A stretch of 64,000 nucleotides of DNA. Origin: Phaeobacter sp. 11ANDIMAR09. Its GTDB lineage: Bacteria > Pseudomonadota > Alphaproteobacteria > Rhodobacterales > Rhodobacteraceae. Below are positions 1-64,000 of this stretch, one piece after another (position 1 is the first letter of the stretch; each line of letters opens with the position of its first letter). Where the stretch lies: positions 124,001-188,000 of the forward strand of contig NZ_LIKT01000001.1 of the NCBI RefSeq assembly GCF_001294455.1. Direction: 5' to 3'. The position numbers were made by a program, and so were the translations under genes. The notes beneath the pieces are model-generated. The model did not search any database. It had not been told where the DNA came from and saw only the letters and a list, made by a program, of their open reading frames with translations.

Positions 1-245
1 TCGAAGGCTGCATCGTGCGCGAAGGTTCGGTTCTAGGCATGGGCGTCTACATCGGCCAATCCACCAAGATCGTCGACCGTGAGACCGGCGAAGTCATGTA
101 TGGTGAAGTCCCGCCCTACTCCGTCGTGGTCTCCGGCTCGATGCCATCGAAGAACGGCGTCAGCCTTTATTGTGCCGTGATCGTCAAGCGCGTCGATGCA
201 AAGACCCGCTCCAAGACAGGCATCAACGATCTGCTGCGCGACTGA
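1..245 (+). CDS. dapD: 2,3,4,5-tetrahydropyridine-2,6-dicarboxylate N-succinyltransferase, C-terminal part
   Basis: This is the last ~80 codons of DapD; the start lies left of the window. DapD transfers succinyl from succinyl-CoA to tetrahydrodipicolinate in the succinylase branch of lysine/meso-DAP synthesis in the cytosol. The visible part shows the end of the left-handed beta-helix ([15 protein letters not shown]) and the family's C-terminal strand and tail ([14 protein letters not shown], then [14 protein letters not shown]). dapE, a later step of the same pathway, lies 7 kb downstream on the same strand. A hairpin follows the stop codon. The identity is secure and only the 5' part is missing. 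Confidence 0.96.
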
Positions 246-270
246 TCTCGCTATTTTTGTTGTGACTGCT

Positions 271-305
271 GCGCGTCTCCTTGACCCCAAGGGGGCGCGC
301 TTTTT
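271..305 (+). terminator. rho-independent terminator of dapD
   Basis: A GC-rich stem (gcgcgtctcctt paired with aagggggcgcgc, with two G-T wobbles) is followed by TTTTTCTTTT. It lies 25 nt after the dapD stop and before the convergent hutD-like gene. Confidence 0.75.
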
Positions 306-314
306 CTTTTGCGG

Positions 315-866
315 TTAGATCAGTTCCAATCCTACCAGAACCGCCCGGCTCCCCGGTGCAATTTCAACCAAACCAGAGAGGTCGCCGTGCCAGCCATCGC
401 CCTGACCAAGGCAGATTTCAGCCTCCGGCAGGTCCAGCCGCAGTTTCCCAGTGAGTGCAAAAACCAAGTGCGCCCCATCGCCAAGCCTATGAGTGCCCGC
501 TTCACAAATCTGCATTTCGGGACGGATTAGGTTTGGCTCATAGATCAGATTAAAGGCTGTGCAGGGGCCCTCTTTCAGGCGCGCTTCCAGATCCAGACCA
601 CCGTCAAAATACAGCGGGTCTAGCGGTTTGGCTGAAAGGCGATAATCCCCGTTGGACAGCTGCAAACCAGCGCCTGCGACAATACAGTGAATGCGGGACA
701 GTCCGGGAAAGGTGGAAAAAGGCCCATCCTGATCAATCTGCGCCAGACTTGCCCGCCAGATCATCTGCGCCGTCCCCGCATCCCCATCCGCACGAGCCAG
801 CTCCTGAGTGGAGCCGCCTCCGTTTTTCCAGGCTTGGGGGGCAATCTGTGAAATCGAAAACCGCAT
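315..866 (-). CDS. HutD/Ves-family cupin protein
   Basis: This 183-aa protein carries the family signature near its N-terminus (WKNGGGSTQELAR, residues ~13-25) and the double-stranded beta-helix body typical of HutD/Ves proteins. HutD is often linked to histidine utilisation and Ves to cold response, but the biochemical role is unsettled, and no hut genes are visible nearby. It lies tail-to-tail with dapD and downstream of the Hint gene on the same strand, 80 nt away. The family call is firm; the function is not. It is full length for the family. Confidence 0.85.
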   Translation of the reverse strand: MRFSISQIAPQAWKNGGGSTQELARADGDAGTAQMIWRASLAQIDQDGPFSTFPGLSRIHCIVAGAGLQLSNGDYRLSAKPLDPLYFDGGLDLEARLKEGPCTAFNLIYEPNLIRPEMQICEAGTHRLGDGAHLVFALTGKLRLDLPEAEICLGQGDGWHGDLSGLVEIAPGSRAVLVGLELI

Positions 867-946
867 GATATATCCTGCAACAGCCTGTCAGCCGAGCGCA
901 GCTTTGCGCCCTTTCTCGGCCGCTCGCAAGCAGGATTTCAGGCCTA

Positions 947-2530
947 TCAGCCGGACAGTCCGGATCCGCTGAGCAAGGCGCGAGCCTCAAAGGGTTTCAG
1001 CGACAAGCGCGCGCTGGCGCCATATGCGCTCAGATCGCCGCCCATCAGTTCCAGCACCTCGGCCCGCGTGGCGCCATCAAAGCTGGCCAGGGTTTCCGCG
1101 CCGGGATGATAGCTTTCGCTCTCCAGCCCATTGCCGCAGATGATTTGGTGTTGATCAAACAGGAGATGCACATAGGTGACGGCCCTGGCATCCACCCGCC
1201 GGGTGATGCTGTGACCATTGATGAGATTCACTGCTTTGACCAGGACCTCGGAGGTGCCAAAGAGCACCTCGGCCCATTGATCCTTTAGCAGCACCCGGTG
1301 GCAGGGGGATAGCTCAAGCGCGGCATGGTCGCCCAGAGCACCAGCCGCAAACCGCACCGGAGCATCTGCCGCTTCGGCCCGACGCCGCGAGCGCCCGATC
1401 CAGCGCAGAGGCTGGGCGCCATGGTCGCGTGTCAGCACCAGATCTCCCGGCTCCAAATCTTCAATCCGAATGGGGCCATTGGGCGTTTCAATCAAGGTGC
1501 CCGCCACAAAGCAGGGCGTTGTCGTGACTTCGACAACCCCGGTGTCCGAATTCCCCAGATCGTCCTCAACCGTGTAGGTAAAGGTGGTCTCTTCGTCGCT
1601 ATCTACATCATCCTGGCCCTCGATGGTCATGGTGCCATCGGAGTTCAGCGTGATCACTTCGCCACCCGCCAGGGTCACCGTCGACCCGGACACAACCGGC
1701 TGACCATTGATTTCGGTGATTGTCAGGCTGGCCCCATCCGCATGGATGTCATTGTCCAAGACATCTAGCGTTGTCTCGCCGCCTTCCTGCACTGTCGCCT
1801 CATCATCCTGAGCGATCAATTCGGTCTGAACGGAATCACCGGCTATCAGCAGATTGGAATCGTATTTTGCATCGCCCGCATCGGCGATGCCGATCTTGAT
1901 GGTGTTCACCACATCCGGGTTGACCGGCGCCTTCAGAGTCAGCGTGACGGTGAACCCGTCCATTTCGGTGTTGTAAAGGTCATCATTCTGCGAATTGTCG
2001 ACATAGAGATTCTCGTTCGACCCGGTGTTGATGTTGTCGATGGAGATATCGCCATCGCCAATTGTCATCTCGGCCTTTACGCCATTGACCCAGACGCCCA
2101 CTGCATCGTTGAACCCCTGGTCGACATATTCCAGATACTCCTCTGAGGAGAAGGTAAACTGCATGGTCAGGGTGGAGCCGGCCGGAATGAACTCGGCTTC
2201 AAAGATGGCTGCATCATAGGTGCTGCCTCCGGCAATCGCGCTGAGATCGCTGTCACCGCTCGTGCCCATTTCTGTAGTGGTTCTGCTGGAGTCGTTCACA
2301 TCCCCACTGCTGTTGGTGATGTCGGTGGCCTGACCCGTCGACAGGATAACACCGGTATCCGAAGGCGTCACACCCGGCGCGACACTGTCGCCATCTGTGT
2401 AGATCCCCGAAGAAGACGCAGCGCCTGTATAGCTGGCGCTTTGAATGGAAATGCCATTGCCGAACATTGCCTCAGCCATTTCCTGGGCTGTTGCAGAGGT
2501 ATCAATTGGTAACTCTGAGGCGGTCGGCAT
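947..2530 (-). CDS. choice-of-anchor L / cadherin-like / Hint-domain protein (paralogue 1)
   Basis: This is a 527-aa acidic protein with three parts. Residues ~20-235 match the choice-of-anchor L region (GVILSTG, FSSEEYLEYV, GVWVNG and SNLLIAG motifs). Residues ~240-337 form a tandem-95/cadherin-like beta repeat with an LDVLDNDI motif. Residues ~338-510 are a Hint domain that begins at Cys340 (CFVAGTLIETP) and contains GDLVLTRDHG and HRVLL. There is no classical signal peptide, so export would need a type I-like or other route, which is an inference. The start has a good ribosome site (AAGAGGG, 7 nt). It is a close paralogue of the gene at 5374-6945. A Hint domain at the C-terminus suggests autoprocessing rather than an intein. 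Confidence 0.85.
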   Translation of the reverse strand: MPTASELPIDTSATAQEMAEAMFGNGISIQSASYTGAASSSGIYTDGDSVAPGVTPSDTGVILSTGQATDITNSSGDVNDSSRTTTEMGTSGDSDLSAIAGGSTYDAAIFEAEFIPAGSTLTMQFTFSSEEYLEYVDQGFNDAVGVWVNGVKAEMTIGDGDISIDNINTGSNENLYVDNSQNDDLYNTEMDGFTVTLTLKAPVNPDVVNTIKIGIADAGDAKYDSNLLIAGDSVQTELIAQDDEATVQEGGETTLDVLDNDIHADGASLTITEINGQPVVSGSTVTLAGGEVITLNSDGTMTIEGQDDVDSDEETTFTYTVEDDLGNSDTGVVEVTTTPCFVAGTLIETPNGPIRIEDLEPGDLVLTRDHGAQPLRWIGRSRRRAEAADAPVRFAAGALGDHAALELSPCHRVLLKDQWAEVLFGTSEVLVKAVNLINGHSITRRVDARAVTYVHLLFDQHQIICGNGLESESYHPGAETLASFDGATRAEVLELMGGDLSAYGASARLSLKPFEARALLSGSGLSG

Positions 2531-2727
2531 ATCGGAACCCTCTTGGATCTATGATTTCGCCTATCAAAGGCCGCGTGCCTGCGTAGGTGAAGAATCGTTT
2601 TCCCTATCTAATCAAACAGGCCTTACTGTGAGGTGAATGCTCGACAATTGACCCTCGGAGTTCCCTGCAAAACTGGATGAACTGAATTCGATTGACCCCG
2701 AGGCTCCGACAGGGCTATGGCGACGCC

Positions 2728-3075
2728 ATGGAAAAAAAGAAGATATCCCGCCAGCAGGTCTATACGCTCCTGGTTCAGATCGGTCGCAAAGAGGGCGATG
2801 GTCTACCAGAAGGTGCAACCGGGGCTGCCCTGATGATCTATGCCTCCGGCGTGGATGAGGCAGAAGCCGTGCGCGAGACCGTCGCGATCCTGAAGCAGGC
2901 AGACACGGCACCGCTGGATGTGACCGGCTATGGCACCCTGGCGGAACGCCAGGAGGAAGGCCATGAAATCGGAGAAGAAGAGCTTGCTCTGATGCAGCGC
3001 GCTCTGGAGGAAAACTCCGTGATTGTTGCTCAGATGACGCCGTTCTTTGACGGTGATCAGCCGACTTTTCACTGA
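2728..3075 (+). CDS. conserved hypothetical protein, 115 aa
   Basis: This is a small acidic, probably helical protein; I cannot assign a function. The ATG at 2728 gives an MEKKKISRQQ start. A TTG 36 nt upstream is in frame but less likely, and neither has a strong ribosome site. There are no membrane segments, signal peptide or cysteines. It is transcribed away from Hint paralogue 1 and converges on the channel gene. Composition matches the surroundings, so it does not look recently acquired. Confidence 0.65.
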   Translation: MEKKKISRQQVYTLLVQIGRKEGDGLPEGATGAALMIYASGVDEAEAVRETVAILKQADTAPLDVTGYGTLAERQEEGHEIGEEELALMQRALEENSVIVAQMTPFFDGDQPTFH

Positions 3076-3150
3076 TCTAGCAGCAAATTCTGCAACCAGG
3101 CCAGCCATCCGCGCTGGCTTGGAACAGCCGCGCGCGCAGAGCAGCCGGGC

Positions 3151-4206
3151 TTAGTTCATGCGGCCAAACCAGCTGTGGTAGAGCGCTTCATAACTACCAT
3201 CTTCCTGCATTTCCAACAGGCTGCGATTCACCTGCTCGGTCATGGCAGAGCCCTGTGGGAAGACAAAGCCGTAATATTCCCGCAAGAACACCGATCCAAT
3301 GGTGCGCCCATGCGCGCTGCCACCGTGCTGAACATAGTAATTCAGCACTGGCGCATCAAAAACCACCACGCGAATATCCCCTGCCTCAAAGGCCGCCAGT
3401 AGCTCTTCCAGGCTGTTGTAGCCCTGATAGTCGATATCGCGGCGCTGCAAAAAATTCGCCGCAGTTGAGGCCTCAATGGTGCCGGTCCGTTTGCCGTAGA
3501 GATCATTCACCGAAGTGATTGATCCGCTGATCGCCTCGACCGTCATCACGGCAGTGATCTTGGCGACAAAAATCGACACGATGAACAGCGAGGACAGCAC
3601 CAGCATCACGCCAAACACCCGCCCGACGGCCGTACGGGGCACCCGCTCCTCAAAGCCGCCATTCACGACCAGATTGAGCGCCCACCAAAACGACGGGAAC
3701 CAGGCCTCTTTGAGCGGGCGGTCAAAATAAGGCTGGGCACGGCGTTCCAGAGCCCACATGAACATGCCGCCCACCATAAGCAGCAGAAAGGCGAGGCCAA
3801 TGGCCAGGGCAAGATCCCAGGACATCAAGGCATTGACCAGGGAGGGCTCGCTCACATCGTCCACATGAACCAGAATCTGCAGGCCGCTCTCGAACACCGG
3901 CTGGCTGAAATCCATCTCGGCTTCGCGGGCTGCGGTGATCGAGATATTCGCAGCCGCCAGATCCACCTCGGCGTCGCGCACCCCCGACAACATATCCGAA
4001 AAGCTGTCCTTGCGATGGATTACGAGCTCCCAGTCCAGGCGTTTGGAGATCTCGCGCAAGAGCTCAATGGAGAAACCGGTCTCGCGGCCCTTTTCAATCA
4101 TTGAAAAGGGAGGGCGTGTCACCGTGTTGACTTCCACGACCTGCGCCGCCAGCACATTGCTCCAAAGCAGGAAGAGAAACGGGGTGATCAAGCGAAGAGC
4201 GCGCAA
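3151..4206 (-). CDS. prokaryotic ionotropic glutamate receptor-like channel with a noncanonical pore
   Basis: This 351-aa protein has the layout of bacterial GluR0-type receptors: signal peptide (~1-21), first lobe of a periplasmic solute-binding fold (~24-122), membrane helix (~129-153), re-entrant pore segment (~168-189), second membrane helix (~192-221), then the rest of the binding lobe (~223-350). Ligand-binding motifs include RPPFSM and the AAANISIT strand. K+-selective homologues carry TVGYG(D) in the pore; here the aligned residues (182-187) are NGGFEE. The ligand is probably an amino acid, which is inferred. The gene stands alone with no transporter partners, so a gated channel is more likely than an ABC binding protein. 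Ion selectivity cannot be read from the sequence. Confidence 0.82.
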   Translation of the reverse strand: MRALRLITPFLFLLWSNVLAAQVVEVNTVTRPPFSMIEKGRETGFSIELLREISKRLDWELVIHRKDSFSDMLSGVRDAEVDLAAANISITAAREAEMDFSQPVFESGLQILVHVDDVSEPSLVNALMSWDLALAIGLAFLLLMVGGMFMWALERRAQPYFDRPLKEAWFPSFWWALNLVVNGGFEERVPRTAVGRVFGVMLVLSSLFIVSIFVAKITAVMTVEAISGSITSVNDLYGKRTGTIEASTAANFLQRRDIDYQGYNSLEELLAAFEAGDIRVVVFDAPVLNYYVQHGGSAHGRTIGSVFLREYYGFVFPQGSAMTEQVNRSLLEMQEDGSYEALYHSWFGRMN

Positions 4207-4283
4207 ATCAAGACCTCAGGACCAGATACAACATTTCTGAAACTGTCTAAGTTGTTCATCTCGTTCAGGCAAGCGCGAAGGCG

Positions 4284-5369
4284 TCAGGCCACGCGCCGCT
4301 CTGCCAGAACTGCCGCGTCAAATGCTCCCAGCACCGGATATCTTGGCGGGCCATGTTCTGGCAGGGTCGCCCGCTCCACATTGGCCAATTGGCTGGCCCC
4401 AAGACGGGTGGCATCGCGGCGCAGGCTGCCAAGGTATAGACTCTCCAAAACCGAACCCGCCACCAGCAGCGGCGCGTGATCGGGCAGCACCAGTTGAGTG
4501 TACCGGGTGGTCAGCCCCCGGGCCTGCCCCGGTGTCGCCACAGGGGTACCCAACAGATGGCGCACGGGCACCAGAACTGCGGGCCGTCCAAACAAGTATT
4601 CCACTTCACTGCCGCTCAACACGACACGCTGTGAGGCCGAAACCTGGAGCGATTGCTGCAAACCGAAGTAGGGCGCGCGCAGGAGAACAGGCCGAAAGAT
4701 CCCCAGGGCCGGCACTTCCCGGTGCAACACATGCAGGACCGGCAGGCTGTCGCCCGTTTCGCTCAGCACCAGATCCCCGCGCTGCAGGGTTTCAACAGGG
4801 CGATACCCCAGAGGGGTCGCCACCTGGCTTGCCGGATCAAGTCCGGGCATCGGCCCCAGGGGCTCCAGCCTGTCCGATATCGCCATGTAGCTCAGCGCCG
4901 CAGCGGTAAAGCGTAGCGGTCCGCAAGAGACCAGAGTTTTCAGATCCTGATAGCGCCAGGGACGCGGCGGGGGCAGCCGGGTGATCTGCACCCGATCACT
5001 GTCGGCACGTTCCAGGCCCAGGCGCGCATAGCCCGCCAAACTGTCCCAGGCATAGGTCAGCCTGACCTGTCCGGCGCGCCCGGATCCGCTGGGGTTCAGC
5101 GTCGCATGAGACAGGCTGCCCGCCTGTTGCAAGACCAGACTCACCCCGCCACCGGGCACCGCCTGAAGCCTCAAATCTATGGGCCAGTCGCCTCCCTGGG
5201 CAAACATCACCAGTGGTTCCGGCCTGCGCGTGTCGGGGATCGCCATCTCGATCACCAAGGTGCCGCGCAGCATCAAGGCGTCACCGCCCCCAGCAGCCTG
5301 CATGGCCTGCACCAGACCGGACAGGTCGGACCCGCCGCCCTCCAGATCGTTGATGCCCAGCCAGCCCAT
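4284..5369 (-). CDS. Hint-domain-like protein lacking the catalytic cysteine
   Basis: This 361-aa protein starts at an ATG 4 nt after the upstream stop codon; an in-frame start at 5411 would overlap the upstream gene. The N-terminal half (~15-140) looks like a beta-sandwich of unknown type. The C-terminal half aligns with Hint domains (VATPLGYRPVETLQRGDLVLS, then SASQRVVLSG, VPVRHLLG, and LVLPDHAPLLVAG, where Hint paralogues have LLFDQHQ), but the position of the nucleophilic Cys is replaced (GLDPASQVATP). It should therefore be unable to do Cys-dependent self-cleavage. Tight coupling to the 523-aa Hint gene suggests the two are made together. Confidence 0.72.
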   Translation of the reverse strand: MGWLGINDLEGGGSDLSGLVQAMQAAGGGDALMLRGTLVIEMAIPDTRRPEPLVMFAQGGDWPIDLRLQAVPGGGVSLVLQQAGSLSHATLNPSGSGRAGQVRLTYAWDSLAGYARLGLERADSDRVQITRLPPPRPWRYQDLKTLVSCGPLRFTAAALSYMAISDRLEPLGPMPGLDPASQVATPLGYRPVETLQRGDLVLSETGDSLPVLHVLHREVPALGIFRPVLLRAPYFGLQQSLQVSASQRVVLSGSEVEYLFGRPAVLVPVRHLLGTPVATPGQARGLTTRYTQLVLPDHAPLLVAGSVLESLYLGSLRRDATRLGASQLANVERATLPEHGPPRYPVLGAFDAAVLAERRVA

Positions 5370-5373
5370 CGGT

Positions 5374-6945
5374 TCAGGCGGCCTGCAGTGCAGCAAGCAG
5401 CTTGCCTTCAAACCCCTTCAACCCCGGTCGAGCAGAGGCACCATAGCCAAGGCCCGTCTCTGGGTCGAGCTCGGGGAACAGCGCATAGATCTCTTGCAGG
5501 ACAGGCTGTTCAAACAGCTGTCCGGTCTGCGGCCCTGGTAGGAAGCTCTCGGTCGCGAGCCCTTCGGAATAGATGACCTGATGCTGATCAAACAACAGAT
5601 GAACATAGGTGACCTCGCCGCCAAACTGGCGAGAGACGTTGCCGCCGTTCAGCAGATCCTTGGCCGCCACCAGAACCTCTCCCTCCCCAAAGAGCAGCTC
5701 GGCATAGGCGTCGCGCAACAGGATCCGGTGTTGCGGAGACACCATCAGATCGCGATGCGAGCCAAAACTGCCTTCACGGATCAGAATCGGAGCAAAATCA
5801 CCCTCGGCGGTCACGGTGCGGGAGCCAATCCAGCGCAGGGGCTGCGCCCCGTGATCCCGTGTTGTCACCAGATCTCCAGGGTGCAGATCCTCAACCCGGA
5901 CTTCTCCGCCCGGCGTGCGGATCATGGTTCCCGCCACAAAGCAGGGGATCGAACTGGCATTCACAAAGCCGGTGTCGCTGTTTGTCCCGTTGCTGGCAGT
6001 ATAGGTGAAATTGAAATCTTCGATATCCCCATCGCCATGCAGCGTCAGAGTGCCATCACCGTTCACCTCGACCTGCTGACCTGTGGTCAGCGTTACCACC
6101 GAGCCCGCCGTAACGGCCACACCGTTGACATGGGTTACCGTCAGAACCCCGCCCGAGGTACTGACATCATTGGCCAGAACATCAACAACCTTGCTGCCAT
6201 CCGCCGCCACATGGGTCACATCTGTCGTTGCGACCAGATTGGTCTGCACCGAATTCCCGGCAATCAGCAAATTACTGTCATAGCTGCTGTCACCTACATC
6301 GGCGATCCCGATGCGGATGTCGTTCACCACACCGGGATTGACAGTCATGGTCAAAGTCATGGTGACGGTCAGGCCGTCCATCTCTGTGTTGAAATCGTCG
6401 CCGGTATTGTCGAGGTAAAGGTTCTCATTGATCGAGGCGCTGATATTGCCCGGATTGGCGGTGCCGCCGCTCACATCCATCTCAACAATCGAGCCATTTA
6501 CCCAAACGGCCACCACATCCTGATAGACCGAATTTTGATACTCCGGGAACTCTTCAGAGGAAAAAACAAACTCCATGGTCAGGACCGAGCTGTCGGGCAC
6601 AAAGCTCACATCCAGATAGGAGGCATCATAGGTTCTGGCACCCGCCGCAGCGTTGAAATCGGAGTTGTTGTTTTCGCCGCTTGTATTGCGCGAGGTATTG
6701 GTCGCCCGGTTCGGATCACCGCTGGAATTGGTAAAGCTGTTGGCCCGCCCGGTTGACAGAATAACGCCTGTATCACCCGGAGTCGCACCCGGTGCCAGGG
6801 CATCCCCATTCGAATAGATCGCCGATGACCGATTGTCGCCGGTGTAATCGGCGCTGACCACGGTGACACCGTCGCCAAAAATCTCTTCGGCCATCTCGGT
6901 GGCTGTTGCGCCGGTATCATATCCCAGCTCTGCTGCTGTCGCCAT
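5374..6945 (-). CDS. choice-of-anchor L / cadherin-like / Hint-domain protein (paralogue 2)
   Basis: This 523-aa protein starts at MATAAELGYD, matching the start of paralogue 1 (MPTASELPID) and preceded by a GAGG ribosome site; a longer frame to 7053 is less likely. Its order is choice-of-anchor L (~20-230, with FSSEEFPEYQ and VWVNG), a bacterial Ig/cadherin-like segment (~240-330), and a Hint domain from Cys335 (CFVAGTMIRTP) with TRDHGAQPLRWIG and LLFDQHQ. It is acidic, Asn/Thr/Asp-rich and lacks a Sec signal, as expected of a secreted surface protein (inferred). It is cotranscribed with the Cys-less Hint gene downstream. A CtrA-like box lies ~155 nt upstream. Confidence 0.85.
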   Translation of the reverse strand: MATAAELGYDTGATATEMAEEIFGDGVTVVSADYTGDNRSSAIYSNGDALAPGATPGDTGVILSTGRANSFTNSSGDPNRATNTSRNTSGENNNSDFNAAAGARTYDASYLDVSFVPDSSVLTMEFVFSSEEFPEYQNSVYQDVVAVWVNGSIVEMDVSGGTANPGNISASINENLYLDNTGDDFNTEMDGLTVTMTLTMTVNPGVVNDIRIGIADVGDSSYDSNLLIAGNSVQTNLVATTDVTHVAADGSKVVDVLANDVSTSGGVLTVTHVNGVAVTAGSVVTLTTGQQVEVNGDGTLTLHGDGDIEDFNFTYTASNGTNSDTGFVNASSIPCFVAGTMIRTPGGEVRVEDLHPGDLVTTRDHGAQPLRWIGSRTVTAEGDFAPILIREGSFGSHRDLMVSPQHRILLRDAYAELLFGEGEVLVAAKDLLNGGNVSRQFGGEVTYVHLLFDQHQVIYSEGLATESFLPGPQTGQLFEQPVLQEIYALFPELDPETGLGYGASARPGLKGFEGKLLAALQAA

Positions 6946-7320
6946 TTGCCTCGCCCCAATCCTCAATTGGAGAGACACATCACCTGTCACGCCACAGCAG
7001 AGTCCCAGTGTGCGCCCGAGCCTTGTTTGGCCCTTTTGTTTTGGCAAACCCACTTTGTGGTGTTTTGCGCTCTGGTGACCTGCCTCTGGTCTTATTTACT
7101 AATAATTTCTTAACACGGGTTTTTGCGCAGAGTCATCCGGGAAGTTTTGCCAAAGCCAAAACGCAGCTTTTACGCCACAAATGCCAGCCCCAAGCGGTCC
7201 GGCCTACTGCATCTTGCCACCGCAGGATCTGGCCGCATTTGCACGGGATCACAAAGCGCGCTAAACCCCTAAAAACCTTAGTCCAGGTGACAGATTTCAG
7301 CGCCACACAGGAGCAGCCCC
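6946..7320. other. 375-nt divergent intergenic region between Hint paralogue 2 and dapE
   Basis: No credible gene is seen here. The middle (about 7080-7115) is AT-rich, unlike its flanks, and is the likely promoter zone for both directions. It holds the CtrA-like box described separately. The last 15 nt carry the dapE ribosome site (CAGGAGC). No hairpin terminator was seen. Confidence 0.6.
7099..7114. promoter_or_regulatory. CtrA-like box (CTAA-N7-TTAAC)
   Basis: One mismatch to the alphaproteobacterial CtrA consensus TTAA-N7-TTAAC, with exact 7-nt spacing. It sits in the divergent region ~155 nt before Hint paralogue 2 and ~207 nt before dapE. The Hint gene is the likelier target, by inference. 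The surrounding AT-richness raises the odds of a chance match. Confidence 0.4.
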
Positions 7321-8466
7321 ATGCCCCCTATCGACCCGATCCAACTCACCGCAGATCTGATCCGATGCCCCTCGGTCACCCCAGAAGAGGGCGGCGCCCT
7401 GCAGCTGTTGGACGAGCTGCTGACCCAGGCCGGATTTGCCTGCACCCGCGTAGATCGCGGCGGCATTGCCAACCTCTTTGCCCGCTGGGGCGACAAGGGC
7501 CATGCCCGCAGTTTTGGCTTTAACGGCCACACCGATGTGGTGCCCCTGGGGGATGAGGCCGCCTGGACCATGCCCCCTTTTGGGGCCGAGATTAAGGAGG
7601 GCGTGATGTATGGCCGGGGTACCACGGATATGAAGTCCGGGGTTGCGGCCTTTGCCGCTGCCGCCATTGATTTTGTCACAGATACCCCTCCCGATGGCGC
7701 CGTCATCCTGACCATAACCGGCGACGAAGAGGGCGATGCCATTGATGGCACCACTGCTTTGCTCGACCATATGGAGGCCACGGGAGAGGCCATGGATGTC
7801 TGCTTGGTCGGGGAACCCACCTGCCCCAATACCATGGGCGAAATGATCAAGATCGGCCGTCGTGGCTCGATGACCGCCTGGTTCACTGTGACGGGCAAAC
7901 AGGGGCACTCTGCCTACCCGCACCGCGCCAATAACCCGCTGAACGCCATGGCGCGGCTGATGGATCGCCTCGCCAGTCACGAGCTGGATCAGGGCACCGA
8001 GCATTTTGATGCCTCAACCCTGGCGGTTGTGACCATCGACACCGGAAACCCTGCTACCAATGTGATCCCGGCCCAGAGCAGCGCAACGGTGAATATCCGC
8101 TTCAATGACAGCCATAGCGGGGCCAGTCTCAGTGCCTGGCTACAGGAAGAAGTCGACCGAGTCACAACCGAGTTCGGTGTCGCGGTCGGCATGACCATCA
8201 AGATCTCCGGCGAGAGCTTTATCACCCCGCCCGGCGCCCTGTCCGATCTGGTAGCAGCAGCCGTTGAAGCCGAGACAGGCCTTGCGCCCGAGCTGTCGAC
8301 CACGGGCGGCACTTCGGATGCGCGCTTTGTCAAACACCACTGCCCGGTTGTGGAGTTTGGCCTGGTTGGCAAAACCATGCACCAGGTCGATGAATGCGTA
8401 CCGGTTGAGCAGATCACCCAGCTGAAATCCATCTACACCCGCATCCTGAAAGACTACTTTGCATGA
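7321..8466 (+). CDS. dapE: succinyl-diaminopimelate desuccinylase
   Basis: This 381-aa M20 metallohydrolase hydrolyses N-succinyl-LL-2,6-diaminopimelate to LL-DAP and succinate in lysine and peptidoglycan synthesis. The metal and catalytic motifs are visible: GHTDVVP (His ligand, ~74-80), [10 protein letters not shown] (bridging Asp), GDEEGDA (general base and ligand Glu), [13 protein letters not shown], and the late His ligand in GKTMHQVDE. Length is normal. The start has a CAGGAGC ribosome site. It overlaps the GNAT gene by ATGA, forming a three-gene coupled run. The dimerisation lid domain (~180-290) is intact. Confidence 0.97.
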
Positions 8467-8888
8467 GCACCTCCATCGCCGTGACCCAGGATTTTGAAGC
8501 CTGCCTTGCCCTGCGCCATACCGTTTTTGTGCAAGAGCAGGGTGTGCCTATTGAGGAAGAACAGGATGCGCTGGATGCAACGGCGACCCATCTGATGGCA
8601 CGCGACGGCGACACCCCGGTGGGGACTGCGCGCATTCTGTTTCAGGAGGGCACGGCCAAGGTCGGGCGGGTCTGCGTGCTGGAACGCGCCCGTGGCACCG
8701 GGCTCGGCGCTGATATCATCCGCGCCACTGTCGATATTGCCCGCGAAACACCCGGCATCTCTCGTGTCAAACTGGGGGCCCAGATTCAGGCGCTTGGTTT
8801 TTATGAAAAGCTCGGTTTTCAAGCCTTTGGCCCTATCTATGATGACGCGGGCATTGATCACCGCGACATGGTGCTGGAGCTGGCGTGA
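8463..8888 (+). CDS. GNAT-family N-acetyltransferase (ElaA-like)
   Basis: This 141-aa protein is a single GNAT fold. It opens with [13 protein letters not shown], continues with [19 protein letters not shown], which contains the acetyl-CoA pyrophosphate loop (R/Q-x-x-G-x-G/A type, ~75-86), and ends with [15 protein letters not shown], a classic GNAT C-terminal motif. The acceptor substrate is unknown. It overlaps dapE at its start and the DUF2064 gene at its end by 4 nt each, so the three are probably translated together; no link to lysine synthesis can be read from the sequence. Confidence 0.88.
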
Positions 8889-9481
8889 CACCCGTCCTGA
8901 TCATCATGGTGAAGGAGCCCCGCCCCGGCCGGGTCAAAACCCGTCTGGGACGGGACATCGGTAGCATCGCCGCCACCTGGTGGTTTCGCCATCAAAGCGC
9001 CCGGCTGATCCGCCGCCTTCGGGATCCGCGCTGGCGGATTGTGCTTGCTGTTGCCCCTGATATGGCCGTCGCCTCGCGGGTCTGGCCCGCCGATATTCTG
9101 CGTCACCCGCAGGGACAGGGCGATCTGGGCCAGCGGATGAAATCCATGCTACGCCGGGCTGGTGCCATGCCGGGACAGATCAACCAAGGCCCCACTTGCC
9201 TGATTGGCGCCGATATTCCCGGCATTAACCGCGCCCATATAGCCCGCGCCTTTGCCGCGCTTGGCAATCATGACGCAGTTTTTGGCCCAGCACCGGATGG
9301 CGGCTATTGGCTGGTGGGGGTCAAACATCCCAAACGCCTGCCACGCAGCCTGTTTAAAGATGTGCGCTGGTCCAGTGAACATGCACTGGCTGATACATTG
9401 CGCGGCCTGCCCGGGTACCGGATCGCCCTGACAGATCAGCTGCGAGATGTGGATACCGGCGCCGATCTCAAACAGTCCTGA
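8885..9481 (+). CDS. DUF2064 / TIGR04282-type glycosyltransferase-like protein
   Basis: This 198-aa protein starts at GTG within the GTGA overlap with the GNAT gene. It has a nucleotide-sugar transferase-like fold: MVKEPRPGRVKTRL near the N-terminus (the K-x-P-x-x-G-x-x-K-T-R-L signature, ~9-22), LIGADIPGI (~113-121), and APDGGYWLVGV (~138-148). Members are often named after arsenosugar synthesis, but most have no proven role, and no arsenic genes are seen here. Length and motifs are complete. It closes the dapE run; a 69-nt gap precedes rnr. Confidence 0.82.
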   Translation: MTPVLIIMVKEPRPGRVKTRLGRDIGSIAATWWFRHQSARLIRRLRDPRWRIVLAVAPDMAVASRVWPADILRHPQGQGDLGQRMKSMLRRAGAMPGQINQGPTCLIGADIPGINRAHIARAFAALGNHDAVFGPAPDGGYWLVGVKHPKRLPRSLFKDVRWSSEHALADTLRGLPGYRIALTDQLRDVDTGADLKQS

Positions 9482-9550
9482 AGACAGGGTTGCGCGCCCC
9501 GTAACGCTTTTCATCATGACCTCCCTGTCCAGCCGTGCTAGGCGGGAGAT

Positions 9551-11845
9551 ATGACCCGTATTCCCTCCAAGGCCGAGATCCTCGACTGGATCAGCGCCCA
9601 CCCGACCCAGACATCAAAACGCGACATTGCCAAGGCCTTTGGCATCAAGGGCGCGGACCGCATTGATCTCAAGCGCCTGCTGAAGGAGCTGGAGGCCGAA
9701 GGGCATCTGCAAAAGCGCAACAAGACCTATCGCGATCCGGAACAATTGCCGCCCGTCACAGTGCTGCTGATCAAGGCACCGGATGAAAACGGCGATCTTT
9801 ATGCGCAGCCACTGGAATGGCACGGCGAGGGGATCGAGCCCATCGTTTTGGTGGTGACAACGCCTGCGGGCCCCGCCCTAGGACAGGGTGATCGTATTCT
9901 CGCCCGCCTCAGCAAAGTCGAAGGCTCGGATCACCACTACGAGGCGCGGATCATCCGCCGCATCGGCGTCAATCCCAAACGGGTCATTGGCATCTTCCGC
10001 AAGGGGGCTGAGGGCGGCCGCATTGTGCCTATCGACAAATCCTCCTCAAACGAGTGGATCGTTCTGGAAGACGCCATACAGGGCGCCAAGGATGGTGAAC
10101 TGGTGGAGGCGGAACAGGCCGGTCCCAAGGGCCGCATGGGATTGCCGCGGGCGCGGGTGATCAACCGGCTGGGCGATCCATCCGCCCCCAAGGCCGTGTC
10201 GCTGATCGCCATTCATCAGCACGGCATTCCCGATGACTTCCCCAACAAGGTGGTCGCTGAGGCGGACGCCGCCAAACCGATGGGCCTGTCGGGGCGCGAA
10301 GATCTGCGCGATATGCCACTGATCACCATCGACCCAGCTGATGCCCGCGACCATGATGACGCCTGCTATGCCGAAGCCGATAGCGATCCAAAAAACCCTG
10401 GTGGCCATATCATCTGGGTCGCCATTGCCGATGTCGCCGCCTATGTCACAACCGGATCTGAACTGGACCGCGAAGCCCGCAAGCGCGGCAATTCCTCCTA
10501 CTTCCCGGATCGCGTAGTGCCGATGCTGCCCGACCGGCTGTCGGGCGATCTGTGCTCGCTGCACGAGGGCGTGCCGCGCCCCTGTCTGGCGGTGCGGATG
10601 CAGCTGGATGCCGAGGGCAACAAGCTCTCGCACCGCTTTGTGCGCGGTTTGATGCGCTCGCAGGCCTCGCTGCATTACGCCGAGGTCCAGGACGCCATGG
10701 ACGGTCAGGTGACAGACCGCACCGAGCATTTTCTGGACCCCGTGATCAAGCCGCTTTATGCCGCCTATGCCGCGTTGAAAAAGGCGCGTGCCAAGCGCGA
10801 GCCGCTGGACCTGGATCTGCCCGAACGCAAAATCGTGCTGAGCGACAGCGGACAAGTGACCTCAGTGGCTTTCCGCGACCGGCTGGATGCGCATAAACTG
10901 ATCGAGGAATTCATGATCCTCGCCAATGTCGCAGCCGCCGAAACCCTGATCAAAAAACGCTCGCCGCTCTTGTTCCGGGTCCACGAAGAACCCGCGCCAG
11001 AAAAGCTGGAGTCCCTGCGCGAAACCGCCATGGCGGCCGGTTTCCCGCTGGCCAAGGGTCAGGTGCTGCAGACCAAACATCTGAACGCCCTGTTGAATGG
11101 CGCTGCGGGCACCGATGACGCAGAGCTGATCAATATCTCGACTCTGCGCTCGATGCAGCAGGCCTATTACACGCCAGAAAACTTCGGTCACTTTGGCCTC
11201 GCCCTGCGCAACTATGCGCATTTCACCTCTCCCATTCGCCGCTACGCGGACCTGATCGTGCATCGCTCGCTGGTCTCGGCTCATGGATGGGGAGACGATG
11301 GCTTGCAGCCAGCTGAGATCGAACGCCTCGAAGAGACTGCGACCCATATCTCCGAAACCGAGCGTCGCTCGATGATCGCAGAACGCGACACCACCGACCG
11401 CTATCTGGCCTCCTATCTGTCCGAACGGGTCGGCACTGAATTCACTGGACGGATCAGCGGCATCGCGCGCTTTGGTGCCTTTGTGAAAATGGATGAAACC
11501 GGGGCGGATGGTCTGGTGCCCGTGCGCACCATCGGGCGCGAGTTCTTCCACTTTGACGCCGAGGCCGGAACCCTGATGGGGGCCGATACCGGGTTCACCA
11601 TCTCGCTAGGCCAGCGGGTAACCGTACGCCTGACCCAGGCGGCGCCCGTTACCGGCGGTTTGGAGCTGGAGCTTTTGTCGATTGAGGACGCAGACCTGCC
11701 CAAAGGCGGCTTTGGCGGTGGGGGCGGCAAGGGGGGTGGTCGTCGGCGCAGCCCCGCAGGACATACCGCAAAACGCAAAAGCAGCCGCTCCAAGCACAAG
11801 ACTGCCAAGGTCAAGCGCAAGGTCGAACGTAACAAGCGCAGATGA
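9551..11845 (+). CDS. rnr: ribonuclease R
   Basis: This 764-aa 3'-5' exoribonuclease degrades structured RNA in the cytosol. Domain order is an N-terminal winged helix (~1-65), cold-shock-like OB domains (~70-235), the RNB catalytic core (~250-590) with the Asp cluster IDPADARDHDDA (~258-269) and the RYAD motif in SPIRRYADLIVHR (~560-572), an S1 domain (~630-715), and a Gly-rich then Lys/Arg-rich tail (~720-764). The basic tail is typical of RNase R. The start is preceded by GGGAG. A perfect hairpin follows the stop. Confidence 0.97.
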   Translation: MTRIPSKAEILDWISAHPTQTSKRDIAKAFGIKGADRIDLKRLLKELEAEGHLQKRNKTYRDPEQLPPVTVLLIKAPDENGDLYAQPLEWHGEGIEPIVLVVTTPAGPALGQGDRILARLSKVEGSDHHYEARIIRRIGVNPKRVIGIFRKGAEGGRIVPIDKSSSNEWIVLEDAIQGAKDGELVEAEQAGPKGRMGLPRARVINRLGDPSAPKAVSLIAIHQHGIPDDFPNKVVAEADAAKPMGLSGREDLRDMPLITIDPADARDHDDACYAEADSDPKNPGGHIIWVAIADVAAYVTTGSELDREARKRGNSSYFPDRVVPMLPDRLSGDLCSLHEGVPRPCLAVRMQLDAEGNKLSHRFVRGLMRSQASLHYAEVQDAMDGQVTDRTEHFLDPVIKPLYAAYAALKKARAKREPLDLDLPERKIVLSDSGQVTSVAFRDRLDAHKLIEEFMILANVAAAETLIKKRSPLLFRVHEEPAPEKLESLRETAMAAGFPLAKGQVLQTKHLNALLNGAAGTDDAELINISTLRSMQQAYYTPENFGHFGLALRNYAHFTSPIRRYADLIVHRSLVSAHGWGDDGLQPAEIERLEETATHISETERRSMIAERDTTDRYLASYLSERVGTEFTGRISGIARFGAFVKMDETGADGLVPVRTIGREFFHFDAEAGTLMGADTGFTISLGQRVTVRLTQAAPVTGGLELELLSIEDADLPKGGFGGGGGKGGGRRRSPAGHTAKRKSSRSKHKTAKVKRKVERNKRR

Positions 11846-11850
11846 AGTCT

Positions 11851-11876
11851 GGGCGCAAAGATCGCTCTTTGCGCCC
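11851..11876. terminator. bidirectional stem-loop between rnr and the GST gene
   Basis: A perfect 11-bp stem (gggcgcaaaga with tctttgcgccc) encloses a 4-nt TCGC loop, between two convergent genes only 39 nt apart. There is no long U-tract, so stability rests on the stem. Confidence 0.65.
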
Positions 11877-11884
11877 CATCGCCC

Positions 11885-12586
11885 TCAGGGCATCTGCCCT
11901 GCTTGGTCAAAAACCCGTGTCAGGTACCGGCAAAGCACCGGGTTCCCTGTGATCCGCTCCACCGTGGGCGTTTTCACCATTGTCGAGCCCATGGCTTGGA
12001 GCATGGCCGCAACGCTCATGTCGGCACTGGTCACCTGCTTGCCAAATAGGAAATCCTGCCCTTCTAGCAAATCGGCGATGGCCTGTAGGTGGCCGTCAAG
12101 CTGCGCAAAGCGTTCAGCATCACTAAAACGGCCAATGCCCTGGAACTGCAGCCCTTGATGCACCGATCGCCGTATCGCCCCGGTGACCGGACGGCGCAGC
12201 AGAAAGGGAACTTCCTGAAAATAATTGTCACGGATGGTGGGCCAAACCGCATCGTTGTCCCAACGATCCCGCACCACAAAAAAGTAGAGCGTCTCTTCGG
12301 CCATGCGGATCAGGCTATGGGCCTGCGCCCGCTCCCGCTTGCCAAGCCCCGGATCAAACTCCGCGCCCCCTGCCTCCAGATAGCGGCGGATATTTGCGCT
12401 GTCGGAAATCAGCTCTTGGCCCACACGCAGGACCGGCAGTTTTTGGTGGGGCATCTTGCGCGGATCGCGCAGATCCTGGCGTTGCCATTTGGCCTGGGCA
12501 TGGTTCAGCAGCAGCGCCGCCTTGACGCAAAAGGGGCTGAGGCTAAAGACCTCGGCGTTGCGGGGGTAAGTCAGCAGTGTGAGCAT
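11885..12586 (-). CDS. glutathione S-transferase family protein
   Basis: This 233-aa protein starts at MLTLLTYP; a longer frame to 12664 would run through the operator and is unlikely. The N-terminal thioredoxin fold (~1-77) has SPFCVKAALLL at the active-site helix, the cis-Pro motif KLPVL and the glutathione-contacting ISDSANIRRYL. The C-terminal helical domain (~90-230) contains the YYF-type acidic and aromatic patches and a late DMSVAAMLQ helix. The substrate is unknown. It is divergent from the YafY-type regulator and shares the palindrome at 12632-12648 with it, so it is the regulator's probable target. Confidence 0.85.
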   Translation of the reverse strand: MLTLLTYPRNAEVFSLSPFCVKAALLLNHAQAKWQRQDLRDPRKMPHQKLPVLRVGQELISDSANIRRYLEAGGAEFDPGLGKRERAQAHSLIRMAEETLYFFVVRDRWDNDAVWPTIRDNYFQEVPFLLRRPVTGAIRRSVHQGLQFQGIGRFSDAERFAQLDGHLQAIADLLEGQDFLFGKQVTSADMSVAAMLQAMGSTMVKTPTVERITGNPVLCRYLTRVFDQAGQMP

Positions 12587-12631
12587 TGGGAAATCCTGTC
12601 TTTTGTTTCCAAAACAGACTATCGCTGACCA

Positions 12632-12648
12632 ATGACAATATTTGTCAT
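12632..12648. promoter_or_regulatory. perfect palindromic operator between the GST and YafY genes
   Basis: ATGACAA-TAT-TTGTCAT is a perfect 7-3-7 inverted repeat centred in the 80-nt divergent spacer, 45 nt from the GST start and 18 nt from the YafY start. Position and symmetry fit an operator for the adjacent YafY-type repressor acting on both genes. The binding protein is inferred. Confidence 0.72.
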
Positions 12649-12666
12649 CAGGAGGCAGCAACACCC

Positions 12667-13368
12667 ATGTCCAGAACCCATCGTCTGTTTCACCTCATGC
12701 AGCTGCTACGGCGCGGCGCTGGTCCCAAAACCGCAGCGCAATTGGGGCAGGACCTGGGAGTCTCTGGCCGCAGCATCCACCGCGATATTGCCACCCTGCG
12801 CCAGCTTGGGGCCGTCATCGACGGCGAGGCAGGCTATGGCTTTACCCTCATCGAGGACAACGCCCTGCCGCCGCTTGGGTTCCGAGACCTGGAACTCGAA
12901 GCCCTGGTTTTGGGGCTGCGCGAGGTTGAACAGATCGGCGATCCCGATCTGGCTGAGGCCGCCGCCGAGGCCCTGCGCAAATTGCAGGGACGCCTGCCCG
13001 AACGGCAATCGCACAGGTTGCGCCATGCAGTACTGAGCGCTCACCGCTTTGAGCGGCCACCCCTGCCCGGCATCACCCTGTCCGATCTGCGTCAGGCCAC
13101 CTGGGACGAGGTCGAAATCGGGTTTGCCTATACCGACTTCAAAGGCACGCAGACCCAACGCCGGGTTCGGCCGTTGGGGCTGATCTACCTGGATCGCTCC
13201 AATGTGCTGATTGCCTGGTGTCTGATGCGCCGCGACTTCCGGATCTTTCGCCTGGATCGCATGGCCGCGCTACAGCTCACCGAGACCAGCTTTCGCCCCC
13301 GACGGATCCCGATGCTGCGCGAGGCACTGGCCCAGATCGACAGATCAAATTCGGCAAACACATCCTGA
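12667..13368 (+). CDS. YafY-family HTH/WYL transcriptional regulator
   Basis: This 233-aa regulator starts at MSRTHRLFHL with AGGAGG 11 nt upstream. Residues ~5-60 form a DeoR/HTH_11 winged helix (TAAQLGQDLGVSGRSIHRDIATLRQLGA). Residues ~130-220 form a WYL domain, where ligand sensing is expected; its LIYLDRSNVLIAWCLMRRDFRIFRLDRM stretch is the WYL-like core. It is divergent from a GST gene, and the palindromic spacer suggests autoregulation plus control of the GST gene. The inducer is unknown. A bidirectional terminator follows. Confidence 0.88.
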   Translation: MSRTHRLFHLMQLLRRGAGPKTAAQLGQDLGVSGRSIHRDIATLRQLGAVIDGEAGYGFTLIEDNALPPLGFRDLELEALVLGLREVEQIGDPDLAEAAAEALRKLQGRLPERQSHRLRHAVLSAHRFERPPLPGITLSDLRQATWDEVEIGFAYTDFKGTQTQRRVRPLGLIYLDRSNVLIAWCLMRRDFRIFRLDRMAALQLTETSFRPRRIPMLREALAQIDRSNSANTS

Positions 13369-13380
13369 TCCAGCAATAAA

Positions 13381-13406
13381 AAGGCCCCGGATATCTCCGA
13401 GGCCTT
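13381..13406. terminator. bidirectional terminator between yafY-like gene and polyamine permease operon
   Basis: The stem aaggccccgga/tccgaggcctt (one mismatch, loop TATC) is flanked by AATAAA on the left and TAATAGTTTTTT on the right, so it has a U-tract in both directions. Confidence 0.8.
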
Positions 13407-13433
13407 AATAGTTTTTTCCGTTTGCGCTGCTGA

Positions 13434-14288
13434 TCAGCTAGGGCTCATGCCCCGCAGACGCTCCGAGCGACGTCGCAACATTTCAACGGTTGCAAGCAGC
13501 GCGATGGAAATCGCCACCAGGATCGTTGCAACCGCCAGAATGGTGGGCGAGATCTGCTCACGCAAGCCAATGAACATCTGCCAAGGCAGCGTCTTTTGTC
13601 CCGCCGAGCCAACAAAGAGAACCACCACAACCTCATCAAACGAAGTGATAAAGGCAAACAGGCCACCAGAGATCACGCCAGGCAGGATCAATGGCATCTG
13701 GATACGGAAGAAAGTGGTCACTGGGTCTGCACCCATGTTTGCCGCCGCACGGGTCAGCGAACGGTCAAAGCCGACCAATGTGGCCGTCACGGTGATGATC
13801 ACAAAGGGAATACCCAGGGCCGCATGAGCCAGAACCACGCCGATATATGTCCCCTGCAGGCCAATACGGCTGTAGAAGAAGTACATGCCAGCCGCAGAAA
13901 TGATCAGCGGCACAATCATGGGCGAAATCAGGATCGCCATAATGGCGCGCCGGAAGGGCACATGGGGTTGGCTGAGGCCAATCGCAGCCAGGGTACCAAA
14001 GGTCACAGAAACCAGTGTCGCCATGGGGGCAATCTTCAGCGAATTCCACATCGCGCTTTGCCAGGAGTCATTGCTGAAGAAGTCACGATAGTGTTTCAGC
14101 GAGAACCCTTCTGGATCCAGCCGCAGCATTTCCGGTGTGAAGGTAAAGAAGTCCTGCGAATTGAAGCTCAGCGGGATGATTACCACGATCGGAGCAATCA
14201 GGAAGAAGAAGATCAACCCGCAGATCACCCGAAAGGAGTAGTACCAGGCCCGCTGGCCGGTGGTCGCATATGGAGGAAGTGCACTCAT
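13434..14288 (-). CDS. polyamine-type ABC transporter permease (PotC-like)
   Basis: This 284-aa inner-membrane permease has about six helices. The first is FRVICGLIFFFLIAPIVVIIPLSF (~19-42). The cytoplasmic EAA loop appears as TRAAANMGADPVTTFFRIQMPLILPG. The type resembles PotC/PotI of spermidine/putrescine importers. It is last in the minus-strand operon ATPase, binding protein, PotB-like, PotC-like, and 6 nt after its partner permease. Substrate specificity is inferred from family and from the neighbouring aminotransferase. Confidence 0.88.
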   Translation of the reverse strand: MSALPPYATTGQRAWYYSFRVICGLIFFFLIAPIVVIIPLSFNSQDFFTFTPEMLRLDPEGFSLKHYRDFFSNDSWQSAMWNSLKIAPMATLVSVTFGTLAAIGLSQPHVPFRRAIMAILISPMIVPLIISAAGMYFFYSRIGLQGTYIGVVLAHAALGIPFVIITVTATLVGFDRSLTRAAANMGADPVTTFFRIQMPLILPGVISGGLFAFITSFDEVVVVLFVGSAGQKTLPWQMFIGLREQISPTILAVATILVAISIALLATVEMLRRRSERLRGMSPS

Positions 14289-14294
14289 TGTCGG

Positions 14295-15566
14295 TTACCC
14301 CAGCTTCACGTTGTCGATGCCGACAATTTTGTCATAGACCCAGTAGAGCAACAGCACCACTGCAAGGAGGATCGCACCCAGTGCCGCACCCAGACCCCAG
14401 TTGCCAGACGACGAGATGTGATAGGCAATCAGGTTAGAGATAAAGGTACCCTTGGTACCGCCTACGAGGGCAGGTGTGATGTAGTAGCCAACCGCGAGGA
14501 TGAAGACGAGGATCGATCCCGCCCCAATGCCTGGAACAGATTGAGGGAAATAGACCCGCCAGAAAGCCGTCCAGTTGGTCGCGCCCAGAGATTTGGCGGC
14601 ACGTAGATAGGTCGGTTGGATGGTCTGCATCACCGAATACATCGGCAAGATCATAAAGGGCAGCAGGATATGGGTCATGGCGATGATTGTGCCTAGCTCG
14701 TTATTGATGAGCACAAGCCGATTGTCGTCGCCAACAATCCCTATCCAGACCAGCACGTCATTGATGACGCCTTGTTGTTGCAGCAGAATTTTCCAGGACG
14801 AGGTCCGCACCAACAGCGAAGTCCAGAAGGGCAAGAGCACCAGAATCAGCAGCATATTGGCGGATCGTGTGGTGATATTGGCCAGCAACCAGGCAACCGG
14901 GTAGCCCAGCATAATGCAGCTGAAGGTAATGATCAGCGACATCCGCATGGTCCGGATCAACATGGTGTTGTAGATACGCTCGGTCTCAGGTCGTACCTCG
15001 GCACCGTCGGCCCCCAGCTTCATATCCACCGCATTGAGGAAATAGCCCATGGTCCGTTGCCCGGAATAGGTCTTGATGGTGCGCCAAAGCTCGATATCAG
15101 CCCAGCCATCGTTGAGCTCGATCAGGCGCTCTTTGTAGGGGCCTTCGTTCTCAACATCCCATTTTCGAACCTTGCGCCCTGATTTACGGAACACCGAGGC
15201 CATGCCCGGGTTCTCATAGTTCAGGCGTTTGGCGACTTTGGTATGAACCTTGATCTCAGCCGCAGCCTTGAGATCCACGGCCATAGCGGCAAAGACAGCT
15301 TCATCAGGAAGCTCCGATGACGCGGCATCCCAGTTTTCGAGTGCGCGCACAGTATTTGGCAGCACATCCTGAACGATTCGGTTGTCCACCGACCGGAACA
15401 GCATGTCGCCAACGGGCAGGATAAAGGTCACAAGGATAAACAAGAGCAATGGTGCGATGAGCATCAAGGCCCTGAGCTTCTGCATCCGCAGTGCCTTCGC
15501 GAGGCTACGCTTTAGAGGCGTGCCATCAGCGGCCAGCACTGGGCCGTTTTGGGTGGTGTCACTCAT
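14295..15566 (-). CDS. polyamine-type ABC transporter permease (PotB-like)
   Basis: This 423-aa permease is longer than typical PotB (~285 aa). The extra length is a ~150-residue, mostly hydrophilic stretch (~60-205) between the first helix (LMLIAPLLLFILVTFILPVGD, ~35-55) and the second, probably periplasmic. The core has the remaining helices and the EAA loop (LRAAKSLGATNWTAFWRVYFPQSVPG). This expanded periplasmic segment occurs in some alphaproteobacterial PotB-like proteins. It pairs with the PotC-like permease downstream and follows the binding-protein gene after a stem-loop spacer. Confidence 0.88.
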   Translation of the reverse strand: MSDTTQNGPVLAADGTPLKRSLAKALRMQKLRALMLIAPLLLFILVTFILPVGDMLFRSVDNRIVQDVLPNTVRALENWDAASSELPDEAVFAAMAVDLKAAAEIKVHTKVAKRLNYENPGMASVFRKSGRKVRKWDVENEGPYKERLIELNDGWADIELWRTIKTYSGQRTMGYFLNAVDMKLGADGAEVRPETERIYNTMLIRTMRMSLIITFSCIMLGYPVAWLLANITTRSANMLLILVLLPFWTSLLVRTSSWKILLQQQGVINDVLVWIGIVGDDNRLVLINNELGTIIAMTHILLPFMILPMYSVMQTIQPTYLRAAKSLGATNWTAFWRVYFPQSVPGIGAGSILVFILAVGYYITPALVGGTKGTFISNLIAYHISSSGNWGLGAALGAILLAVVLLLYWVYDKIVGIDNVKLG

Positions 15567-15603
15567 GGTGGGGGTCCCCGTCGGGTCGTTTTTTTTGGTG
15601 GAG

Positions 15604-15634
15604 AAAGGGCCCTGGCATTGGGGCCGGGCCCTTT
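15604..15634 (-). other. stem-loop between binding-protein and permease genes
   Basis: A 9-bp perfect stem (aaagggccc/gggcccttt) lies in the 91-nt spacer after the binding-protein stop. There is no U-tract on the transcribed strand, so an mRNA-stabilising or attenuating element is likelier than a full terminator. Confidence 0.6.
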
Positions 15635-15657
15635 CCCGTTGTCACAACGAGGTTAGA

Positions 15658-16764
15658 TTACTTAACCAACCAGGCCTGGAATTTCGCGTCCAGATCGTCG
15701 CGGTTGTCTGCCCACCATTCGTAGTCATAGGTGTGCACGTTACCCGCGTTGGCAGGATCGGTTGGCATGTGTGGCGCCATTTCGATACCCAGTTCCGCGT
15801 GCTTACCAACCAGTGGCGCCGAGGAGGCACGTGCTGGACCGTAGGAGATGTAAGCCGCCTGATCAGCCAGACGCTGAGTGTCGGTGGCGAACTTCAGGAA
15901 GTCCATGGCGCGGGCTTTGCGGTCCGCAGGCAGACCGGCGGGAACGATCCAACCGTCAAGGTCAAAGGACTGCATGTCCCAGAGCATACCAATTGGCTGG
16001 TTCTGTTCAGCAATCGCCGAGAACAGGCGGCCGTTGAAGGTCGAACCCATCACAACTTCGCCATCGGCCAGCAGCTGGGGAGTTTCTGCACCAGCAGACC
16101 ACCAGACAACGCTGTCTTTGATGGTGTCGAGCTTGGCCAGGCCACGGGCTACGCCTTCGTCGGTGCCCAGAACGTCATAGATGTCGTCCTTGGCAACGCC
16201 ATCGCAGTACAGAGCCCATTCCATGTTATCGATTGGGCGCTTCTGCAGCGAACGTTTGCCTGGGAATTTCGCCAGGTCAAAGATGTCGCAGACAGAGGTT
16301 GGTGCTTCTGCGCCAACCAGGTCGGTGCGGTAGCCAAATGTGGTCGAGTAAACGATCTGTGGAATGAAGCAGTCGGACACCAGCAGGTCGCCGAAATCTT
16401 CAGAAGCCGAGGTGCCATCGGGGGCAGCAGCCAGATCTTCGTCGTGGTTGATTTCTTCGGCCAAGCCTTCGTCGCACAGACGCATCGCATCCGAGGCCAC
16501 AACGTCAACCAGATCCCAGGTTACATTGCCGGCTTCGTTCATGGCGCGCAGTTTTGCAACAGCTTCAGCCGAGCTCTCGTCCCAAACAGCTTTTACGCCG
16601 GGGTTGTTGGCAATGTAGGGCTGTACATAGGCTTTGTCCTGGCTGGACTGGTAGGAACCGCCCCAGGACACCAGGGTCATTTCATTGGCCATGTCTGCGG
16701 CAAATGCCGCCGGCGCGACCAGCGCCGTAGTCATTACCAATGCTGACAGTTTTGTCATCTTCAT
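15658..16764 (-). CDS. polyamine ABC transporter periplasmic substrate-binding protein (PotD/PotF-type)
   Basis: This 368-aa protein starts at ATG 16764, with AGGAGA 8 nt upstream; the longer frame to 16881 overlaps the ATPase gene. It has a Sec signal peptide ending AAFAADM (~22), then a type II periplasmic binding fold: MTLVSWGGSYQ, WDLVDVVASD and a C-terminal hinge region near AYISYGPAR. It should deliver a polyamine or related cation to the two permeases. Stem-loops lie on both sides (16802-16824 and 15604-15634), a pattern that can raise binding-protein mRNA relative to the membrane genes. Confidence 0.87.
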   Translation of the reverse strand: MKMTKLSALVMTTALVAPAAFAADMANEMTLVSWGGSYQSSQDKAYVQPYIANNPGVKAVWDESSAEAVAKLRAMNEAGNVTWDLVDVVASDAMRLCDEGLAEEINHDEDLAAAPDGTSASEDFGDLLVSDCFIPQIVYSTTFGYRTDLVGAEAPTSVCDIFDLAKFPGKRSLQKRPIDNMEWALYCDGVAKDDIYDVLGTDEGVARGLAKLDTIKDSVVWWSAGAETPQLLADGEVVMGSTFNGRLFSAIAEQNQPIGMLWDMQSFDLDGWIVPAGLPADRKARAMDFLKFATDTQRLADQAAYISYGPARASSAPLVGKHAELGIEMAPHMPTDPANAGNVHTYDYEWWADNRDDLDAKFQAWLVK

Positions 16765-16801
16765 GAGATATCTCTCCTTGTTGAATTTCTTAAGTTTCTT
16801 G

Positions 16802-16824
16802 CCCCCGGTCATGAGCGCCGGGGG
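16802..16824 (-). other. stem-loop between ATPase and binding-protein genes
   Basis: CCCCCGG and CCGGGGG flank a 9-nt loop just after the ATPase stop and before the binding-protein ribosome site. It could separate expression of the two genes. Confidence 0.5.
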
Positions 16825-16840
16825 TTTGCACGAGTAGACT

Positions 16841-17941
16841 TTAGGCGTCCAGAGCGCGGCAATCTTCGGGCAGCCAACCAATTTCGATCTGCTGACCTGG
16901 CTTCAGGCGAACCTGATCAGGGGCGTTCCGGGTCTTGATGACAAACTCATCATTGCCAGCCACCCGCAGACGGGTGCGGAAAATATCGCCCATGTAAATG
17001 AATTCAAGAACCTCAGCCTTAAGCGTATGTACGCCTTCGCTGAGACGGTCTTTGTTGTATTCAACACGTTCCGGGCGGATCGAAACACGGGTACGCTCAC
17101 CCGGCTTGCTGACGTTGACCGGCTTACAGTCAATCAACTCGCCATCGTCCAACTGAACCAGAGCAACGCCGTTGTTGATCTCTTTGACCACGCCTTCCAG
17201 CGTGTTGTTCTCACCGATGAACTGGGCAACAAAGCTGTTCTGTGGCTCTTCATACAGCTTGTCTGGCGGGGCCAGCTGCTGAATGCGGCCATCTTCGAAC
17301 ACCGCAACCCGGTCCGACATGGTCAGCGCTTCGGTCTGGTCATGGGTCACATAGACCACGGTAATGCCCAGACGGTGCGCCAGATGGGTGATTTCGAACT
17401 GCATCTTTTCCCGCAGCTGCTTGTCCAGCGCGCCCAGCGGCTCATCCATCAGAACCAGCTCAGGTTCAAACACCAGGGCACGGGCCAGGGCGATTCGCTG
17501 CTGCTGACCACCGGAAAGCTGCGAAGGACGGCGGCCGCCAAAGGCGCCCATTTCCACCATATCCAGAGCGCGCTTCACCTTGGCTTCCCGCTCGGACTTG
17601 CCCATTTTGCGGACTTCCAGTGGGAATGACAGGTTTTCTGCGATCGTCATATGGGGGAACAGGGCGTAGTTCTGAAACACCATGCCAATGCCGCGTTTAT
17701 GCGGTGGGATATTGTTGATCGAGGTACCACCAAGACGAATATCGCCATGGGTTGCCGTCTCAAATCCAGCCAACATCATCAGACAGGTGGTTTTCCCGGA
17801 ACCTGAGGGGCCCAGCATGGTGAGGAACTCACCTTTGGGCATAATGAGGTTCAGATCTTTTACGACAAGATTTTCACCGTCGTAGCTCTTTTGCACGCGT
17901 TCGAATTCAACGAACGCGTCATTATTCGACGCATCAGCCAA
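16841..17941 (-). CDS. polyamine ABC transporter ATP-binding protein (PotA-like)
   Basis: This 366-aa ATPase is taken to start at TTG 17941 because GGGGAG lies 6 nt upstream and no in-frame ATG follows before the conserved domain; a longer frame to 18031 is possible. Walker A is GPSGSGKT (~44-51), the signature is LSGGQQQRIALARAL, Walker B is LVLMDEPLGALD, the switch His is in YVTHDQTEA. A TOBE domain ends the protein (~285-366). It heads the minus-strand polyamine operon. Energising import at the inner membrane is the expected role. Confidence 0.9.
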   Translation of the reverse strand: MADASNNDAFVEFERVQKSYDGENLVVKDLNLIMPKGEFLTMLGPSGSGKTTCLMMLAGFETATHGDIRLGGTSINNIPPHKRGIGMVFQNYALFPHMTIAENLSFPLEVRKMGKSEREAKVKRALDMVEMGAFGGRRPSQLSGGQQQRIALARALVFEPELVLMDEPLGALDKQLREKMQFEITHLAHRLGITVVYVTHDQTEALTMSDRVAVFEDGRIQQLAPPDKLYEEPQNSFVAQFIGENNTLEGVVKEINNGVALVQLDDGELIDCKPVNVSKPGERTRVSIRPERVEYNKDRLSEGVHTLKAEVLEFIYMGDIFRTRLRVAGNDEFVIKTRNAPDQVRLKPGQQIEIGWLPEDCRALDA

Positions 17942-18186
17942 AGCAGGCTCCCCGTTATGTAATCGGCAGATTGGTTCTGCGCTTCTGTGACGATGTAAGC
18001 ATACCCTTGGCAGGGGATGCAACCGCCTCATCCGATTAGAGATGTTAAATTAGCTTAGGGGCCAAAAATTGACCGTTTAGACTGGCTGCGACGTCCGAAA
18101 CCAGTTTTGCGACATTCGCAAGGCAAATCGCCTGCCCCAAGGGAAACTTTTGGAAAAAACGAAAATTTCTGGCGAAATAAAAATTC
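17942..18186 (-). promoter_or_regulatory. probable promoter region of the minus-strand polyamine operon
   Basis: A 245-nt noncoding stretch separates the ATPase start from the terminator of the aminotransferase. It includes AT-rich patches (18048-18058 and 18150-18186). I could not pick a convincing -35/-10 pair. Confidence 0.35.
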
Positions 18187-18217
18187 AAGACCCCACATCA
18201 CAGGGATGCGGGGTCTT
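18187..18217 (-). terminator. terminator of the aminotransferase gene
   Basis: On the minus strand AAGACCCC pairs with GGGGTCTT, with an inner CATC/GATG stem and one internal mismatch, followed by GAATTTTTATTT. It lies 33 nt after the stop codon. Confidence 0.8.
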
Positions 18218-18249
18218 AGGGTCGTACACTTCAAAGCTGTGGCGCCAGG

Positions 18250-19644
18250 TCAGGCGCTTTTCAGCAGATCTTTCTCTTGCAGAATTGCGTAGCACTCATC
18301 CAAAGATTTGCGCGCACGCTCGATCAGCACATCGATCTCTTCCGGTTTGATCACCAGAGGCGGCGAAATGATCATCCGGTCGCCCACATGGCGCATCACC
18401 AGATTATTGGCAAAGCAACGCTCGCGGCAAATATAGCCCACGGTGCCCGCATCCGAGGCAAACACCGCCCGCGCCGCCTTGTTTGGCGTCAGAGCAATCG
18501 AGCCCATCATACCGACAATTTTGGCTTCGCCCACCAAAGGGTGATCTGCCAGGGCTTCCCATTTCTCTTTCAGATAGGGGCCCGCCACGTTTTTCACGTG
18601 TCCGACGACATCTTCCTCTTCGAGGATGCGCAGGTTTTCCAGCGCCACAGCCGAGGCCACGGGATGGCCGGAGTAGGTGTAGCCATGGTTGAACTCATCA
18701 GAGCCGATCACCGCAGCGACCTCATCCGTGACGATAGAGCCACCAATGGGGGCGTAGCCCGATGACAGACCTTTGGCGATGGTCATGATATCCGGACGAA
18801 TACCCACCGTTTCGGAGCCAAACCAATTGCCGGTCCGGCCAAAACCGCAGATGACCTCATCGGCAATCAACAGGATTTCATACTTGTCGCAGATCCGCTG
18901 AATCTCAGGCCAATAGCTGGCCGGCGGCACGATGACGCCTCCGGCACCCTGAATAGGTTCGGCGATAAAGGCCGCAACGCGATCTTCGCCCAGCTCCAAA
19001 ATCGCCGCTTCCAGATCCTGCGCCCGCTGCAGACCGAAGTCTTCCTCGGGCATATCACCGCCTTCTGCCCACCAATGCGGCTGATTGATGTGGTGAATAT
19101 CCGGGATCGGCAGACCACCCTGTTCGTGCATGGCGCTCATGCCGCCCAGCGAGCCACTGCCCACCGAAGAGCCGTGATAGGCATTCTTGCGACTGATAAT
19201 GATGGATTTTGTTGGCTTGCCCTTTAGCGCCCAGTAGTGGCGCACCATGCGGATATTGGTGTCGTTGGCCTCGGAACCTGAGCCTGCAAAGAATACATGA
19301 TTCAGATCCCCCGGCGCCAGCTCGGCAATTTTGGAGGCCAGAGCAATTGCAGGCACATGGGTGGTCTGGAAGAAGGTGTTGTAATAGGGCAGCTCGCGCA
19401 TCTGGCGTGCCGCCACTTCGGCCAGCTCATCGCGGCCGTAGCCGATGTTGACGCACCACAGACCCGCCATAGCGTCAAGGATTTCATTCCCTTCGCTATC
19501 GGTCAGGGTCACGCCCGTGGCGCGCGTAATGATACGGCTACCTTTTTCGGCCAATTCACCATTGGCTGTGAAAGGGTGCATGTGATGGGCTGCATCCAGG
19601 GCCTGCAATTCGGCCGTGGGCAGATGGTTGGTGATCGCGTTCAT
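18250..19644 (-). CDS. class III aminotransferase, probable putrescine/diamine-pyruvate transaminase
   Basis: This 464-aa PLP enzyme starts at MNAITNHLPT; the frame to 19704 lacks a ribosome site. Visible landmarks are GSEANDTNIRM (PLP phosphate loop), KNAYHGSSVGSGSLGG, LLIADEVICGFGRTG (Asp that holds the pyridine N), and the Schiff-base Lys in TIAKGLSSGYAP. The family includes omega-amino acid, taurine and SpuC-type putrescine transaminases. Its place beside two polyamine importers and a PuuB-like oxidase favours diamine breakdown, by inference. It is downstream of the GntR gene with a 65-nt spacer. Confidence 0.85.
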   Translation of the reverse strand: MNAITNHLPTAELQALDAAHHMHPFTANGELAEKGSRIITRATGVTLTDSEGNEILDAMAGLWCVNIGYGRDELAEVAARQMRELPYYNTFFQTTHVPAIALASKIAELAPGDLNHVFFAGSGSEANDTNIRMVRHYWALKGKPTKSIIISRKNAYHGSSVGSGSLGGMSAMHEQGGLPIPDIHHINQPHWWAEGGDMPEEDFGLQRAQDLEAAILELGEDRVAAFIAEPIQGAGGVIVPPASYWPEIQRICDKYEILLIADEVICGFGRTGNWFGSETVGIRPDIMTIAKGLSSGYAPIGGSIVTDEVAAVIGSDEFNHGYTYSGHPVASAVALENLRILEEEDVVGHVKNVAGPYLKEKWEALADHPLVGEAKIVGMMGSIALTPNKAARAVFASDAGTVGYICRERCFANNLVMRHVGDRMIISPPLVIKPEEIDVLIERARKSLDECYAILQEKDLLKSA

Positions 19645-19709
19645 AAGACTGACTCCAGCGGTATGAGATTGCCACCAGAATATGATCAAATTTCGCCATG
19701 TCAATCGAA

Positions 19710-20396
19710 TCAGTTGGTGCCCCCCAGGCCCTGACTCACTTGTTCCATGCCCTGCTCGACATCTTTTTCCATCGCCTGCGCCACTTTTTCCACCGCACCG
19801 CGACGCATGGCCTCAATGATGTCCTTGTGCCGGTCCGGAAAGCTCTGGGTTCCAAAGCGCCCGCAGACCACGCGCAGCGAGGGGCCAAAGCGCAGCCAGA
19901 GCCGATCTGCGAGGTCCGCCATGATGGGCGCATCAGCATAGGCGTAGAGCTCGGAATGGAAGCTGTAGTTCTGCACCAGATAGCCTGCGACATCCCCCGT
20001 TGAAATCGCCTGATCCAGGGCAATGTCAATGGCTTCCAACTGGGCAATCTGTTCCTCGGAGACCCGCAGGGCAGCCCGGCGAGCTAGCTCGGATTCTATT
20101 GATTTTCTTACATAACTCAGCTCATCAATGTCTTCTGAGCGCAGCAGTGGCACCGATACCCGGCGGTTGCCCTGAAATACCAAAGCCCCATCCGAAATCA
20201 ACCGGCGAATGGCCTCGCGCACGGGTGTCATCCCGGCCTCCAGGGAATCCGTCAGCCCCTGTATGGTGACAGCCTGTCCCGGCGCCAGCTCACCAAAAAG
20301 AATCTGCGCGCGCAGCTTTTGATAGACCACCTCATGGGCGGGCAGCTTGGGTTCATCGCTTGGGGCTGCCTGGGCTGCTGAATTTGTCACCGACAC
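19710..20396 (-). CDS. GntR-family (FCD domain) transcriptional regulator
   Basis: This 228-aa regulator most likely starts at GTG 20396, which has AGGAGG 10 nt upstream; another GTG at 20432 is in frame but weakly supported. The winged helix (~20-85) reads EVVYQKLRAQILFGELAPG and TPVREAIRRLISDGAL, standard for GntR. The C-terminal FCD helical domain (~95-220) is the expected ligand-binding part, with DIALDQAI and YSFHSELY segments. It is divergent from potF-like and precedes the aminotransferase, so it probably controls both. Ligand unknown; a polyamine or its product is a guess from context. Confidence 0.87.
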   Translation of the reverse strand: MSVTNSAAQAAPSDEPKLPAHEVVYQKLRAQILFGELAPGQAVTIQGLTDSLEAGMTPVREAIRRLISDGALVFQGNRRVSVPLLRSEDIDELSYVRKSIESELARRAALRVSEEQIAQLEAIDIALDQAISTGDVAGYLVQNYSFHSELYAYADAPIMADLADRLWLRFGPSLRVVCGRFGTQSFPDRHKDIIEAMRRGAVEKVAQAMEKDVEQGMEQVSQGLGGTN

Positions 20397-20535
20397 TGGG
20401 GTTTTTCCTCCTGAATTTTGGGCAGCTTGCACGAAGTTTGCCCCGGTGAAAACATAAACAGTATTGCCGAAAGAGGCAAAACTTGATCAAATCCAGTACA
20501 GCCGGGCCAACACCGGTACCCACAGGGAGAAAACA
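20397..20535. promoter_or_regulatory. divergent control region between gntR and potF-like gene
   Basis: This 139-nt spacer contains AAGTTTGCC (20434-20442) and an imperfect inverted copy GGCAAAACTT (20475-20484), followed by TTGATCAA (20483-20490). The 9-mer TGATCAAAT occurs here at 20484 and again at 19683 before the aminotransferase. These are candidate operators for the GntR protein. Confidence 0.4.
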
Positions 20536-21621
20536 ATGACACTCAAAATGATGACAACGACTGCTCTTGTCGCCTTGCTCGGCTCCGTGGCCATGGCTGA
20601 AGAAGTGCGCGTCTACAACTGGTCCGACTATATCGACGAAGAACTGCTGGCACAGTTCGAGGAAGAAACCGGCATCAAATTGATCTATGATGTTTTTGAC
20701 AGCAACGAGGTTCTGGAAACCAAAATGCTGGCCGGCGGTTCGGGATATGACGTTGTGGTTCCAACCGGTTCTTTCATGGCGCGCCAGATCCAAGCGGGCT
20801 CTTTCCAGAAGCTCAACAAAGATGCGCTGCCCAACCTCAGCAACATGTGGGATGCCATTGAGGAGCGCACCAGCCTCTATGACCCCGGCAATGAATATTC
20901 CATCAATTACATGTGGGGCACCACCGGTATCGGTGTAAACGCCGCCAAAGTCGCCGAAGTCTTGGGCGCAGATGCTCCGGTAGATTCGCTGGAATTGGTC
21001 TTTAACCCAGCCAATATGGAAAAACTGGCCGCCTGTGGTGTCTATTTCCTGGATGCGCCGGATGAAATGATCCCGGCGGCGCTGAAATACATCGGCGAAG
21101 ACCCCAACAGCATGGATCCCGCAGTCGTGGCCAAGGCCGAGCCGGTGCTAATGGCCATTCGCCCCTATATCAAGAAGTTCCACAGCTCCGAGTATATCAA
21201 CGCCCTGGCCAATGGTGATATCTGCGTGGCCTTTGGCTGGTCCGGAGACATCCTACAGGCGCGGGACCGCGCCGCCGAAGCCGAAAATGGCGTCGAAATC
21301 GAATATAACGCCCCTAAGGAGGGCGCGTTGATGTGGTTCGACCAAATGACCATTCCAGTGGATGCCCCCAACCCCGAGGGCGCCCATAAGTTCCTGAACT
21401 TCATCATGAATGCCAACAACATGGCGGCGGCGTCGAACTACGTCTATTACGCAAATGGCAACGAGGCCTCGCAGGAATTCCTGGAAGCAGACGTGATCGA
21501 CGATCCGGCGATCTACCCTGGCCCGGAAACCGTGGAAAACCTCTATATCAAAGAGGCCTACCCAACCAAGGTACAGCGCAAGGCCACCCGTATGTGGACC
21601 AAGATCAAATCCGGCACCTGA
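20536..21621 (+). CDS. potF: putrescine/polyamine-binding periplasmic protein (PotF-like)
   Basis: This 361-aa protein starts at ATG 20536 with GGGAG upstream. It has a signal peptide cleaved near SVAMAEEVRV (~residue 21), then the PotD/PotF fold: VYNWSDYIDEELLAQFEEETG is the family's opening block, followed by YDVVVPTGSFMARQI and the substrate-lining Trp/Asp region near WSGDILQARDRA. It supplies the downstream ATPase and permeases. A perfect 9-bp stem-loop follows 20 nt after the stop. The plus-strand operon is distinct from the minus-strand importer, so the cell has two systems side by side. Confidence 0.92.
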   Translation: MTLKMMTTTALVALLGSVAMAEEVRVYNWSDYIDEELLAQFEEETGIKLIYDVFDSNEVLETKMLAGGSGYDVVVPTGSFMARQIQAGSFQKLNKDALPNLSNMWDAIEERTSLYDPGNEYSINYMWGTTGIGVNAAKVAEVLGADAPVDSLELVFNPANMEKLAACGVYFLDAPDEMIPAALKYIGEDPNSMDPAVVAKAEPVLMAIRPYIKKFHSSEYINALANGDICVAFGWSGDILQARDRAAEAENGVEIEYNAPKEGALMWFDQMTIPVDAPNPEGAHKFLNFIMNANNMAAASNYVYYANGNEASQEFLEADVIDDPAIYPGPETVENLYIKEAYPTKVQRKATRMWTKIKSGT

Positions 21622-21640
21622 TCGCCTGGATGCCTGATCC

Positions 21641-21666
21641 GGCAGGGCGTGATGCTGCGCCCTGCC
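21641..21666 (+). other. stem-loop after potF-like gene
   Basis: GGCAGGGCG and CGCCCTGCC form a perfect 9-bp stem around an 8-nt loop. The 3' side is CTTTGCC rather than a U-run, so attenuation or 3'-end protection of the potF mRNA is likely. It spans the in-frame ATG codons at 21649/21652 and argues for a later start of the ATPase gene. Confidence 0.65.
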
Positions 21667-21744
21667 CTTTGCCTATTCGCACCAAAACCTCTGATCGCGC
21701 GCGGCCCAAGCTTGGCGCCTGTCAGAACCTGTGGGGGACGCAGC

Positions 21745-22872
21745 TTGACCATTCCTGTATTCGAACCCTGGAACGATCCCGAGGCCAAGCCCTTGATCCA
21801 GTTTCAGAACGTCACCAAACGATTTGGTGATTTCACGGCGATTGATGATCTGACCATCGGCATCTACGAGAAAGAGTTCTTTGCGCTGCTTGGGCCCTCT
21901 GGCTGTGGCAAAACCACCATGATGCGGATGCTGGCCGGTTTTGAAACCCCGACCGAGGGCAGCATCTATCTGGCTGGACAGGATATGGCGCCGGTGCCGC
22001 CCAACAAACGCGCCACCAATATGATGTTTCAATCCTATGCCCTGTTCCCGCATCTCAGCATCTGGGAAAACATTGCCTTTGGTCTGAAACGTGAAAAGAT
22101 GCCAAAGCACGATATCAATGACCGGGTTGAAGAAATGCTGCGCCTCACCCGGTTGGAGAAATTCGCCAATCGCAAGCCGCATCAGATCTCGGGCGGTCAG
22201 CGCCAGCGGGTCGCTCTGGCGCGCTCGCTTGCCAAACACCCCAAACTACTGTTGCTGGATGAGCCGCTCGGCGCGCTGGACAAAAAGCTGCGCCAGGATA
22301 CCCAGTTTGAGCTGATGGATATTCAGGAAAAGACCGGCACCACCTTTGTGATCGTGACCCATGACCAGGAAGAGGCGATGACCGTGGCCAGCCGGGTTGC
22401 GGTGATGGATCACGGTAAGATCATTCAGGTCGCCACCCCCGATCGCATCTACGAGACCCCCAATTCCGTCTACGTCGCTGACTTCATCGGTGAGGTAAAC
22501 ATCATCGACGGCACCGCCACCCCCAACGGCCCCGACAGCTATTCGGTGGCTTGGAAAGACGGCCAGGCGCCGCTGAATGTGCAAAGCCCCGCCGACTTCT
22601 CAGAGGGGCAGACATGCCACCTGGCTATCCGCCCCGAAAAGGTCACGATCAATGCCGAAAAACCTGAGGGTGTCGACAATCTGGTGCAGGGCAAAATCCT
22701 AGACATCGCTTACTTGGGCAATATCTCCACCTATCACGTTGAGCTACCATCCGGCGCGGTGATCAAGGCGCAAAGCGCCAATACCCGCCGCATCTCGCGT
22801 CGTGCTTTCACTTGGGAAGACACTGTCTGGCTGTCCTGGACCGCCACGGCAGGTGTTCTGCTGGCCGAATGA
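21745..22872 (+). CDS. potG: putrescine ABC transporter ATP-binding protein (PotG-like)
   Basis: This 375-aa ATPase is taken from TTG 21745, preceded by GGGGGA; ATG codons at 21649/21652 would place the start inside the stem-loop. Walker A GPSGCGKT (~50-57), signature ISGGQRQRVALARSL, Walker B LLLLDEPLGALD, switch VTHDQEEAM and a C-terminal TOBE domain are all intact. It overlaps the first permease gene by ATGA. Specificity for putrescine is inferred from the PotFGHI order. Confidence 0.92.
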   Translation: MTIPVFEPWNDPEAKPLIQFQNVTKRFGDFTAIDDLTIGIYEKEFFALLGPSGCGKTTMMRMLAGFETPTEGSIYLAGQDMAPVPPNKRATNMMFQSYALFPHLSIWENIAFGLKREKMPKHDINDRVEEMLRLTRLEKFANRKPHQISGGQRQRVALARSLAKHPKLLLLDEPLGALDKKLRQDTQFELMDIQEKTGTTFVIVTHDQEEAMTVASRVAVMDHGKIIQVATPDRIYETPNSVYVADFIGEVNIIDGTATPNGPDSYSVAWKDGQAPLNVQSPADFSEGQTCHLAIRPEKVTINAEKPEGVDNLVQGKILDIAYLGNISTYHVELPSGAVIKAQSANTRRISRRAFTWEDTVWLSWTATAGVLLAE

Positions 22873-23753
22873 TGCGCCGCTTTACCCTGATCGCTGTCCC
22901 GTATCTGTGGCTTTTGGCGCTGTTTCTGGTGCCCTTTGTCATCGTGTTGAAAATCTCACTGTCGGATGTCGAGCTGGCGCGCCCCCCCTATGCGCCGCAT
23001 TTTGACTGGGCCACTGGCATTTGGGCCTTCCTCTCCGAGCTGGATTTTGAAAACTTCACCTGGCTTGCCGAAGATGATCTCTACTGGAAAGCCTATCTCA
23101 GCTCGCTCAAAATTGCGGTGGTCTCGACCTTCTTCACCCTGCTTGTGGGCTATCCGATGGCCTATGCCATGGCCCGTGCGCCGCAGGAATGGCGCGCCAC
23201 CCTGATGATGCTGGTGATCCTGCCCTTCTGGACCAGCTTTCTGATCCGGGTCTATGCCTGGATGGGAATTCTGTCGAACGAAGGCTTCCTCAATCAGTTT
23301 CTAATGTGGACCGGGGTGATTTCAGAGCCGCTGACCATCCTCAACACCAACGCGGCTGTCTATATCGGCATCGTTTATACCTATCTGCCTTTCATGATTC
23401 TGCCGATCTATGCGGCCCTTGAACGGCTAGATGAATCCCTGATCGAAGCGGCCGAGGATCTGGGCTGTTCGCGTCTGTCCGCCTTTTGGCTGGTGACCAT
23501 TCCACTGTCAAAGACCGGCATCATCGCCGGCTGCTTCCTGGTTTTCATTCCGGTATTGGGCGAATTCGTCATTCCTTCGCTTTTGGGTGGATCCGACACG
23601 CTGATGATCGGCAAGGTCCTGTGGGAAGAGTTCTTCTCCAACCGGGATTGGCCTGTGGCCTCGGCTGTGGCTGTGGTGCTGTTGCTACTCCTGATCATTC
23701 CCATTGTGCTGTTCCAGCGTAATCAGCAAAAACAGCAGGAGGCCGAGCAATGA
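22869..23753 (+). CDS. potH: putrescine ABC transporter permease (PotH-like)
   Basis: This 294-aa inner-membrane permease starts in the ATGA overlap with the ATPase gene; a second ATG follows at once. Helix 1 is LIAVPYLWLLALFLVPFVIVL. The EAA loop reads LIEAAEDLGCSRLSAFWLVTIPLSKTG. Length fits PotH (~300 aa) without the long insert seen in the minus-strand PotB-like permease. It overlaps potI by 4 nt, so the transporter genes are translationally coupled. Confidence 0.92.
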   Translation: MMRRFTLIAVPYLWLLALFLVPFVIVLKISLSDVELARPPYAPHFDWATGIWAFLSELDFENFTWLAEDDLYWKAYLSSLKIAVVSTFFTLLVGYPMAYAMARAPQEWRATLMMLVILPFWTSFLIRVYAWMGILSNEGFLNQFLMWTGVISEPLTILNTNAAVYIGIVYTYLPFMILPIYAALERLDESLIEAAEDLGCSRLSAFWLVTIPLSKTGIIAGCFLVFIPVLGEFVIPSLLGGSDTLMIGKVLWEEFFSNRDWPVASAVAVVLLLLLIIPIVLFQRNQQKQQEAEQ

Positions 23754-24568
23754 AACGCATGAGTTGGTTCAACACCGTCTCGCTGACGCTGGGCTTTGCC
23801 TTCCTTTATGTGCCGATGCTGATTCTGGTGATTTACAGTTTCAACGCCAGCAAGCTGGTGACCGTCTGGGCGGGTTTCTCGACCAAATGGTATGGCGAGC
23901 TCTTGCAGAACGAAGCCTTCCTGAATGCCGCTTGGGTGACCATCAAGGTCGCGGTGATATCCTCGACCATTGCTACCGTTCTGGGCACCATGGCCGCCTA
24001 TGTGCTGGTCCGCGGTGGACGTTTCATGGGGCGCACCCTGTTTTCCGGCATGATCTATGCGCCACTGGTCATGCCCGAAGTGATCACCGGTCTCTCCCTG
24101 CTTTTGCTGTTCATTGGCCTGGGACTGGATCGCGGCGTGATGACCATCGTGCTGGCCCATACCACCTTTTCCATGTGCTATGTCTCGGTGGTGGTGTCGT
24201 CGCGGCTGGTGACATTTGATCGCTCGCTGGAAGAGGCGGCGCTGGATCTGGGCTGCTCCCCGTCTGAGGCCTTCCGGCTGGTGACTCTGCCAATCATTGC
24301 CCCTGCGGTGATTTCCGGTTGGCTATTGGCTTTTACCCTGTCGCTGGATGATCTGGTCATCGCCTCCTTTACCTCAGGGCCTGCAGCCACCACGCTGCCG
24401 ATCAAAATCTATTCCGCTGTGCGTCTGGGGGTCAGCCCTGAAATCAACGCGCTCTCCACCTTGATGATTGCGGTTGTCACCATTGGCGTCATCACCGCGT
24501 CATTGGTCAACAAACGCCAGATGGTACGGCAAAAACGCGACGAACGGGCGGCAGAGCGCAGCGCATGA
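23750..24568 (+). CDS. potI: putrescine ABC transporter permease (PotI-like)
   Basis: This 272-aa permease with six predicted helices starts LTLGFAFLYVPMLILVIYSFN and contains the EAA loop SLEEAALDLGCSPSEAFRLVTLPIIAPA. It is the partner of PotH-like. The start is in an ATGA overlap and the end overlaps the oxidoreductase gene by ATGA, tying transport to catabolism. The C-terminal tail is strongly basic. Confidence 0.92.
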   Translation: MKRMSWFNTVSLTLGFAFLYVPMLILVIYSFNASKLVTVWAGFSTKWYGELLQNEAFLNAAWVTIKVAVISSTIATVLGTMAAYVLVRGGRFMGRTLFSGMIYAPLVMPEVITGLSLLLLFIGLGLDRGVMTIVLAHTTFSMCYVSVVVSSRLVTFDRSLEEAALDLGCSPSEAFRLVTLPIIAPAVISGWLLAFTLSLDDLVIASFTSGPAATTLPIKIYSAVRLGVSPEINALSTLMIAVVTIGVITASLVNKRQMVRQKRDERAAERSA

Positions 24569-25896
24569 AACGGATCTTTTCCAACTATGCCTATGGTCCC
24601 GGCCCGCGCGACAACTGTTGGTGGGACGAGACCATAGCAGCCCCCGATTGGCCCGAACAACGCGGCGAGATGCAGGTGGATGTCACCGTCATTGGCGGTG
24701 GCTTTACCGGGCTGTCGGCGGCGCTGCATCTGGCCGAAACCGGTGTCAATGTTGTGGTACTGGAGGCCGAGGGCCCCGGATGGGGCGCTTCGGGGCGCAA
24801 TGGCGGTTTCTGCTGCCTCGGGGGCTCCAAGCTCTCGACCAAAGCGATGCTGCGCAAATACGGCGAAGAGGCCACCCGAACCTACGCAGAAGGCGAAGAG
24901 GCCTCGGTCGCGCTGGTGGCTGACTTGTTGCGCAAGCACCAGATCGAAGCTGACACCCATTCGCGCGGCGAAACCGTTCTGGCCCATAGCCCGCGCGCAT
25001 TGAAGCAGATGAAGCAGCAAGTTGATCATATCAGGGCCGCAGGTGTGGACGTAGCATTTCACCCCAAGGAAGAGCTCGCCTCTGTTGGGATGAACGGCGC
25101 ATTTTTTGGCGCTATGACAACGCCGGTTGGCTTTGGCCTTAACCCACGCAAATATCTGTTTGGTCTGGCGCAGGCAGCAACAGACGCGGGCGCCAAGCTG
25201 TTTCAACACAGCCCGGCGCTCAGGATCGCACAGGCGGGTGGCCAGCAGATTGTCACCACAGCCAAGGGTAAGATTCGCAGCGAAAAGGTGGTGATTGCCA
25301 CCAATGGCTATTCCTCTGATGATCTGCCGGATTGGTTGGCGGCGCGCTATATGCCGACCCAATCCAGCGCCATGGTAACCCGGCCACTTAGCGAAGAGGA
25401 ACTGCAAGCCCAGGGCTGGTTCAGCGATCAGATGGCCTATGACAGCCGCAATATGCTGCATTACTTCCGCCTGATGCCGGATCGGCGTTTTCTGTTTGGA
25501 ATGCGCGGCGGGCTGATGTCGTCACCCGGTGTAGAAGCAGGTATTCGCCGCCAGCTGCGTCGCGATTTTGAAGCCCTATTTCCGCATTGGAGAGAGGTCG
25601 AAAGCACCCACAGCTGGTCCGGCATGGTCTGCCTGGCGCGGGACCTGGTGCCCTTTGTCGGGCCGATCCCGGATCATCCCGGACTGTTTGCGGGCCTGTG
25701 CTATCACGGCAATGGCGTTGCTATGGGCAGCTATGCCGGCCGGTTGCTGGCGGATCTGGTGCAGGGCAAAACGCCTGAGCTGCCCTATTCACCGGTGATA
25801 CAGGGTCTCAGACGCTTTCCCTTTGGCACGGCCCGCCGGGTGGTGATGCCGCCGGCCTATGCCTTTTTTGGGCTGATGGACCGTTTCAGCGCCTGA
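24565..25896 (+). CDS. FAD-dependent oxidoreductase (PuuB/DadA-like), probable gamma-glutamylputrescine or amine oxidase
   Basis: This 443-aa flavoenzyme has the dinucleotide-binding motif VTVIGGGFTGLSAA (~36-49) and the ASGRNGGF motif (~76-83) shared by PuuB and related glycine/D-amino acid oxidases. The C-terminal WSGMVCLARDLVPFVGPIPD and CYHGNGVAMG blocks are the FAD-closing end. Coupling to potI suggests the substrate is an imported polyamine or its gamma-glutamyl form. No puuA, puuC or puuD is visible in the window, so the full Puu pathway is not proven. Its 3' end overlaps the convergent phosphotransferase gene by 40 nt. Confidence 0.85.
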   Translation: MKRIFSNYAYGPGPRDNCWWDETIAAPDWPEQRGEMQVDVTVIGGGFTGLSAALHLAETGVNVVVLEAEGPGWGASGRNGGFCCLGGSKLSTKAMLRKYGEEATRTYAEGEEASVALVADLLRKHQIEADTHSRGETVLAHSPRALKQMKQQVDHIRAAGVDVAFHPKEELASVGMNGAFFGAMTTPVGFGLNPRKYLFGLAQAATDAGAKLFQHSPALRIAQAGGQQIVTTAKGKIRSEKVVIATNGYSSDDLPDWLAARYMPTQSSAMVTRPLSEEELQAQGWFSDQMAYDSRNMLHYFRLMPDRRFLFGMRGGLMSSPGVEAGIRRQLRRDFEALFPHWREVESTHSWSGMVCLARDLVPFVGPIPDHPGLFAGLCYHGNGVAMGSYAGRLLADLVQGKTPELPYSPVIQGLRRFPFGTARRVVMPPAYAFFGLMDRFSA

Positions 25897-26699
25897 AGCT
25901 CCAGCTCCAGCGCGCGGCGGTCCTGTGCTGCCCCTGCCTGGCTGCGCCATAGGCAGTATGCGGCCATGCGCCAATGATACCAGGGTTTTAGCGACAGGTA
26001 GCGCCCGACCACACCTGGGTCGGGATAGGCGGCAAGAAAGGCCTCCTCTTCGCCAGTCGACAAAACCTCCCCCCGGTAGAGGACCTGCATGGCCGGCGAC
26101 AGAAACAGGGCCAGATCCTCGCTTGGGTCACCCAGTTGAGGGCATTGCCAGTCAATCAGCGTCAATGTCCCATCATGTGCCACCAGGTTCCCCGGCACCG
26201 GATCGCCATGGATCAATGACAACTGTGACAGGGGCGGCACCTGACCAATCGGGCGCAGACCCCGGATCTGCGCGACCGGTTCAGACGCGGTGGAGAGCTG
26301 GTCTAGGATCGCCTTCCCCTGCCACTCCAGGGCGGCGCTGCCGTTCATTCCCTCTGGCAGATCCTCAAAGCCGGGCTGATCATGCAACCGCCCCAACAGC
26401 TGCGCGACATGACCGCTGTCCTGCCTCCAGGGGGCTCCAGTGATATGGCCATAGATCAGCCAGGCCCGGCCCTCAAAGCGCCCGCTGGCGAGCAACTGGG
26501 GCACCATGCCGGTGCCAGCCAACGCCAGTAACGCCGCATTTTCTCGATGCGGGTCATTGGCAAACAACGGGTTGCCCCCGCGTGGTTGATAGAGTTTGAG
26601 CACGCGATCCCCGGCGCGCCAGACACGGTTTGACCGCCCCCCCTGCAAGGGAACAGGCGCAGAGACAATCAGTCCCCGCGCCCGCAACGATCTAAACAA
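25857..26699 (-). CDS. phosphotransferase-family (APH/choline kinase-like) protein
   Basis: This ~280-aa protein has the kinase-like landmarks RVLKLYQPRG (ATP-binding Lys), the catalytic loop LIHGDPVPGNLV (~164-175) and the metal motif LIDWQ (~184-188). The substrate is unknown; choline, thiamine and fructosamine kinases share this fold. No in-frame ATG exists near the N-terminus: TTG at 26699 is the best candidate, and the frame is open further to 26752 with no usual start, so the start is uncertain. It lies 89 nt after flgD on the same strand and overlaps the oxidoreductase gene tail-to-tail by 40 nt. Confidence 0.75.
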   Translation of the reverse strand: MFRSLRARGLIVSAPVPLQGGRSNRVWRAGDRVLKLYQPRGGNPLFANDPHRENAALLALAGTGMVPQLLASGRFEGRAWLIYGHITGAPWRQDSGHVAQLLGRLHDQPGFEDLPEGMNGSAALEWQGKAILDQLSTASEPVAQIRGLRPIGQVPPLSQLSLIHGDPVPGNLVAHDGTLTLIDWQCPQLGDPSEDLALFLSPAMQVLYRGEVLSTGEEEAFLAAYPDPGVVGRYLSLKPWYHWRMAAYCLWRSQAGAAQDRRALELELQALKRSISPKKA

Positions 26700-26788
26700 C
26701 CGCTGATCAAAATCCAGATCCGTTTCGTGCAGGGTCAGATGCTCCCATCAGAATCACCCAGCTCATGCAGGTGACAGATGTCGCCCGT

Positions 26789-27487
26789 TTACACGTCTGT
26801 CTGCTCATCCGCCATGTTTTCATCAGAATCACGCAGAGCTGTGGCCGAGGTGGCCAGAACCTTGGCACCGGTCTCCGTTACCAGAACCACATCGACACCA
26901 ATCATCTGAGTTTCTTTTACCAAGGAATAGACTTCCGCTGTTTCCGAGAGGATCACCTCATCTTCCTTCTTGCTTTCCACCACAAAACTGTAGGTTCCAG
27001 CTGGAACGGTATCACCAGAGAAATTGGTGCCATCCCACTCATAGGGTTCTGCCGAGACGGGCAATGCAATGCGATTGACCTCATCGCCGCTCTCATTTCG
27101 GACGACCAATGTTACTTCATCCGCAGCGGCTGCCGGGTTGGGGGCTACAGTCACGGAATTGGTGCCGTCAAACAAGGCAGGCGCTGCAGCGCGGACTTCC
27201 TTGCCAACCCAGCCTGTCAGCGATGCCATATTCGCCAGCCCCAGCTGACTGTGCACAACGCTCAGATTGTCGTTGGTCAGAACCTGCTGTTCCACCATGG
27301 AGAATTCCGCCAGCTGCGACGCATATTCGGTATTGTCCATCGGTTCTGTCGGATCCTGGTACTTGGCCTGGGCCGTCAGCAACTTGATGAATGTGTCAAA
27401 ATCGGAGGTCAGATTGGTGCCACCGCCCGTCGTAGAACTGCTGGAGGTCGTAGTGGCGGTGCTTGCGCCTGAAACTTCTGTCGTCAT
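26789..27487 (-). CDS. flgD: flagellar hook assembly scaffold FlgD
   Basis: This 232-aa protein caps the growing hook and is removed later. The conserved N-terminal block DTFIKLLTAQAKYQDPTEPMD (~29-50) and QLAEFSMVEQ (~57-67) is present. The middle and C-terminal part (~90-220) has the beta-sandwich FlgD Ig/Tudor region (VPAGTYSFVV). A Ser/Thr-rich N-terminal leader fits an export signal. It is coupled to fliK (3-nt gap), the usual pair for hook-length control. Confidence 0.94.
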   Translation of the reverse strand: MTTEVSGASTATTTSSSSTTGGGTNLTSDFDTFIKLLTAQAKYQDPTEPMDNTEYASQLAEFSMVEQQVLTNDNLSVVHSQLGLANMASLTGWVGKEVRAAAPALFDGTNSVTVAPNPAAAADEVTLVVRNESGDEVNRIALPVSAEPYEWDGTNFSGDTVPAGTYSFVVESKKEDEVILSETAEVYSLVKETQMIGVDVVLVTETGAKVLATSATALRDSDENMADEQTDV

Positions 27488-27490
27488 CGG

Positions 27491-29332
27491 TTAAACCCTC
27501 ATGTCCACGCCGGCGTTTCCGAGCCGGAGATGTTGTACCTGTGTTTGTGCAATCTCAGCTGCTGCCAGCTCTTCAGAATCTCCTGTCCGGGAGGTGCCGC
27601 CAGCGGATTGGCTTTCGCCTTCGCCACTGGTTTGTCCACCCGAAGCTCCGCCGCCACTGAATTGGAAGGAGATATTCTCAAAACCCATCTTGCGGAACTC
27701 ATCCGCCAGCTCATTGATATGCCGGCGCATCAGATCGCCTGTTTCTGCCCGCTCGGTCTGGATCACCACGGTGATTCCCGCCTCGCTGGTGGAAACCCGC
27801 ATTTTCACCCGACCCAGCTCTTCCGGGTTCAAAGCCACATCAACATTGCGCTCACCCTTGGCGACAAAGGCCTGCGCCAGTTGCACGGCGACCAGGCGCG
27901 GAGTTTCGGGACGATGCACAGTGCCCGGCTGAATCGCCGCCTCGGTCAACAGCTGGGACAGGCCCGGCATATCTGGTGACTGATCAGAGTTCAGAAGTTG
28001 GGCCTCGGCGCCCTGGCCCCCGGCTTTGGCAGCATCACCACCAAGCATTTGCGCGTTAAAGGCCTGTTGTACAGCGCTGACCTGAGGAGTGGTGGTCGAT
28101 TGTTTGGAGGTTGCTGCCGTGGCACTGCCAGAAACCACAGCATCGGCGTCACGCGATTCGCGGGCGCGCCCCTCTGCCCGGCGACCGGGTTCAGTGGCTG
28201 CCGCCGCGCGGGATTGGCCTGCAACGGCTGCCAAAACCTCGCCAGAGCTTGCCGCTTTGCCGAATGTGTCGCGCCCAGCCTTATCTGTCAGGGGCGCGTC
28301 CTCGAGCTCATTCGCGGCCACCGCGGCATCATCACCCCCGGCAGCCTGAGGCACGGACATCGTGTTTGCAGATGGGGCGCGAGAATCGCCCGCGCGGCGC
28401 CCGCTATCCTGTGAAACGGTGGCGCCAGCTGCGGGCACCGAAACAGCCTGAGCTTTGTCACTGGGCTTTTGCTCTACCGCCAGATCTTGATCCGGCTCCA
28501 CATCCGTTGCTGCAACAGATTTCTCTGCGGCCGCTGCCTGGGCTGCATTTTGGATCCCCGCTGCGGCTGCCTGTTGCGCGCCCGAAGCGGCCTGGGTGCG
28601 GATCGCGGTGGCGGTCTCTGCCTCAACACCGTCAATCATGGATTCCGGCGCGGCCTCTGCCAAGGTTGGCTGAGCCGTTTTGTCCGCATCACCTGCAGCA
28701 ACACTATCACCTTTTGTGACATCGGTCTGCGCACCAGCAGATCCAGTCGATCTGCGCGCCTGAACAGCGCCCTCAGACACCAATGCCGGGGCCACAGAAC
28801 TGGTTTTCACTTCTGTATTCTGGGCGCCGCCGACAGGTGGCACATCCGAGGCCAACACGTCGGTTTCTGTTTCCTGAGTCTGGCCCGGATTGGCTGTCAG
28901 ATCACTGTCAGCAGCAGAGGTATCGCCCCCGTCGGGCTGAGCGGGGGAGGCATCTGTTTCATTGGTCTGTGAATTTGTATTGTCGTCTGATGCAGCGGTC
29001 TGGTCATCCGCTTTTTGGGTTTCAGACGCAGACGGCGCTTTGTCAGCCCCCTTAGCGGGGGTTTCCCCGGTCTCAGCCCGACTTTGATCGGCCTGCTTGG
29101 GTCGATCAGCGGTCTTTAGCCTTTCCGTCGCGCGGTCAGATTGGTTTGACCCTTCCCGTTCAGAGGTGGCCTTTGCCTCATCTCTACGGGCACGATCGTC
29201 GATGTGATCAGAAAAACTACGATTCCCATGCTGTCGCTGCGGGCTTTCTGCCGCCTTGACGCCAACGGGGTCTGCAGCGCCGGAGCGCACCTGTCCAAAG
29301 TGTACATTTGTAAGCATTAGGTTTCCAGACAT
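27491..29332 (-). CDS. fliK: flagellar hook-length control protein FliK
   Basis: This 613-aa protein has a long low-complexity, Ala/Thr/Gln/Asp-rich region (~20-470), expected of a molecular-ruler domain, and a C-terminal Flg_hook domain (~480-570; VDVALNPEELGRVKMRVS is the signature) that signals the export switch to FlhB. Start at ATG 29332 or 29317 cannot be separated on ribosome sites. It is divergent from flgJ/cheL with a CtrA-like box in the spacer. Confidence 0.92.
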   Translation of the reverse strand: MSGNLMLTNVHFGQVRSGAADPVGVKAAESPQRQHGNRSFSDHIDDRARRDEAKATSEREGSNQSDRATERLKTADRPKQADQSRAETGETPAKGADKAPSASETQKADDQTAASDDNTNSQTNETDASPAQPDGGDTSAADSDLTANPGQTQETETDVLASDVPPVGGAQNTEVKTSSVAPALVSEGAVQARRSTGSAGAQTDVTKGDSVAAGDADKTAQPTLAEAAPESMIDGVEAETATAIRTQAASGAQQAAAAGIQNAAQAAAAEKSVAATDVEPDQDLAVEQKPSDKAQAVSVPAAGATVSQDSGRRAGDSRAPSANTMSVPQAAGGDDAAVAANELEDAPLTDKAGRDTFGKAASSGEVLAAVAGQSRAAAATEPGRRAEGRARESRDADAVVSGSATAATSKQSTTTPQVSAVQQAFNAQMLGGDAAKAGGQGAEAQLLNSDQSPDMPGLSQLLTEAAIQPGTVHRPETPRLVAVQLAQAFVAKGERNVDVALNPEELGRVKMRVSTSEAGITVVIQTERAETGDLMRRHINELADEFRKMGFENISFQFSGGGASGGQTSGEGESQSAGGTSRTGDSEELAAAEIAQTQVQHLRLGNAGVDMRV

Positions 29333-29366
29333 TCTATCTCGATACCCCAGCCCTAGAGCAAAGCAG

Positions 29367-29382
29367 TTACGGTAATTTTAAC
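29367..29382. promoter_or_regulatory. CtrA-like box (TTAC-N7-TTAAC) between fliK and flgJ/cheL
   Basis: One mismatch to TTAA-N7-TTAAC with exact spacing. It sits 35 nt from the fliK start and 65 nt from flgJ/cheL, in the only spacer between the two divergent flagellar operons. Confidence 0.58.
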
Positions 29383-29446
29383 CGCTATCTGGGCATTCTA
29401 GGAAAAATCAAACAAATCTGAATTAATTCCAGAGGAGAGGTGCAGG

Positions 29447-29743
29447 ATGCCCAATCTGACGACAACCCACCAGGCCACAACAGCGCCGCCTAAGCTTCAA
29501 CCCACGACGCAGGACGCGGCGATTCGCGATGCTGCAAACAAGCTAGAGGCTTCTTTTCTTACCGAAATGTTGAAATCCGCAGGGCTTGGAAAAAGCCGTG
29601 AAGGGCTTGGCGGTGGCGGCGCTGGTGAAGATCAATTCAGCAGCTTTCTTGTCCGCGCCCAAGCAGAACAAATTACCGAAGCCGGCGGCATTGGCCTCGC
29701 CGAATCGCTTTATCACGCAATGAAGGAATCCTCTAATGATTGA
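29447..29743 (+). CDS. flgJ: rod-binding protein (FlgJ N-domain / CheL type)
   Basis: This 98-aa protein corresponds to the rod-binding N-terminal part of FlgJ; the muramidase domain of gammaproteobacterial FlgJ is absent, as usual in alphaproteobacteria where it is also called CheL. AANKLEASFLTEMLKSAGL is the family motif (~25-43), followed by a Gly-rich loop and FSSFLVRAQAEQITEAGGIGLAESL. The ribosome site is GAGGAGAGG. It overlaps flgN by 8 nt. Confidence 0.9.
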   Translation: MPNLTTTHQATTAPPKLQPTTQDAAIRDAANKLEASFLTEMLKSAGLGKSREGLGGGGAGEDQFSSFLVRAQAEQITEAGGIGLAESLYHAMKESSND

Positions 29744-30116
29744 CCAGAACCTGCAAATTACTCACCAAAATCCCCAAAACCTCATTGATGAGCTGGATGA
29801 GATTCTTGACCAAGAGCGCAGCGCATTGGTGCGCGGCGAATTGGACAAGATCGAAGAACTGCTTGCACGCAAAGAAACGATCATCGCCCGCCTCAACACA
29901 ATTGACAGTCTGGAACGCGAGGCCCTCGCGCAGGTACAGACAAAGGTGTCGCGCAATCAGGAGCTGCTTAATAGCGCCATGGAAGGCATTCGCAGTGTCG
30001 CCACACGGATGGCAGAACTGCGCCGGGTGAAAAAGGGACTTGATGTCTATGATCGCGCAGGACGCAAGGCGCGCTATGGCACCACCATGGGGCAACGTCT
30101 GGAGAAGCGCAGCTAA
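29736..30116 (+). CDS. flgN: FlgN-like flagellar export chaperone
   Basis: This 126-aa, almost wholly helical protein matches the FlgN profile: a leading coiled-coil LIDELDEILDQERSALVRGELDKIEELLARKE (~17-48) and a second helical pair, ending in a basic RKARYGTTMGQRLEKR tail. FlgN chaperones the hook-junction proteins FlgK/FlgL, both encoded at 56.6-59.0 kb. Overlap with flgJ implies coupling. The call rests on fold and position, since sequence conservation in FlgN is low. Confidence 0.78.
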   Translation: MIDQNLQITHQNPQNLIDELDEILDQERSALVRGELDKIEELLARKETIIARLNTIDSLEREALAQVQTKVSRNQELLNSAMEGIRSVATRMAELRRVKKGLDVYDRAGRKARYGTTMGQRLEKRS

Positions 30117-30176
30117 TAGGCGAAAGCTAAGTCGCTCCAGGGTTTAGTAAAATTCTACGGATTGTAGATTTAGACA

Positions 30177-30192
30177 TTAGCACTCCCTTAGC
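30177..30192. promoter_or_regulatory. weak CtrA-like box (TTAG-N7-TTAGC) upstream of flagellin
   Basis: Two mismatches to TTAA-N7-TTAAC (A to G in each half) with the exact spacing and final C. It lies 153 nt before the flagellin ATG. Confidence 0.35.
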
Positions 30193-30280
30193 AACTTTCG
30201 CGGCAATGTCTCCTTGCATCTCATCACTGAGGTGGCGCGAAAGCCGATTGGCTGAACGCACTGTCAGAAAGACGCTAAAC

Positions 30281-30323
30281 GCCCCCTTCGGGGCAGGGAA
30301 AACTATCGAGACCAAAGTGTCTC
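30281..30323 (+). promoter_or_regulatory. two stem-loops in the flagellin 5' leader
   Basis: Stem 1 is GCCCC-CTTC-GGGGC (30281-30294). Stem 2 is GAGAC-CAAAGT-GTCTC (30308-30323), ending 21 nt before the ATG and next to the AAGGA ribosome site. In Caulobacter FlbT acts on the flagellin leader; flbT lies downstream here, so these stems are candidate targets. Confidence 0.5.
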
Positions 30324-30344
30324 AATCGCTAAAGGAATAAAGCT

Positions 30345-31151
30345 ATGACCAGCATTCTGACAAACAATGGCGCAATGGTTGCTCTGCAGACTCTGTCTTC
30401 GGTGAACAGCAACCTCGACGAGTCCCAGACACAGATCTCTACTGGTAAACGAGTCAATGGCGCCAAAGACAACTCCGCGGTTTGGGCGATTTCCAAGAAT
30501 ATGGAATCGGACATCTCCGCTTATGAGTCGGTTCAGGACAGCCTCGATTTTGGTGCCGCGACCGTTGGTGTTGCTTCCGCCGGTATGGAGCAGATCGTTG
30601 AGACACTGAAAGACATGCGTGATCTCGTGGTTTCGGGTATCTCTCAGAACGTCGACCATGCTCAGATTGAAGCAGATCTGGCCAACAAGCGCGAAACCAT
30701 CACGTCGATCATCAGCTCGGCGTCGTTCAATGGCGCAAACCTGCTCGATTCGGGCACAACCGCGCAGCTCGATGTATTGGGTGGCTTGGATTCTTCCGCG
30801 CCTATCACCGTTGCCGGAGTTGATACTACTGCCGATGTCATCACCGCCATGGGCAACACCCTGTCCGCGACCAACGCTGACACTGTTATGACCGAAATCG
30901 AAACAGCATTGGGCAACGCAATTGGCCATGCTGCGACATTCGGTGCTGCGGACAACCGTCTGACGGATCAGAAAGAGTTTGTGAGCAAGCTGACCGACTC
31001 GATGAAAACTGGTGTATCGGCCATGACCGATACCAACATGGAAGAAGCATCTGCCCGCCTGAAGGCGCTGCAGACGCAACAGCAGCTGGCCGTCCAGTCG
31101 CTGACCATTGCGAACCAGAACCCATCGACACTGCAGCAGCTGTTCCGTTAA
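30345..31151 (+). CDS. fliC: flagellin
   Basis: This 268-aa filament subunit is short, with conserved D0/D1 ends and little variable middle. The N-terminus MTSILTNNGAMVALQTL and SSVNSNLDESQTQISTGKRVNGAKDN block and the C-terminal ASARLKALQTQQQLAVQSLTIANQNPSTLQQLFR block are diagnostic. It follows a long, structured leader and is followed by a strong hairpin, then flaF and flbT, the alphaproteobacterial flagellin regulators. It is the only flagellin gene in the window. Confidence 0.96.
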   Translation: MTSILTNNGAMVALQTLSSVNSNLDESQTQISTGKRVNGAKDNSAVWAISKNMESDISAYESVQDSLDFGAATVGVASAGMEQIVETLKDMRDLVVSGISQNVDHAQIEADLANKRETITSIISSASFNGANLLDSGTTAQLDVLGGLDSSAPITVAGVDTTADVITAMGNTLSATNADTVMTEIETALGNAIGHAATFGAADNRLTDQKEFVSKLTDSMKTGVSAMTDTNMEEASARLKALQTQQQLAVQSLTIANQNPSTLQQLFR

Positions 31152-31159
31152 CAGCCTGA

Positions 31160-31184
31160 TCCGGGGCGCTTTTAGCGCCCCGGA
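31160..31184 (+). terminator. stem-loop after flagellin
   Basis: A perfect 11-bp stem (tccggggcgct/agcgccccgga) with a TTT loop lies 9 nt after the stop. The weak U-tract (ACCTTATCGTTT) may allow some readthrough into flaF. Confidence 0.7.
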
Positions 31185-31233
31185 CACCTTATCGTTTCAG
31201 AGAATCTGATGGAATAGTACGTTAGGAAAATAC

Positions 31234-31605
31234 GTGAATGCCTTAAGCAAAGCGCGAAGCGCTTATTCAGCGGTGAAATCCCCGATCCGAACATCCAAAG
31301 ACATGGAATACGAGACCATTGCGCATGTGACCCGCAAGATGATTGTTGCGGCAAGACGCGGAAAAGGTGGATTTTCAGAACTGGCACAGGCCCTGAATGA
31401 CAACAACAAGCTGTGGAGAATATTTGCCGCGGACTTGGCCTCGGTCGATAACCCGCTGCCGCAAGATCTGAAAACCGATCTGAGCGATTTGGCTACCTTC
31501 ACGCGTCAACACACCAGCAAAGTACTGCAGCGCAAAGCCCATGTGGGACCGCTGGTGGAAATCAACACGGCCATCATGCGTGGCCTTCGCAGCGGAGCAA
31601 CTTAA
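31234..31605 (+). CDS. flaF: flagellar biosynthesis regulator FlaF
   Basis: This 123-aa protein starts at GTG 31234 with AGGA 7 nt upstream. The helical FlaF pattern is present, including YETIAHVTRKM (~27-37), LAQALNDNNKLW (~50-61) and LADLATFTRQHT-like segments. FlaF promotes flagellin synthesis or secretion in Caulobacter and is usually next to flbT, as here (2-nt gap). Confidence 0.9.
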   Translation: MNALSKARSAYSAVKSPIRTSKDMEYETIAHVTRKMIVAARRGKGGFSELAQALNDNNKLWRIFAADLASVDNPLPQDLKTDLSDLATFTRQHTSKVLQRKAHVGPLVEINTAIMRGLRSGAT

Positions 31606-31607
31606 TT

Positions 31608-32012
31608 ATGAGCGGACTGGTTCTAAAACTTGCGCCGAAAGAGCGTGTCCTGGTCAATGGCGCCGTCATTGAAAACGGTGACCGCCGCAGCAGACTGTCC
31701 ATTGTGACCCCTGACGCAAATATTCTGCGTCTTCGCGACGCAATCCACCCCGAAGAAGCAAACACCCCGGTGCGCCGTGTATGCTATGCAATGCAACTGA
31801 TTTTGACCGGCGACATCGATCCAGAGGAAGAACGTCTTCCGATGCTGCGCCGGATTGAAGAATTGAGCCAGGTTTTCACCGATCCGGACAGCCGTGCATC
31901 ACTGGCCGAGGCCACAGATGCCTTTCTTCAGGACAACTACTACCGCTGTCTCAAATCGTTGCGTGCCCTGATGCCACGTGAAGATCGTCTGTTAGCTGTG
32001 CGTCCGTCATGA
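31608..32012 (+). CDS. flbT: flagellar biosynthesis repressor FlbT
   Basis: This 134-aa protein matches FlbT: LVLKLAPKERVLVNGAVIENGDRR at the N-terminus, a PVRRVCYAMQLILTG middle block, and a DNYYRCLKSLRALMPRE end. In Caulobacter FlbT destabilises flagellin mRNA until the hook is complete. With flaF and the structured flagellin leader it forms a probable regulatory unit. It overlaps the DUF1217 gene by ATGA. Confidence 0.93.
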   Translation: MSGLVLKLAPKERVLVNGAVIENGDRRSRLSIVTPDANILRLRDAIHPEEANTPVRRVCYAMQLILTGDIDPEEERLPMLRRIEELSQVFTDPDSRASLAEATDAFLQDNYYRCLKSLRALMPREDRLLAVRPS

Positions 32013-32800
32013 GCTTCCAACCCATCATACCCATCTCAGGTATCGGCGGTTGGAACTTTCTGCAGTCTACCTACGATAAACAGTTAGACTCCTTCTCCAA
32101 AAGCCCAGTGTTGCAACGCGACACTGAGTATTTTGAAGAAAACATCGGCAATGTTAAAACGGTTGATGATCTGGTCAACGATCGCCGCCTGCTATCTGTT
32201 GCACTCGGGGCCTTTGGCCTCGAGGACCAAGTAGACTTTAAAGGCTTGGTAAAAAAAGTTTTGCAGGAGGGCTCCACCGCTGATGATGCCCTTGCAGGCA
32301 AGCTGGGTGACGACCGTTGGGTGAGCTTTACTGAAACCTTTGGCTTTGGCCCAGGTGAAACAGTGAAAACCGGCGATGCAGCTGCGATGAAGAATCTGTC
32401 GGAGATCTACAAAGTGCAGTCCTTCGAGACCGCTGTCGGTGAGCAAGACAATTCCATGCGCGTCGCCATGTATTCTCAGCGCGAGATACAAGTCTTGGCT
32501 GAAGATGGTACCAGTACCGACACAAAATGGTTCAACGTGATGGGGCAGCCCGCCATTCGCGAGATGTTTGAGATAGCGCTTGGCTTGCCCACCAGCATGG
32601 GACAGGCGGATTTGGACACTCAGCTGGTCAATTTCAAAGACCGAGCAAAAGCGATGTTTGGCACTGACGACATTTCGGTCTTTGCGGAGCCGGAGAACAT
32701 GGAGCGTCTGGTTAATGTTTATCTGGCGCGCTCCGAGATCGCAGAATTCAACGCATCAAATTCCGCTGGTGCAACGGCCTTGATGCTGTTGCAATCCTAG
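32009..32800 (+). CDS. DUF1217 flagellar-cluster protein
   Basis: This 263-aa soluble protein belongs to DUF1217, a family common in alphaproteobacterial flagellar clusters with no settled role. The visible feature is a helical repeat-like body (e.g. YFEENIGNVKTVDDLVNDRRLLSVALGAFGL, ~42-72) and no signal peptide. It is coupled to flbT by overlap and ends at a bidirectional terminator, so it belongs to the flaF-flbT transcript. An export substrate or assembly factor are both possible; I cannot choose. Confidence 0.82.
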   Translation: MSFQPIIPISGIGGWNFLQSTYDKQLDSFSKSPVLQRDTEYFEENIGNVKTVDDLVNDRRLLSVALGAFGLEDQVDFKGLVKKVLQEGSTADDALAGKLGDDRWVSFTETFGFGPGETVKTGDAAAMKNLSEIYKVQSFETAVGEQDNSMRVAMYSQREIQVLAEDGTSTDTKWFNVMGQPAIREMFEIALGLPTSMGQADLDTQLVNFKDRAKAMFGTDDISVFAEPENMERLVNVYLARSEIAEFNASNSAGATALMLLQS

Positions 32801-32818
32801 CGCAGCTTCCCCGAAACA

Positions 32819-32853
32819 AAAGGCGCCTGCCGGATATCCCGGCGGGCGCCTTT
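32819..32853. terminator. bidirectional terminator between DUF1217 gene and fliI
   Basis: A 15-bp stem with one wobble (aaaggcgcctgccgg/ccggcgggcgccttt) has TTTGTCATTTT on the right and AAACAAAAGG on the left, serving two convergent operons. Confidence 0.85.
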
Positions 32854-32914
32854 GTCATTTTCGCAATCTGACCTTTGCCATGAGTTGCAAACTCAGGAGG
32901 AACAGATCCGCCCC

Positions 32915-34243
32915 TTAACGCCCTTTGCCAGCGCGGCGCAGCATCAGTTGCAAGCGGCTGAAGCTGTTGCTCACGCCCTGTGGGTCTTCCTTGCCAAAGA
33001 AGGCATCCAGCTCTGGCCAGATCTTCACCGCCTGATCCAACACCGCATCATTGCCTTCGGAATACAGACCGGCACGGATCATCACTTCGGATTGCTCGTA
33101 AGAGCCCAGGAACTTGCGCACCTCCAGAATGGCTGCATTCTCTTCTGCAGTTGCTGCCGCTGGCAGGCTCCGCGAGACCGAGCGCGAAACATCAACCGCC
33201 GGGAAACGTCCCCGTTCAGCGATTTCCCGGTTCAACACGATATGCCCGTCCAGAACACCACGCAGGATATCCGCAATGGGTTCATCCATGTCTGAGCCCG
33301 CCACCAGGACGCTGAACACCGCGGTGATGTCGCCCTGCCCCTCAGAGCCAGGACCGGCCCGCTCACAAAGCCCGGTGATCAGTGGCGTTACAGAAGGCGG
33401 GAAACCACGCAGCGAAGGTGCCTCGCCAGAGGCGGCAGAGATTTCACGATGGGCCTCGGCAAAACGCGTTACGGAGTCGGCCATGAACAGCACGTTTTTG
33501 CCCTGATCGCGGAAATGTTCCGCAATGGTCATCGCCGCCCAGGCGCTGCGGCGGCGCACCAGGGCAGATTGGTCAGAGGTGGCAGCGACAACAACGGCCC
33601 GCTTCATGCCTTCCGGACCCAGGACGTCTTCAACAAAGTGATTCACTTCGCGCCCACGCTCGCCAATCAGCGCCATGACCACCACATCGGCCTGCATAAA
33701 TTGCGCCATTTTTGCGAGCAGCGTCGATTTACCAACACCAGAGCCCGCAAAAAGACCGATGCGCTGGCCCTGGACGATGGGGAGAATCGTATTGAACACC
33801 GAGAGCCCTGTGTCCAGCCGCGCGCCCATATGGCGCCGTCCGGCCGCCTTGGGCGGCGGCGCCATCAGGTCGCGGGCCTGTTCTCCGCGCAGCAAAGGCC
33901 GCCCATCCAGCGGCTCGCCAAAGGGGTCAATGACCCGGCCAATCCAGTTGTCTCCCGGCGCGAAATCTGGCGCAGGCATCAGTTTGACCCGATCATTCAT
34001 CGCCACGCGATCTGGCGAGCGATCAGGTAACATGCTGATTTTGTTGCTATCAATTTTCAGAACTTCCCCGTGCAGCTCATCCCCTGGCCCCCGGATCAAT
34101 ACCAGGCGGTCGCCGATTCGCGCTTCGCGTTCCAGACCGGAAATTTCGATTTCTCCACCAGAAATTCCGCTGACGCGGCCCATAGATGTTGCCAATTTCT
34201 TACTGGCGATTTGTTCGGTCAAAGCTTTCAGCTCTGGAATCAT
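32915..34243 (-). CDS. fliI: flagellum-specific ATPase FliI
   Basis: This 442-aa type III export ATPase starts at MIPELKALTEQ with GGAGG upstream; a longer frame to 34390 runs through the flgB promoter and is unlikely. Walker A is GLFAGSGVGKST (~160-171), followed by ALIGERGREV and the VTRFAEAHREIS and FPPSVTPLI motifs of F1-type ATPases. Length is normal. FliH is encoded at 51.7 kb. The gene is divergent from flgB. Confidence 0.96.
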   Translation of the reverse strand: MIPELKALTEQIASKKLATSMGRVSGISGGEIEISGLEREARIGDRLVLIRGPGDELHGEVLKIDSNKISMLPDRSPDRVAMNDRVKLMPAPDFAPGDNWIGRVIDPFGEPLDGRPLLRGEQARDLMAPPPKAAGRRHMGARLDTGLSVFNTILPIVQGQRIGLFAGSGVGKSTLLAKMAQFMQADVVVMALIGERGREVNHFVEDVLGPEGMKRAVVVAATSDQSALVRRRSAWAAMTIAEHFRDQGKNVLFMADSVTRFAEAHREISAASGEAPSLRGFPPSVTPLITGLCERAGPGSEGQGDITAVFSVLVAGSDMDEPIADILRGVLDGHIVLNREIAERGRFPAVDVSRSVSRSLPAAATAEENAAILEVRKFLGSYEQSEVMIRAGLYSEGNDAVLDQAVKIWPELDAFFGKEDPQGVSNSFSRLQLMLRRAGKGR

Positions 34244-34293
34244 GGCCTGAGGCCTCCAACTAGTTCCTGAAACAATTTCTAAAGGAATCAGGG

Positions 34294-34308
34294 TTAAGCC
34301 TTGATTGA
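34294..34308. promoter_or_regulatory. weak CtrA-like box (TTAA-N7-TTGA) between fliI and flgB
   Basis: A first-half perfect match with exact 7-nt spacing and a degenerate second half. It lies 24 nt before the flgB GTG and 51 nt before fliI. Confidence 0.35.
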
Positions 34309-34331
34309 AATTGATCGAGGGAGAAGCCCCG

Positions 34332-34718
34332 GTGTTCACCGAACTGAACGTTTTTAAAATCGCATATTCGATGGCCAGCCACGCCGGCAAGCGTCAGGCA
34401 CTGGTGTCTGAGAACATCGCAAACGCGGATACCCCTGGTTACCACGCCAAGGATATCAAGCCGTTTAAAGAGGTCTATGCCGCCGGGCCACGCCCAGGCG
34501 ATATGGTGGCCTCTCGTGGATCGCATCTGAATGGTATTAACGGCTCCAACATGGATTGGGCTGTGACCACCTCCCCCAACGGTGCCGACCCCAACGACAA
34601 CTCCGTCTCGATCGAAACCGAAATCCTAAACGGGGTCGAGGTCAAGCGTCAGCACGATCGTGCCCTCGCCATCTACAAATCTTCCATGAACATTCTGCGC
34701 ACCAGTCTGGGGCGCTAA
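34332..34718 (+). CDS. flgB: proximal rod protein FlgB
   Basis: This 128-aa rod protein starts at GTG 34332 with GAGGGAG upstream; an in-frame TTG at 34305 lies within the promoter area. The conserved rod/hook N-terminal motif SENIANADTPGYHAKDI (~27-43) is present. It begins the plus-strand operon flgB-flgC-fliE-fliQ-flgF-flgG-flgA-flgH-fliL-like. Confidence 0.95.
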   Translation: MFTELNVFKIAYSMASHAGKRQALVSENIANADTPGYHAKDIKPFKEVYAAGPRPGDMVASRGSHLNGINGSNMDWAVTTSPNGADPNDNSVSIETEILNGVEVKRQHDRALAIYKSSMNILRTSLGR

Positions 34719-34732
34719 AGGAGGCATGAGCA

Positions 34733-35125
34733 ATGAGTGAATTTTCCAATTCCCTGAGTGTGACCGCCAGCGGCCTGAAAGCACAGGCCACCCGCCTGCG
34801 GCACGTCTCTGAAAACATCTCTAACGCCGATACCCCGGGCTATCGGCGCAAAAGCGTTCCCTTTGAAGCCACGCGCGATTTGGAGAATGACGTGGAACAC
34901 GTCAGGACCGGCCGCGTCACCCTGGATCGCAGCGATCTGGAAAGCATCTATGACCCCTCGCATCCCCTGGCGGATGGCAGCGGACACTATGATGGCTCGA
35001 ATGTCGATCTGATGATCGAAATCGCCGACGCCCGCGAGGCCCAGCGCAGCTACGACGCCAACCTGAAAATGTTTGAACAAACCCGCAGCATGTCCTCTTC
35101 CCTGATGGATCTGCTGAGAAAATAA
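34733..35125 (+). CDS. flgC: proximal rod protein FlgC
   Basis: This 130-aa rod protein has SENISNADTPGYRRKS (~24-39) and the C-terminal DAREAQRSYDANLKMFEQTRSM block typical of FlgC. The start has GGAGGC upstream. It is 14 nt after flgB. Confidence 0.95.
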   Translation: MSEFSNSLSVTASGLKAQATRLRHVSENISNADTPGYRRKSVPFEATRDLENDVEHVRTGRVTLDRSDLESIYDPSHPLADGSGHYDGSNVDLMIEIADAREAQRSYDANLKMFEQTRSMSSSLMDLLRK

Positions 35126-35148
35126 CCTAACCCCCGAGGAGATCCAGA

Positions 35149-35448
35149 ATGGATATTCGCTCTATCACCTCCGCCGCCGGAGGCTACGCCGCCGCCCGTC
35201 CCGCCACCAAAGTGGACCCCGAGTTCCAGGGCAATAGCCCCACGGACCAGCTGCGTTCCAGCTTTGCCAGTTTTGCCAACACTATGCAGGTTGGTGAGCA
35301 GACAGCGGTACAGTCGATGACAGGTGCAGGTGACCCGCATGCGCTTGTTCAGGCTCTGGCCCAGACCGAGCTGGCGGTAGAGACCGCAGTGACCGTGCGC
35401 AACAAGGTTGTTGAAGCCTATCAAGAAATCCTGCGGATGCCGGTCTAA
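35149..35448 (+). CDS. fliE: hook-basal body complex protein FliE
   Basis: This 99-aa protein joins the MS ring to the rod. The signature ALAQTELAVETAVTVRNKVVEAYQEILRMPV (~69-99) is diagnostic of FliE, preceded by a helical central part with EQTAVQSMTG. The N-terminal ~25 residues are disordered-like. Ribosome site GAGGAG. Confidence 0.94.
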   Translation: MDIRSITSAAGGYAAARPATKVDPEFQGNSPTDQLRSSFASFANTMQVGEQTAVQSMTGAGDPHALVQALAQTELAVETAVTVRNKVVEAYQEILRMPV

Positions 35449-35452
35449 GCCA

Positions 35453-35725
35453 ATGATGAGCGAAGGCCAATTCTACGACACATTGCGACAGGCTCTTTGG
35501 GCTGCAGTGACCATGTCAACGCCGATCCTGGCGGTGGCTTTGGTCGTCGGCTTGGCCATCGGTCTGTTTCAGGCCCTGACATCCGTGCAGGAAATGACCC
35601 TGACCTTTGTTCCCAAACTGGCGGCAATTGTTGTCGTCTTCTGGATGACCATGGGCTTCATGACCCAGACACTCGTGGCCTTTTTTAATGGCCATGTCAT
35701 TCCTTTGATCGCAGGAGTTTCGTGA
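35453..35725 (+). CDS. fliQ: flagellar export gate protein FliQ
   Basis: This 90-aa (or 89-aa from the next ATG) inner-membrane protein has two hydrophobic helices: STPILAVALVVGLAIGLFQAL (~21-41) and LAAIVVVFWMTMGFMTQTLV, with the FliQ motif TSVQEMTLTFVPK between. FliP and FliR partners are at 52.6 and 41.5 kb. The stop overlaps the flgF start as TGATG. Confidence 0.94.
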   Translation: MMSEGQFYDTLRQALWAAVTMSTPILAVALVVGLAIGLFQALTSVQEMTLTFVPKLAAIVVVFWMTMGFMTQTLVAFFNGHVIPLIAGVS

Positions 35726-36438
35726 TGGAAACCGCAGGCTATGCAACCCTATCCCGCCAGTCCGGCCTGATGCGCGAAATGCGTGTGGTGGCAAATAACA
35801 TCGCTAACTCTGCAACCACCGGCTATCGCTCAGAAGGTCTGATCTTTTCTGAATTTGTCCAGACCGCCCCGGGCCAGCAATCGCTGTCGATGTCGCAGGC
35901 CAATATTTTCAACACCTCGATGGAACAAGGCCAGCTGACCCAGACCGGCGGCTCCTTTGATTTTGCCATCGAAGGCGACGCCTATTTCATGATCGAGACC
36001 CCGCTGGGGGAGCGGCTGACCCGCTCTGGCGCTTTTTCACCAAATGCCGAAGGCGATCTGGTCACCATGGATGGCCATCGGGTTCTGGATGCAGGTCGCG
36101 CGCCAGTCTTTATCCCGGGCACCGCCGAATCCATTCATGTCGGCGCCGATGGCACCATCACTGCCGATGGCAATACCGTTGGCCAGATCGGGCTTTTCCA
36201 GCCGGATGAGGAAACTGTCCTGATGCGCGAGGACGGTGTGATGTTCCGCGCCGAGGGTGAGATCATCGATAGCGAAAACGCCAAGATGGTGCAGGGGTTT
36301 CTGGAAGGATCCAACGTCAATGCGATCACCCAGGTTACCCGCATGATTGAAATCCAGCGTGCCTATGAAATGGGCCAGAGCTTTCTGGAAACAGAAGACA
36401 AGCGCATCCGCAACGCCATTGAAAAACTGATCAAGTAA
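35725..36438 (+). CDS. flgF: proximal rod protein FlgF
   Basis: This 237-aa rod protein starts at ATG 35725 with AGGAG 8 nt upstream. It has VVANNIANSATTGYRSEG (~19-36), the common rod/hook motif, the central LTRSGAFSPNAEGDLV block and the C-terminal AITQVTRMIEIQRAYEMGQ block. It is followed by flgG, its distal neighbour in the rod. Confidence 0.94.
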   Translation: METAGYATLSRQSGLMREMRVVANNIANSATTGYRSEGLIFSEFVQTAPGQQSLSMSQANIFNTSMEQGQLTQTGGSFDFAIEGDAYFMIETPLGERLTRSGAFSPNAEGDLVTMDGHRVLDAGRAPVFIPGTAESIHVGADGTITADGNTVGQIGLFQPDEETVLMREDGVMFRAEGEIIDSENAKMVQGFLEGSNVNAITQVTRMIEIQRAYEMGQSFLETEDKRIRNAIEKLIK

Positions 36439-36451
36439 AAGGAGACCACCG

Positions 36452-37237
36452 ATGCGTGCCCTTAAAATCGCTGCAACCGGTATGAGCGCTCAGCAACTGC
36501 GTGTTGAAACCATCGCGAACAACTTGGCCAACATGAACACCACGGCCTATAATCCACGTCGCGCTGAATTTGCCGATCTGCACTATCAGCAGGTGACCCG
36601 TGCGGGTACGGTGAATGCCTCGGATGGGACCATTCTGCCAACCGGTGTTCAGGTTGGTCTGGGTGTGCGCCCGGCCGCCATTTCGGTGCATCTTCAACAG
36701 GGCGCGTTGGAACAAACAGGCAGCGATCTGGATGTGGCCATCGAAGGCAAAGGTTATCTGGAAGTCACCCTGCCATCGGGGCAAAGCGGCTATACCCGTG
36801 ATGGTGCGCTGAAACGCTCCGCCGAGGGGCTGATTGTCACCTCGGATGGATTGGCCGTGGCGCCGGATGTGACCATTCCGGACGACGCGCTGAGCATTTC
36901 GATCAACGCATCGGGCGAAATCTACGCCTATTTTGACGAAACCGCCGAAGGCCAGCTTTTGGGCCAGTTCAACCTGGCCAGCTTTACCAATCCCAAGGGG
37001 CTGGAAGCCATTGGCGGCAATCTCTTTGTCGAGACCGAAGCCTCAGGGGCGCCGAATGTTTCCACCGCCGGGGAAGATGGGCTGGGCACTTTCCGCCAGG
37101 GCTATCTCGAAGGCAGCTCCGTCGATTCGGTCCGCGAAGTCACCGAGCTGATCGAGGCCCAGCGTGGCTATGAAATGAACTCGAAAGTCATCTCGGCCGT
37201 CGACCAGATGATGTCGGCCACCACACAGATCCGCTAA
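36452..37237 (+). CDS. flgG: distal rod protein FlgG
   Basis: This 261-aa protein is canonical for FlgG: MRALKIAATGMSAQQLRVETIANNLANMNTTAYNP at the N-terminus, YTRDGALKRSAEGLIVTSDG in the middle and VDSVREVTELIEAQRGYEMNSK at the end. The stop shares its last base with the flgA start. Ribosome site AGGAGA. Confidence 0.96.
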   Translation: MRALKIAATGMSAQQLRVETIANNLANMNTTAYNPRRAEFADLHYQQVTRAGTVNASDGTILPTGVQVGLGVRPAAISVHLQQGALEQTGSDLDVAIEGKGYLEVTLPSGQSGYTRDGALKRSAEGLIVTSDGLAVAPDVTIPDDALSISINASGEIYAYFDETAEGQLLGQFNLASFTNPKGLEAIGGNLFVETEASGAPNVSTAGEDGLGTFRQGYLEGSSVDSVREVTELIEAQRGYEMNSKVISAVDQMMSATTQIR

Positions 37238-37653
37238 TGAAACATATTCTCGCCCTTCTCATCGCAGTGACAGCCCAGACCGCCTGGGCCGAAATCCTGG
37301 TGCCCACGCGGACGATCCGGGCCAAGGAAATCATCCTCGCCACCGATCTGACCTTCAAACAGGTCAATGTGGCTGGCGCCCTGTCAGATGCAAACGAAGT
37401 GGTGGGAATGGAAGCCCGTGTGCCGCTCTATCCCGGTCGCCCCATGCGTCCCAGCGATATCGGCCCCCCCGCGATTATCGACCGCAACGACCTTGTCTCG
37501 CTCAGGTTTCGCCGCAATGGGCTGACCATAGTGGCCGAAGGCCGTGCTCTGGGGCGGGGCTCGGAAGGGGAATGGATCAAGGTCATGAATTTGGCATCAC
37601 GGAACACCGTGTCCGGGCGTGTAAACGCTGACGGGTCAGTAGAGGTAAAATAA
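37237..37653 (+). CDS. flgA: flagellar P-ring chaperone FlgA
   Basis: This 138-aa periplasmic protein has a Sec signal (cleaved after QTAWA, ~18) and one SAF-like domain (VPTRTIRAKEIILATDL, VPLYPGRPMRPSDI). It is shorter than enterobacterial FlgA (~219 aa), as is common in alphaproteobacteria. It assists assembly of FlgI, encoded at 55.5 kb. It overlaps flgG by one base and flgH by one base. Confidence 0.9.
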   Translation: MKHILALLIAVTAQTAWAEILVPTRTIRAKEIILATDLTFKQVNVAGALSDANEVVGMEARVPLYPGRPMRPSDIGPPAIIDRNDLVSLRFRRNGLTIVAEGRALGRGSEGEWIKVMNLASRNTVSGRVNADGSVEVK

Positions 37654-38393
37654 TGAACACTAAATCGATTGCCACCAAACTTGCACTGACTGGCCTGGTC
37701 CTGCTGGGGGCCTGCGCCCGCATGGATCATATCGGCAAACCACCGACGCTGTCAGAATCCACGCAATCCCCGGAACATGTTGCTATGCTGTGGCAGGGCC
37801 TGCCGACCGAGATCCAAAACCAGCGCGCCGTGGATGGCTCCTCCCTTTGGAGCGGCTCACAGAACTCTCTTTTGGGCGATCGTCGCGCGGTCAACAGGGG
37901 CGATATCCTGACCGTCGTAATCGAATTCGACGAAGAGGCCGAGATCTCCAACGGCACCAGCCGCTCGCGCTCAAGCGCGGAGAGCATGGGCGTCCCCCAG
38001 CTCTTTGGCGTACCACAACGCATTGACGAAAAACTCCCCGAAGGCGCCTCGATGGCGACGGCCGTGGATCTGACCGGCGCCAGCAGCTCCAAAGGCAACG
38101 GATCGGTCAAACGCAACGAAAAACTGGAAATGCGCGTCGCTGCCACGGTGGTGGATGTGCTGCCCAACGGGGTGCTTGCCATCAGCGGCAAACAGGAAGT
38201 TCGGGTAAACTTTGAGCTACGTGAACTGCTGGTTTCGGGCTATGTGCGGCCACAGGACATCAGCCGCCAGAACCAGATCACCTATGATAAAATCGCCTCG
38301 GCGCGTATCTCCTATGGTGGCCGTGGACAAATCACCGATGTGCAACAACCGCGATACGGCCAGCAAGTGCTGGACGCGATCCTACCATTCTGA
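37653..38393 (+). CDS. flgH: flagellar L-ring lipoprotein FlgH
   Basis: This 246-aa outer-membrane protein has a lipobox LLGAC with Cys21, expected to be lipidated. Conserved FlgH blocks follow: RAVNRGDILTVVIEFDEEAEI, VAATVVDVLPNGVLAISGKQEVRVN, VRPQDISRQNQI. It forms the L ring with the P ring of FlgI. Coupled to flgA. Confidence 0.95.
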   Translation: MNTKSIATKLALTGLVLLGACARMDHIGKPPTLSESTQSPEHVAMLWQGLPTEIQNQRAVDGSSLWSGSQNSLLGDRRAVNRGDILTVVIEFDEEAEISNGTSRSRSSAESMGVPQLFGVPQRIDEKLPEGASMATAVDLTGASSSKGNGSVKRNEKLEMRVAATVVDVLPNGVLAISGKQEVRVNFELRELLVSGYVRPQDISRQNQITYDKIASARISYGGRGQITDVQQPRYGQQVLDAILPF

Positions 38394-38401
38394 GGTGAGC
38401 C

Positions 38402-38929
38402 ATGATCGCTAAACTACTCCCCGTCATATTGCTGATTATCGGAACCGGAGCCGGGATTGGGGCGGGCATCATGCTTGCCCCCGCCCCGGAGCCCAAGGCC
38501 GAACATGCCGCTGGCGACGAAATGGGCGATGACATTGATCACGCCGATGAAGAAGAGGCCCTCGCCGAAAACGAAATGGGCGAGGACGTGTTGGAAGGCG
38601 ACCCGACCCGCGAATATGTCAAGATCGCCAATCAGTTTGTCATCCCCGTGGTGGAGCGTGAAAACCTGTCTTCGCTGGTGGTGATCGCGCTCAGCCTCGA
38701 GGCCAAGGTTGGCATGAGCGACAAGATCCATCTCTATGAACCCAAGCTGCGCGATGCCTTTTTGCAGGTGCTATTTGACCACGCCAATATGGGCGGGTTC
38801 CGCGGCGCCTTTACCCGCTCTGATGTGTTGAACCCTCTGCGCACGGCGCTGCGAGAAGCCGCGCAAAAGGAACTGGGCAAGGGCATCTATGATGTGCTCA
38901 TCGTCGAGATTTCGCGCCAGGACGTCTAA
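38402..38929 (+). CDS. FliL-family protein (first copy)
   Basis: This 175-aa protein has one N-terminal helix (LLPVILLIIGTGAGIGAGIMLAP, ~5-27), an acidic linker (~35-65) and a periplasmic FliL-like domain (~70-175: YVKIANQFVIPVVERENLSSLVVIALSLE, then RDAFLQVLFDHANMGGF). FliL stabilises stators at the basal body. A second, more typical FliL lies at 49.4 kb; the linker here is longer and more acidic. It ends the flgB operon before a strong terminator. Confidence 0.82.
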   Translation: MIAKLLPVILLIIGTGAGIGAGIMLAPAPEPKAEHAAGDEMGDDIDHADEEEALAENEMGEDVLEGDPTREYVKIANQFVIPVVERENLSSLVVIALSLEAKVGMSDKIHLYEPKLRDAFLQVLFDHANMGGFRGAFTRSDVLNPLRTALREAAQKELGKGIYDVLIVEISRQDV

Positions 38930-38960
38930 AGTCTCAAGTTGAAATTCTGAATACTTTTCC

Positions 38961-38991
38961 GGGCCCGCTCTCGTGAGCGGGCCCGTTTTTT
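38961..38991 (+). terminator. rho-independent terminator of the flgB-fliL-like operon
   Basis: A perfect 10-bp stem (gggcccgctc/gagcgggccc) with a TCGT loop is followed by GTTTTTTA. One of the clearest terminators in the window. Confidence 0.92.
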
Positions 38992-39210
38992 AGGATCTGC
39001 GACCATCTGATCCTGTGACATCCCTTTGACCGGAATGGCGCCTTGCTCTGTTCCCTCGAGCCCGAGAGCAGCCATTCCTCACCCTTTGCGTCCTTTTTCC
39101 CTAAAGTAGATATTCAGGGTGCTGCCCTTAAACCGCAGGACAAAGCCGCCGTTTGGGGGCAGTACCCAATGACAGCTTTCAGTAAATGACTGATGACAAT
39201 AGAGCCGATT
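38992..39210. other. noncoding spacer, 219 nt
   Basis: No credible gene, hairpin or flagellar motif was seen between the operon terminator and the hypothetical gene. Together with 39775-40013 it frames an island of different composition. Confidence 0.4.
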
Positions 39211-39774
39211 TCAATTTGCGTTTCGCGACCAGTACGTCTCAGCCGCGGCCGAACATTCGTTGTCGAACCAGCACGCTTGACTGTCTAAATTGTGCGATTG
39301 CGCGACTGCGGCACCGGCCACCATCAAGTCGTCAACGCCCGACACACTGATGAAGAACTGCTGACCGTTCAACTTAACAGCCTCTCCAACAGACAGTAGT
39401 CTACCTTTTGCCCCTCCAGGAAAAACAGGTTGCCCTTCGTTGCCCAACCGTCGGCGCAGCTCTCCAATTTTCTGATCTAGTTCATCTCGCTCGAATGTGT
39501 GTCCAACAGCGCAAGCAACGACGGACTCGTAAGATCGGCCAGATATTACGAGACGAACGGTTCTAACATCGTCACTAGAAATGGCATTTTGCCGTCGAGG
39601 ATTGATTACAACGCTTGGTTCGAAATGGAGGTGCTTTGCCAGAAGGAACACGAACTGAGAATTGAGAGCACCCACATTCGAACAAATGATATCAACACTC
39701 TCGGCCCGGCTACTCGTTGTAGCGAATGCCAAAAATAGAATCGCTACAAAGCCCGTGCACAATCCTTTGAACAT
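39211..39774 (-). CDS. hypothetical secreted protein, lower-GC insert
   Basis: This 187-aa protein has a clear signal peptide (FVAILFLAFATTSSRAES, cleaved ~24) and no recognised domain. Five cysteines in the mature part (~31, 68-70 region, ~118-style positions and two near the C-terminus in QACWFDNEC) suggest disulfides, but I did not resolve pairs. Base composition is visibly lower in GC than the flagellar genes around it, and it is followed and preceded by noncoding spacers, so acquisition by transfer is likely. No ribosome site was clear. Function unknown. Confidence 0.6.
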   Translation of the reverse strand: MFKGLCTGFVAILFLAFATTSSRAESVDIICSNVGALNSQFVFLLAKHLHFEPSVVINPRRQNAISSDDVRTVRLVISGRSYESVVACAVGHTFERDELDQKIGELRRRLGNEGQPVFPGGAKGRLLSVGEAVKLNGQQFFISVSGVDDLMVAGAAVAQSHNLDSQACWFDNECSAAAETYWSRNAN

Positions 39775-40013
39775 TTCACCAGCCTACGATATCGCATCAA
39801 TTTCCCAGAACTTATTGGTATGTAAAAAATTTCTATATTTTGCGCAAGACGTGAGCCGTCATTCGCTGCAAACTCCTGGACTGGTAAGTCTGGGCTCATA
39901 GCCGCCTTTCGCTGTGCATAGGATAAAATCCTGCGTTTGCTGATCATTGCGCCCACCTTTTACCCTGGCAGCATTACGAAGGATCTGCCTACAGCCTCGC
40001 AGGGGCGCGCTGT
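39775..40013. other. noncoding or decayed spacer, 239 nt
   Basis: A 70-codon open frame on the minus strand (39744-39956) overlaps the start of the hypothetical gene and has no ribosome site, so it is not called. The stretch at about 39850-39920 has the look of eroded coding or dispersed repeat sequence. No transposase or attachment site was found. Confidence 0.35.
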
Positions 40014-40424
40014 CTAAATACGGCTGAGCAGCTGCTCTTCCAGGGTTTTTGCCTTTGCCGCCTTGCGGCGCAGTTTTTCAGCTTTTTCCATATCACTCAC
40101 CGCCGTCTTGCGGCCAAAGGTCTTGCGCAGCCGGTCCATCGCCATCAGCTTCCGAGCAGTGACCTGCGCCAGTTGCATGTTGAGGTTGCGTCGGGTGTTC
40201 AGATGCCAGCCTTCCCACAACAGATCCGCCCCAAGCGCCTTCATGGGCATATCGCCGTCTGCCTCTGTACGTGCCTCGCGCACCTGCGCCTCGAGCTTGG
40301 TCAATTGCCCGCGCAACCGAGCCTCGTGATCCAGGATCGGCTTAATCTTGGCATGTTCTTTTAGGTATTGCGCCTCGGTGACCGCCGCCATCTGCTCCAG
40401 CATTGCCAGTTTCTGTTTCATCAC
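40014..40424 (-). CDS. helical flagellar-cluster protein, possibly FliJ-like
   Basis: This 136-aa basic protein is nearly all coiled coil (LAMLEQMAAVTEAQYLKEHAKIKPILDHEARLRGQL, then DRLRKTFGRKTA and a Lys-rich tail). Size, charge and its place directly after flhB fit a FliJ-type export chaperone, but sequence similarity is too weak to prove it. It overlaps flhB by ATGA and ends the flhA-fliR-flhB transcript. Confidence 0.65.
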   Translation of the reverse strand: MMKQKLAMLEQMAAVTEAQYLKEHAKIKPILDHEARLRGQLTKLEAQVREARTEADGDMPMKALGADLLWEGWHLNTRRNLNMQLAQVTARKLMAMDRLRKTFGRKTAVSDMEKAEKLRRKAAKAKTLEEQLLSRI

Positions 40425-41503
40425 AGACCTCCCTTGGCGCGCTCACGCATCTCATCCGCAAAACGGATCGCGGCGGCAACCGGCGCATAATATTCTTCCT
40501 CGACCTCGCCGCCGATATCGATGGTGGCATAAAGCGCCCGTGCCGTTGGTGGATCGCTGTGGATCGGAATGGCGTTTTCATTGGCGATCCGGCGGATGGT
40601 GGCGGCAACTTCATCAACCCCCTTGGCAACACAGATCGGCGCTGTGCCCGCAGCACCTTCCCATTTCAGCGCCACCGCGTAATGGGTCGGGTTGACGATC
40701 ACGACACTGGCCTCGGGCACCGAGGACATCATCTGACCCATGGCAATCTCCTGCGCCTTTTGCCGCCGCTTGCCCTTCATATGCGGGTCACCCTCGGCAT
40801 CCTTGTTCTCGTCCTGGACTTCCTTGCGCGACATCATGTTTTTGCGGCGATGCTCATCATGCTGGAAAATTGCATCCACCACCCCAATGCAGATCGAAAT
40901 CAGCAGGGCAATTACCAGGAACTCCATCCCCAGCTCGGCCAGCATCTTGATCACCGACGAGGCACCAGTGGCAGCGGAAGCGATCATTTCCGGCATGCGA
41001 TAGTTGAGATAGACGCCGAGACAGATCGAATAGAGAATCAGCTTAAAGGCACTTTTGCCGAATTCAAACAGCCCGGCACGGCCAAATTTGTTCTTGGCGT
41101 TGGAGATCACCGAAATCCGCGACATCTTTGGTTCCAGCTTGGTTGGCGCAAAAACCAGAGCTCTTTGGCCAACAATCGACAACAACACCAAAACAAAAGG
41201 GATCATGAATAGAGGAATCAAGGGCCAGACCATGGCTGCAATCATGCCGCCAACGGGAGGCGTGCCATTGCCAGAGAACAGCTGTTTTGCCAACCGATCA
41301 GGCTGATCGATGATCGACATCAACACGGTGCCAAATTCGGTCACCATATTATGGCCCGCCGCGTAGAAAGCGACAACCAGCCCCATATAGGCCGCAGCGA
41401 CGGAAAGGTCGGTCGATTTGGCAACCTCACCTTTATCGCGCGCTTTCTTGAGCTTGGCTTCTGTTGGCTCAAATGACTTGTCTGAATCGTCGTCGTCGCT
41501 CAT
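40421..41503 (-). CDS. flhB: flagellar export switch protein FlhB
   Basis: This 360-aa membrane protein has a cytoplasmic N-tail (EPTEAKLKKARDKGEVAKS), four helices (~30-215) and a C-terminal cytoplasmic domain with the self-cleavage site NPTH (~270-273). Cleavage there switches export from hook to filament subunits, triggered by FliK. Overlaps fliR by 4 nt. Length is normal. Confidence 0.96.
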   Translation of the reverse strand: MSDDDDSDKSFEPTEAKLKKARDKGEVAKSTDLSVAAAYMGLVVAFYAAGHNMVTEFGTVLMSIIDQPDRLAKQLFSGNGTPPVGGMIAAMVWPLIPLFMIPFVLVLLSIVGQRALVFAPTKLEPKMSRISVISNAKNKFGRAGLFEFGKSAFKLILYSICLGVYLNYRMPEMIASAATGASSVIKMLAELGMEFLVIALLISICIGVVDAIFQHDEHRRKNMMSRKEVQDENKDAEGDPHMKGKRRQKAQEIAMGQMMSSVPEASVVIVNPTHYAVALKWEGAAGTAPICVAKGVDEVAATIRRIANENAIPIHSDPPTARALYATIDIGGEVEEEYYAPVAAAIRFADEMRERAKGGL

Positions 41504-42279
41504 TGCAGGCCACCTCCGGGATCAGAAAAGAAGGCCATCATCTCGCGCAGCCAGGTATCCAGGATCATCGGGCTGGCGACCATCAGAATAAACAACCCGC
41601 CAAAGGTAATCACCGGCGCACCCACAAAGAACACCATGAGCTGAGGCATCGCGCGGTTAATCACGCCCAGCGCCAAATTGTAGATCACCGCCGTGATCAG
41701 GAAAGGCGCCGCCAGGGTGAAGGCCAGATAGAAGGACTTGGAGATCCGGTGCAGCCCCCACTCGGAAAAGCCTGCAGGCTCAGGATAGGCGCCGACCGGA
41801 AAGATCTGGTAGGAATAGATCAGAAACTCCGCCACCCGGACATGCAGCCCCATCATCACGGCCAGCGCCAGACCGGAGACCAGCAGCACACCACCGATCG
41901 CAGGCAGCGCATCCGCACCGATACTGCCAAGAACTTGCGACAAGGAGGTGCTTTGTGCTGCAATTGTCCCGGCAATCTGTAGCCCCATGATAAACAGACG
42001 CACCGACACCCCCAAAGCCAGGCCGATAATGGCCTCGCTGGCGGCCAGACCGGCAAAATGCAGCGGTGTTGCGGGTTCGGGAAACAAGGACAAGGCCGGT
42101 GCCACAACAAAGGTGAAGGCAACGGCGATCCCCAGTTTCACATTCATCGGGACATATTGTTCGCCAAAGGCCGGCAGTACTGCCGTCATGGCGCCGACCC
42201 GCAGGAACACGATGGCAAAATGCCAGAAACTCGCCCCTAGAAATGCGCGCAGCTCTGGAGGGAAGTCCAGCGGTGTCAT
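41500..42279 (-). CDS. fliR: flagellar export gate protein FliR
   Basis: This 259-aa polytopic protein matches FliR: FLRVGAMTAVLPAFGEQYVPMNVKLGIA near the N-terminus and GLQIAGTIAAQSTSLSQVLG in the middle, with about six hydrophobic segments. It forms the gate with FliP and FliQ. Overlaps flhA and flhB by 4 nt each, so the three are coupled. Confidence 0.95.
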   Translation of the reverse strand: MTPLDFPPELRAFLGASFWHFAIVFLRVGAMTAVLPAFGEQYVPMNVKLGIAVAFTFVVAPALSLFPEPATPLHFAGLAASEAIIGLALGVSVRLFIMGLQIAGTIAAQSTSLSQVLGSIGADALPAIGGVLLVSGLALAVMMGLHVRVAEFLIYSYQIFPVGAYPEPAGFSEWGLHRISKSFYLAFTLAAPFLITAVIYNLALGVINRAMPQLMVFFVGAPVITFGGLFILMVASPMILDTWLREMMAFFSDPGGGLQ

Positions 42280-44375
42280 GCCGCGACCATTCCAACAAGC
42301 GCAGGGCGAGCCTCTAGGCCGATCTCCTCAAAGGAGAGAACCGGATTGGTGATGCCGCGGGATTTCAGGATAGTGCGCAGGTAGCGCCTGCGCCGGGTTG
42401 AGGTCACCACAGCGGCAAAGACACCCTGCTCGGTCACCGTGGTCAGGCGCTCGCTCAGCCCTTCAGCTAGGCGGTTGAACATATCGGGCGGCAGGGCCAC
42501 GTCAAGATTTCCGGCGCTGACATCCATCTGATAGGTCGAGAAGGTATCTTCCCATTCCGGCGCCAGCTGGATCAGCGGGATGGTCCCGTCTTCGCGCTTC
42601 ATCTCGGCAACCAACTGGAAACCCAGACGCTGACGCACCTGCTCACAGATCACTTCCGGTTGGGTGGACTGGATACGGGCTTCAGCAATGGCTTCCAGAA
42701 TCAACGGCAGATTTCGGATCGAAACACGCTCGTCCAGCAACAGACGCAGAACCGAATGCAGAGTATCTAGCGGCACCTTGTCAGGCACCAGATCATCCAG
42801 CAGCTTGCGATTGGCTTCGGCGCGGAACTGATCGGTCAGTTCAGTCATTTCATTCAGCAGGCGACGCAGAGATTTGAAGGTCAGCAAACGGGCAAAGTTT
42901 TGTTTGATCACTTCCAGCAGATGGGTTGCCAGAATTTCCGGCGGGGTCACAACCGTCGCGCCTGCCAGCACCGCATCCTGTTGCTGAGCCGCATTGATCC
43001 AGCGCGCGGGCGCGCCATAAACGGGCTCGGTCACATCGGTTCCAGGTGGCAGGGCCCCATGATTGTCCGGCATCAGGGCCAGCACCATATCAGGGTGAAG
43101 AGTGCCACGGACCTGTTCCACCCCCTGAACCTTGACCACATAGGTGCCGCGTTCCAAATCGGCCTGATCGGTCAGGCGGATTTCGGGTAGAATGAGGCCA
43201 AAGCTTGTCGCGATATGGGTTCGCATATTGGCAATACGCGCGTCCAGGCCGGTGCCGGCATCCAAGACCATGCTCACCAGATCCGGTGCAAACTCCAGGT
43301 GCAGATCGTCCAGGTCCAAAATATCCCCCAGGGCTTTTGCCGGGGTCGGATTGGCGGTTTCTTCCATTTCCTCTTCGATTTCAGCCTCTTCTTCGGCCTT
43401 GATCTTTTGCTGAATGCGATAGGCTGCAAACCCCAGCACCCCGCCGCCAATGACAAAGGGCAGGAAGGGGAGGCCAGGAACCAGAGCAAACATAACCATC
43501 AGGACCGCAACCGTGGCCAGGGCCGCCGGGTGCTTACCGAACTGATCCATCAAAGCGATATCAGTCGCCCCGGTGGCGCCGCCACGCGCCAGCAACAACG
43601 CAGCAGCAATCGAGATGATCACCGATGGAATCTGCGAGACAAGCCCATCGCCGACAGTCAGGATCGCATAGGTCTCAAAGGCGGTGGAGACCGGCATGCC
43701 GTGGACCAGAACGCCCATCACCAGGCCCATCACCAAGTTCAATAGGGTGATCAACAGACCTGCAACCGCATCGCCTTTGACGAATTTTGAGGCACCATCC
43801 AACGAGCCAAAGAAGGTGGTCTCCTTCTGGTCGTTTTCGCGACGAGCCTTGGCGGTGGCGTGATCAATCGCGCCAGCCGCCATATCGGCATCAATCGCCA
43901 TCTGTTTGCCGGGCATCCCATCCAGCGCAAAACGCGCCCCAACTTCGGCCATCCGGGCCGCACCCTTGTTGATCACCATGAAGTTCACGATGAGCAAAAC
44001 ACCAAAGGTCACCAAACCCAGAAAAACGCTGCCACTCATGACAAACTGGGCAAAGCCCTGGATCACATTGCCAGCCGCATCGGTGCCGGTGTGGCCCTGG
44101 CCGATGATCAGCTTGGTGGAGGAGATGTTCAGCGACAGGCGCAGCATCAAAGAGGCCAGCAGGATCGTCGGAAAGGAGGAGAAATCCAGCGGCCGTTCAA
44201 TGAACAGGGTGATGGTAAAGATTAGAATCGCTAGGCCAAAGGAGGCGGCGAGACCCACATCAAGTACCCAGGCTGGCATCGGCAGAATCATCATGACGAT
44301 GATTGCCATCAGAGCCAGCGCCAAAAGCACGGTCGGGCTGAATAGCTGTTGAGCGGTTAATTTAGGCACAAGCAT
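42276..44375 (-). CDS. flhA: flagellar export gate protein FlhA
   Basis: This 699-aa protein starts at ATG 44375 (an in-frame TTG lies at 44393). The N-terminal half (~20-330) has eight helices with the conserved FHIPEP-type cytoplasmic loop (VGARFALDGMPGKQMAIDADMAAGAI, ~145-170). The C-terminal half (~360-699) is the soluble docking domain. A 357-nt upstream spacer contains its promoter. Confidence 0.96.
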   Translation of the reverse strand: MLVPKLTAQQLFSPTVLLALALMAIIVMMILPMPAWVLDVGLAASFGLAILIFTITLFIERPLDFSSFPTILLASLMLRLSLNISSTKLIIGQGHTGTDAAGNVIQGFAQFVMSGSVFLGLVTFGVLLIVNFMVINKGAARMAEVGARFALDGMPGKQMAIDADMAAGAIDHATAKARRENDQKETTFFGSLDGASKFVKGDAVAGLLITLLNLVMGLVMGVLVHGMPVSTAFETYAILTVGDGLVSQIPSVIISIAAALLLARGGATGATDIALMDQFGKHPAALATVAVLMVMFALVPGLPFLPFVIGGGVLGFAAYRIQQKIKAEEEAEIEEEMEETANPTPAKALGDILDLDDLHLEFAPDLVSMVLDAGTGLDARIANMRTHIATSFGLILPEIRLTDQADLERGTYVVKVQGVEQVRGTLHPDMVLALMPDNHGALPPGTDVTEPVYGAPARWINAAQQQDAVLAGATVVTPPEILATHLLEVIKQNFARLLTFKSLRRLLNEMTELTDQFRAEANRKLLDDLVPDKVPLDTLHSVLRLLLDERVSIRNLPLILEAIAEARIQSTQPEVICEQVRQRLGFQLVAEMKREDGTIPLIQLAPEWEDTFSTYQMDVSAGNLDVALPPDMFNRLAEGLSERLTTVTEQGVFAAVVTSTRRRRYLRTILKSRGITNPVLSFEEIGLEARPALVGMVAA

Positions 44376-44732
44376 TCTCTTGTTCTGGAGCAATCAGGCT
44401 GCTGATTTCGACGTGGAATTTGATGGCAGGCCAAAGCCCCCCACAAAATGGCGGGTCCTGGGCTATGTCGGAGGGGGGCATTGGCGGGGAGCAGGCCGCT
44501 GCCCGCTGCCCTGAAACAACAGGGGCAGGCCTATGGTGCAGTGACTGCGACAGGGCGCGGTCCAAAGTTCTGATAGCTAACAGCATTCTGCCTGTCCAAT
44601 CGCGGATTCATCTAAAATCCAAGGTAGTTTCAGACAGTTGACAAAGTGTTAGCACGGACGGCGAAAGGCCGCCCTGCTGGACGGCCTTGCGGTTATATTT
44701 TGAAAGGGTGGGCGAGGTTTGCCCGGAGGTCG
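44376..44732. other. 357-nt spacer upstream of flhA
   Basis: No gene was found. It should hold the flhA promoter on the minus strand, but I saw no CtrA-like box. A G/C-rich region at 44493-44532 can fold (AGGCC/GGCCT outside, TGCCCTG/CAGGGGCA inside with an unpaired bulge); this may be a leader structure. At the right end lies the hairpin at 44665-44688. Confidence 0.45.
44665..44688 (-). terminator. stem-loop downstream of the 857-aa motor-cluster gene
   Basis: A 10-bp stem with one wobble (aaggccgtcc/gggcggcctt on the minus strand), loop AGCA, then TTTCG. It sits 45 nt after the stop and upstream of flhA. Confidence 0.62.
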
Positions 44733-47306
44733 TTATTCTTCTGCGGGGGTATTGGCAGTGTCGACCCGGTTGAGCAGATCCAGAATATTGTCGCGGGTGC
44801 CGATACTGCTTTCGACCAAAGCACGGGCATGGGCCAGCGGCGTCAAACCTTCGGGATCTTGACTGGTTTCAGAGATCTGGCTGGTCACATTTGCCACCTG
44901 CCCAAAGGGGGCATCCTCGGCCGGGGTTATGGTTTCAATCGCTTCCAGATCTTCGGAATGCCAGAACCCGCGCGCAGCCGCGTTCATGTCCTCTTCTTCC
45001 AGCATATATTCACCCGAGCGCGCATATTCTCCGTTGCGCCACAGGGCTTCGGCCCGCATCCGGTTGGCGTCAGAGCCATCCAGACCCATTAGCTCAACCA
45101 GCGCATTATGGGGTTTGCCCAGCGCCAGCGCGGTTTCAGCCATCATCAGGCGACGGTCCTTATTCTCTGGCTCCAGCGCCAGCTTTTGCAGCAGCGACTG
45201 CGCCTGTTCTGCAAAGCCCAGATCCAGCATGCGGCGCGCCATCAGCTCGGCCACCGGGGCAGCTTCGGCGGCACTCGCCTGGCCAGAAAACACCAAACCA
45301 TACTGCAGGAAGGTCACATCGTCCGCGCGTTCTGTCAGCAGCGTCATCAGTGGATCGACGACCTCGACACGTGCGGCCGGCCCATCCCGCTGAGTGATCT
45401 TCTTCAGCTCATCAAAGGCCTGGGTGAACTGGCCGGTCAGTGCCAGAGACATGACCCCGGCCTTGCGCAGCCTCGCGCCCAATTCAGTATCACGGCTTTC
45501 CAGTTCATAAGAGGCAATCAACTCCGGCACATCCGGCGACAGAGCCTTGCGCTCATTATAGCTAAGGTCGATCAGATCGATCAAAGCCGTTGGCGCGCTC
45601 TCGGTGCGCTCCGCCACCTCGTCGATCAGCTTTTCCGCAACAACTTCAGTATCCCCTTCCAGCTCGGCAATAGCGGCTTCGGCCAGGTTGAGCTCCGGCA
45701 CAAATTCCATCCCGGTCCGGCTGACCGAGCGCAGAATGGATTCGGCAATGTGAAGATCACCAGAATCAGCAAACATAGAGCTGAGGCGCGGGCCAAAGTT
45801 CACCCGAAGATGTACTGGCAATTTGGCAAAGCCCTGCTGGATGGCATCGGTATTTGCGGTCTTGCGAATATTGCCATCCGCCAACACCGACCAAAGCGCC
45901 GATTGCCCGTTACAACCCTGCTGGCCCGAAAAGGGGTGATTGATTCCCAGCTCCCGACCATCCATCAGATCCGCCATCGCCAAAAGCGTGGCCTGTTGTT
46001 CGGCATCGACCCTGTCCGCAGGCAGCATGGTGAGCATCGCGCGGGCTTCTGCGCCAAACCCAAAATAGAGATACAACTTGGCCAGGGCGCGCACACCCGC
46101 CGGATTTACGTCGTCAAATTCGCGCACCAGCGCCCCACGCAGGGGACCAAGCTGATCGGCAAAGGAGCTTTCGTCATTGCCCCATTTTTGAATGGAGATC
46201 CGGCGATCCGGGATACAGTGGTCGTCCACATTGCTGTCCGATACCGACCGCGCAATCAGCCCCGTCTCGCGGTCGATAGCCGAGGTCACCGAAATATTGT
46301 CCAGCGGATTCAAAGGACGGTCCGCCCGACCCAATAGGTCGAGAGGCCGGGATCCTTCGCCCTCCCGGTCAGATTGCACCACATCCAGCAGACCCTGGTT
46401 AGCGGCGCGACCAATTTGCTGCAGCAGGCGATGCTCTGAGGCATTCACCGTTGCCGCCCGCGCGGTCTCATCCATGTTGAGCAACAGGTTGACCTCGGGC
46501 AATTCTTGATCGACCTCCGCTGTTTCCTGCTCAGTCACCTCCGCCTCTTGTGCCACTTCCGGCTTCAGAGGAGAGGGGCGCGGGGTCAGGCCAAGTTCAG
46601 CCTCCAACCCGGCCGCCAGTACTGCCGCCCCACGCGACCCCAGCTGTGCGGGTTCCGCCAGGCGGGAGGCTTCTGCAGCCATCTGCTGGGAGGTCGGAGC
46701 AGGGTCGTGCTCTTGCACCGGCTCGGCCTGCGATCGGCTGACCTGGCCACCCCGATCAGCGTTGATCGCGTTCTTCAGGTCCAAAGCCATACGGGCATCA
46801 GCAATGGCACCCTGCGACAGGTTAAAGCGGTAGCCAGAGGTCGCTGGGGCCACGGATGGCTCAGCGGCAGCGGTTTCAACTGGTGACCCAAGCGTCAGGC
46901 CACCAAAATTGCCCTGAATAGGATTGGAGGGCGCTGCCGCGCTGCGATTGTCTGTGATGTCGACAACCAGATAGCCATCACTTTGCAGATAGGATTGGAT
47001 TTCACACTCACAGCCCAGCTCCATCCGCAGGGGCTGACCGGGGCCGCTTTGCGTCAGGCGTTCCAACCGATCACGTGGGATCAGGTCAAAAACTCGCGAG
47101 GTGTCAAATACAGCGGTAGACGAATTAATTTTTAGGCTTGCGGCACGCCCAGATTGGTTGAGCGTCCATTGAGCCCCCTCAGGCAGGCGCATGACCAGGC
47201 GCGAGAAGCCATCATGCTCACCGGAGCGGGCGACGATGGTCTCGGCCTGGGCAGAGGAGCCCGCCGCCAACGCTGTGGCGGCTATCGCAAATGCGCGCCA
47301 AATCAT
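44733..47306 (-). CDS. large periplasmic AMIN-like/helical-repeat protein of the motor cluster
   Basis: This 857-aa protein has a signal peptide (cleaved after GSSAQA, ~20), a beta-rich AMIN-like segment (~22-115: SRLVMRLPEGAQW, DGYLVVDITDN), an acidic, Pro/Gln/Glu-rich linker (~120-300), and a C-terminal array of helical TPR-like repeats (~395-840). Residues ~365-372 and ~460-475 contain two Cys-bearing motifs (DDHCIPDRR, GQQGCNG). It overlaps motA by 4 nt, so it is made with the stator. Rhizobial MotC is a periplasmic motor protein in a comparable position, but I see no clear homology. Function is inferred only from position. Confidence 0.75.
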   Translation of the reverse strand: MIWRAFAIAATALAAGSSAQAETIVARSGEHDGFSRLVMRLPEGAQWTLNQSGRAASLKINSSTAVFDTSRVFDLIPRDRLERLTQSGPGQPLRMELGCECEIQSYLQSDGYLVVDITDNRSAAAPSNPIQGNFGGLTLGSPVETAAAEPSVAPATSGYRFNLSQGAIADARMALDLKNAINADRGGQVSRSQAEPVQEHDPAPTSQQMAAEASRLAEPAQLGSRGAAVLAAGLEAELGLTPRPSPLKPEVAQEAEVTEQETAEVDQELPEVNLLLNMDETARAATVNASEHRLLQQIGRAANQGLLDVVQSDREGEGSRPLDLLGRADRPLNPLDNISVTSAIDRETGLIARSVSDSNVDDHCIPDRRISIQKWGNDESSFADQLGPLRGALVREFDDVNPAGVRALAKLYLYFGFGAEARAMLTMLPADRVDAEQQATLLAMADLMDGRELGINHPFSGQQGCNGQSALWSVLADGNIRKTANTDAIQQGFAKLPVHLRVNFGPRLSSMFADSGDLHIAESILRSVSRTGMEFVPELNLAEAAIAELEGDTEVVAEKLIDEVAERTESAPTALIDLIDLSYNERKALSPDVPELIASYELESRDTELGARLRKAGVMSLALTGQFTQAFDELKKITQRDGPAARVEVVDPLMTLLTERADDVTFLQYGLVFSGQASAAEAAPVAELMARRMLDLGFAEQAQSLLQKLALEPENKDRRLMMAETALALGKPHNALVELMGLDGSDANRMRAEALWRNGEYARSGEYMLEEEDMNAAARGFWHSEDLEAIETITPAEDAPFGQVANVTSQISETSQDPEGLTPLAHARALVESSIGTRDNILDLLNRVDTANTPAEE

Positions 47307-48172
47307 GCTGCGTCCTGTTTTACCGATCTAAGGGCTTCTTCCAGTTCAGAGAAACCGGGGCGAATATGCGAAGGCGTGTTCTGGCGACCAACTTCGATGC
47401 AGATGGCGGCCGCGTGGTTATGCAGATTCGCAACCAGCACTTCGCGGATCAATTTGTAGAAATGTGAGTCTTCCTCGGTGATGGTTTTCACCTTGTCGGC
47501 AAAGGGGCCGACCAGACCATAGGCCAGGAAAACGCCCAGGAAGGTCCCAACCAGAGCACCACCAATCATCTTACCCAAAACTTCTGGTGGCTGGTCGATC
47601 GAAGCCATGGTTTTGATAACACCCAGAACAGCCGCAACAATCCCCAGAGCCGGAAGACCATCCGCCATGGTTTGCAGGGCATGGCTGGAGTGCAGCGCAT
47701 GGTGGTGATTGGCCTCCATGCGTTTCTCCAGCACCTCTTCGACCTGATGCGGGTCATCATAGTTCATCGAGGCAGAGCGCATGGTGTCGCAGATCAGGTT
47801 CACCGCTTCGCTATCCGCCAGGATTTTGGGGTATTTGTTAAAAACGGAGGAGTTCTCCGGGTCCTCGATATGCTGTTCCACTTCGACCGGGTTGGCTCGG
47901 GCGATTCGGATCAGCGAGAACAACAGGCACAAAAGGTCCCGATAATCATCGGACTTCCACTTGGCCCCTTTAAAGACCTTACCGAGGTCTTTCAGCGTGT
48001 GTTTGATGCCGCCCATATCGTTGCTGATCAGAAAGGCCCCAACCGCGGCTCCACCGATCATCATCATCTCAAAAGGAAGCGATTTAAGGATAATACCCAT
48101 TTTGCCGCCGGCCAGTAGATACCCACCGAACACCATGACAAAAATTACCAGGATGCCTGCTATTCCGACCAT
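47303..48172 (-). CDS. motA: flagellar stator protein MotA
   Basis: This 289-aa inner-membrane protein is MotA: VGIAGILVIFVMVFGGYLLAGGK start, the cytoplasmic loop with charged residues (~45-165), and the paired helices LGIVAAVLGVIKTMASI and GKMIGGALVGTFLGVFLAYGLVGPFA, with the Pro residues of the stator (MASIDQPPEVLG). Its partner MotB is 12 kb away at 60.5 kb. It overlaps the 857-aa gene. Confidence 0.96.
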   Translation of the reverse strand: MVGIAGILVIFVMVFGGYLLAGGKMGIILKSLPFEMMMIGGAAVGAFLISNDMGGIKHTLKDLGKVFKGAKWKSDDYRDLLCLLFSLIRIARANPVEVEQHIEDPENSSVFNKYPKILADSEAVNLICDTMRSASMNYDDPHQVEEVLEKRMEANHHHALHSSHALQTMADGLPALGIVAAVLGVIKTMASIDQPPEVLGKMIGGALVGTFLGVFLAYGLVGPFADKVKTITEEDSHFYKLIREVLVANLHNHAAAICIEVGRQNTPSHIRPGFSELEEALRSVKQDAA

Positions 48173-48248
48173 AGGGTCACTCCAAATTTCGTTGCTTTAT
48201 CTGAGCTTAGGCGAGTCGCATTAAGAAAGCCTGAGCGCGGGTCCCAAG

Positions 48249-48881
48249 TTATTCCTTGGGAACGCCGCTGTTACGACCAGCCATGACAACGCTGATTGTA
48301 TAGGCCGCTTCCGGGCTCAGACCGGCCATAATGCCAGCCGCAGCCTCGGGCCGCATACGGGCCAGGAAACCGGCGGCAAAATTGGGATCCATCTCTTCAA
48401 ACAGAGCTGCTGATTCTTTTGGCTTCATCTGTTCATAAACCGTGGTGAGACGATCTACATCCGCCTCTGTGGCGCCATCGGCCATAGCCAATGTGGTGCG
48501 CAGCTCTTCCTCGGCCAATTCCAGTGCCGCCAATTTTCGATCAATGGCTTCATCCGCGATTTCCAGGGCCTTCATGCGATCTTCGATCTCGGCTTCACGC
48601 GCTTCCAGGGCCGTTTCGCGTTCCTGAAAAGCCGCCAACATGGCCTGCAATTCCGCAGAAGAGGGCATACCCTCTGTTTGCATCCGCCCTGAATGATTGG
48701 GGGCTTCGCCCTCACCGTTTTGCAGGTTGGAGACTTCCCGCGCGATCGCAGGTCCGGCTTCCATGCCCAAACGCACCAGCGCAGAGCCAATCAAGAGCAG
48801 CGACAACAAGAGCAAGGCACGGCTGCGGCTGCGACCTGGCTTCTTTTCTTTTTTTGCCTTTGGGTTTTTTGCAGTCATCAC
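48249..48881 (-). CDS. motE: MotE-like protein with MgtE-N-type domain
   Basis: This 210-aa protein has a basic N-tail, one helix (ALLLLSLLLIGSALVRLGM, ~22-40), a long coiled coil (~80-135) and a C-terminal MgtE-N-like motif (YEQMKPKESAALFEEMDPNFAAGFLARMRPEAAAGIM). Such MotE proteins act as chaperones or partners for periplasmic motor proteins in rhizobia; here its neighbours are the large periplasmic protein and motA. Overlaps the next upstream gene by ATGA. The symbol rests on family and context. Confidence 0.8.
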   Translation of the reverse strand: MMTAKNPKAKKEKKPGRSRSRALLLLSLLLIGSALVRLGMEAGPAIAREVSNLQNGEGEAPNHSGRMQTEGMPSSAELQAMLAAFQERETALEAREAEIEDRMKALEIADEAIDRKLAALELAEEELRTTLAMADGATEADVDRLTTVYEQMKPKESAALFEEMDPNFAAGFLARMRPEAAAGIMAGLSPEAAYTISVVMAGRNSGVPKE

Positions 48882-49345
48882 GCCACCCGATTCTTGTCGC
48901 GGTTATGGCGGACAAACATCACACCCGCCGATTTGTTTGGGTCTTCGACCTGAACTTCGGGCTCGGGGGCTGCTTCGGTCTCATAGGCGACCGCCAGCGC
49001 ATCGCTTTCCTCTGCGCGTGTGACAGCTGCGCGTGGAGGTTGTGCTGCTTCTGGCGCCACCTCCGGCAGGTCATGCATCGAGGCCATCATCAGTTCCAGT
49101 CGCTGCGCCACCGATTCGGCCCGCCCGGTGAGCTGATCCAGCGCCTGGCTGGAGCCCTCTGTGATTTGCCGTGCCGAGGCAAAAGATTTGTTCAGATCCT
49201 CAACCTGCGAGGAAAGCACGGCAACGGCTCCGCCGACGCCTTTCTCCAGGTCGTTGAACCGTTTCAGGCGCCGCGAAAGCACCAAACAATAAAAACCAGC
49301 CCCGAGGGCCCCTGCTGCAAGCAGGATATCAGCAATAAGGTCCAT
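48878..49345 (-). CDS. membrane-anchored coiled-coil protein of the motor cluster
   Basis: This 155-aa protein has one N-terminal helix (IADILLAAGALGAGFYCLVLS, ~4-24), a coiled coil (~28-95) and an acidic, Ala/Pro/Glu-rich tail ending KSAGVMFVRHNRDKNRVA. I know no named family for it; it occurs only as a hypothetical in such clusters, as far as I can tell from context. It lies between fliL and motE with a 9-nt gap and an overlap, so it is in the same operon. Confidence 0.7.
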   Translation of the reverse strand: MDLIADILLAAGALGAGFYCLVLSRRLKRFNDLEKGVGGAVAVLSSQVEDLNKSFASARQITEGSSQALDQLTGRAESVAQRLELMMASMHDLPEVAPEAAQPPRAAVTRAEESDALAVAYETEAAPEPEVQVEDPNKSAGVMFVRHNRDKNRVA

Positions 49346-49354
49346 CCCGTTCTC

Positions 49355-49879
49355 CTAGTTCAGTACGAATTCCATAATCAGCAAATCACGCACACGCCCC
49401 TGACCGGTGGCTATGTTGATTCGCCGCAGCATCTGTGCGCGCAGTTTTGGAAGCGCCATGGGATCAGACAGATCCTCAATTTCCAAAGCGCGAAGATAGC
49501 TATTCAGAACATCGACCACACGCGGGAGAACTTTCTCGACCTCGGCCTGGTGGATTTGATCCACCTCGAGGTTTGCGCTGAACCGAAGATGTTTAATGCC
49601 GCTGGCTTTGCGCAGCGAAATAACAATCGGTTCCATTTCGATGAAGGCAAGCCCAGCGATATCCTCCGCCGACTCACCACTACCTACGCCTTCTGGCGCT
49701 ACTTCAGCCGCATGAGTCTCTTCGGACTCTGCGGTTTGACTAAAGGGCAGAAGCCCTGACGAGACTGCAAAAAAACCGCCGCCGCCGCCTGCAATTGCAA
49801 GGACGACCCCAATGATGAGGGGCAGTTTGCTTTTTTTGACCGGTGCGTCTTCTTCCGCATTCACTACAGCGTCTGTCAT
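49355..49879 (-). CDS. fliL: flagellar basal body-associated protein FliL
   Basis: This 174-aa protein starts at ATG 49879 with AGGGA 6 nt upstream; an ATG at 49912 has a poorer site. One N-terminal helix (LPLIIGVVLAIAGGGGGFFAVSSGLLPF) is followed by the periplasmic FliL domain: IEMEPIVISLRKASGIKHLRFSANLEVD, then LRAQMLRRINIATGQGRVRDLLIMEFVLN. Head of the minus-strand fliL-motE-motA operon, divergent from fliF across a CtrA-like box. Confidence 0.92.
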   Translation of the reverse strand: MTDAVVNAEEDAPVKKSKLPLIIGVVLAIAGGGGGFFAVSSGLLPFSQTAESEETHAAEVAPEGVGSGESAEDIAGLAFIEMEPIVISLRKASGIKHLRFSANLEVDQIHQAEVEKVLPRVVDVLNSYLRALEIEDLSDPMALPKLRAQMLRRINIATGQGRVRDLLIMEFVLN

Positions 49880-49925
49880 GGCTTTCCCTAAAACGTCGTG
49901 CAAAGCCTTCATAACCCCTGAGGAA

Positions 49926-49940
49926 CTAACCGAATGTTAA
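49926..49940. promoter_or_regulatory. CtrA-like box (CTAA-N7-TTAA / TTAA-N7-TTAG) between fliL and fliF
   Basis: Read on the minus strand it is TTAA-N7-TTAG; on the plus strand CTAA-N7-TTAA. Spacing is exact. It lies 47 nt before fliL and 59 nt before fliF, so it could serve both. Confidence 0.5.
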
Positions 49941-49998
49941 GGCCCCTCCGTCAAAAAGGGATCACGCCGGACAGAATGCCGGTGCGACGGAGGTTAAA

Positions 49999-51675
49999 GT
50001 GCAGCAGATCAAGAATGTCTGGACCGGGTTGGATATGCGGAAGCGACTCGTTGTGGTTGGCGCCACAGTGGCGGTCATCGCAAGTATCCTTGCCATGTCA
50101 CATGTGGCGAGCAAGCCAACGATGAAATTACTCTATGCAGGGCTCGAAAGCGGCTCCGCTGGAGATGTTGTGCGGTCATTGGAACAGACCGGCACACAGT
50201 ATGAAGTGCGGGGCGGTTCTATTTATGTACCGGCTGACCGGCGCGATGAGCTCAGAATGACCCTGGCAAGCGAAGGCCTGCCCGCCAATGGCGGTCGTGG
50301 CTATGAGCTGCTCGATTCGCTGACCGGTTTTGGCACAACATCGCAGATGTTTGACGCCGCATACTGGCGCGCCAAAGAAGGAGAGCTGGCCCGGACCATC
50401 GTTGCCAGCCCTCATATCAGCCAGGCGCGTGTCCATATCGCCAATACTGGCGCCAATCCTTTTCAACGCACGGTGGACCCAACAGCCTCCGTATCCGTCG
50501 TGCCTTTGGGATCCCCAATTACCCCAGCGCAGGCCAACGCGATTCGCTTCCTGGTTGCCTCCGCTGTCACCGGCCTGGCGGTGGATAATGTCGCCGTCAT
50601 CGACGCCAATGGGGCGCTGATCGGATCTCCAGAAGCTGCAGCTGCTGCCGGCGCTGGATCTGATGATCGTTCGCAGTCAATTCGGGATCGGGTCATGCGC
50701 CTGGTCGAGGCCCGCGTCGGTCACGGCAATGCTGTGGTCGAAGTCAGCGTCGACACCGTCACCGACACCGAATCGATCCGCGAAAAGCATGTGGATCCGG
50801 CCAGTCGGGTCGCCATCAGTACCGATGTCGAGGAACGCGCCGATGTTTCCAGCAACCAATCCGGCGAGGTCACCGTTGCCTCAAACATTCCGGATGGGGA
50901 TGCGGCCTCAGGTCAGGGGTCCAAGAACAACACCACCGCGACCCGCGAACGGGTGAACTATGAAATCTCGGAAACCGAGAAAGAAATCATTCGCGGCCCC
51001 GGAGCCATCAAACGCCTGACCGTTGCGGTCTTGATCAATGGTCAGACCGTCACCAATGACGCCGGAGAATCGGTTTTTGAACCGCGCCCCGAAGAAGAGC
51101 TTGGCGCTCTGCGTGAATTGATCTCGGCGGCCATCGGGTTTGATGAAACCCGTGGCGATGTCATCACTCTGAAGTCAATGGATCTTCCCACCATCGAACC
51201 TGCGGGAACCGAGGCCAGCTCGTCCTTCATGGACAATATCTACTTTGATGCCATGGGGCTTATTCAGATGGCGGCCCTGGCCATTGTAACCTTGGTGCTT
51301 GGCCTCTTTGTTGTGCGCCCCATCCTGTCTGGCAACAGCGAAGGCATGCCTGCCCTTGCGGCGCCAGGTTCGGGCGATATGCCAAGCTTGCCTGATCTGC
51401 CAGCCATGGGCACGGCACCTGGCATGGGTGACTTTATGATGAACCCGGATCTTGGCTCCAACATCGCTCTGGATGGTGAAATCCAGGATGGCGGCGGCCA
51501 GTTTGGCGGCATGGGTGACATGGGCGGCATGGGCGACATGGGTGGCCTGCCGGCCCTCGGCGCCGGTGGCGGTGAGAATCCGGTCGACCGTCTGCGAGAG
51601 ATGATCGGCGAACGCCAAGAAGAAACTGTCCAGATCCTGCGGGGCTGGCTGGAAGAAAATGAGGAGCGGGCCTGA
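49999..51675 (+). CDS. fliF: flagellar MS-ring protein FliF
   Basis: This 558-aa protein starts at GTG 49999 with GGAGG upstream. Helix 1 is RLVVVGATVAVIASILAMSHV (~15-35); the ring-building domain has LARTIVASPHISQARVHIANT; helix 2 (~412-435) is IQMAALAIVTLVLGLFVVRPIL. The cytoplasmic tail has a Gly/Met-rich repeat (~500-520) and ends in the FliG-binding-type helix NPVDRLREMIGERQEETVQILRGWL. No fliG is seen in the window. One base overlaps fliH. Confidence 0.95.
   Translation: MQQIKNVWTGLDMRKRLVVVGATVAVIASILAMSHVASKPTMKLLYAGLESGSAGDVVRSLEQTGTQYEVRGGSIYVPADRRDELRMTLASEGLPANGGRGYELLDSLTGFGTTSQMFDAAYWRAKEGELARTIVASPHISQARVHIANTGANPFQRTVDPTASVSVVPLGSPITPAQANAIRFLVASAVTGLAVDNVAVIDANGALIGSPEAAAAAGAGSDDRSQSIRDRVMRLVEARVGHGNAVVEVSVDTVTDTESIREKHVDPASRVAISTDVEERADVSSNQSGEVTVASNIPDGDAASGQGSKNNTTATRERVNYEISETEKEIIRGPGAIKRLTVAVLINGQTVTNDAGESVFEPRPEEELGALRELISAAIGFDETRGDVITLKSMDLPTIEPAGTEASSSFMDNIYFDAMGLIQMAALAIVTLVLGLFVVRPILSGNSEGMPALAAPGSGDMPSLPDLPAMGTAPGMGDFMMNPDLGSNIALDGEIQDGGGQFGGMGDMGGMGDMGGLPALGAGGGENPVDRLREMIGERQEETVQILRGWLEENEERA
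51508..51543 (+). repeat. two tandem 18-bp repeats in fliF
   Basis: The unit encodes GMGDMG twice in a row, embedded in a Gly/Met-rich linker of the cytoplasmic tail. The two DNA units differ at two third-codon positions. Such a repeat can vary in copy number between strains. Confidence 0.75.
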
Positions 51676-52277
51676 TGGGCATTACACACCTGCTAGAAGA
51701 TTTTGGGCCAGCGACAATTGTCCCGGCGGCCTCTTTTCCGGAAGTCTCGGAAGAGGTGATGGAAGAAGAACGTGCTGTCTCGTTTGAAAAGGGATACAGC
51801 GCCGGCTGGGATGATGCCGTGACCGCCAAGGACAAGGAATCAGCCCATATTTCAGCAACCTTGACCAGTTCGCTGGAGGATCTGAACTTTACCTACAAAG
51901 AAGCGCAGTCGCAGCTGATCGAATCCCTTGATCCAATGTTCAAGGTTCTGACCAGTGCGGTGCTACCTGATGCCATGGCGGCTACCTTTGGCCACCATAT
52001 CGTCGATCAGATGACGGATATGGCCCGCACCCACACCGATGACCCGATGACCATCTTTGTGGCTCCCGGGGAAGGCTCCGCAGTGCGTTCGCTCTTGCCC
52101 GATTCTTTTGCCACTCCGGTTCAGGTGCAGGAAGACGAAGGCCTCACACCGGGCCAAGCCTATCTGCGCGCCGGCAATTCGGAGCGCGAAATCAACAGTT
52201 CCGGCCTGGTTGAATCCATTCAGGATTCGATTGACGCCTTCACCTACCACATCAGAGAGGAGAGCCAGTATGGATGA
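51675..52277 (+). CDS. fliH: FliH-like export ATPase regulator
   Basis: This 200-aa protein has the FliH layout: acidic N-tail with SFEKGYSAGWDDAV (the ExxYxxGxxxG-like patch, ~36-49), a helical middle (~55-105), and a C-terminal alpha/beta domain with IFVAPGEGSAVRSLL (~126-140). It would regulate FliI, encoded at 32.9 kb. It overlaps fliF by one base and fliN by 8 nt. Sequence similarity is loose, so placement supports the call. Confidence 0.8.
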   Translation: MGITHLLEDFGPATIVPAASFPEVSEEVMEEERAVSFEKGYSAGWDDAVTAKDKESAHISATLTSSLEDLNFTYKEAQSQLIESLDPMFKVLTSAVLPDAMAATFGHHIVDQMTDMARTHTDDPMTIFVAPGEGSAVRSLLPDSFATPVQVQEDEGLTPGQAYLRAGNSEREINSSGLVESIQDSIDAFTYHIREESQYG

Positions 52278-52566
52278 TGCTGAGGATCTCAACATGAAAG
52301 CCACCGACACCAGCAACCCCTTTGTCTCCGTTCCGGTGGAGGTGGTTGTCTCGGTTGGCAAAGCCCGCCCGCTGGTCCGCGACCTTGTGGGGCTGAGTGA
52401 AAATTCGATCCTGTCGCTGGACAAGCGGGTAGAAGATCCTGTGGATCTCTATGTCGGGGACCGTCTTGTCGCCCGTGGCCAGCTGGAAGAAATGGAAGGC
52501 GATCAGGCCGGTCAACTGGCGGTTCGCCTGACCGAGATTGCCGATTTGCAAAACGGCCTGGGATGA
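52270..52566 (+). CDS. fliN: flagellar motor switch protein FliN
   Basis: This 98-aa C-ring protein starts at ATG 52270 inside the end of fliH, preceded by GAGAGGAG. It is the SpoA-type domain: VPVEVVVSVGKARPLVRDLVGLSENSILSLDKRVEDPVDLYVGDRLVARGQL. It lacks a long N-terminal extension. FliM, its usual partner, is not in the window. Overlaps fliP by ATGA. Confidence 0.93.
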   Translation: MDDAEDLNMKATDTSNPFVSVPVEVVVSVGKARPLVRDLVGLSENSILSLDKRVEDPVDLYVGDRLVARGQLEEMEGDQAGQLAVRLTEIADLQNGLG

Positions 52567-53306
52567 CACGCACAGCCTTTATCTTCACACTTGTTGTCTC
52601 CTGCGCGGCGCTGATGCTGCCGCAGGCGGCAATGGCGCAGGAGTTGAGCCTGTCGCTGGCCGAGGGGCAATCCATCTCGGCCCGCTCAATCCAGCTGATT
52701 TTGCTGATCACCGTGCTCAGCCTGGCGCCCGGCCTGCTGATCATGATTACCTGTTTCCCTTTTCTGGTGACGGTTCTGTCGATCCTGCGCCAGGGTCTGG
52801 GCCTACAACAGGCGCCGCCAAACATGATGATGATCAGCCTGGCGCTGTTTCTCACCTATTTTGTGATGGAGCCGGTTTTTGTCGAGGCCTGGCAGGTGGG
52901 CATCAGCCCCCTGATCGAGGAACAGATCGACATCGAAACTGGGATCATGCGAGGTCTGGAACCCTTCCGCGCCTTTATGGCCAATCGCCTGGATCCCGAT
53001 ACCTTCTATGCGATTTCTGATCTACGCCCTGAAATGGAGGCGATGAACCCCAGCCCCGAAGCCCCGCTTTCGGTGCTGATTCCCAGCTTCCTGCTGTCTG
53101 AAATCGCCCGCGCTTTTCAGATCGGCTTTCTGGTCTTCCTGCCGTTCCTGGTGATCGACCTGGTGGTGGCAGCGGTGCTGATGTCGATGGGTATGATGAT
53201 GGTGCCGCCGGCGGTGGTCTCATTGCCGTTCAAACTGGCCTTCTTTGTGGTTGCTGATGGCTGGAGCCTGATCGCCACCGCCTTGGTGCGCAGCTATTAT
53301 CCCTAG
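52563..53306 (+). CDS. fliP: flagellar export gate protein FliP
   Basis: This 247-aa protein has a cleavable signal (ending QAAMAQ, ~21), then helices with the FliP motifs LSLAPGLLIMITCFPFLVTVLSILRQGLGLQQAPPN and IPSFLLSEIARAFQIGFLVFLPFLVIDLVVAAVLMSMGMMMVPP. It forms the core gate with FliQ and FliR. A terminator follows. Confidence 0.96.
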   Translation: MTRTAFIFTLVVSCAALMLPQAAMAQELSLSLAEGQSISARSIQLILLITVLSLAPGLLIMITCFPFLVTVLSILRQGLGLQQAPPNMMMISLALFLTYFVMEPVFVEAWQVGISPLIEEQIDIETGIMRGLEPFRAFMANRLDPDTFYAISDLRPEMEAMNPSPEAPLSVLIPSFLLSEIARAFQIGFLVFLPFLVIDLVVAAVLMSMGMMMVPPAVVSLPFKLAFFVVADGWSLIATALVRSYYP

Positions 53307-53356
53307 CCGCTAAAATATGACATAAATTCAGGCAATCCCCGCGCGGATCATGAGCA

Positions 53357-53385
53357 AGCCCCGGCCCAACGCCGGGGCTTTTTTG
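53357..53385 (+). terminator. rho-independent terminator of the fliF-fliP operon
   Basis: A perfect 9-bp stem (agccccggc/gccggggct) with a CCAAC loop, then TTTTTTG. It isolates the cobW cassette from flagellar transcription. Confidence 0.9.
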
Positions 53386-53451
53386 TTCTGCATTTAGGCT
53401 GACCCCAGCCCCTGACCTGCGGTGCGCGGGGTGAAATTCTTCTTGCGTTAA

Positions 53452-53464
53452 GTTATATCATAAC
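53452..53464. promoter_or_regulatory. Zur-like operator upstream of the cobW-family gene
   Basis: GTTAT-ATC-ATAAC is a 5-3-5 palindrome matching the GTTATANTATAAC core of Zur sites in alphaproteobacteria (one position off), 57 nt before the cobW start. It suggests repression by Zur when zinc is plentiful. Confidence 0.68.
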
Positions 53465-53520
53465 ATTACTAACATTCCCTAAGAATCTCCGCCACTCCCA
53501 GATATCCAAGGATCAAACCC

Positions 53521-54732
53521 ATGCGCGACTCTGCCCCTGATGACGCCCGCCTCCCCGTAACCGTGCTTTCCGGTTTTCTGGGAGCAGGCAAGACCACGCT
53601 GTTGAACCGTGTCCTGAACAACCGTGACGGGCGGCGCGTGGCTGTGATTGTCAACGATATGTCCGAAGTAAACATCGATGCCGATCTGGTCCGCGAGGGC
53701 ACTGAGTTGTCGCGCTCCGAGGAAACCCTCGTCGAGATGTCCAACGGCTGCATCTGCTGCACCCTGCGCGATGACCTGCTCAAGGAGGTTCGTCAGCTGT
53801 CAGAAGAAGGTCGGTTCGACTATCTGTTGATCGAATCCACCGGTATTTCCGAACCCCTGCCTGTGGCTGCCACCTTTGATTTCCGCGATGAAGAGGGCCA
53901 GAGCCTGTCTGACGTAGCGCGTTTGGATACCATGGTCACAGTTGTGGATGCTGTGAATCTGCTGGAGGATTTCTCCAGCCACGATTTCCTGACAGATCGC
54001 GGTGAATCCCTGGGCGAGGGCGACGACCGCAGCCTTGTCAGCCTGCTCACAGAACAGATTGAATTTGCCGATGTGGTGATCCTCAACAAGATCGCGGACG
54101 CAGGCCCCCAGCGTACAGAAAACGCCCGCAAGATCATCCGCGCCCTGAACGGTGACGCCAAGATCATCGAGACAAATCATTCCGAGGTGCCCGCCGAAAC
54201 CATCCTCGATACCGGCCTTTTTGACTTTGACACCGCACATGAGCACCCAATGTGGGCCAAGGAGCTCTATGGCTTTGCCAACCACACGCCCGAGGACGAG
54301 GAATACGGCATTGAATCCTTTGCCTATCACGCCCGCGCACCTTTTGATCCGCAGAAGCTGCACGCCGTTCTGAATGGCACCCTCCCCGGTGTGATCCGCG
54401 CCAAGGGTCATTTCTGGATCGCAACCCGTCCTGACTGGGCCGCAGAATTCAGCCTGGCCGGTGCCCTGTCCTCTATCGCGCCCCTGGGACGTTGGTGGGC
54501 CTCGGTACCCGAAGACCGCCTGCCTACCCATCCGCAGGCGCAGGCTGAAATTGCCCGCAACTGGGTCGAGCCCTGGGGCGATCGTCGGCAAGAGCTGGTC
54601 TTTATCGGCTCCGGGCTGGAGCGCGAGGTAATCTGCGAACGCTTGAATTCCGCGCTGGTCAATGCCGATGAGTTCCTGCCCTGGGCCTGGGCCGATATGG
54701 CCGACCCCTTCCCCCAATGGGGACAGCGCTGA
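53521..54732 (+). CDS. CobW/ZigA-family GTP-dependent zinc metallochaperone
   Basis: This 403-aa G3E GTPase has Walker [11 protein letters not shown] (~18-27), the metal-binding CxCC motif in [13 protein letters not shown] (~79-91), IESTGISEP, a NKxD-type base motif as ILNKIAD, and the C-terminal CobW_C domain (~270-395). It would deliver zinc to client proteins under limitation, as ZigA-type members are thought to do. The Zur-like box and coupling to the DUF1826 gene (TGATG) support a zinc role; the client is unknown. Confidence 0.88.
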
Positions 54733-55373
54733 TGCCGGATACCCTTCTTCGGAACACGCTGCAGCAGGTGCCTGCAGGTGTCAGTGTTGTAGAGCAGGCT
54801 GAGGATCTGTCGGTGATCCATCTCCCTGACTGCGCTGCTGCGATTTGGAACAAGGCACCCCTGCCAGGCTGCGAAGCCTGGCTCGATGCGTTGAACCCGA
54901 AGCAGCTGCCGCGGGCCCGCCTGATCCTGCGGCCAGATGCGGTAGAGCGCAGCATAATCCATCTGTTTGAAGGGGCAGAGATTCCAGCCTGCCCGGAACA
55001 GGACCTGCTGACAGCGGATATCGCTGCATTGGCAGAGCAGTTTTCGCAGATGATGACAGTAGACTATATCCGGCTGCGACTGGATGTGGTGCAAACCAAT
55101 GCCTGCAGAAAGTTCCATGTGGATGCGGTGCAGGCCCGTCTGGTCTGCACCTATCGCGGCACCGGAACCCAATTGGGCATGCAGGACCAAAACAATGAAC
55201 CACGGTGTTTGCTAACGGTCCCCACCGGCGCGCCTATTGTTCTGCGCGGCACAAAATGGCCGGAGTCCCCGCGCTCAGGCCTGTTGCACCGATCTCCGCC
55301 AATCGAGGGCACCGGCGAGACCCGGCTGGTTGTTGTCATTGACCCGGTAATAGATCCAGAAATGGAAATCTAA
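54732..55373 (+). CDS. DUF1826 protein, zinc-cassette partner
   Basis: This 213-aa protein of DUF1826 starts in a TGATG overlap with the cobW gene. It has a KFHVDAVQARLVCTYRGTGT block (~115-134) with His and Asp that could bind metal, and a late LLHRSPPIEGTGETRLVVVIDP. The family often neighbours cobW genes in Zur regulons, which fits here, but no activity is known to me. A strong terminator follows. Confidence 0.8.
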   Translation: MPDTLLRNTLQQVPAGVSVVEQAEDLSVIHLPDCAAAIWNKAPLPGCEAWLDALNPKQLPRARLILRPDAVERSIIHLFEGAEIPACPEQDLLTADIAALAEQFSQMMTVDYIRLRLDVVQTNACRKFHVDAVQARLVCTYRGTGTQLGMQDQNNEPRCLLTVPTGAPIVLRGTKWPESPRSGLLHRSPPIEGTGETRLVVVIDPVIDPEMEI

Positions 55374-55386
55374 CAGCAAATGAAAA

Positions 55387-55423
55387 ACCCCGGACCAGAA
55401 CTCAGGTCCGGGGTGCTTTTTTA
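55387..55423 (+). terminator. rho-independent terminator of the cobW-DUF1826 cassette
   Basis: A perfect 10-bp stem (accccggacc/ggtccggggt) with an 8-nt loop, followed by GCTTTTTTAG. It also lies tail-to-tail with flgI. Confidence 0.92.
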
Positions 55424-55451
55424 GTCTGCCGTTTGTGCATTGATAGCCGGA

Positions 55452-56555
55452 TCAGCGCACCACAAATTCAGCGTGTAGCGCCCCTGCGGCCTTCAGGCTT
55501 TTGAGGATATCGATCATATCGCGCGGCGACACGCCCAGCGCGTTCAAGCCCGCCACAACCTCAGAAAGGGATGTGGTTTCGCGCACCTCTGCCAGCTGGA
55601 TGCCTTCTTCTTCGTCGATGGCAGCGACGGTCCGCGGCACCACAACGGTTTCGCCATCGGTAAAGGGGCTGGGCTGCGACACCAGCGGGGCTTCTTCGAT
55701 GCGCAGGGTCAGATTGCCCTGAGCGACAGCCACGCGAGAGATGCGCACATCGCTGCCCATGACAATAGTGCCGGATCGTTGATCCACCACCACACGGGCC
55801 TTGCGCTGCGGCTCTACCCGCAGGTTTTCCATCCGCCCAACCGCATGGGCTGTTGAGCGCGTATTGGTGCGGGTGATGTCGATCTCGACGGTGCCGGAAT
55901 CCCGCATCAGGGCAACGCCCCGACCAAACTCATCATTCACCGCACGTTCGATCCGCTCGGCCGTGGTGAAATCCGGCTCACGCAGGGCCAGTCGCATGGT
56001 GCTCAGAGAGGAGAGATCAAAGTCGATCTCGCGCTCAACCCGGGCTCCCGCAGGAATTCCCCCTGAGGTCGGAACCCCCTGGGTAACGGTGGCTCCGTCG
56101 CCCTCGGCCACGGCGCCACCTGCCAGAATGGTGCCCTGGGCCACCGCATAGATCTGACCATCCGCTGCGTTCAGGGGCGTCATCACCAGGGTGCCGCCCA
56201 GCAGACTTTTGGAATCACCAATGGCGGAAACCGTGACATCCACGGTTCCGCCAACCCGCGCGAAAGGCGGCAGGGTTGCGGTCACGATAACCGCGGCCAC
56301 GTTTTTGGGCCGGAACTGTTCGCCGGTCACATTGACCCCAAGCCGCTCCAGAATATTGGACATGATCTCTTCGGTGAAGGGCGAGTTGCGCAACCCGTCC
56401 CCGGTGCCGTTGAGACCGACCACAAGGCCATATCCCACCAGATCATTGCCACGCACCCCGTCGAACTCGACAAGATCCTTGAGACGGATTGCATTGGCCT
56501 GGGCCAGGGTTGGCAACAGCAGGCAGGCGATCAGAAGGCGAAAGAATTTCATCAT
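55452..56555 (-). CDS. flgI: flagellar P-ring protein FlgI
   Basis: This 367-aa periplasmic protein has a signal peptide (cleaved after LAQANA) and the FlgI opening RLKDLVEFDGVRGNDLVGYGLVVGLNGTGDGL, then FARVGGTVDVTVSAIGDSKSLLGGTLVMTPL. The start overlaps flgL's stop as TGATG; a GTG and a second ATG are adjacent. FlgA, its chaperone, is at 37.2 kb. Full length. Confidence 0.96.
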   Translation of the reverse strand: MMKFFRLLIACLLLPTLAQANAIRLKDLVEFDGVRGNDLVGYGLVVGLNGTGDGLRNSPFTEEIMSNILERLGVNVTGEQFRPKNVAAVIVTATLPPFARVGGTVDVTVSAIGDSKSLLGGTLVMTPLNAADGQIYAVAQGTILAGGAVAEGDGATVTQGVPTSGGIPAGARVEREIDFDLSSLSTMRLALREPDFTTAERIERAVNDEFGRGVALMRDSGTVEIDITRTNTRSTAHAVGRMENLRVEPQRKARVVVDQRSGTIVMGSDVRISRVAVAQGNLTLRIEEAPLVSQPSPFTDGETVVVPRTVAAIDEEEGIQLAEVRETTSLSEVVAGLNALGVSPRDMIDILKSLKAAGALHAEFVVR

Positions 56556-57559
56556 CACATGTGCTTCACAAGGCTGAGTTGGGCGCTGCGCGCAGTCACC
56601 GTATAAAGGATCTCCAGCTGGGTCTCGGTGGTCTTCATCTTGGCGGAGACCTCGTACTGATCGGCCAAAACGATGTCATTAAAGGCAAGGCTGAGAGCCG
56701 TTTTGCTGGCCAGATTTCGGGCGCTTACCCGTTCCAGCTGGGCCTCCATAAAGCCAATGTCAGCCTGGGCCGTGATCAGGCGTTCCGTGCTATCCGCCAA
56801 TTCCCCACCTCCCTTATAGGTCAGGTCGGTTTTAGTATCCGCGGACAGTCCAAGAGCCGGTTCATCGAGCAGAGCAATGATAGCATAGCTTTGCAATGCG
56901 CTCTTCAGATTGTCGTCGTCAGCCCGCAAACTCAGCGACACTTTCTCCCCCGCGCCCACTTCAACCGGTGCGATATCCGTGGTGGATCCGTTGTACATTG
57001 CGGTGTCAAACCCTGTCGGATCCGCAAACCAATCCTTTACCGCCTGGATAATGTCATCGGCATCCGTCAGGCCGGAAACCTCTCCGATGAGTTCCGTCAT
57101 CAGGGTGTCAGCACTGTTCAACGGGCTGGTTCCCGTGGCGGTTCCGGCAAAAAGGCTGCGCCCACCGGCCCAACCGTTAAAGGAACCGATAGCGGCTTCC
57201 AGCTTGCGCTCCGCCTCTTTGGCAAACTGCGTTGCATCGTTTTCAGTCAGGGCGGGTGAGACGGAATAGATGTCATCCCGCAACTGCTGTGTTCCTTCCT
57301 GCACACGCGCCAAGCTGTCCTGAATGCTGAGCGCGAACAGTTTGGTCTCACCAGTAGCAACTGTCTGGCTTTCGATCCGCTTCAGGCTGTTCTCAATATC
57401 TGCCAGATAAGAGAAGTCGCCGCCCAACTCCTCGGTCAGGTTGGATTTTTTGCCAGTCGAGACCTCTTCGGACAGAGTGGCAAGATCCAGCTTCAGCTCC
57501 GCATTGCGATTGCGCAGGAAGCTATGCGTGGTCAGGTCACCGTAGGAATTATAGATCAT
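56555..57559 (-). CDS. flgL: hook-filament junction protein FlgL
   Basis: This 334-aa flagellin-like protein has the N-terminal D0/D1 coil (LKLDLATLSEEVSTGKKSNLTEELGGDFS) and a C-terminal coil (NLASKTALSLAFNDIVLADQYEVSAKMKTTETQLEILYTVTARSAQLSL). It sits 3 nt after flgK, its usual partner. Confidence 0.9.
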   Translation of the reverse strand: MIYNSYGDLTTHSFLRNRNAELKLDLATLSEEVSTGKKSNLTEELGGDFSYLADIENSLKRIESQTVATGETKLFALSIQDSLARVQEGTQQLRDDIYSVSPALTENDATQFAKEAERKLEAAIGSFNGWAGGRSLFAGTATGTSPLNSADTLMTELIGEVSGLTDADDIIQAVKDWFADPTGFDTAMYNGSTTDIAPVEVGAGEKVSLSLRADDDNLKSALQSYAIIALLDEPALGLSADTKTDLTYKGGGELADSTERLITAQADIGFMEAQLERVSARNLASKTALSLAFNDIVLADQYEVSAKMKTTETQLEILYTVTARSAQLSLVKHM

Positions 57560-57562
57560 TCA

Positions 57563-59008
57563 TTACATCCTCAAAAGAGTTTGCATCATCTCATCAATAG
57601 CTGAGAGCATTTTTGCATTTGCTGCATAGGCATTCTCGATGAGCATCATGTTTTGGAGTTCGGCGTCCGAATCCACACCAAGGGCCAGCTCTGCCTGGGC
57701 CAGCTCGGTGTAGCTGGTGGCGGCATAGCTCAGTGAATTGTTGGCGCTATCGCTGTCGCGGGCAAAACGCGACATCAGAGAGGCGCTGAGCGTGTTGAGA
57801 TCCGACGAAATGGTGCCCAACTTGGTTGTCGAAACGGTCCGGTTTTCGCTGATGGCTTCTGAATAGGCGATCAATTGGCTGGCGTCACCGGGATCCCCCT
57901 GAGCCGCAGCATAAAGACCGTCGCGCAGGCGCCAGGTTTCCGCTTGCCCGTCCAATGAAACCAGATCATTCAACTGCAGCCGCGCAGACAGGCCAACTGT
58001 GTCAGCTGGATCAAACGCGCCGCCGCCGTCGGTAAAGATCCCGGCATCCGTGGCACCAATTGTGGCGTCCAGTGCCGGATCCTGAAACCTCTCGACCAGA
58101 TCACGGGCCATGGCATCCAGATCAGTCTGCGCCTCAACAGCAACATTGTCGCGGATATCAAAGGCCGCGACCAGAGTTCCGCCTCGCAAAGGTCCGGATG
58201 CAGAGGTATCCATTGCCAGGCCATTGATTTCCAAACCGGACAACAGCCCGTTGGCCTGGGTCATCTGTGGCTCAATCGTGCGTTTGGCATCAAAAGTCAG
58301 CTCAGCAGCTTTCCCATCCAGCAGGGCAACACCGCCAACCGTATAGAGGGCAACGCGCCCCTGATCACGCTGAACGACATTTACCGGAATCGACTGGTTT
58401 ACCGAATCAATCAGCTTATCCCGCTGATCTTCCATCGCTGTGGTGCTGCTGCCCGCCGCTTTGGACACCACAATACGCGCATTGATTTTTTCCAGTTCTT
58501 TCAACTGATTGTTCAGTTGATTGACCTGCACATCAATGGAAGATTCAGCCGCTTCGCGTTGCTTGTTCAATCCTTCAGCCGCGTCCGTGATGGATTGAAC
58601 AATCAGACCCGCCTTTACCGAGAGATCATGCAATCGCTCTGTTGAATCCGGACGCGAGGTTGCTTCAACCAGGGCTGCATCAAAATTCGAGATCTGAGCC
58701 GAGATCGAAGTACTGTCGTCAACGGTCCCTACATAGCCGGACATTCGGGCGTAGAAATCCGAATAGACTCCAACCTTGGCATGTTCTGCTTGAGCCTTGC
58801 GAGTGGTGGATTGCAAGGCCGGGTCGACATTGCGTTCCACGTCCCCGATCCTGACACCAGCCGCATATTGGCTGGTGGACAGGTTCAGCTTTTGAGAGGA
58901 GTAGCCAGGCGTCAACGCATTGGCGAGGTTCTCCGAGGTCACTTGGGACAGCCGCGCATTCGCAGTCAGTCCGGTCATCGCGGAGTTAAGTGCACTTGTG
59001 ATGGACAT
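57563..59008 (-). CDS. flgK: hook-filament junction protein FlgK
   Basis: This 481-aa protein has the rod/hook N-terminal block NSAMTGLTANARLSQVTSENLANALTPGYSSQ, a coiled region (~130-200), and the C-terminal block NNSLSYAATSYTELAQAELALGVDSDAELQNMMLIENAYAANAKMLSAIDEMMQTLLRM. Length is at the lower end for FlgK. Ribosome site AGAAAGAG. It is 43 nt after flgE on the same strand. Confidence 0.94.
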   Translation of the reverse strand: MSITSALNSAMTGLTANARLSQVTSENLANALTPGYSSQKLNLSTSQYAAGVRIGDVERNVDPALQSTTRKAQAEHAKVGVYSDFYARMSGYVGTVDDSTSISAQISNFDAALVEATSRPDSTERLHDLSVKAGLIVQSITDAAEGLNKQREAAESSIDVQVNQLNNQLKELEKINARIVVSKAAGSSTTAMEDQRDKLIDSVNQSIPVNVVQRDQGRVALYTVGGVALLDGKAAELTFDAKRTIEPQMTQANGLLSGLEINGLAMDTSASGPLRGGTLVAAFDIRDNVAVEAQTDLDAMARDLVERFQDPALDATIGATDAGIFTDGGGAFDPADTVGLSARLQLNDLVSLDGQAETWRLRDGLYAAAQGDPGDASQLIAYSEAISENRTVSTTKLGTISSDLNTLSASLMSRFARDSDSANNSLSYAATSYTELAQAELALGVDSDAELQNMMLIENAYAANAKMLSAIDEMMQTLLRM

Positions 59009-59051
59009 ATCAGGCGCTCTTTCTAAGCCGGTGTCAAAAAATCAGCGGTGA

Positions 59052-60353
59052 TTACCGCTTGATGTTGGTGGTTTCCTGAAGCATCTCATCGACGGTCTGG
59101 ATCACTTTGGCATTAGAAGAATAGGCCCGCTGCGTCTTAATCATATCCGTCAGTTCGGTGGCCACGTCGGTGGCAGATTCTTCCTGCGCATAAGAGGCAA
59201 CTTCGCCAGTTGGTCCATCACCCGCATCCCACAGGAAATAGGATCCGCTGTCCGATGATGGCAGATAAGTCTGATTATCCAATGACTTAAGGCCGTTCAG
59301 ATTGGGAACATCCACCAGTGGAACCTTGAAGATGACGCGGCTGGCACCGGAATCATAATTGGCGCGGACATAGCCCTGCGGGTCAACTTCGACGCCAACC
59401 ATAGTGCCAACTTCAGAACCATCTTTGGTCACAGAGGCCGGCGCAAAGGTATCAGAAAGCTGCGTAAACCCATCGCTTTCGCCAATCATGCCCAGATTGA
59501 TTTCCATCGGACCGCCATCCACGTTCACCACAACGCTGCCGGTTGTAGCATCATAGGCGCCACCTGAAACGGCGGTCACAGAGGCCAACGAGCCGCCCGC
59601 AGTCCGGGAATCATTGAACGTCATGGTGTATTCACCAATCACAGCACCGCCAGAGGCGCTATCAGTGATCTGCATTGTCCATTCATTCGAAGTCCCGGTC
59701 CCAGGTACGGTAGGGGTATAGGTGATCCCCAATGTCTGCGAGCTGCCGAGGTTGTCATAGTATTCAACCGTCATGTTGCGCACTGTGCCGGCACTACCGG
59801 CCTCGGTGTCGGTGGCAGGCAGGTTTACCCCAAGCGACACTGTGGTTGTCGGCTCGCCGGTCAGCTGGTTCATGTTGTACTGAACAGGCTCAAGACCTTC
59901 GGCGGTGTCGCGTGGGCCATCAGAAACCGTGCCATCCGGGTTGGCAGGCCAGCCGAGCAGAACCAAACCCGAGCTTGTGGTCAGATAGCCTTCCGCATTG
60001 GTGCGGAACGACCCGGTCGAGGTCATCATCATGGTCGGAGAACCATTGTTGCCTTCGATTTCGGTCAGCGAAGCCACTGGCAGCATGCCCCGGCCACTGA
60101 CAGCCAGGTCAGTCGAGTTATTGGTGCCAACCAGTGGGCCGCGCTGGTCAATCAAACGCATATTGCTGGCGGACACACCGCCGGCAGAGTATCGGCCACC
60201 AGAAGAGCCAACCACCATGGACTGGAAGTCGGTCTCTACACGTTTGTATCCGCTGGTAGAAGAATTCGCGATATTGTCCGAAATTGCGGCCAATGAACTC
60301 GCATTTGCGCTCAATCCGGAAACACCGGCATTCAGGGCGGAAGAAATGGTCAT
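59052..60353 (-). CDS. flgE: flagellar hook protein FlgE
   Basis: This 433-aa hook subunit starts at MTISSALNAGVSGL with AAAGG upstream; a longer frame to 60392 is unlikely. It has AAISDNIANSSTSGYKRVETDF (~20-41), the middle D1/D2 beta domains, and the C-terminal DMIKTQRAYSSNAKVIQTVDEMLQETTNIKR. The CtrA-like box at 60411 lies ~58 nt upstream. Followed by flgK. Confidence 0.95.
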   Translation of the reverse strand: MTISSALNAGVSGLSANASSLAAISDNIANSSTSGYKRVETDFQSMVVGSSGGRYSAGGVSASNMRLIDQRGPLVGTNNSTDLAVSGRGMLPVASLTEIEGNNGSPTMMMTSTGSFRTNAEGYLTTSSGLVLLGWPANPDGTVSDGPRDTAEGLEPVQYNMNQLTGEPTTTVSLGVNLPATDTEAGSAGTVRNMTVEYYDNLGSSQTLGITYTPTVPGTGTSNEWTMQITDSASGGAVIGEYTMTFNDSRTAGGSLASVTAVSGGAYDATTGSVVVNVDGGPMEINLGMIGESDGFTQLSDTFAPASVTKDGSEVGTMVGVEVDPQGYVRANYDSGASRVIFKVPLVDVPNLNGLKSLDNQTYLPSSDSGSYFLWDAGDGPTGEVASYAQEESATDVATELTDMIKTQRAYSSNAKVIQTVDEMLQETTNIKR

Positions 60354-60410
60354 GTTGCGCCTTTCTGCTGCAATAAGTCGTTCTTGGAGCAACAGCTAGC
60401 GCATCAGCAC

Positions 60411-60426
60411 TTAACGGGCGGCTAAC
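60411..60426. promoter_or_regulatory. CtrA-like box (TTAA-N7-CTAAC) upstream of flgE
   Basis: One mismatch to TTAA-N7-TTAAC with exact spacing, in the spacer between motB and flgE, 58 nt before the flgE ATG. Confidence 0.57.
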
Positions 60427-60475
60427 AGATAAAATGCAATTCATCTGCGCCGCCCGAGGGTGGTAATTTATGGGG

Positions 60476-61309
60476 TTATTCGCGCAATAGGATGATTTCC
60501 ACCCGGTTATTGCGAACCGCCATCGGGTTGGTAACGGCGAGTTTTCGATCCGCATGCCCGGTCACGCGATGGACGCGGCTGGATCTCATGCCGCCCGATT
60601 CGAGCAGGGTCCGGGTTACATTTGCGCGCGCATGGGACATCTCCCAAACTGGGTTCTGCGCCAATACAACCGGATGCGATTGAATGTGACCGCTGATCGC
60701 GATGTTATTCGTCACACTGCCGCTAACGCGCGCCACCATACGGACCAGATCCCGGAAAAGCGGCGTTGGCTCAGCCTCACCCGAGGCAAAGAGATTAACC
60801 CCATCCGTCTCGAACAATTCGATGATCAGCCCTTCGTCAGTGACACGGGTAATGATGTGGCGCGACATCTCGACCGAGACCATGCTTTCCCCGCCACGAC
60901 CCTGTAGCTGTTCTTCGATGGCGCGGAATTTGCTGTCTTCCTCGGCCTTTTCGGCATCACTCACACCCGTCTCGCCCTGGGCTTTCTGCGTATCCATCGG
61001 ATTGATGTCAGAAGCACCTGTACCTGACTGCGGTTGAATGTCTTCGGTGAACATGCTGTCGCCCTGGAAGGCGCCATTGCCGCCACCGGAAATCCGGCTC
61101 AGCGGGATCGATGGCGAGAAATAGTCCGCCAGACCTTTACGTTGTTTCTCAGTTGTTGCGTTCAACAGCCACATCAACAAGAAGAACGCCATCATGGCTG
61201 TCACAAAGTCCGCATAGGCCACCTTCCAGGCGCCCCCGTGGTGGCCACCGCCACCGCTGACTTTTTTCCTCTTGATGATAATGGGCGCCATTCCGTTTTG
61301 TGCGCTCAT
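60476..61309 (-). CDS. motB: flagellar stator protein MotB
   Basis: This 277-aa protein is taken from MSAQNGMAPI; two GTG codons at 61321/61318 are alternatives. The single helix AYADFVTAMMAFFLLMWLLN contains the proton-binding Asp (~34). A linker with the plug region and a C-terminal OmpA-like peptidoglycan domain (ISGHIQSHPVVLAQNP, SSRVHRVTGHADRKL) follow. Motif HGGAWKVAYADF is typical. MotA is at 47.3 kb. A perfect CtrA consensus lies upstream. Confidence 0.93.
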   Translation of the reverse strand: MSAQNGMAPIIIKRKKVSGGGGHHGGAWKVAYADFVTAMMAFFLLMWLLNATTEKQRKGLADYFSPSIPLSRISGGGNGAFQGDSMFTEDIQPQSGTGASDINPMDTQKAQGETGVSDAEKAEEDSKFRAIEEQLQGRGGESMVSVEMSRHIITRVTDEGLIIELFETDGVNLFASGEAEPTPLFRDLVRMVARVSGSVTNNIAISGHIQSHPVVLAQNPVWEMSHARANVTRTLLESGGMRSSRVHRVTGHADRKLAVTNPMAVRNNRVEIILLRE

Positions 61310-61357
61310 ATCCACCACCACTAATTTTCACCCACTATTGGGATATCAGTTGGGGTG

Positions 61358-61373
61358 TTAATTGGCCCTTAAC
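61358..61373. promoter_or_regulatory. perfect CtrA box (TTAA-N7-TTAAC) upstream of motB
   Basis: Exact match to the CtrA consensus, 49 nt before the MotB ATG, in a spacer rich in extra TTAA half-sites (61374-61396). A rough hand estimate for ~60% GC DNA gives about 0.1 perfect match by chance in 64 kb. Confidence 0.72.
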
Positions 61374-61491
61374 AGTTAAATTTGCCGGCAGTTAAGACCT
61401 GTAAAGAGCGGGTTTCACCTGCGCCACGACCAGTAACGGGCCAAAACCAGCTCCAGAATGGGGGAGCCGTGGTAAAGGGAGAGTGAACATC

Positions 61492-61523
61492 CTGCGCCCC
61501 AACTGCAAAACAGCGGGGCGCAG
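61492..61523. terminator. stem-loop between acyl-CoA ligase and motB promoter region
   Basis: CTGCGCCCC and GGGGCGCAG form a 9-bp stem with a further ACTG/CAG inner pair. It starts 7 nt after the ligase stop on the minus strand. No clear U-tract, so termination is only probable. Confidence 0.55.
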
Positions 61524-61529
61524 AACGGT

Positions 61530-63152
61530 TTAGTTGTCTTCGAGCAGAATCGAGCCAAAGGATTCGCGCAGTTTGTTTTTCAAAACCTTGCCGGTCCCGC
61601 CCAGAGGCAGATCGGTGACAAAAACCACCTTGTCAGGGATCTGCCAGCTGGCCACCTTGCCCTCATAATGCGTCAGCAGCTCTTCTTCGGTGAGTGCGCT
61701 ATCAGATTTTATGGCAATCACCACTGGGCGCTCGTCCCATTTTGGATGCTGCGCCGCGATGGCAGCCGCCTGTGCCACCTGCGGGTGCGACATAGCGATA
61801 TCTTCCAGCTCAACAGTCGAAATCCATTCGCCACCGGATTTGATGATGTCCTTGGAGCGGTCACGGATGATCATATAGCCGTCGCCATCAATAGTGGCGA
61901 CATCTCCGGTATCAAACCAGCCATCCATGGTCAGGGCGCTGTCTTCCTGGCCAAAGTAGGTGTCGATGATCCAGTGTCCACGGATTTGCAGCTCACCCTG
62001 GGTCTCTCCATCATGGGGCAGCACATGGCCAGACTCATCAACAATGCGCAGCTCAACGCCATAGGGCGGACGGCCCTGGCCTTCGCGAATGGCGCCTTTT
62101 TCGGTATCAGACAGATCCTGGTGCTTTTGCAGCAAATGGTTCAGCGTCCCCAGCGGACTGGTTTCGGTCATGCCCCAGGCATGGATCAGCTCGACGCCGT
62201 ATTTGTCGCGGAAGGCCGGGATCATCACGGTTGGCAGCGCCGAGCCACCCACAACCGTGCGTGTCAGGCTTTCGGCCTTGCTGCCGGTTTTCTCCAGCGC
62301 CTGCAGCAGCCCCATCCAGATGGTGGGAACGCCCAGCGCCAATGTCACCTGCTCACCGTCGATCAGACGCACCAGGCTTTCACCGTCCAGATTTGGCCCC
62401 GGCAACACCAGCTTGGCGCCGACACCGGCAGCGATATAGGGCACGCCCCAGGCATTGACGTGGAACATCGGGACCACTGCCATGACGGTATCACGCGCCG
62501 AAATCGCCAGGCCATCCGGCTGGTTGCCACCCAGCGAATGAAGCACTGTGGTCCGGTGGGTATATTGCACACCCTTTGGATTGCCGGTGGTGCCCGAGGT
62601 ATAGCACAGGCTAGAGGGCATATTCTCATCCAGCACGGGCCAGCTATAGTCGTCAGCCTCAGCGCCAATCAGCTCGTCATAGAACAGGATACCCGGCACC
62701 GCCTCGGTCGCGGCCTCATCGCGGGGACCCATCAGAACGATATGTTTGATGGTCTTGAAGTGTTCTTTCAACTGGCCCACAGCGGGTACAAAAGTGGCAT
62801 CAATGAACAAGACCTGATCTGCAGCATGATTGATGATGTAGATCAGCTGCTCAGGCTTCAGGCGCGGATTGATCGTGTGGCAGATCATGCCTGCCCCTGC
62901 GACACCAAAATAGATCTCCAAGTGGCGACGATTGTTCCAGGCAATGGTCCCGCAACGCTCCCCTTGGGCCACACCCAGACGCTCCAGCGCGGCGGCCAGT
63001 TTTCGGGCGTTGGCCTCGATCTCACCCCAGCTGGAATGCACCACCTCACCCGAGGTCTCTACCGACGTCACTGTGGTTTCGCCGTGATAACGACCCGCAT
63101 GTTCAACCAGAGAACTGATTGTCAGCGGCTTGTGCATCATTTTACCAAGCAT
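61530..63152 (-). CDS. AMP-forming acyl-CoA ligase (long/medium-chain type)
   Basis: This 540-aa enzyme starts at MLGKMMHKPL with GAGGAG upstream. It has the AMP-binding signature LCYTSGTTGNPKGVQYTHR (~175-193), the GMTETSP motif, and GWFDTGDVATIDGDGYMIIRDRSKDIIKSGGEWIS in the C-terminal hinge and core, ending GTGKVLKNKLRE with the catalytic Lys. It activates a carboxylic acid with ATP and CoA. It is 19 nt after the GMC dehydrogenase gene, which suggests a shared route from an alcohol to acyl-CoA. Confidence 0.9.
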   Translation of the reverse strand: MLGKMMHKPLTISSLVEHAGRYHGETTVTSVETSGEVVHSSWGEIEANARKLAAALERLGVAQGERCGTIAWNNRRHLEIYFGVAGAGMICHTINPRLKPEQLIYIINHAADQVLFIDATFVPAVGQLKEHFKTIKHIVLMGPRDEAATEAVPGILFYDELIGAEADDYSWPVLDENMPSSLCYTSGTTGNPKGVQYTHRTTVLHSLGGNQPDGLAISARDTVMAVVPMFHVNAWGVPYIAAGVGAKLVLPGPNLDGESLVRLIDGEQVTLALGVPTIWMGLLQALEKTGSKAESLTRTVVGGSALPTVMIPAFRDKYGVELIHAWGMTETSPLGTLNHLLQKHQDLSDTEKGAIREGQGRPPYGVELRIVDESGHVLPHDGETQGELQIRGHWIIDTYFGQEDSALTMDGWFDTGDVATIDGDGYMIIRDRSKDIIKSGGEWISTVELEDIAMSHPQVAQAAAIAAQHPKWDERPVVIAIKSDSALTEEELLTHYEGKVASWQIPDKVVFVTDLPLGGTGKVLKNKLRESFGSILLEDN

Positions 63153-63171
63153 TTCGCCTGTCTCCTCATAT

Positions 63172-64000
63172 TTATTCTGCAGCCAACGCCGCATGGCCAC
63201 GGATCATATCCGCAGCCTTTTCAGCAATCATAATGGTGGGCGCGTTGGTATTGCCCCCAATCAGCCGTGGCATGACAGAGGCATCGACAACACGCAGCCC
63301 CGCCAGGCCCCGCACCTTCAATTCCGGATCGACAACAGCCATGTCATCCTGCCCCATCTTGCAGGTTCCCACCGGATGATAAATCGTATCCGAGCGCGCC
63401 CGGATGTGCTGCTCCAACGCTGCGTCATCCGGCTCTTCTTTGATAAAGAGTTCTTTATGAATATAACCCGCCAATGGTGCAGTCTGCATCAGCTGCCGCG
63501 TTTTGCGCGCGCCCTTCATCAGCACCGCCAGATCTTCGGGATCCGACAGGAACTGCGGGTCAATGCGTGGCGGTGCCATCGGATCAGCCGAGCTCAGCCC
63601 CACCGAGCCCCGCGATTTTGGTCTGAGCACACAGACATGACAACTGAAGCCATGGCCCATGTGCAGTTTGCGTGCATGATCATCGACAATTGAGATGACA
63701 AAATGCAGCTGGATATCAGCGCGTTCTAGGTGGCTTTCGGTTTTGAGGAAGGCCGCCCCTTCGGCAAAGGGCGTAGAAAGCATACCCGTTCCAGATTTGC
63801 GCCAATCGGCCATATGTTTCAGCAGAGACACACTGCCTGGCAGCGAGATGCCAAAATTGTCGCGATCTTTGCTTTTGTAGGCCAGGGTGAAATCCAAATG
63901 GTCCTGCAGATTCTGGCCAACGCCGGGCAGCTCATGCACCAACGTGATGCCATGGGGCTCGATATCCTCGGCCCGGCCAACACCGGAGAGTTGCAACAAT
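63172..64000 (-). CDS. GMC-family alcohol/choline dehydrogenase, C-terminal part
   Basis: This is the last ~276 codons; the start is right of the window. Visible GMC features are LQLSGVGRAEDI and LPGVGQNLQDHLDF in the FAD/substrate part, the catalytic His region IYHPVGTCKMGQDDMAVVDPELKVRGLAGLRVVDASVMP, and the end NTNAPTIMIAEKAADMI. The substrate may be an alkanol (AlkJ-like) or choline; the neighbouring acyl-CoA ligase favours the former. No betaine genes are visible. Confidence 0.88.
   Translation of the reverse strand, partial: LLQLSGVGRAEDIEPHGITLVHELPGVGQNLQDHLDFTLAYKSKDRDNFGISLPGSVSLLKHMADWRKSGTGMLSTPFAEGAAFLKTESHLERADIQLHFVISIVDDHARKLHMGHGFSCHVCVLRPKSRGSVGLSSADPMAPPRIDPQFLSDPEDLAVLMKGARKTRQLMQTAPLAGYIHKELFIKEEPDDAALEQHIRARSDTIYHPVGTCKMGQDDMAVVDPELKVRGLAGLRVVDASVMPRLIGGNTNAPTIMIAEKAADMIRGHAALAAE

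Follow-up and report, generated by a model that had tools for sequence, protein, structure and literature searches.

The gene that overlaps motA in the window, the 64,000-nucleotide stretch of Phaeobacter sp. 11ANDIMAR09 analysed here, is by sequence comparison the orthologue of MotK of Cereibacter sphaeroides, a known motor part and ordinary in kind. Very probably it is motK (CP4 by gene order), and its product, as we infer below, an exported PflA-like spoke that docks MotB stators with MotE near the peptidoglycan. An earlier note on this DNA had described the 857-residue open reading frame as it stands in the window, and its idea of a stator scaffold and the link to motA fit MotK orthology. 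The note knew of no named function for the protein, but the orthologue is named MotK in PMC10954123 and, by gene order, CP4 in PMC12363192; its interpretation is thus partly supported. The view that this is a new kind of protein is rejected by the orthology and the literature. The analysis adds that CP4 and MotK are likely the same, that motK and motA go closely together in the family, and that relatives are spread more widely among families.

Orthology with MotK and the flagellar gene cluster

In BLASTP, the window protein and C. sphaeroides MotK align in two stretches, one of 386 aa with 31% identity (116 bits) and one of 111 aa with 39%. The 26-row family profile, from which C. sphaeroides MotK is absent, aligns with it at an hhalign probability of 100% (E 5e-72, 633 columns). 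In the reverse search, run with an E limit of 10, C. sphaeroides MotK matches this gene alone in the genome, in two stretches of which the better has E 2.9e-31; a search of the window's own genome with an E limit of 0.001 finds no second motK homologue. The reference proteins come from genome G086, which is recognised by sequence as C. sphaeroides because its cytochrome b matches PDB chain 5kkz, which we take to be from R. sphaeroides, with 100% identity along 434 residues, and because its motA locus encodes a MotE of 185 aa and a MotK of 652 aa, exactly as published. The latter length counts from the ATG lying in the 4-nt overlap with motA; the ORF finder's start is 32 codons upstream.

Published MotK (RSWS8N_12065, 652 aa) is described as having a 24-residue signal peptide, an AMIN-like domain at 23-119, disordered stretches and a TPR-like part, and its gene closes the order fliL, pflI, motE, motA, motK; large relatives of low similarity are reported in Roseobacteraceae (PMC10954123). 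The gene order of the window is identical. The two proteins share the 4-nt motA overlap of their genes, an AMIN-like N-terminus and a linker, and are homologous over most of their length; the putative signal peptide and the weakly TPR-like C-terminus of the window protein would also correspond. They differ in size, the linker and the C-terminal region being longer in the window protein (857 aa). A further difference is that sltF adjoins C. sphaeroides motK downstream but not the window gene, where a gap of 339 bases leads to flhA.

The 857-codon frame has no internal stops in the window translation, and its start shares 4 nt (ATGA) with the motA stop. This overlap suggests one transcript for the two genes; in the earlier note's phrase of a fusion to the motA transcript, the shared transcript is upheld in this form and a fusion of the proteins is not. 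Window MotE, the presumed partner of MotK, matches C. sphaeroides MotE at 53% over 131 aa. A pair of half-sites between the divergent fliL and fliF follows TTAA-N7-TTAG, which we take as the CtrA-like consensus; such sites number 7 in the window vs 4.6 by chance, a weak excess that is not counted as proof. Promoter and terminator scans gave nothing above chance level.

Table 1. Features of the motK region and of its product, in window coordinates
Feature	Position	Strand	Basis or remark
motK (CP4 by gene order)	44733..47306	-	857 aa ORF, ATG start; orthology to C. sphaeroides MotK
Putative Sec-type signal peptide, residues 1-21 (MIWRAFAIAATALAAGSSAQA/E)	47244..47306	-	by eye; similar N-termini in 26-row alignment A1
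AMIN-like domain, residues 22-121 (RSGEHDGFSRLV motif, CxC at 99/101)	46944..47243	-	conservation; hhalign; alignment with C. sphaeroides MotK
Variable linker (residues 122-282) with an acidic part, 244-282	46461..46943	-	composition and conservation
Conserved island in linker, residues 283-312 (contains SEHRLLQQIGRAANQGLLDV)	46371..46460	-	all 26 rows of A1
Helical C-terminus, TPR-like (residues 361-857)	44736..46226	-	TPR_19; invariant columns
motA	47303..48172	-	TIGR03818, 365.8 bits vs cut-off 303.8
motE (CP3 by gene order)	48249..48881	-	MgtE_N-like C-terminus; MgtE_N and FlbB weak, both below cut-off
pflI-like (CP2 by gene order)	48878..49345	-	weak DUF6468; position as reported in PMC10954123 and PMC12363192
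fliL, first gene of presumed operon	49355..49912	-	domain match
CtrA-like half-site pair TTAA-N7-TTAG	49926..49940	-	between divergent fliL and fliF
flhA (first flagellar gene after motK)	42276..44393	-	domain match
motB	60476..61321	-	sole MotB_plug match in genome; followed by flgE, flgK, flgL, flgI

Domain organization of the protein

Pfam and NCBIfam return a weak TPR match alone for the window protein, and searches of PDB sequences by phmmer and by profile gave nothing useful. Read by eye, the N-terminus has the typical pattern of a Sec signal, ending in AQA/E, and the signal peptide and exported location claimed earlier fit this pattern. Residues 22-121 are AMIN-like at the level of profile comparison. 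Against three AmiC-type AMIN domains they reach hhalign probabilities of 54.7, 84.1 and 87.8%, and against an alignment of the three 93.8%, the nine control proteins giving at most 1.0%; the three amidases, in which Pfam AMIN and Amidase_3 were confirmed, are a biased choice made among hits of the MotK profile, and the alignments are short (41-44 columns, with one exception). Pfam AMIN (PF11741) has no match in the window protein at E up to 1, and the AMIN-like PF24837 is matched in four of the 26 family members (best E 0.016). The AMIN-like segment of the earlier note is thus borne out by hhalign but not by Pfam AMIN.

The linker is poorly conserved. It had been called long and acidic; the length is as claimed, and residues 244-282 are strongly acidic (28% D/E), vs 14% across 122-285. 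Inside it lies a conserved island, which does not figure in the earlier note. All 26 rows of A1 align at residues 283-312, three of them with an end gap, and the segment has a counterpart in C. sphaeroides MotK. In a search for the island through 51 linkers from relatives across the class, one reached 5 bits and none 8; five shuffled linker sets held none at 5 bits. Given this near-absence, the island looks confined to Rhodobacteraceae-type proteins. As a guess, it is possibly an amphipathic docking helix. In Campylobacter jejuni, the loop between the AMIN and TPR parts of PflA is reported to wrap PflB (PMC11870540), and the island may, again as a guess and by analogy, be a docking element of that kind.

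The helical-repeat C-terminus of the earlier note is recognizable as TPR-like but weak: TPR_19 matches the window protein at E 2.9e-5 with 24.7 bits, 0.3 below the cut-off of 25, and matches 12 of the 26 family members at E up to 1. Cysteines C364 and C465 in this region are invariant in A1 and could, at a guess, form a disulphide.

Distribution in Rhodobacteraceae and across Alphaproteobacteria

Within Rhodobacteraceae, motK is closely associated with motA. Of 60 related genomes, counting the window's, 30 match motK, and in each of the 30 the best match follows motA in the same orientation at a distance of 21 to 999 bases (partial matches). In the genus, 11 of 12 genomes match, the window's own among them; the match is near full-length in nine of the 11 other genomes, comes in three pieces in G001, and is missing from G003, where no motA is found above the cut-off either. 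Among 40 motA neighbourhoods, 24 contain a motK ORF (three of them called from an earlier start by the ORF finder), with a 4-nt overlap in 19 and a 1-nt overlap in two. A motK match is absent despite motA at two loci of the family (L054, L055) and at all 14 loci from other families (L056-L069). A genome scan for the window protein yielded four close relatives, and tblastn in plasmids one distant relative, right after motA on a Paroceanicella profunda plasmid with flagellar genes.

The wider set of 248 Rhodobacteraceae genomes (again including the window's) has motK in 164 and motA in 172: both occur in 161, motK alone in three, motA alone in 11, and neither in 73. The 11 of 172 motA genomes that have no motK match count against the explanation preferred here; some of them may use another flagellar type. 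Among the matches listed, motK and motA are adjacent in 132 of 137 pairs; in four of the five non-adjacent pairs motK lies within ~1.1 kb of the contig's first base, the fifth being in genome G201. Homologues away from motA, a possibility raised in the earlier note, are rejected within Rhodobacteraceae by these adjacency counts (30/30, and 132/137 among the matches listed).

Outside the family, such homologues do exist in a sense. Searched against 289 genomes of the class with an E limit of 0.001, the 26-row MotK profile finds matches in 106, and 103 of these lie outside the window's family, in 73 families. Taking one stretch from each outside genome and a second from one of them gives 104 stretches, of which 96 have an ORF matched locally and eight do not. 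Of the 96, 68 (from 68 genomes and 45 families) lie among flagellar genes of two or more other kinds, MotE being included in the count; 68 of the 96 have a MotE-like gene in the same orientation no more than 4.5 kb upstream, and 64 have both. The 68 relatives amid flagellar genes have two AMIN-like hits in 36 cases, one in 22 and none in 10. A MotA match is present in only one of these 68 stretches (L093), the others being near motE instead. L093 has the order motE-motA-motK, and flgF, flgG, flgA and flgH come next, just as they do on the Paroceanicella plasmid; since the gene order is that of Rhodobacteraceae and the downstream genes resemble the plasmid's, the genome may belong to the same order as the window's. 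The remaining profile matches include amidases (L180, L182, L192) and ORFs that have no flagellar neighbours, some on short contigs, as is expected for common domains.

CP1-4 are stated not to be found outside Rhodobacterales (PMC12363192). With L093 reserved, the AMIN-TPR relatives in 45 other families, recognised by profile, appear to go against that claim. Their spread fits the view that FlgY- and PflA-like proteins are widespread, a view reached through structure, sequence similarity being low (PMC11870540, PMC13023049). It supports a wider picture in which a MotE-MotK (FlgY-PflA-like) scaffold is part of many alphaproteobacterial motors. A bolder proposal is doubtful, though worth stating: a stator scaffold found throughout the Alphaproteobacteria could have MotK/CP4 as its Rhodobacterales form, the place after motE that motA takes in Rhodobacteraceae belonging elsewhere to a larger protein that often has two AMIN-like domains and is often encoded beside twin unequal MotB-plug genes, and MotK might, through its linker island, actively open the stator plug instead of being a passive anchor. 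For the twin MotB-plug genes, a narrow literature search found no paper. The Pfam results on these genes are mixed.

Function, CP4 of Phaeobacter inhibens and alternative explanations

In C. sphaeroides, MotK is a periplasmic protein without which filaments form but the flagellum does not rotate: motK and motE mutants have filaments and do not swim (PMC10954123). In vitro, MotE binds MotK and MotB2, the MotK-MotB2 interaction being weaker, and the polar focus of MotK-sfGFP requires MotA2 and MotB2 (PMC10954123). A screen of 13,000 transposon mutants of P. inhibens reported four conserved uncharacterized proteins (CP1-4) as essential for swimming, and its gene table gives the order CP2, CP3, motA, CP4, sltF, flhA, fliR, flhB (PMC12363192). 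CP4 (PGA1_c35690) thus follows motA in the same kind of cluster as the window gene, and its immotile mutant was complemented (PMC12363192); sltF follows CP4 there and is missing in the window, and CP4 is likened to the window gene by its position. As motA and an SLT-domain gene flank motK in C. sphaeroides just as motA and sltF flank CP4, CP4 is likely MotK, and likewise CP2 is likely PflI and CP3 MotE, judged by gene order. The names MotK, MotE and Velez-Gonzalez do not occur in the main text of PMC12363192. The flagellum concerned is called Fla2 by the C. sphaeroides authors (PMC10954123) and fla1-type by the P. inhibens authors (PMC12363192), a clash of names that may have hidden the link.

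For the window protein, the following mechanism is proposed. MotK would be exported by Sec, and its AMIN-like domain would rest on peptidoglycan or on a neighbouring scaffold. The linker, flexible and carrying the conserved island, would bridge a gap and dock a partner, and the TPR-like region would bind MotE, a presumed E-ring protein. Copies of MotK would radiate around the motor as PflA-like spokes and hold MotB, such that MotA-MotB units could be captured and opened beside the rotor. The spoke model is borrowed by analogy from C. jejuni PflA, which has an AMIN-like beta-sandwich, a flexible loop and a TPR array and forms a scaffold spoke with the MotE-like FlgY; PflA works with PflB and a cage found only in Campylobacterota (PMC11870540), and its likeness to MotK would be structural. 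Another parallel is FssB of Caulobacter crescentus (CC_2058), an exported TPR protein beside the MotE-like CC_2059, whose deletion paralyses the flagellum and leaves the filaments (PMC7885107). An AMIN-like N-terminus is reported for FssB but no BLAST similarity to MotK (PMC10954123), and FssB is tied to surface sensing too; it is likened here by description. Cryo-electron tomography (cryo-ET) has, according to a review, been done on neither C. sphaeroides nor Sinorhizobium meliloti motors (PMC13023049).

The P. inhibens mutants complicate a role in rotation. Mutants in CP2 and CP3 showed no detectable flagella, and the authors propose that the proteins act at different stages of assembly; the exoproteome of the CP4 mutant contains fewer flagellar proteins than that of the wild type (PMC12363192). 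A pure rotation role for the whole CP module fits these results poorly. It could be argued that MotK acts in the assembly of rod, hook or filament, for example as a periplasmic chaperone, with the rotation defect secondary. This is improbable. The CP4 mutant still exports FliC, FlgK and FlgE (PMC12363192), and the C. sphaeroides motK and motE mutants and the Caulobacter fssB mutant bear filaments (PMC10954123, PMC7885107). The discussion of the P. inhibens study describes CP1 and CP3 as late-acting, whereas in its results it is the CP1 and CP4 mutants that still export filament protein (PMC12363192). The transposon insertion in CP4 lies upstream of sltF and flhA, and the whole operon was used for complementation (PMC12363192); the insertion may thus have had polar effects. 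It is less probable still that the protein is a platform for cell-wall remodelling, its AMIN-like domain positioning at the motor lytic enzymes, for instance SltF, that its TPR part recruits. Amidases do carry AMIN domains, and sltF directly follows motK in C. sphaeroides and in genome G016, and CP4 in P. inhibens (PMC12363192); but sltF is matched in none of eight genus genomes searched (12 seen), with both positive controls matched, and these genomes keep motK. C. sphaeroides MotK moreover binds stator proteins (PMC10954123). The association of motK with motA in the family speaks for the preferred reading of MotK as a stator-docking spoke.

S. meliloti MotC, with which the earlier note compared the protein, is smaller than the window protein. 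MotC is a periplasmic, TPR-rich partner of MotE that motor function requires, and a review holds MotC and MotK to be homologous despite great divergence (PMC13023049). The comparison is reasonable as analogy, but the gene is of the MotK type, AMIN-like and placed after motA, not motB. That it is the rhizobial MotC orthologue itself is most unlikely, and is rejected on gene position and the AMIN-like domain, the two having been compared by position and description: the motC gene follows motB (PMC10954123), and in the window motB precedes flgE; an AMIN domain is said to be absent from MotC (PMC13023049); and C. sphaeroides is stated to have no MotC homologue (PMC10954123).

If CP4 is MotK, a protein left uncharacterized in the 2025 P. 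inhibens study gains a name and a testable role, and the genetics of P. inhibens is joined to the biochemistry of MotK and MotE. Flagellar motility matters for the bacterial-algal interactions of the roseobacter group (PMC12363192), and essential motor parts such as this one therefore bear on those interactions.

Further genes of the flagellar cluster in the window

Several features of the cluster accompany motK and its neighbours. An exact TTAA-N7-TTAA, a CtrA-like site, lies at window 61358-61372, about 37 bases upstream of motB. A second FliL-like gene follows flgH (38402-38929; PF03748 E 0.00062, below the cut-off). Between fliP and flgI (53521-55373) stand a gene resembling that of the zinc chaperone GTPase ZigA, which scores 580.8 bits against an NCBIfam cut-off of 600, and a 218-aa ORF with no NCBIfam match.

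Neighbors and variants of motK

In C. sphaeroides sltF directly follows motK, whereas in the window it is missing from the stretch downstream of motK (44394-44732). A search of eight of the twelve genomes of the window's genus gave no sltF match in any of the eight, while both positive controls were matched. In P. inhibens, CP4 is followed by sltF, which is reported to be essential for swimming there (PMC12363192).

In one genome of the window's genus the motK match falls into three pieces, covering residues 1-47, 46-541 and 530-855 (L015 = G001:C114:33555-36068), possibly through a frameshift or an assembly error. At the motA locus of a genome of the same family (G034, L055:4861-5568), motA is followed not by motK but by a 235-aa ORF that overlaps motA and flhA by 4 nt each; motK may have been replaced here, or greatly shortened to this ORF. 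Paroceanicella profunda has a plasmid on which a motK relative, annotated "hypothetical protein", is again found after motA (L075:4993-7644).

Twin MotB-plug-like genes in other alphaproteobacteria

In other alphaproteobacteria, the interval from motE to the AMIN-TPR gene, the relative of motK, often holds two adjacent MotB-plug-like genes (table). The downstream gene has MotB_plug and OmpA matches in L095, L100 and L112; in the upstream gene MotB_plug is the only match, scoring right at the cut-off in L095 (24.1 against 24) and slightly below it in L112 (23.1). At a further locus, L101, where both genes were likewise searched against Pfam, the downstream gene matches MotB_plug but not OmpA, and nothing in Pfam matches the upstream one.

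Twin MotB-plug-like genes at loci outside Rhodobacteraceae
Locus	Position	Pfam search
L095	6310-7733	both genes
L112	9932-11325	both genes
L100	5848-7343	downstream gene
L105	7129-8531	

Six loci of this type served to build profiles and are themselves counted among the intervals searched with them; both kinds of twin gene were found in 36 of 67 motE-to-motK intervals, one kind in 4 and none in 27.

Adjoining the twin genes are a CheZ gene in L095 (5620-6306; PF04344 E 1.8e-16) and, recognized by eye, a CheY-like receiver ORF in L112 (12029-12430); chemotaxis genes are therefore also present in these clusters. In Rhodobacteraceae, by contrast with the other alphaproteobacteria, the place of the twin genes between motE and motK is occupied by motA.
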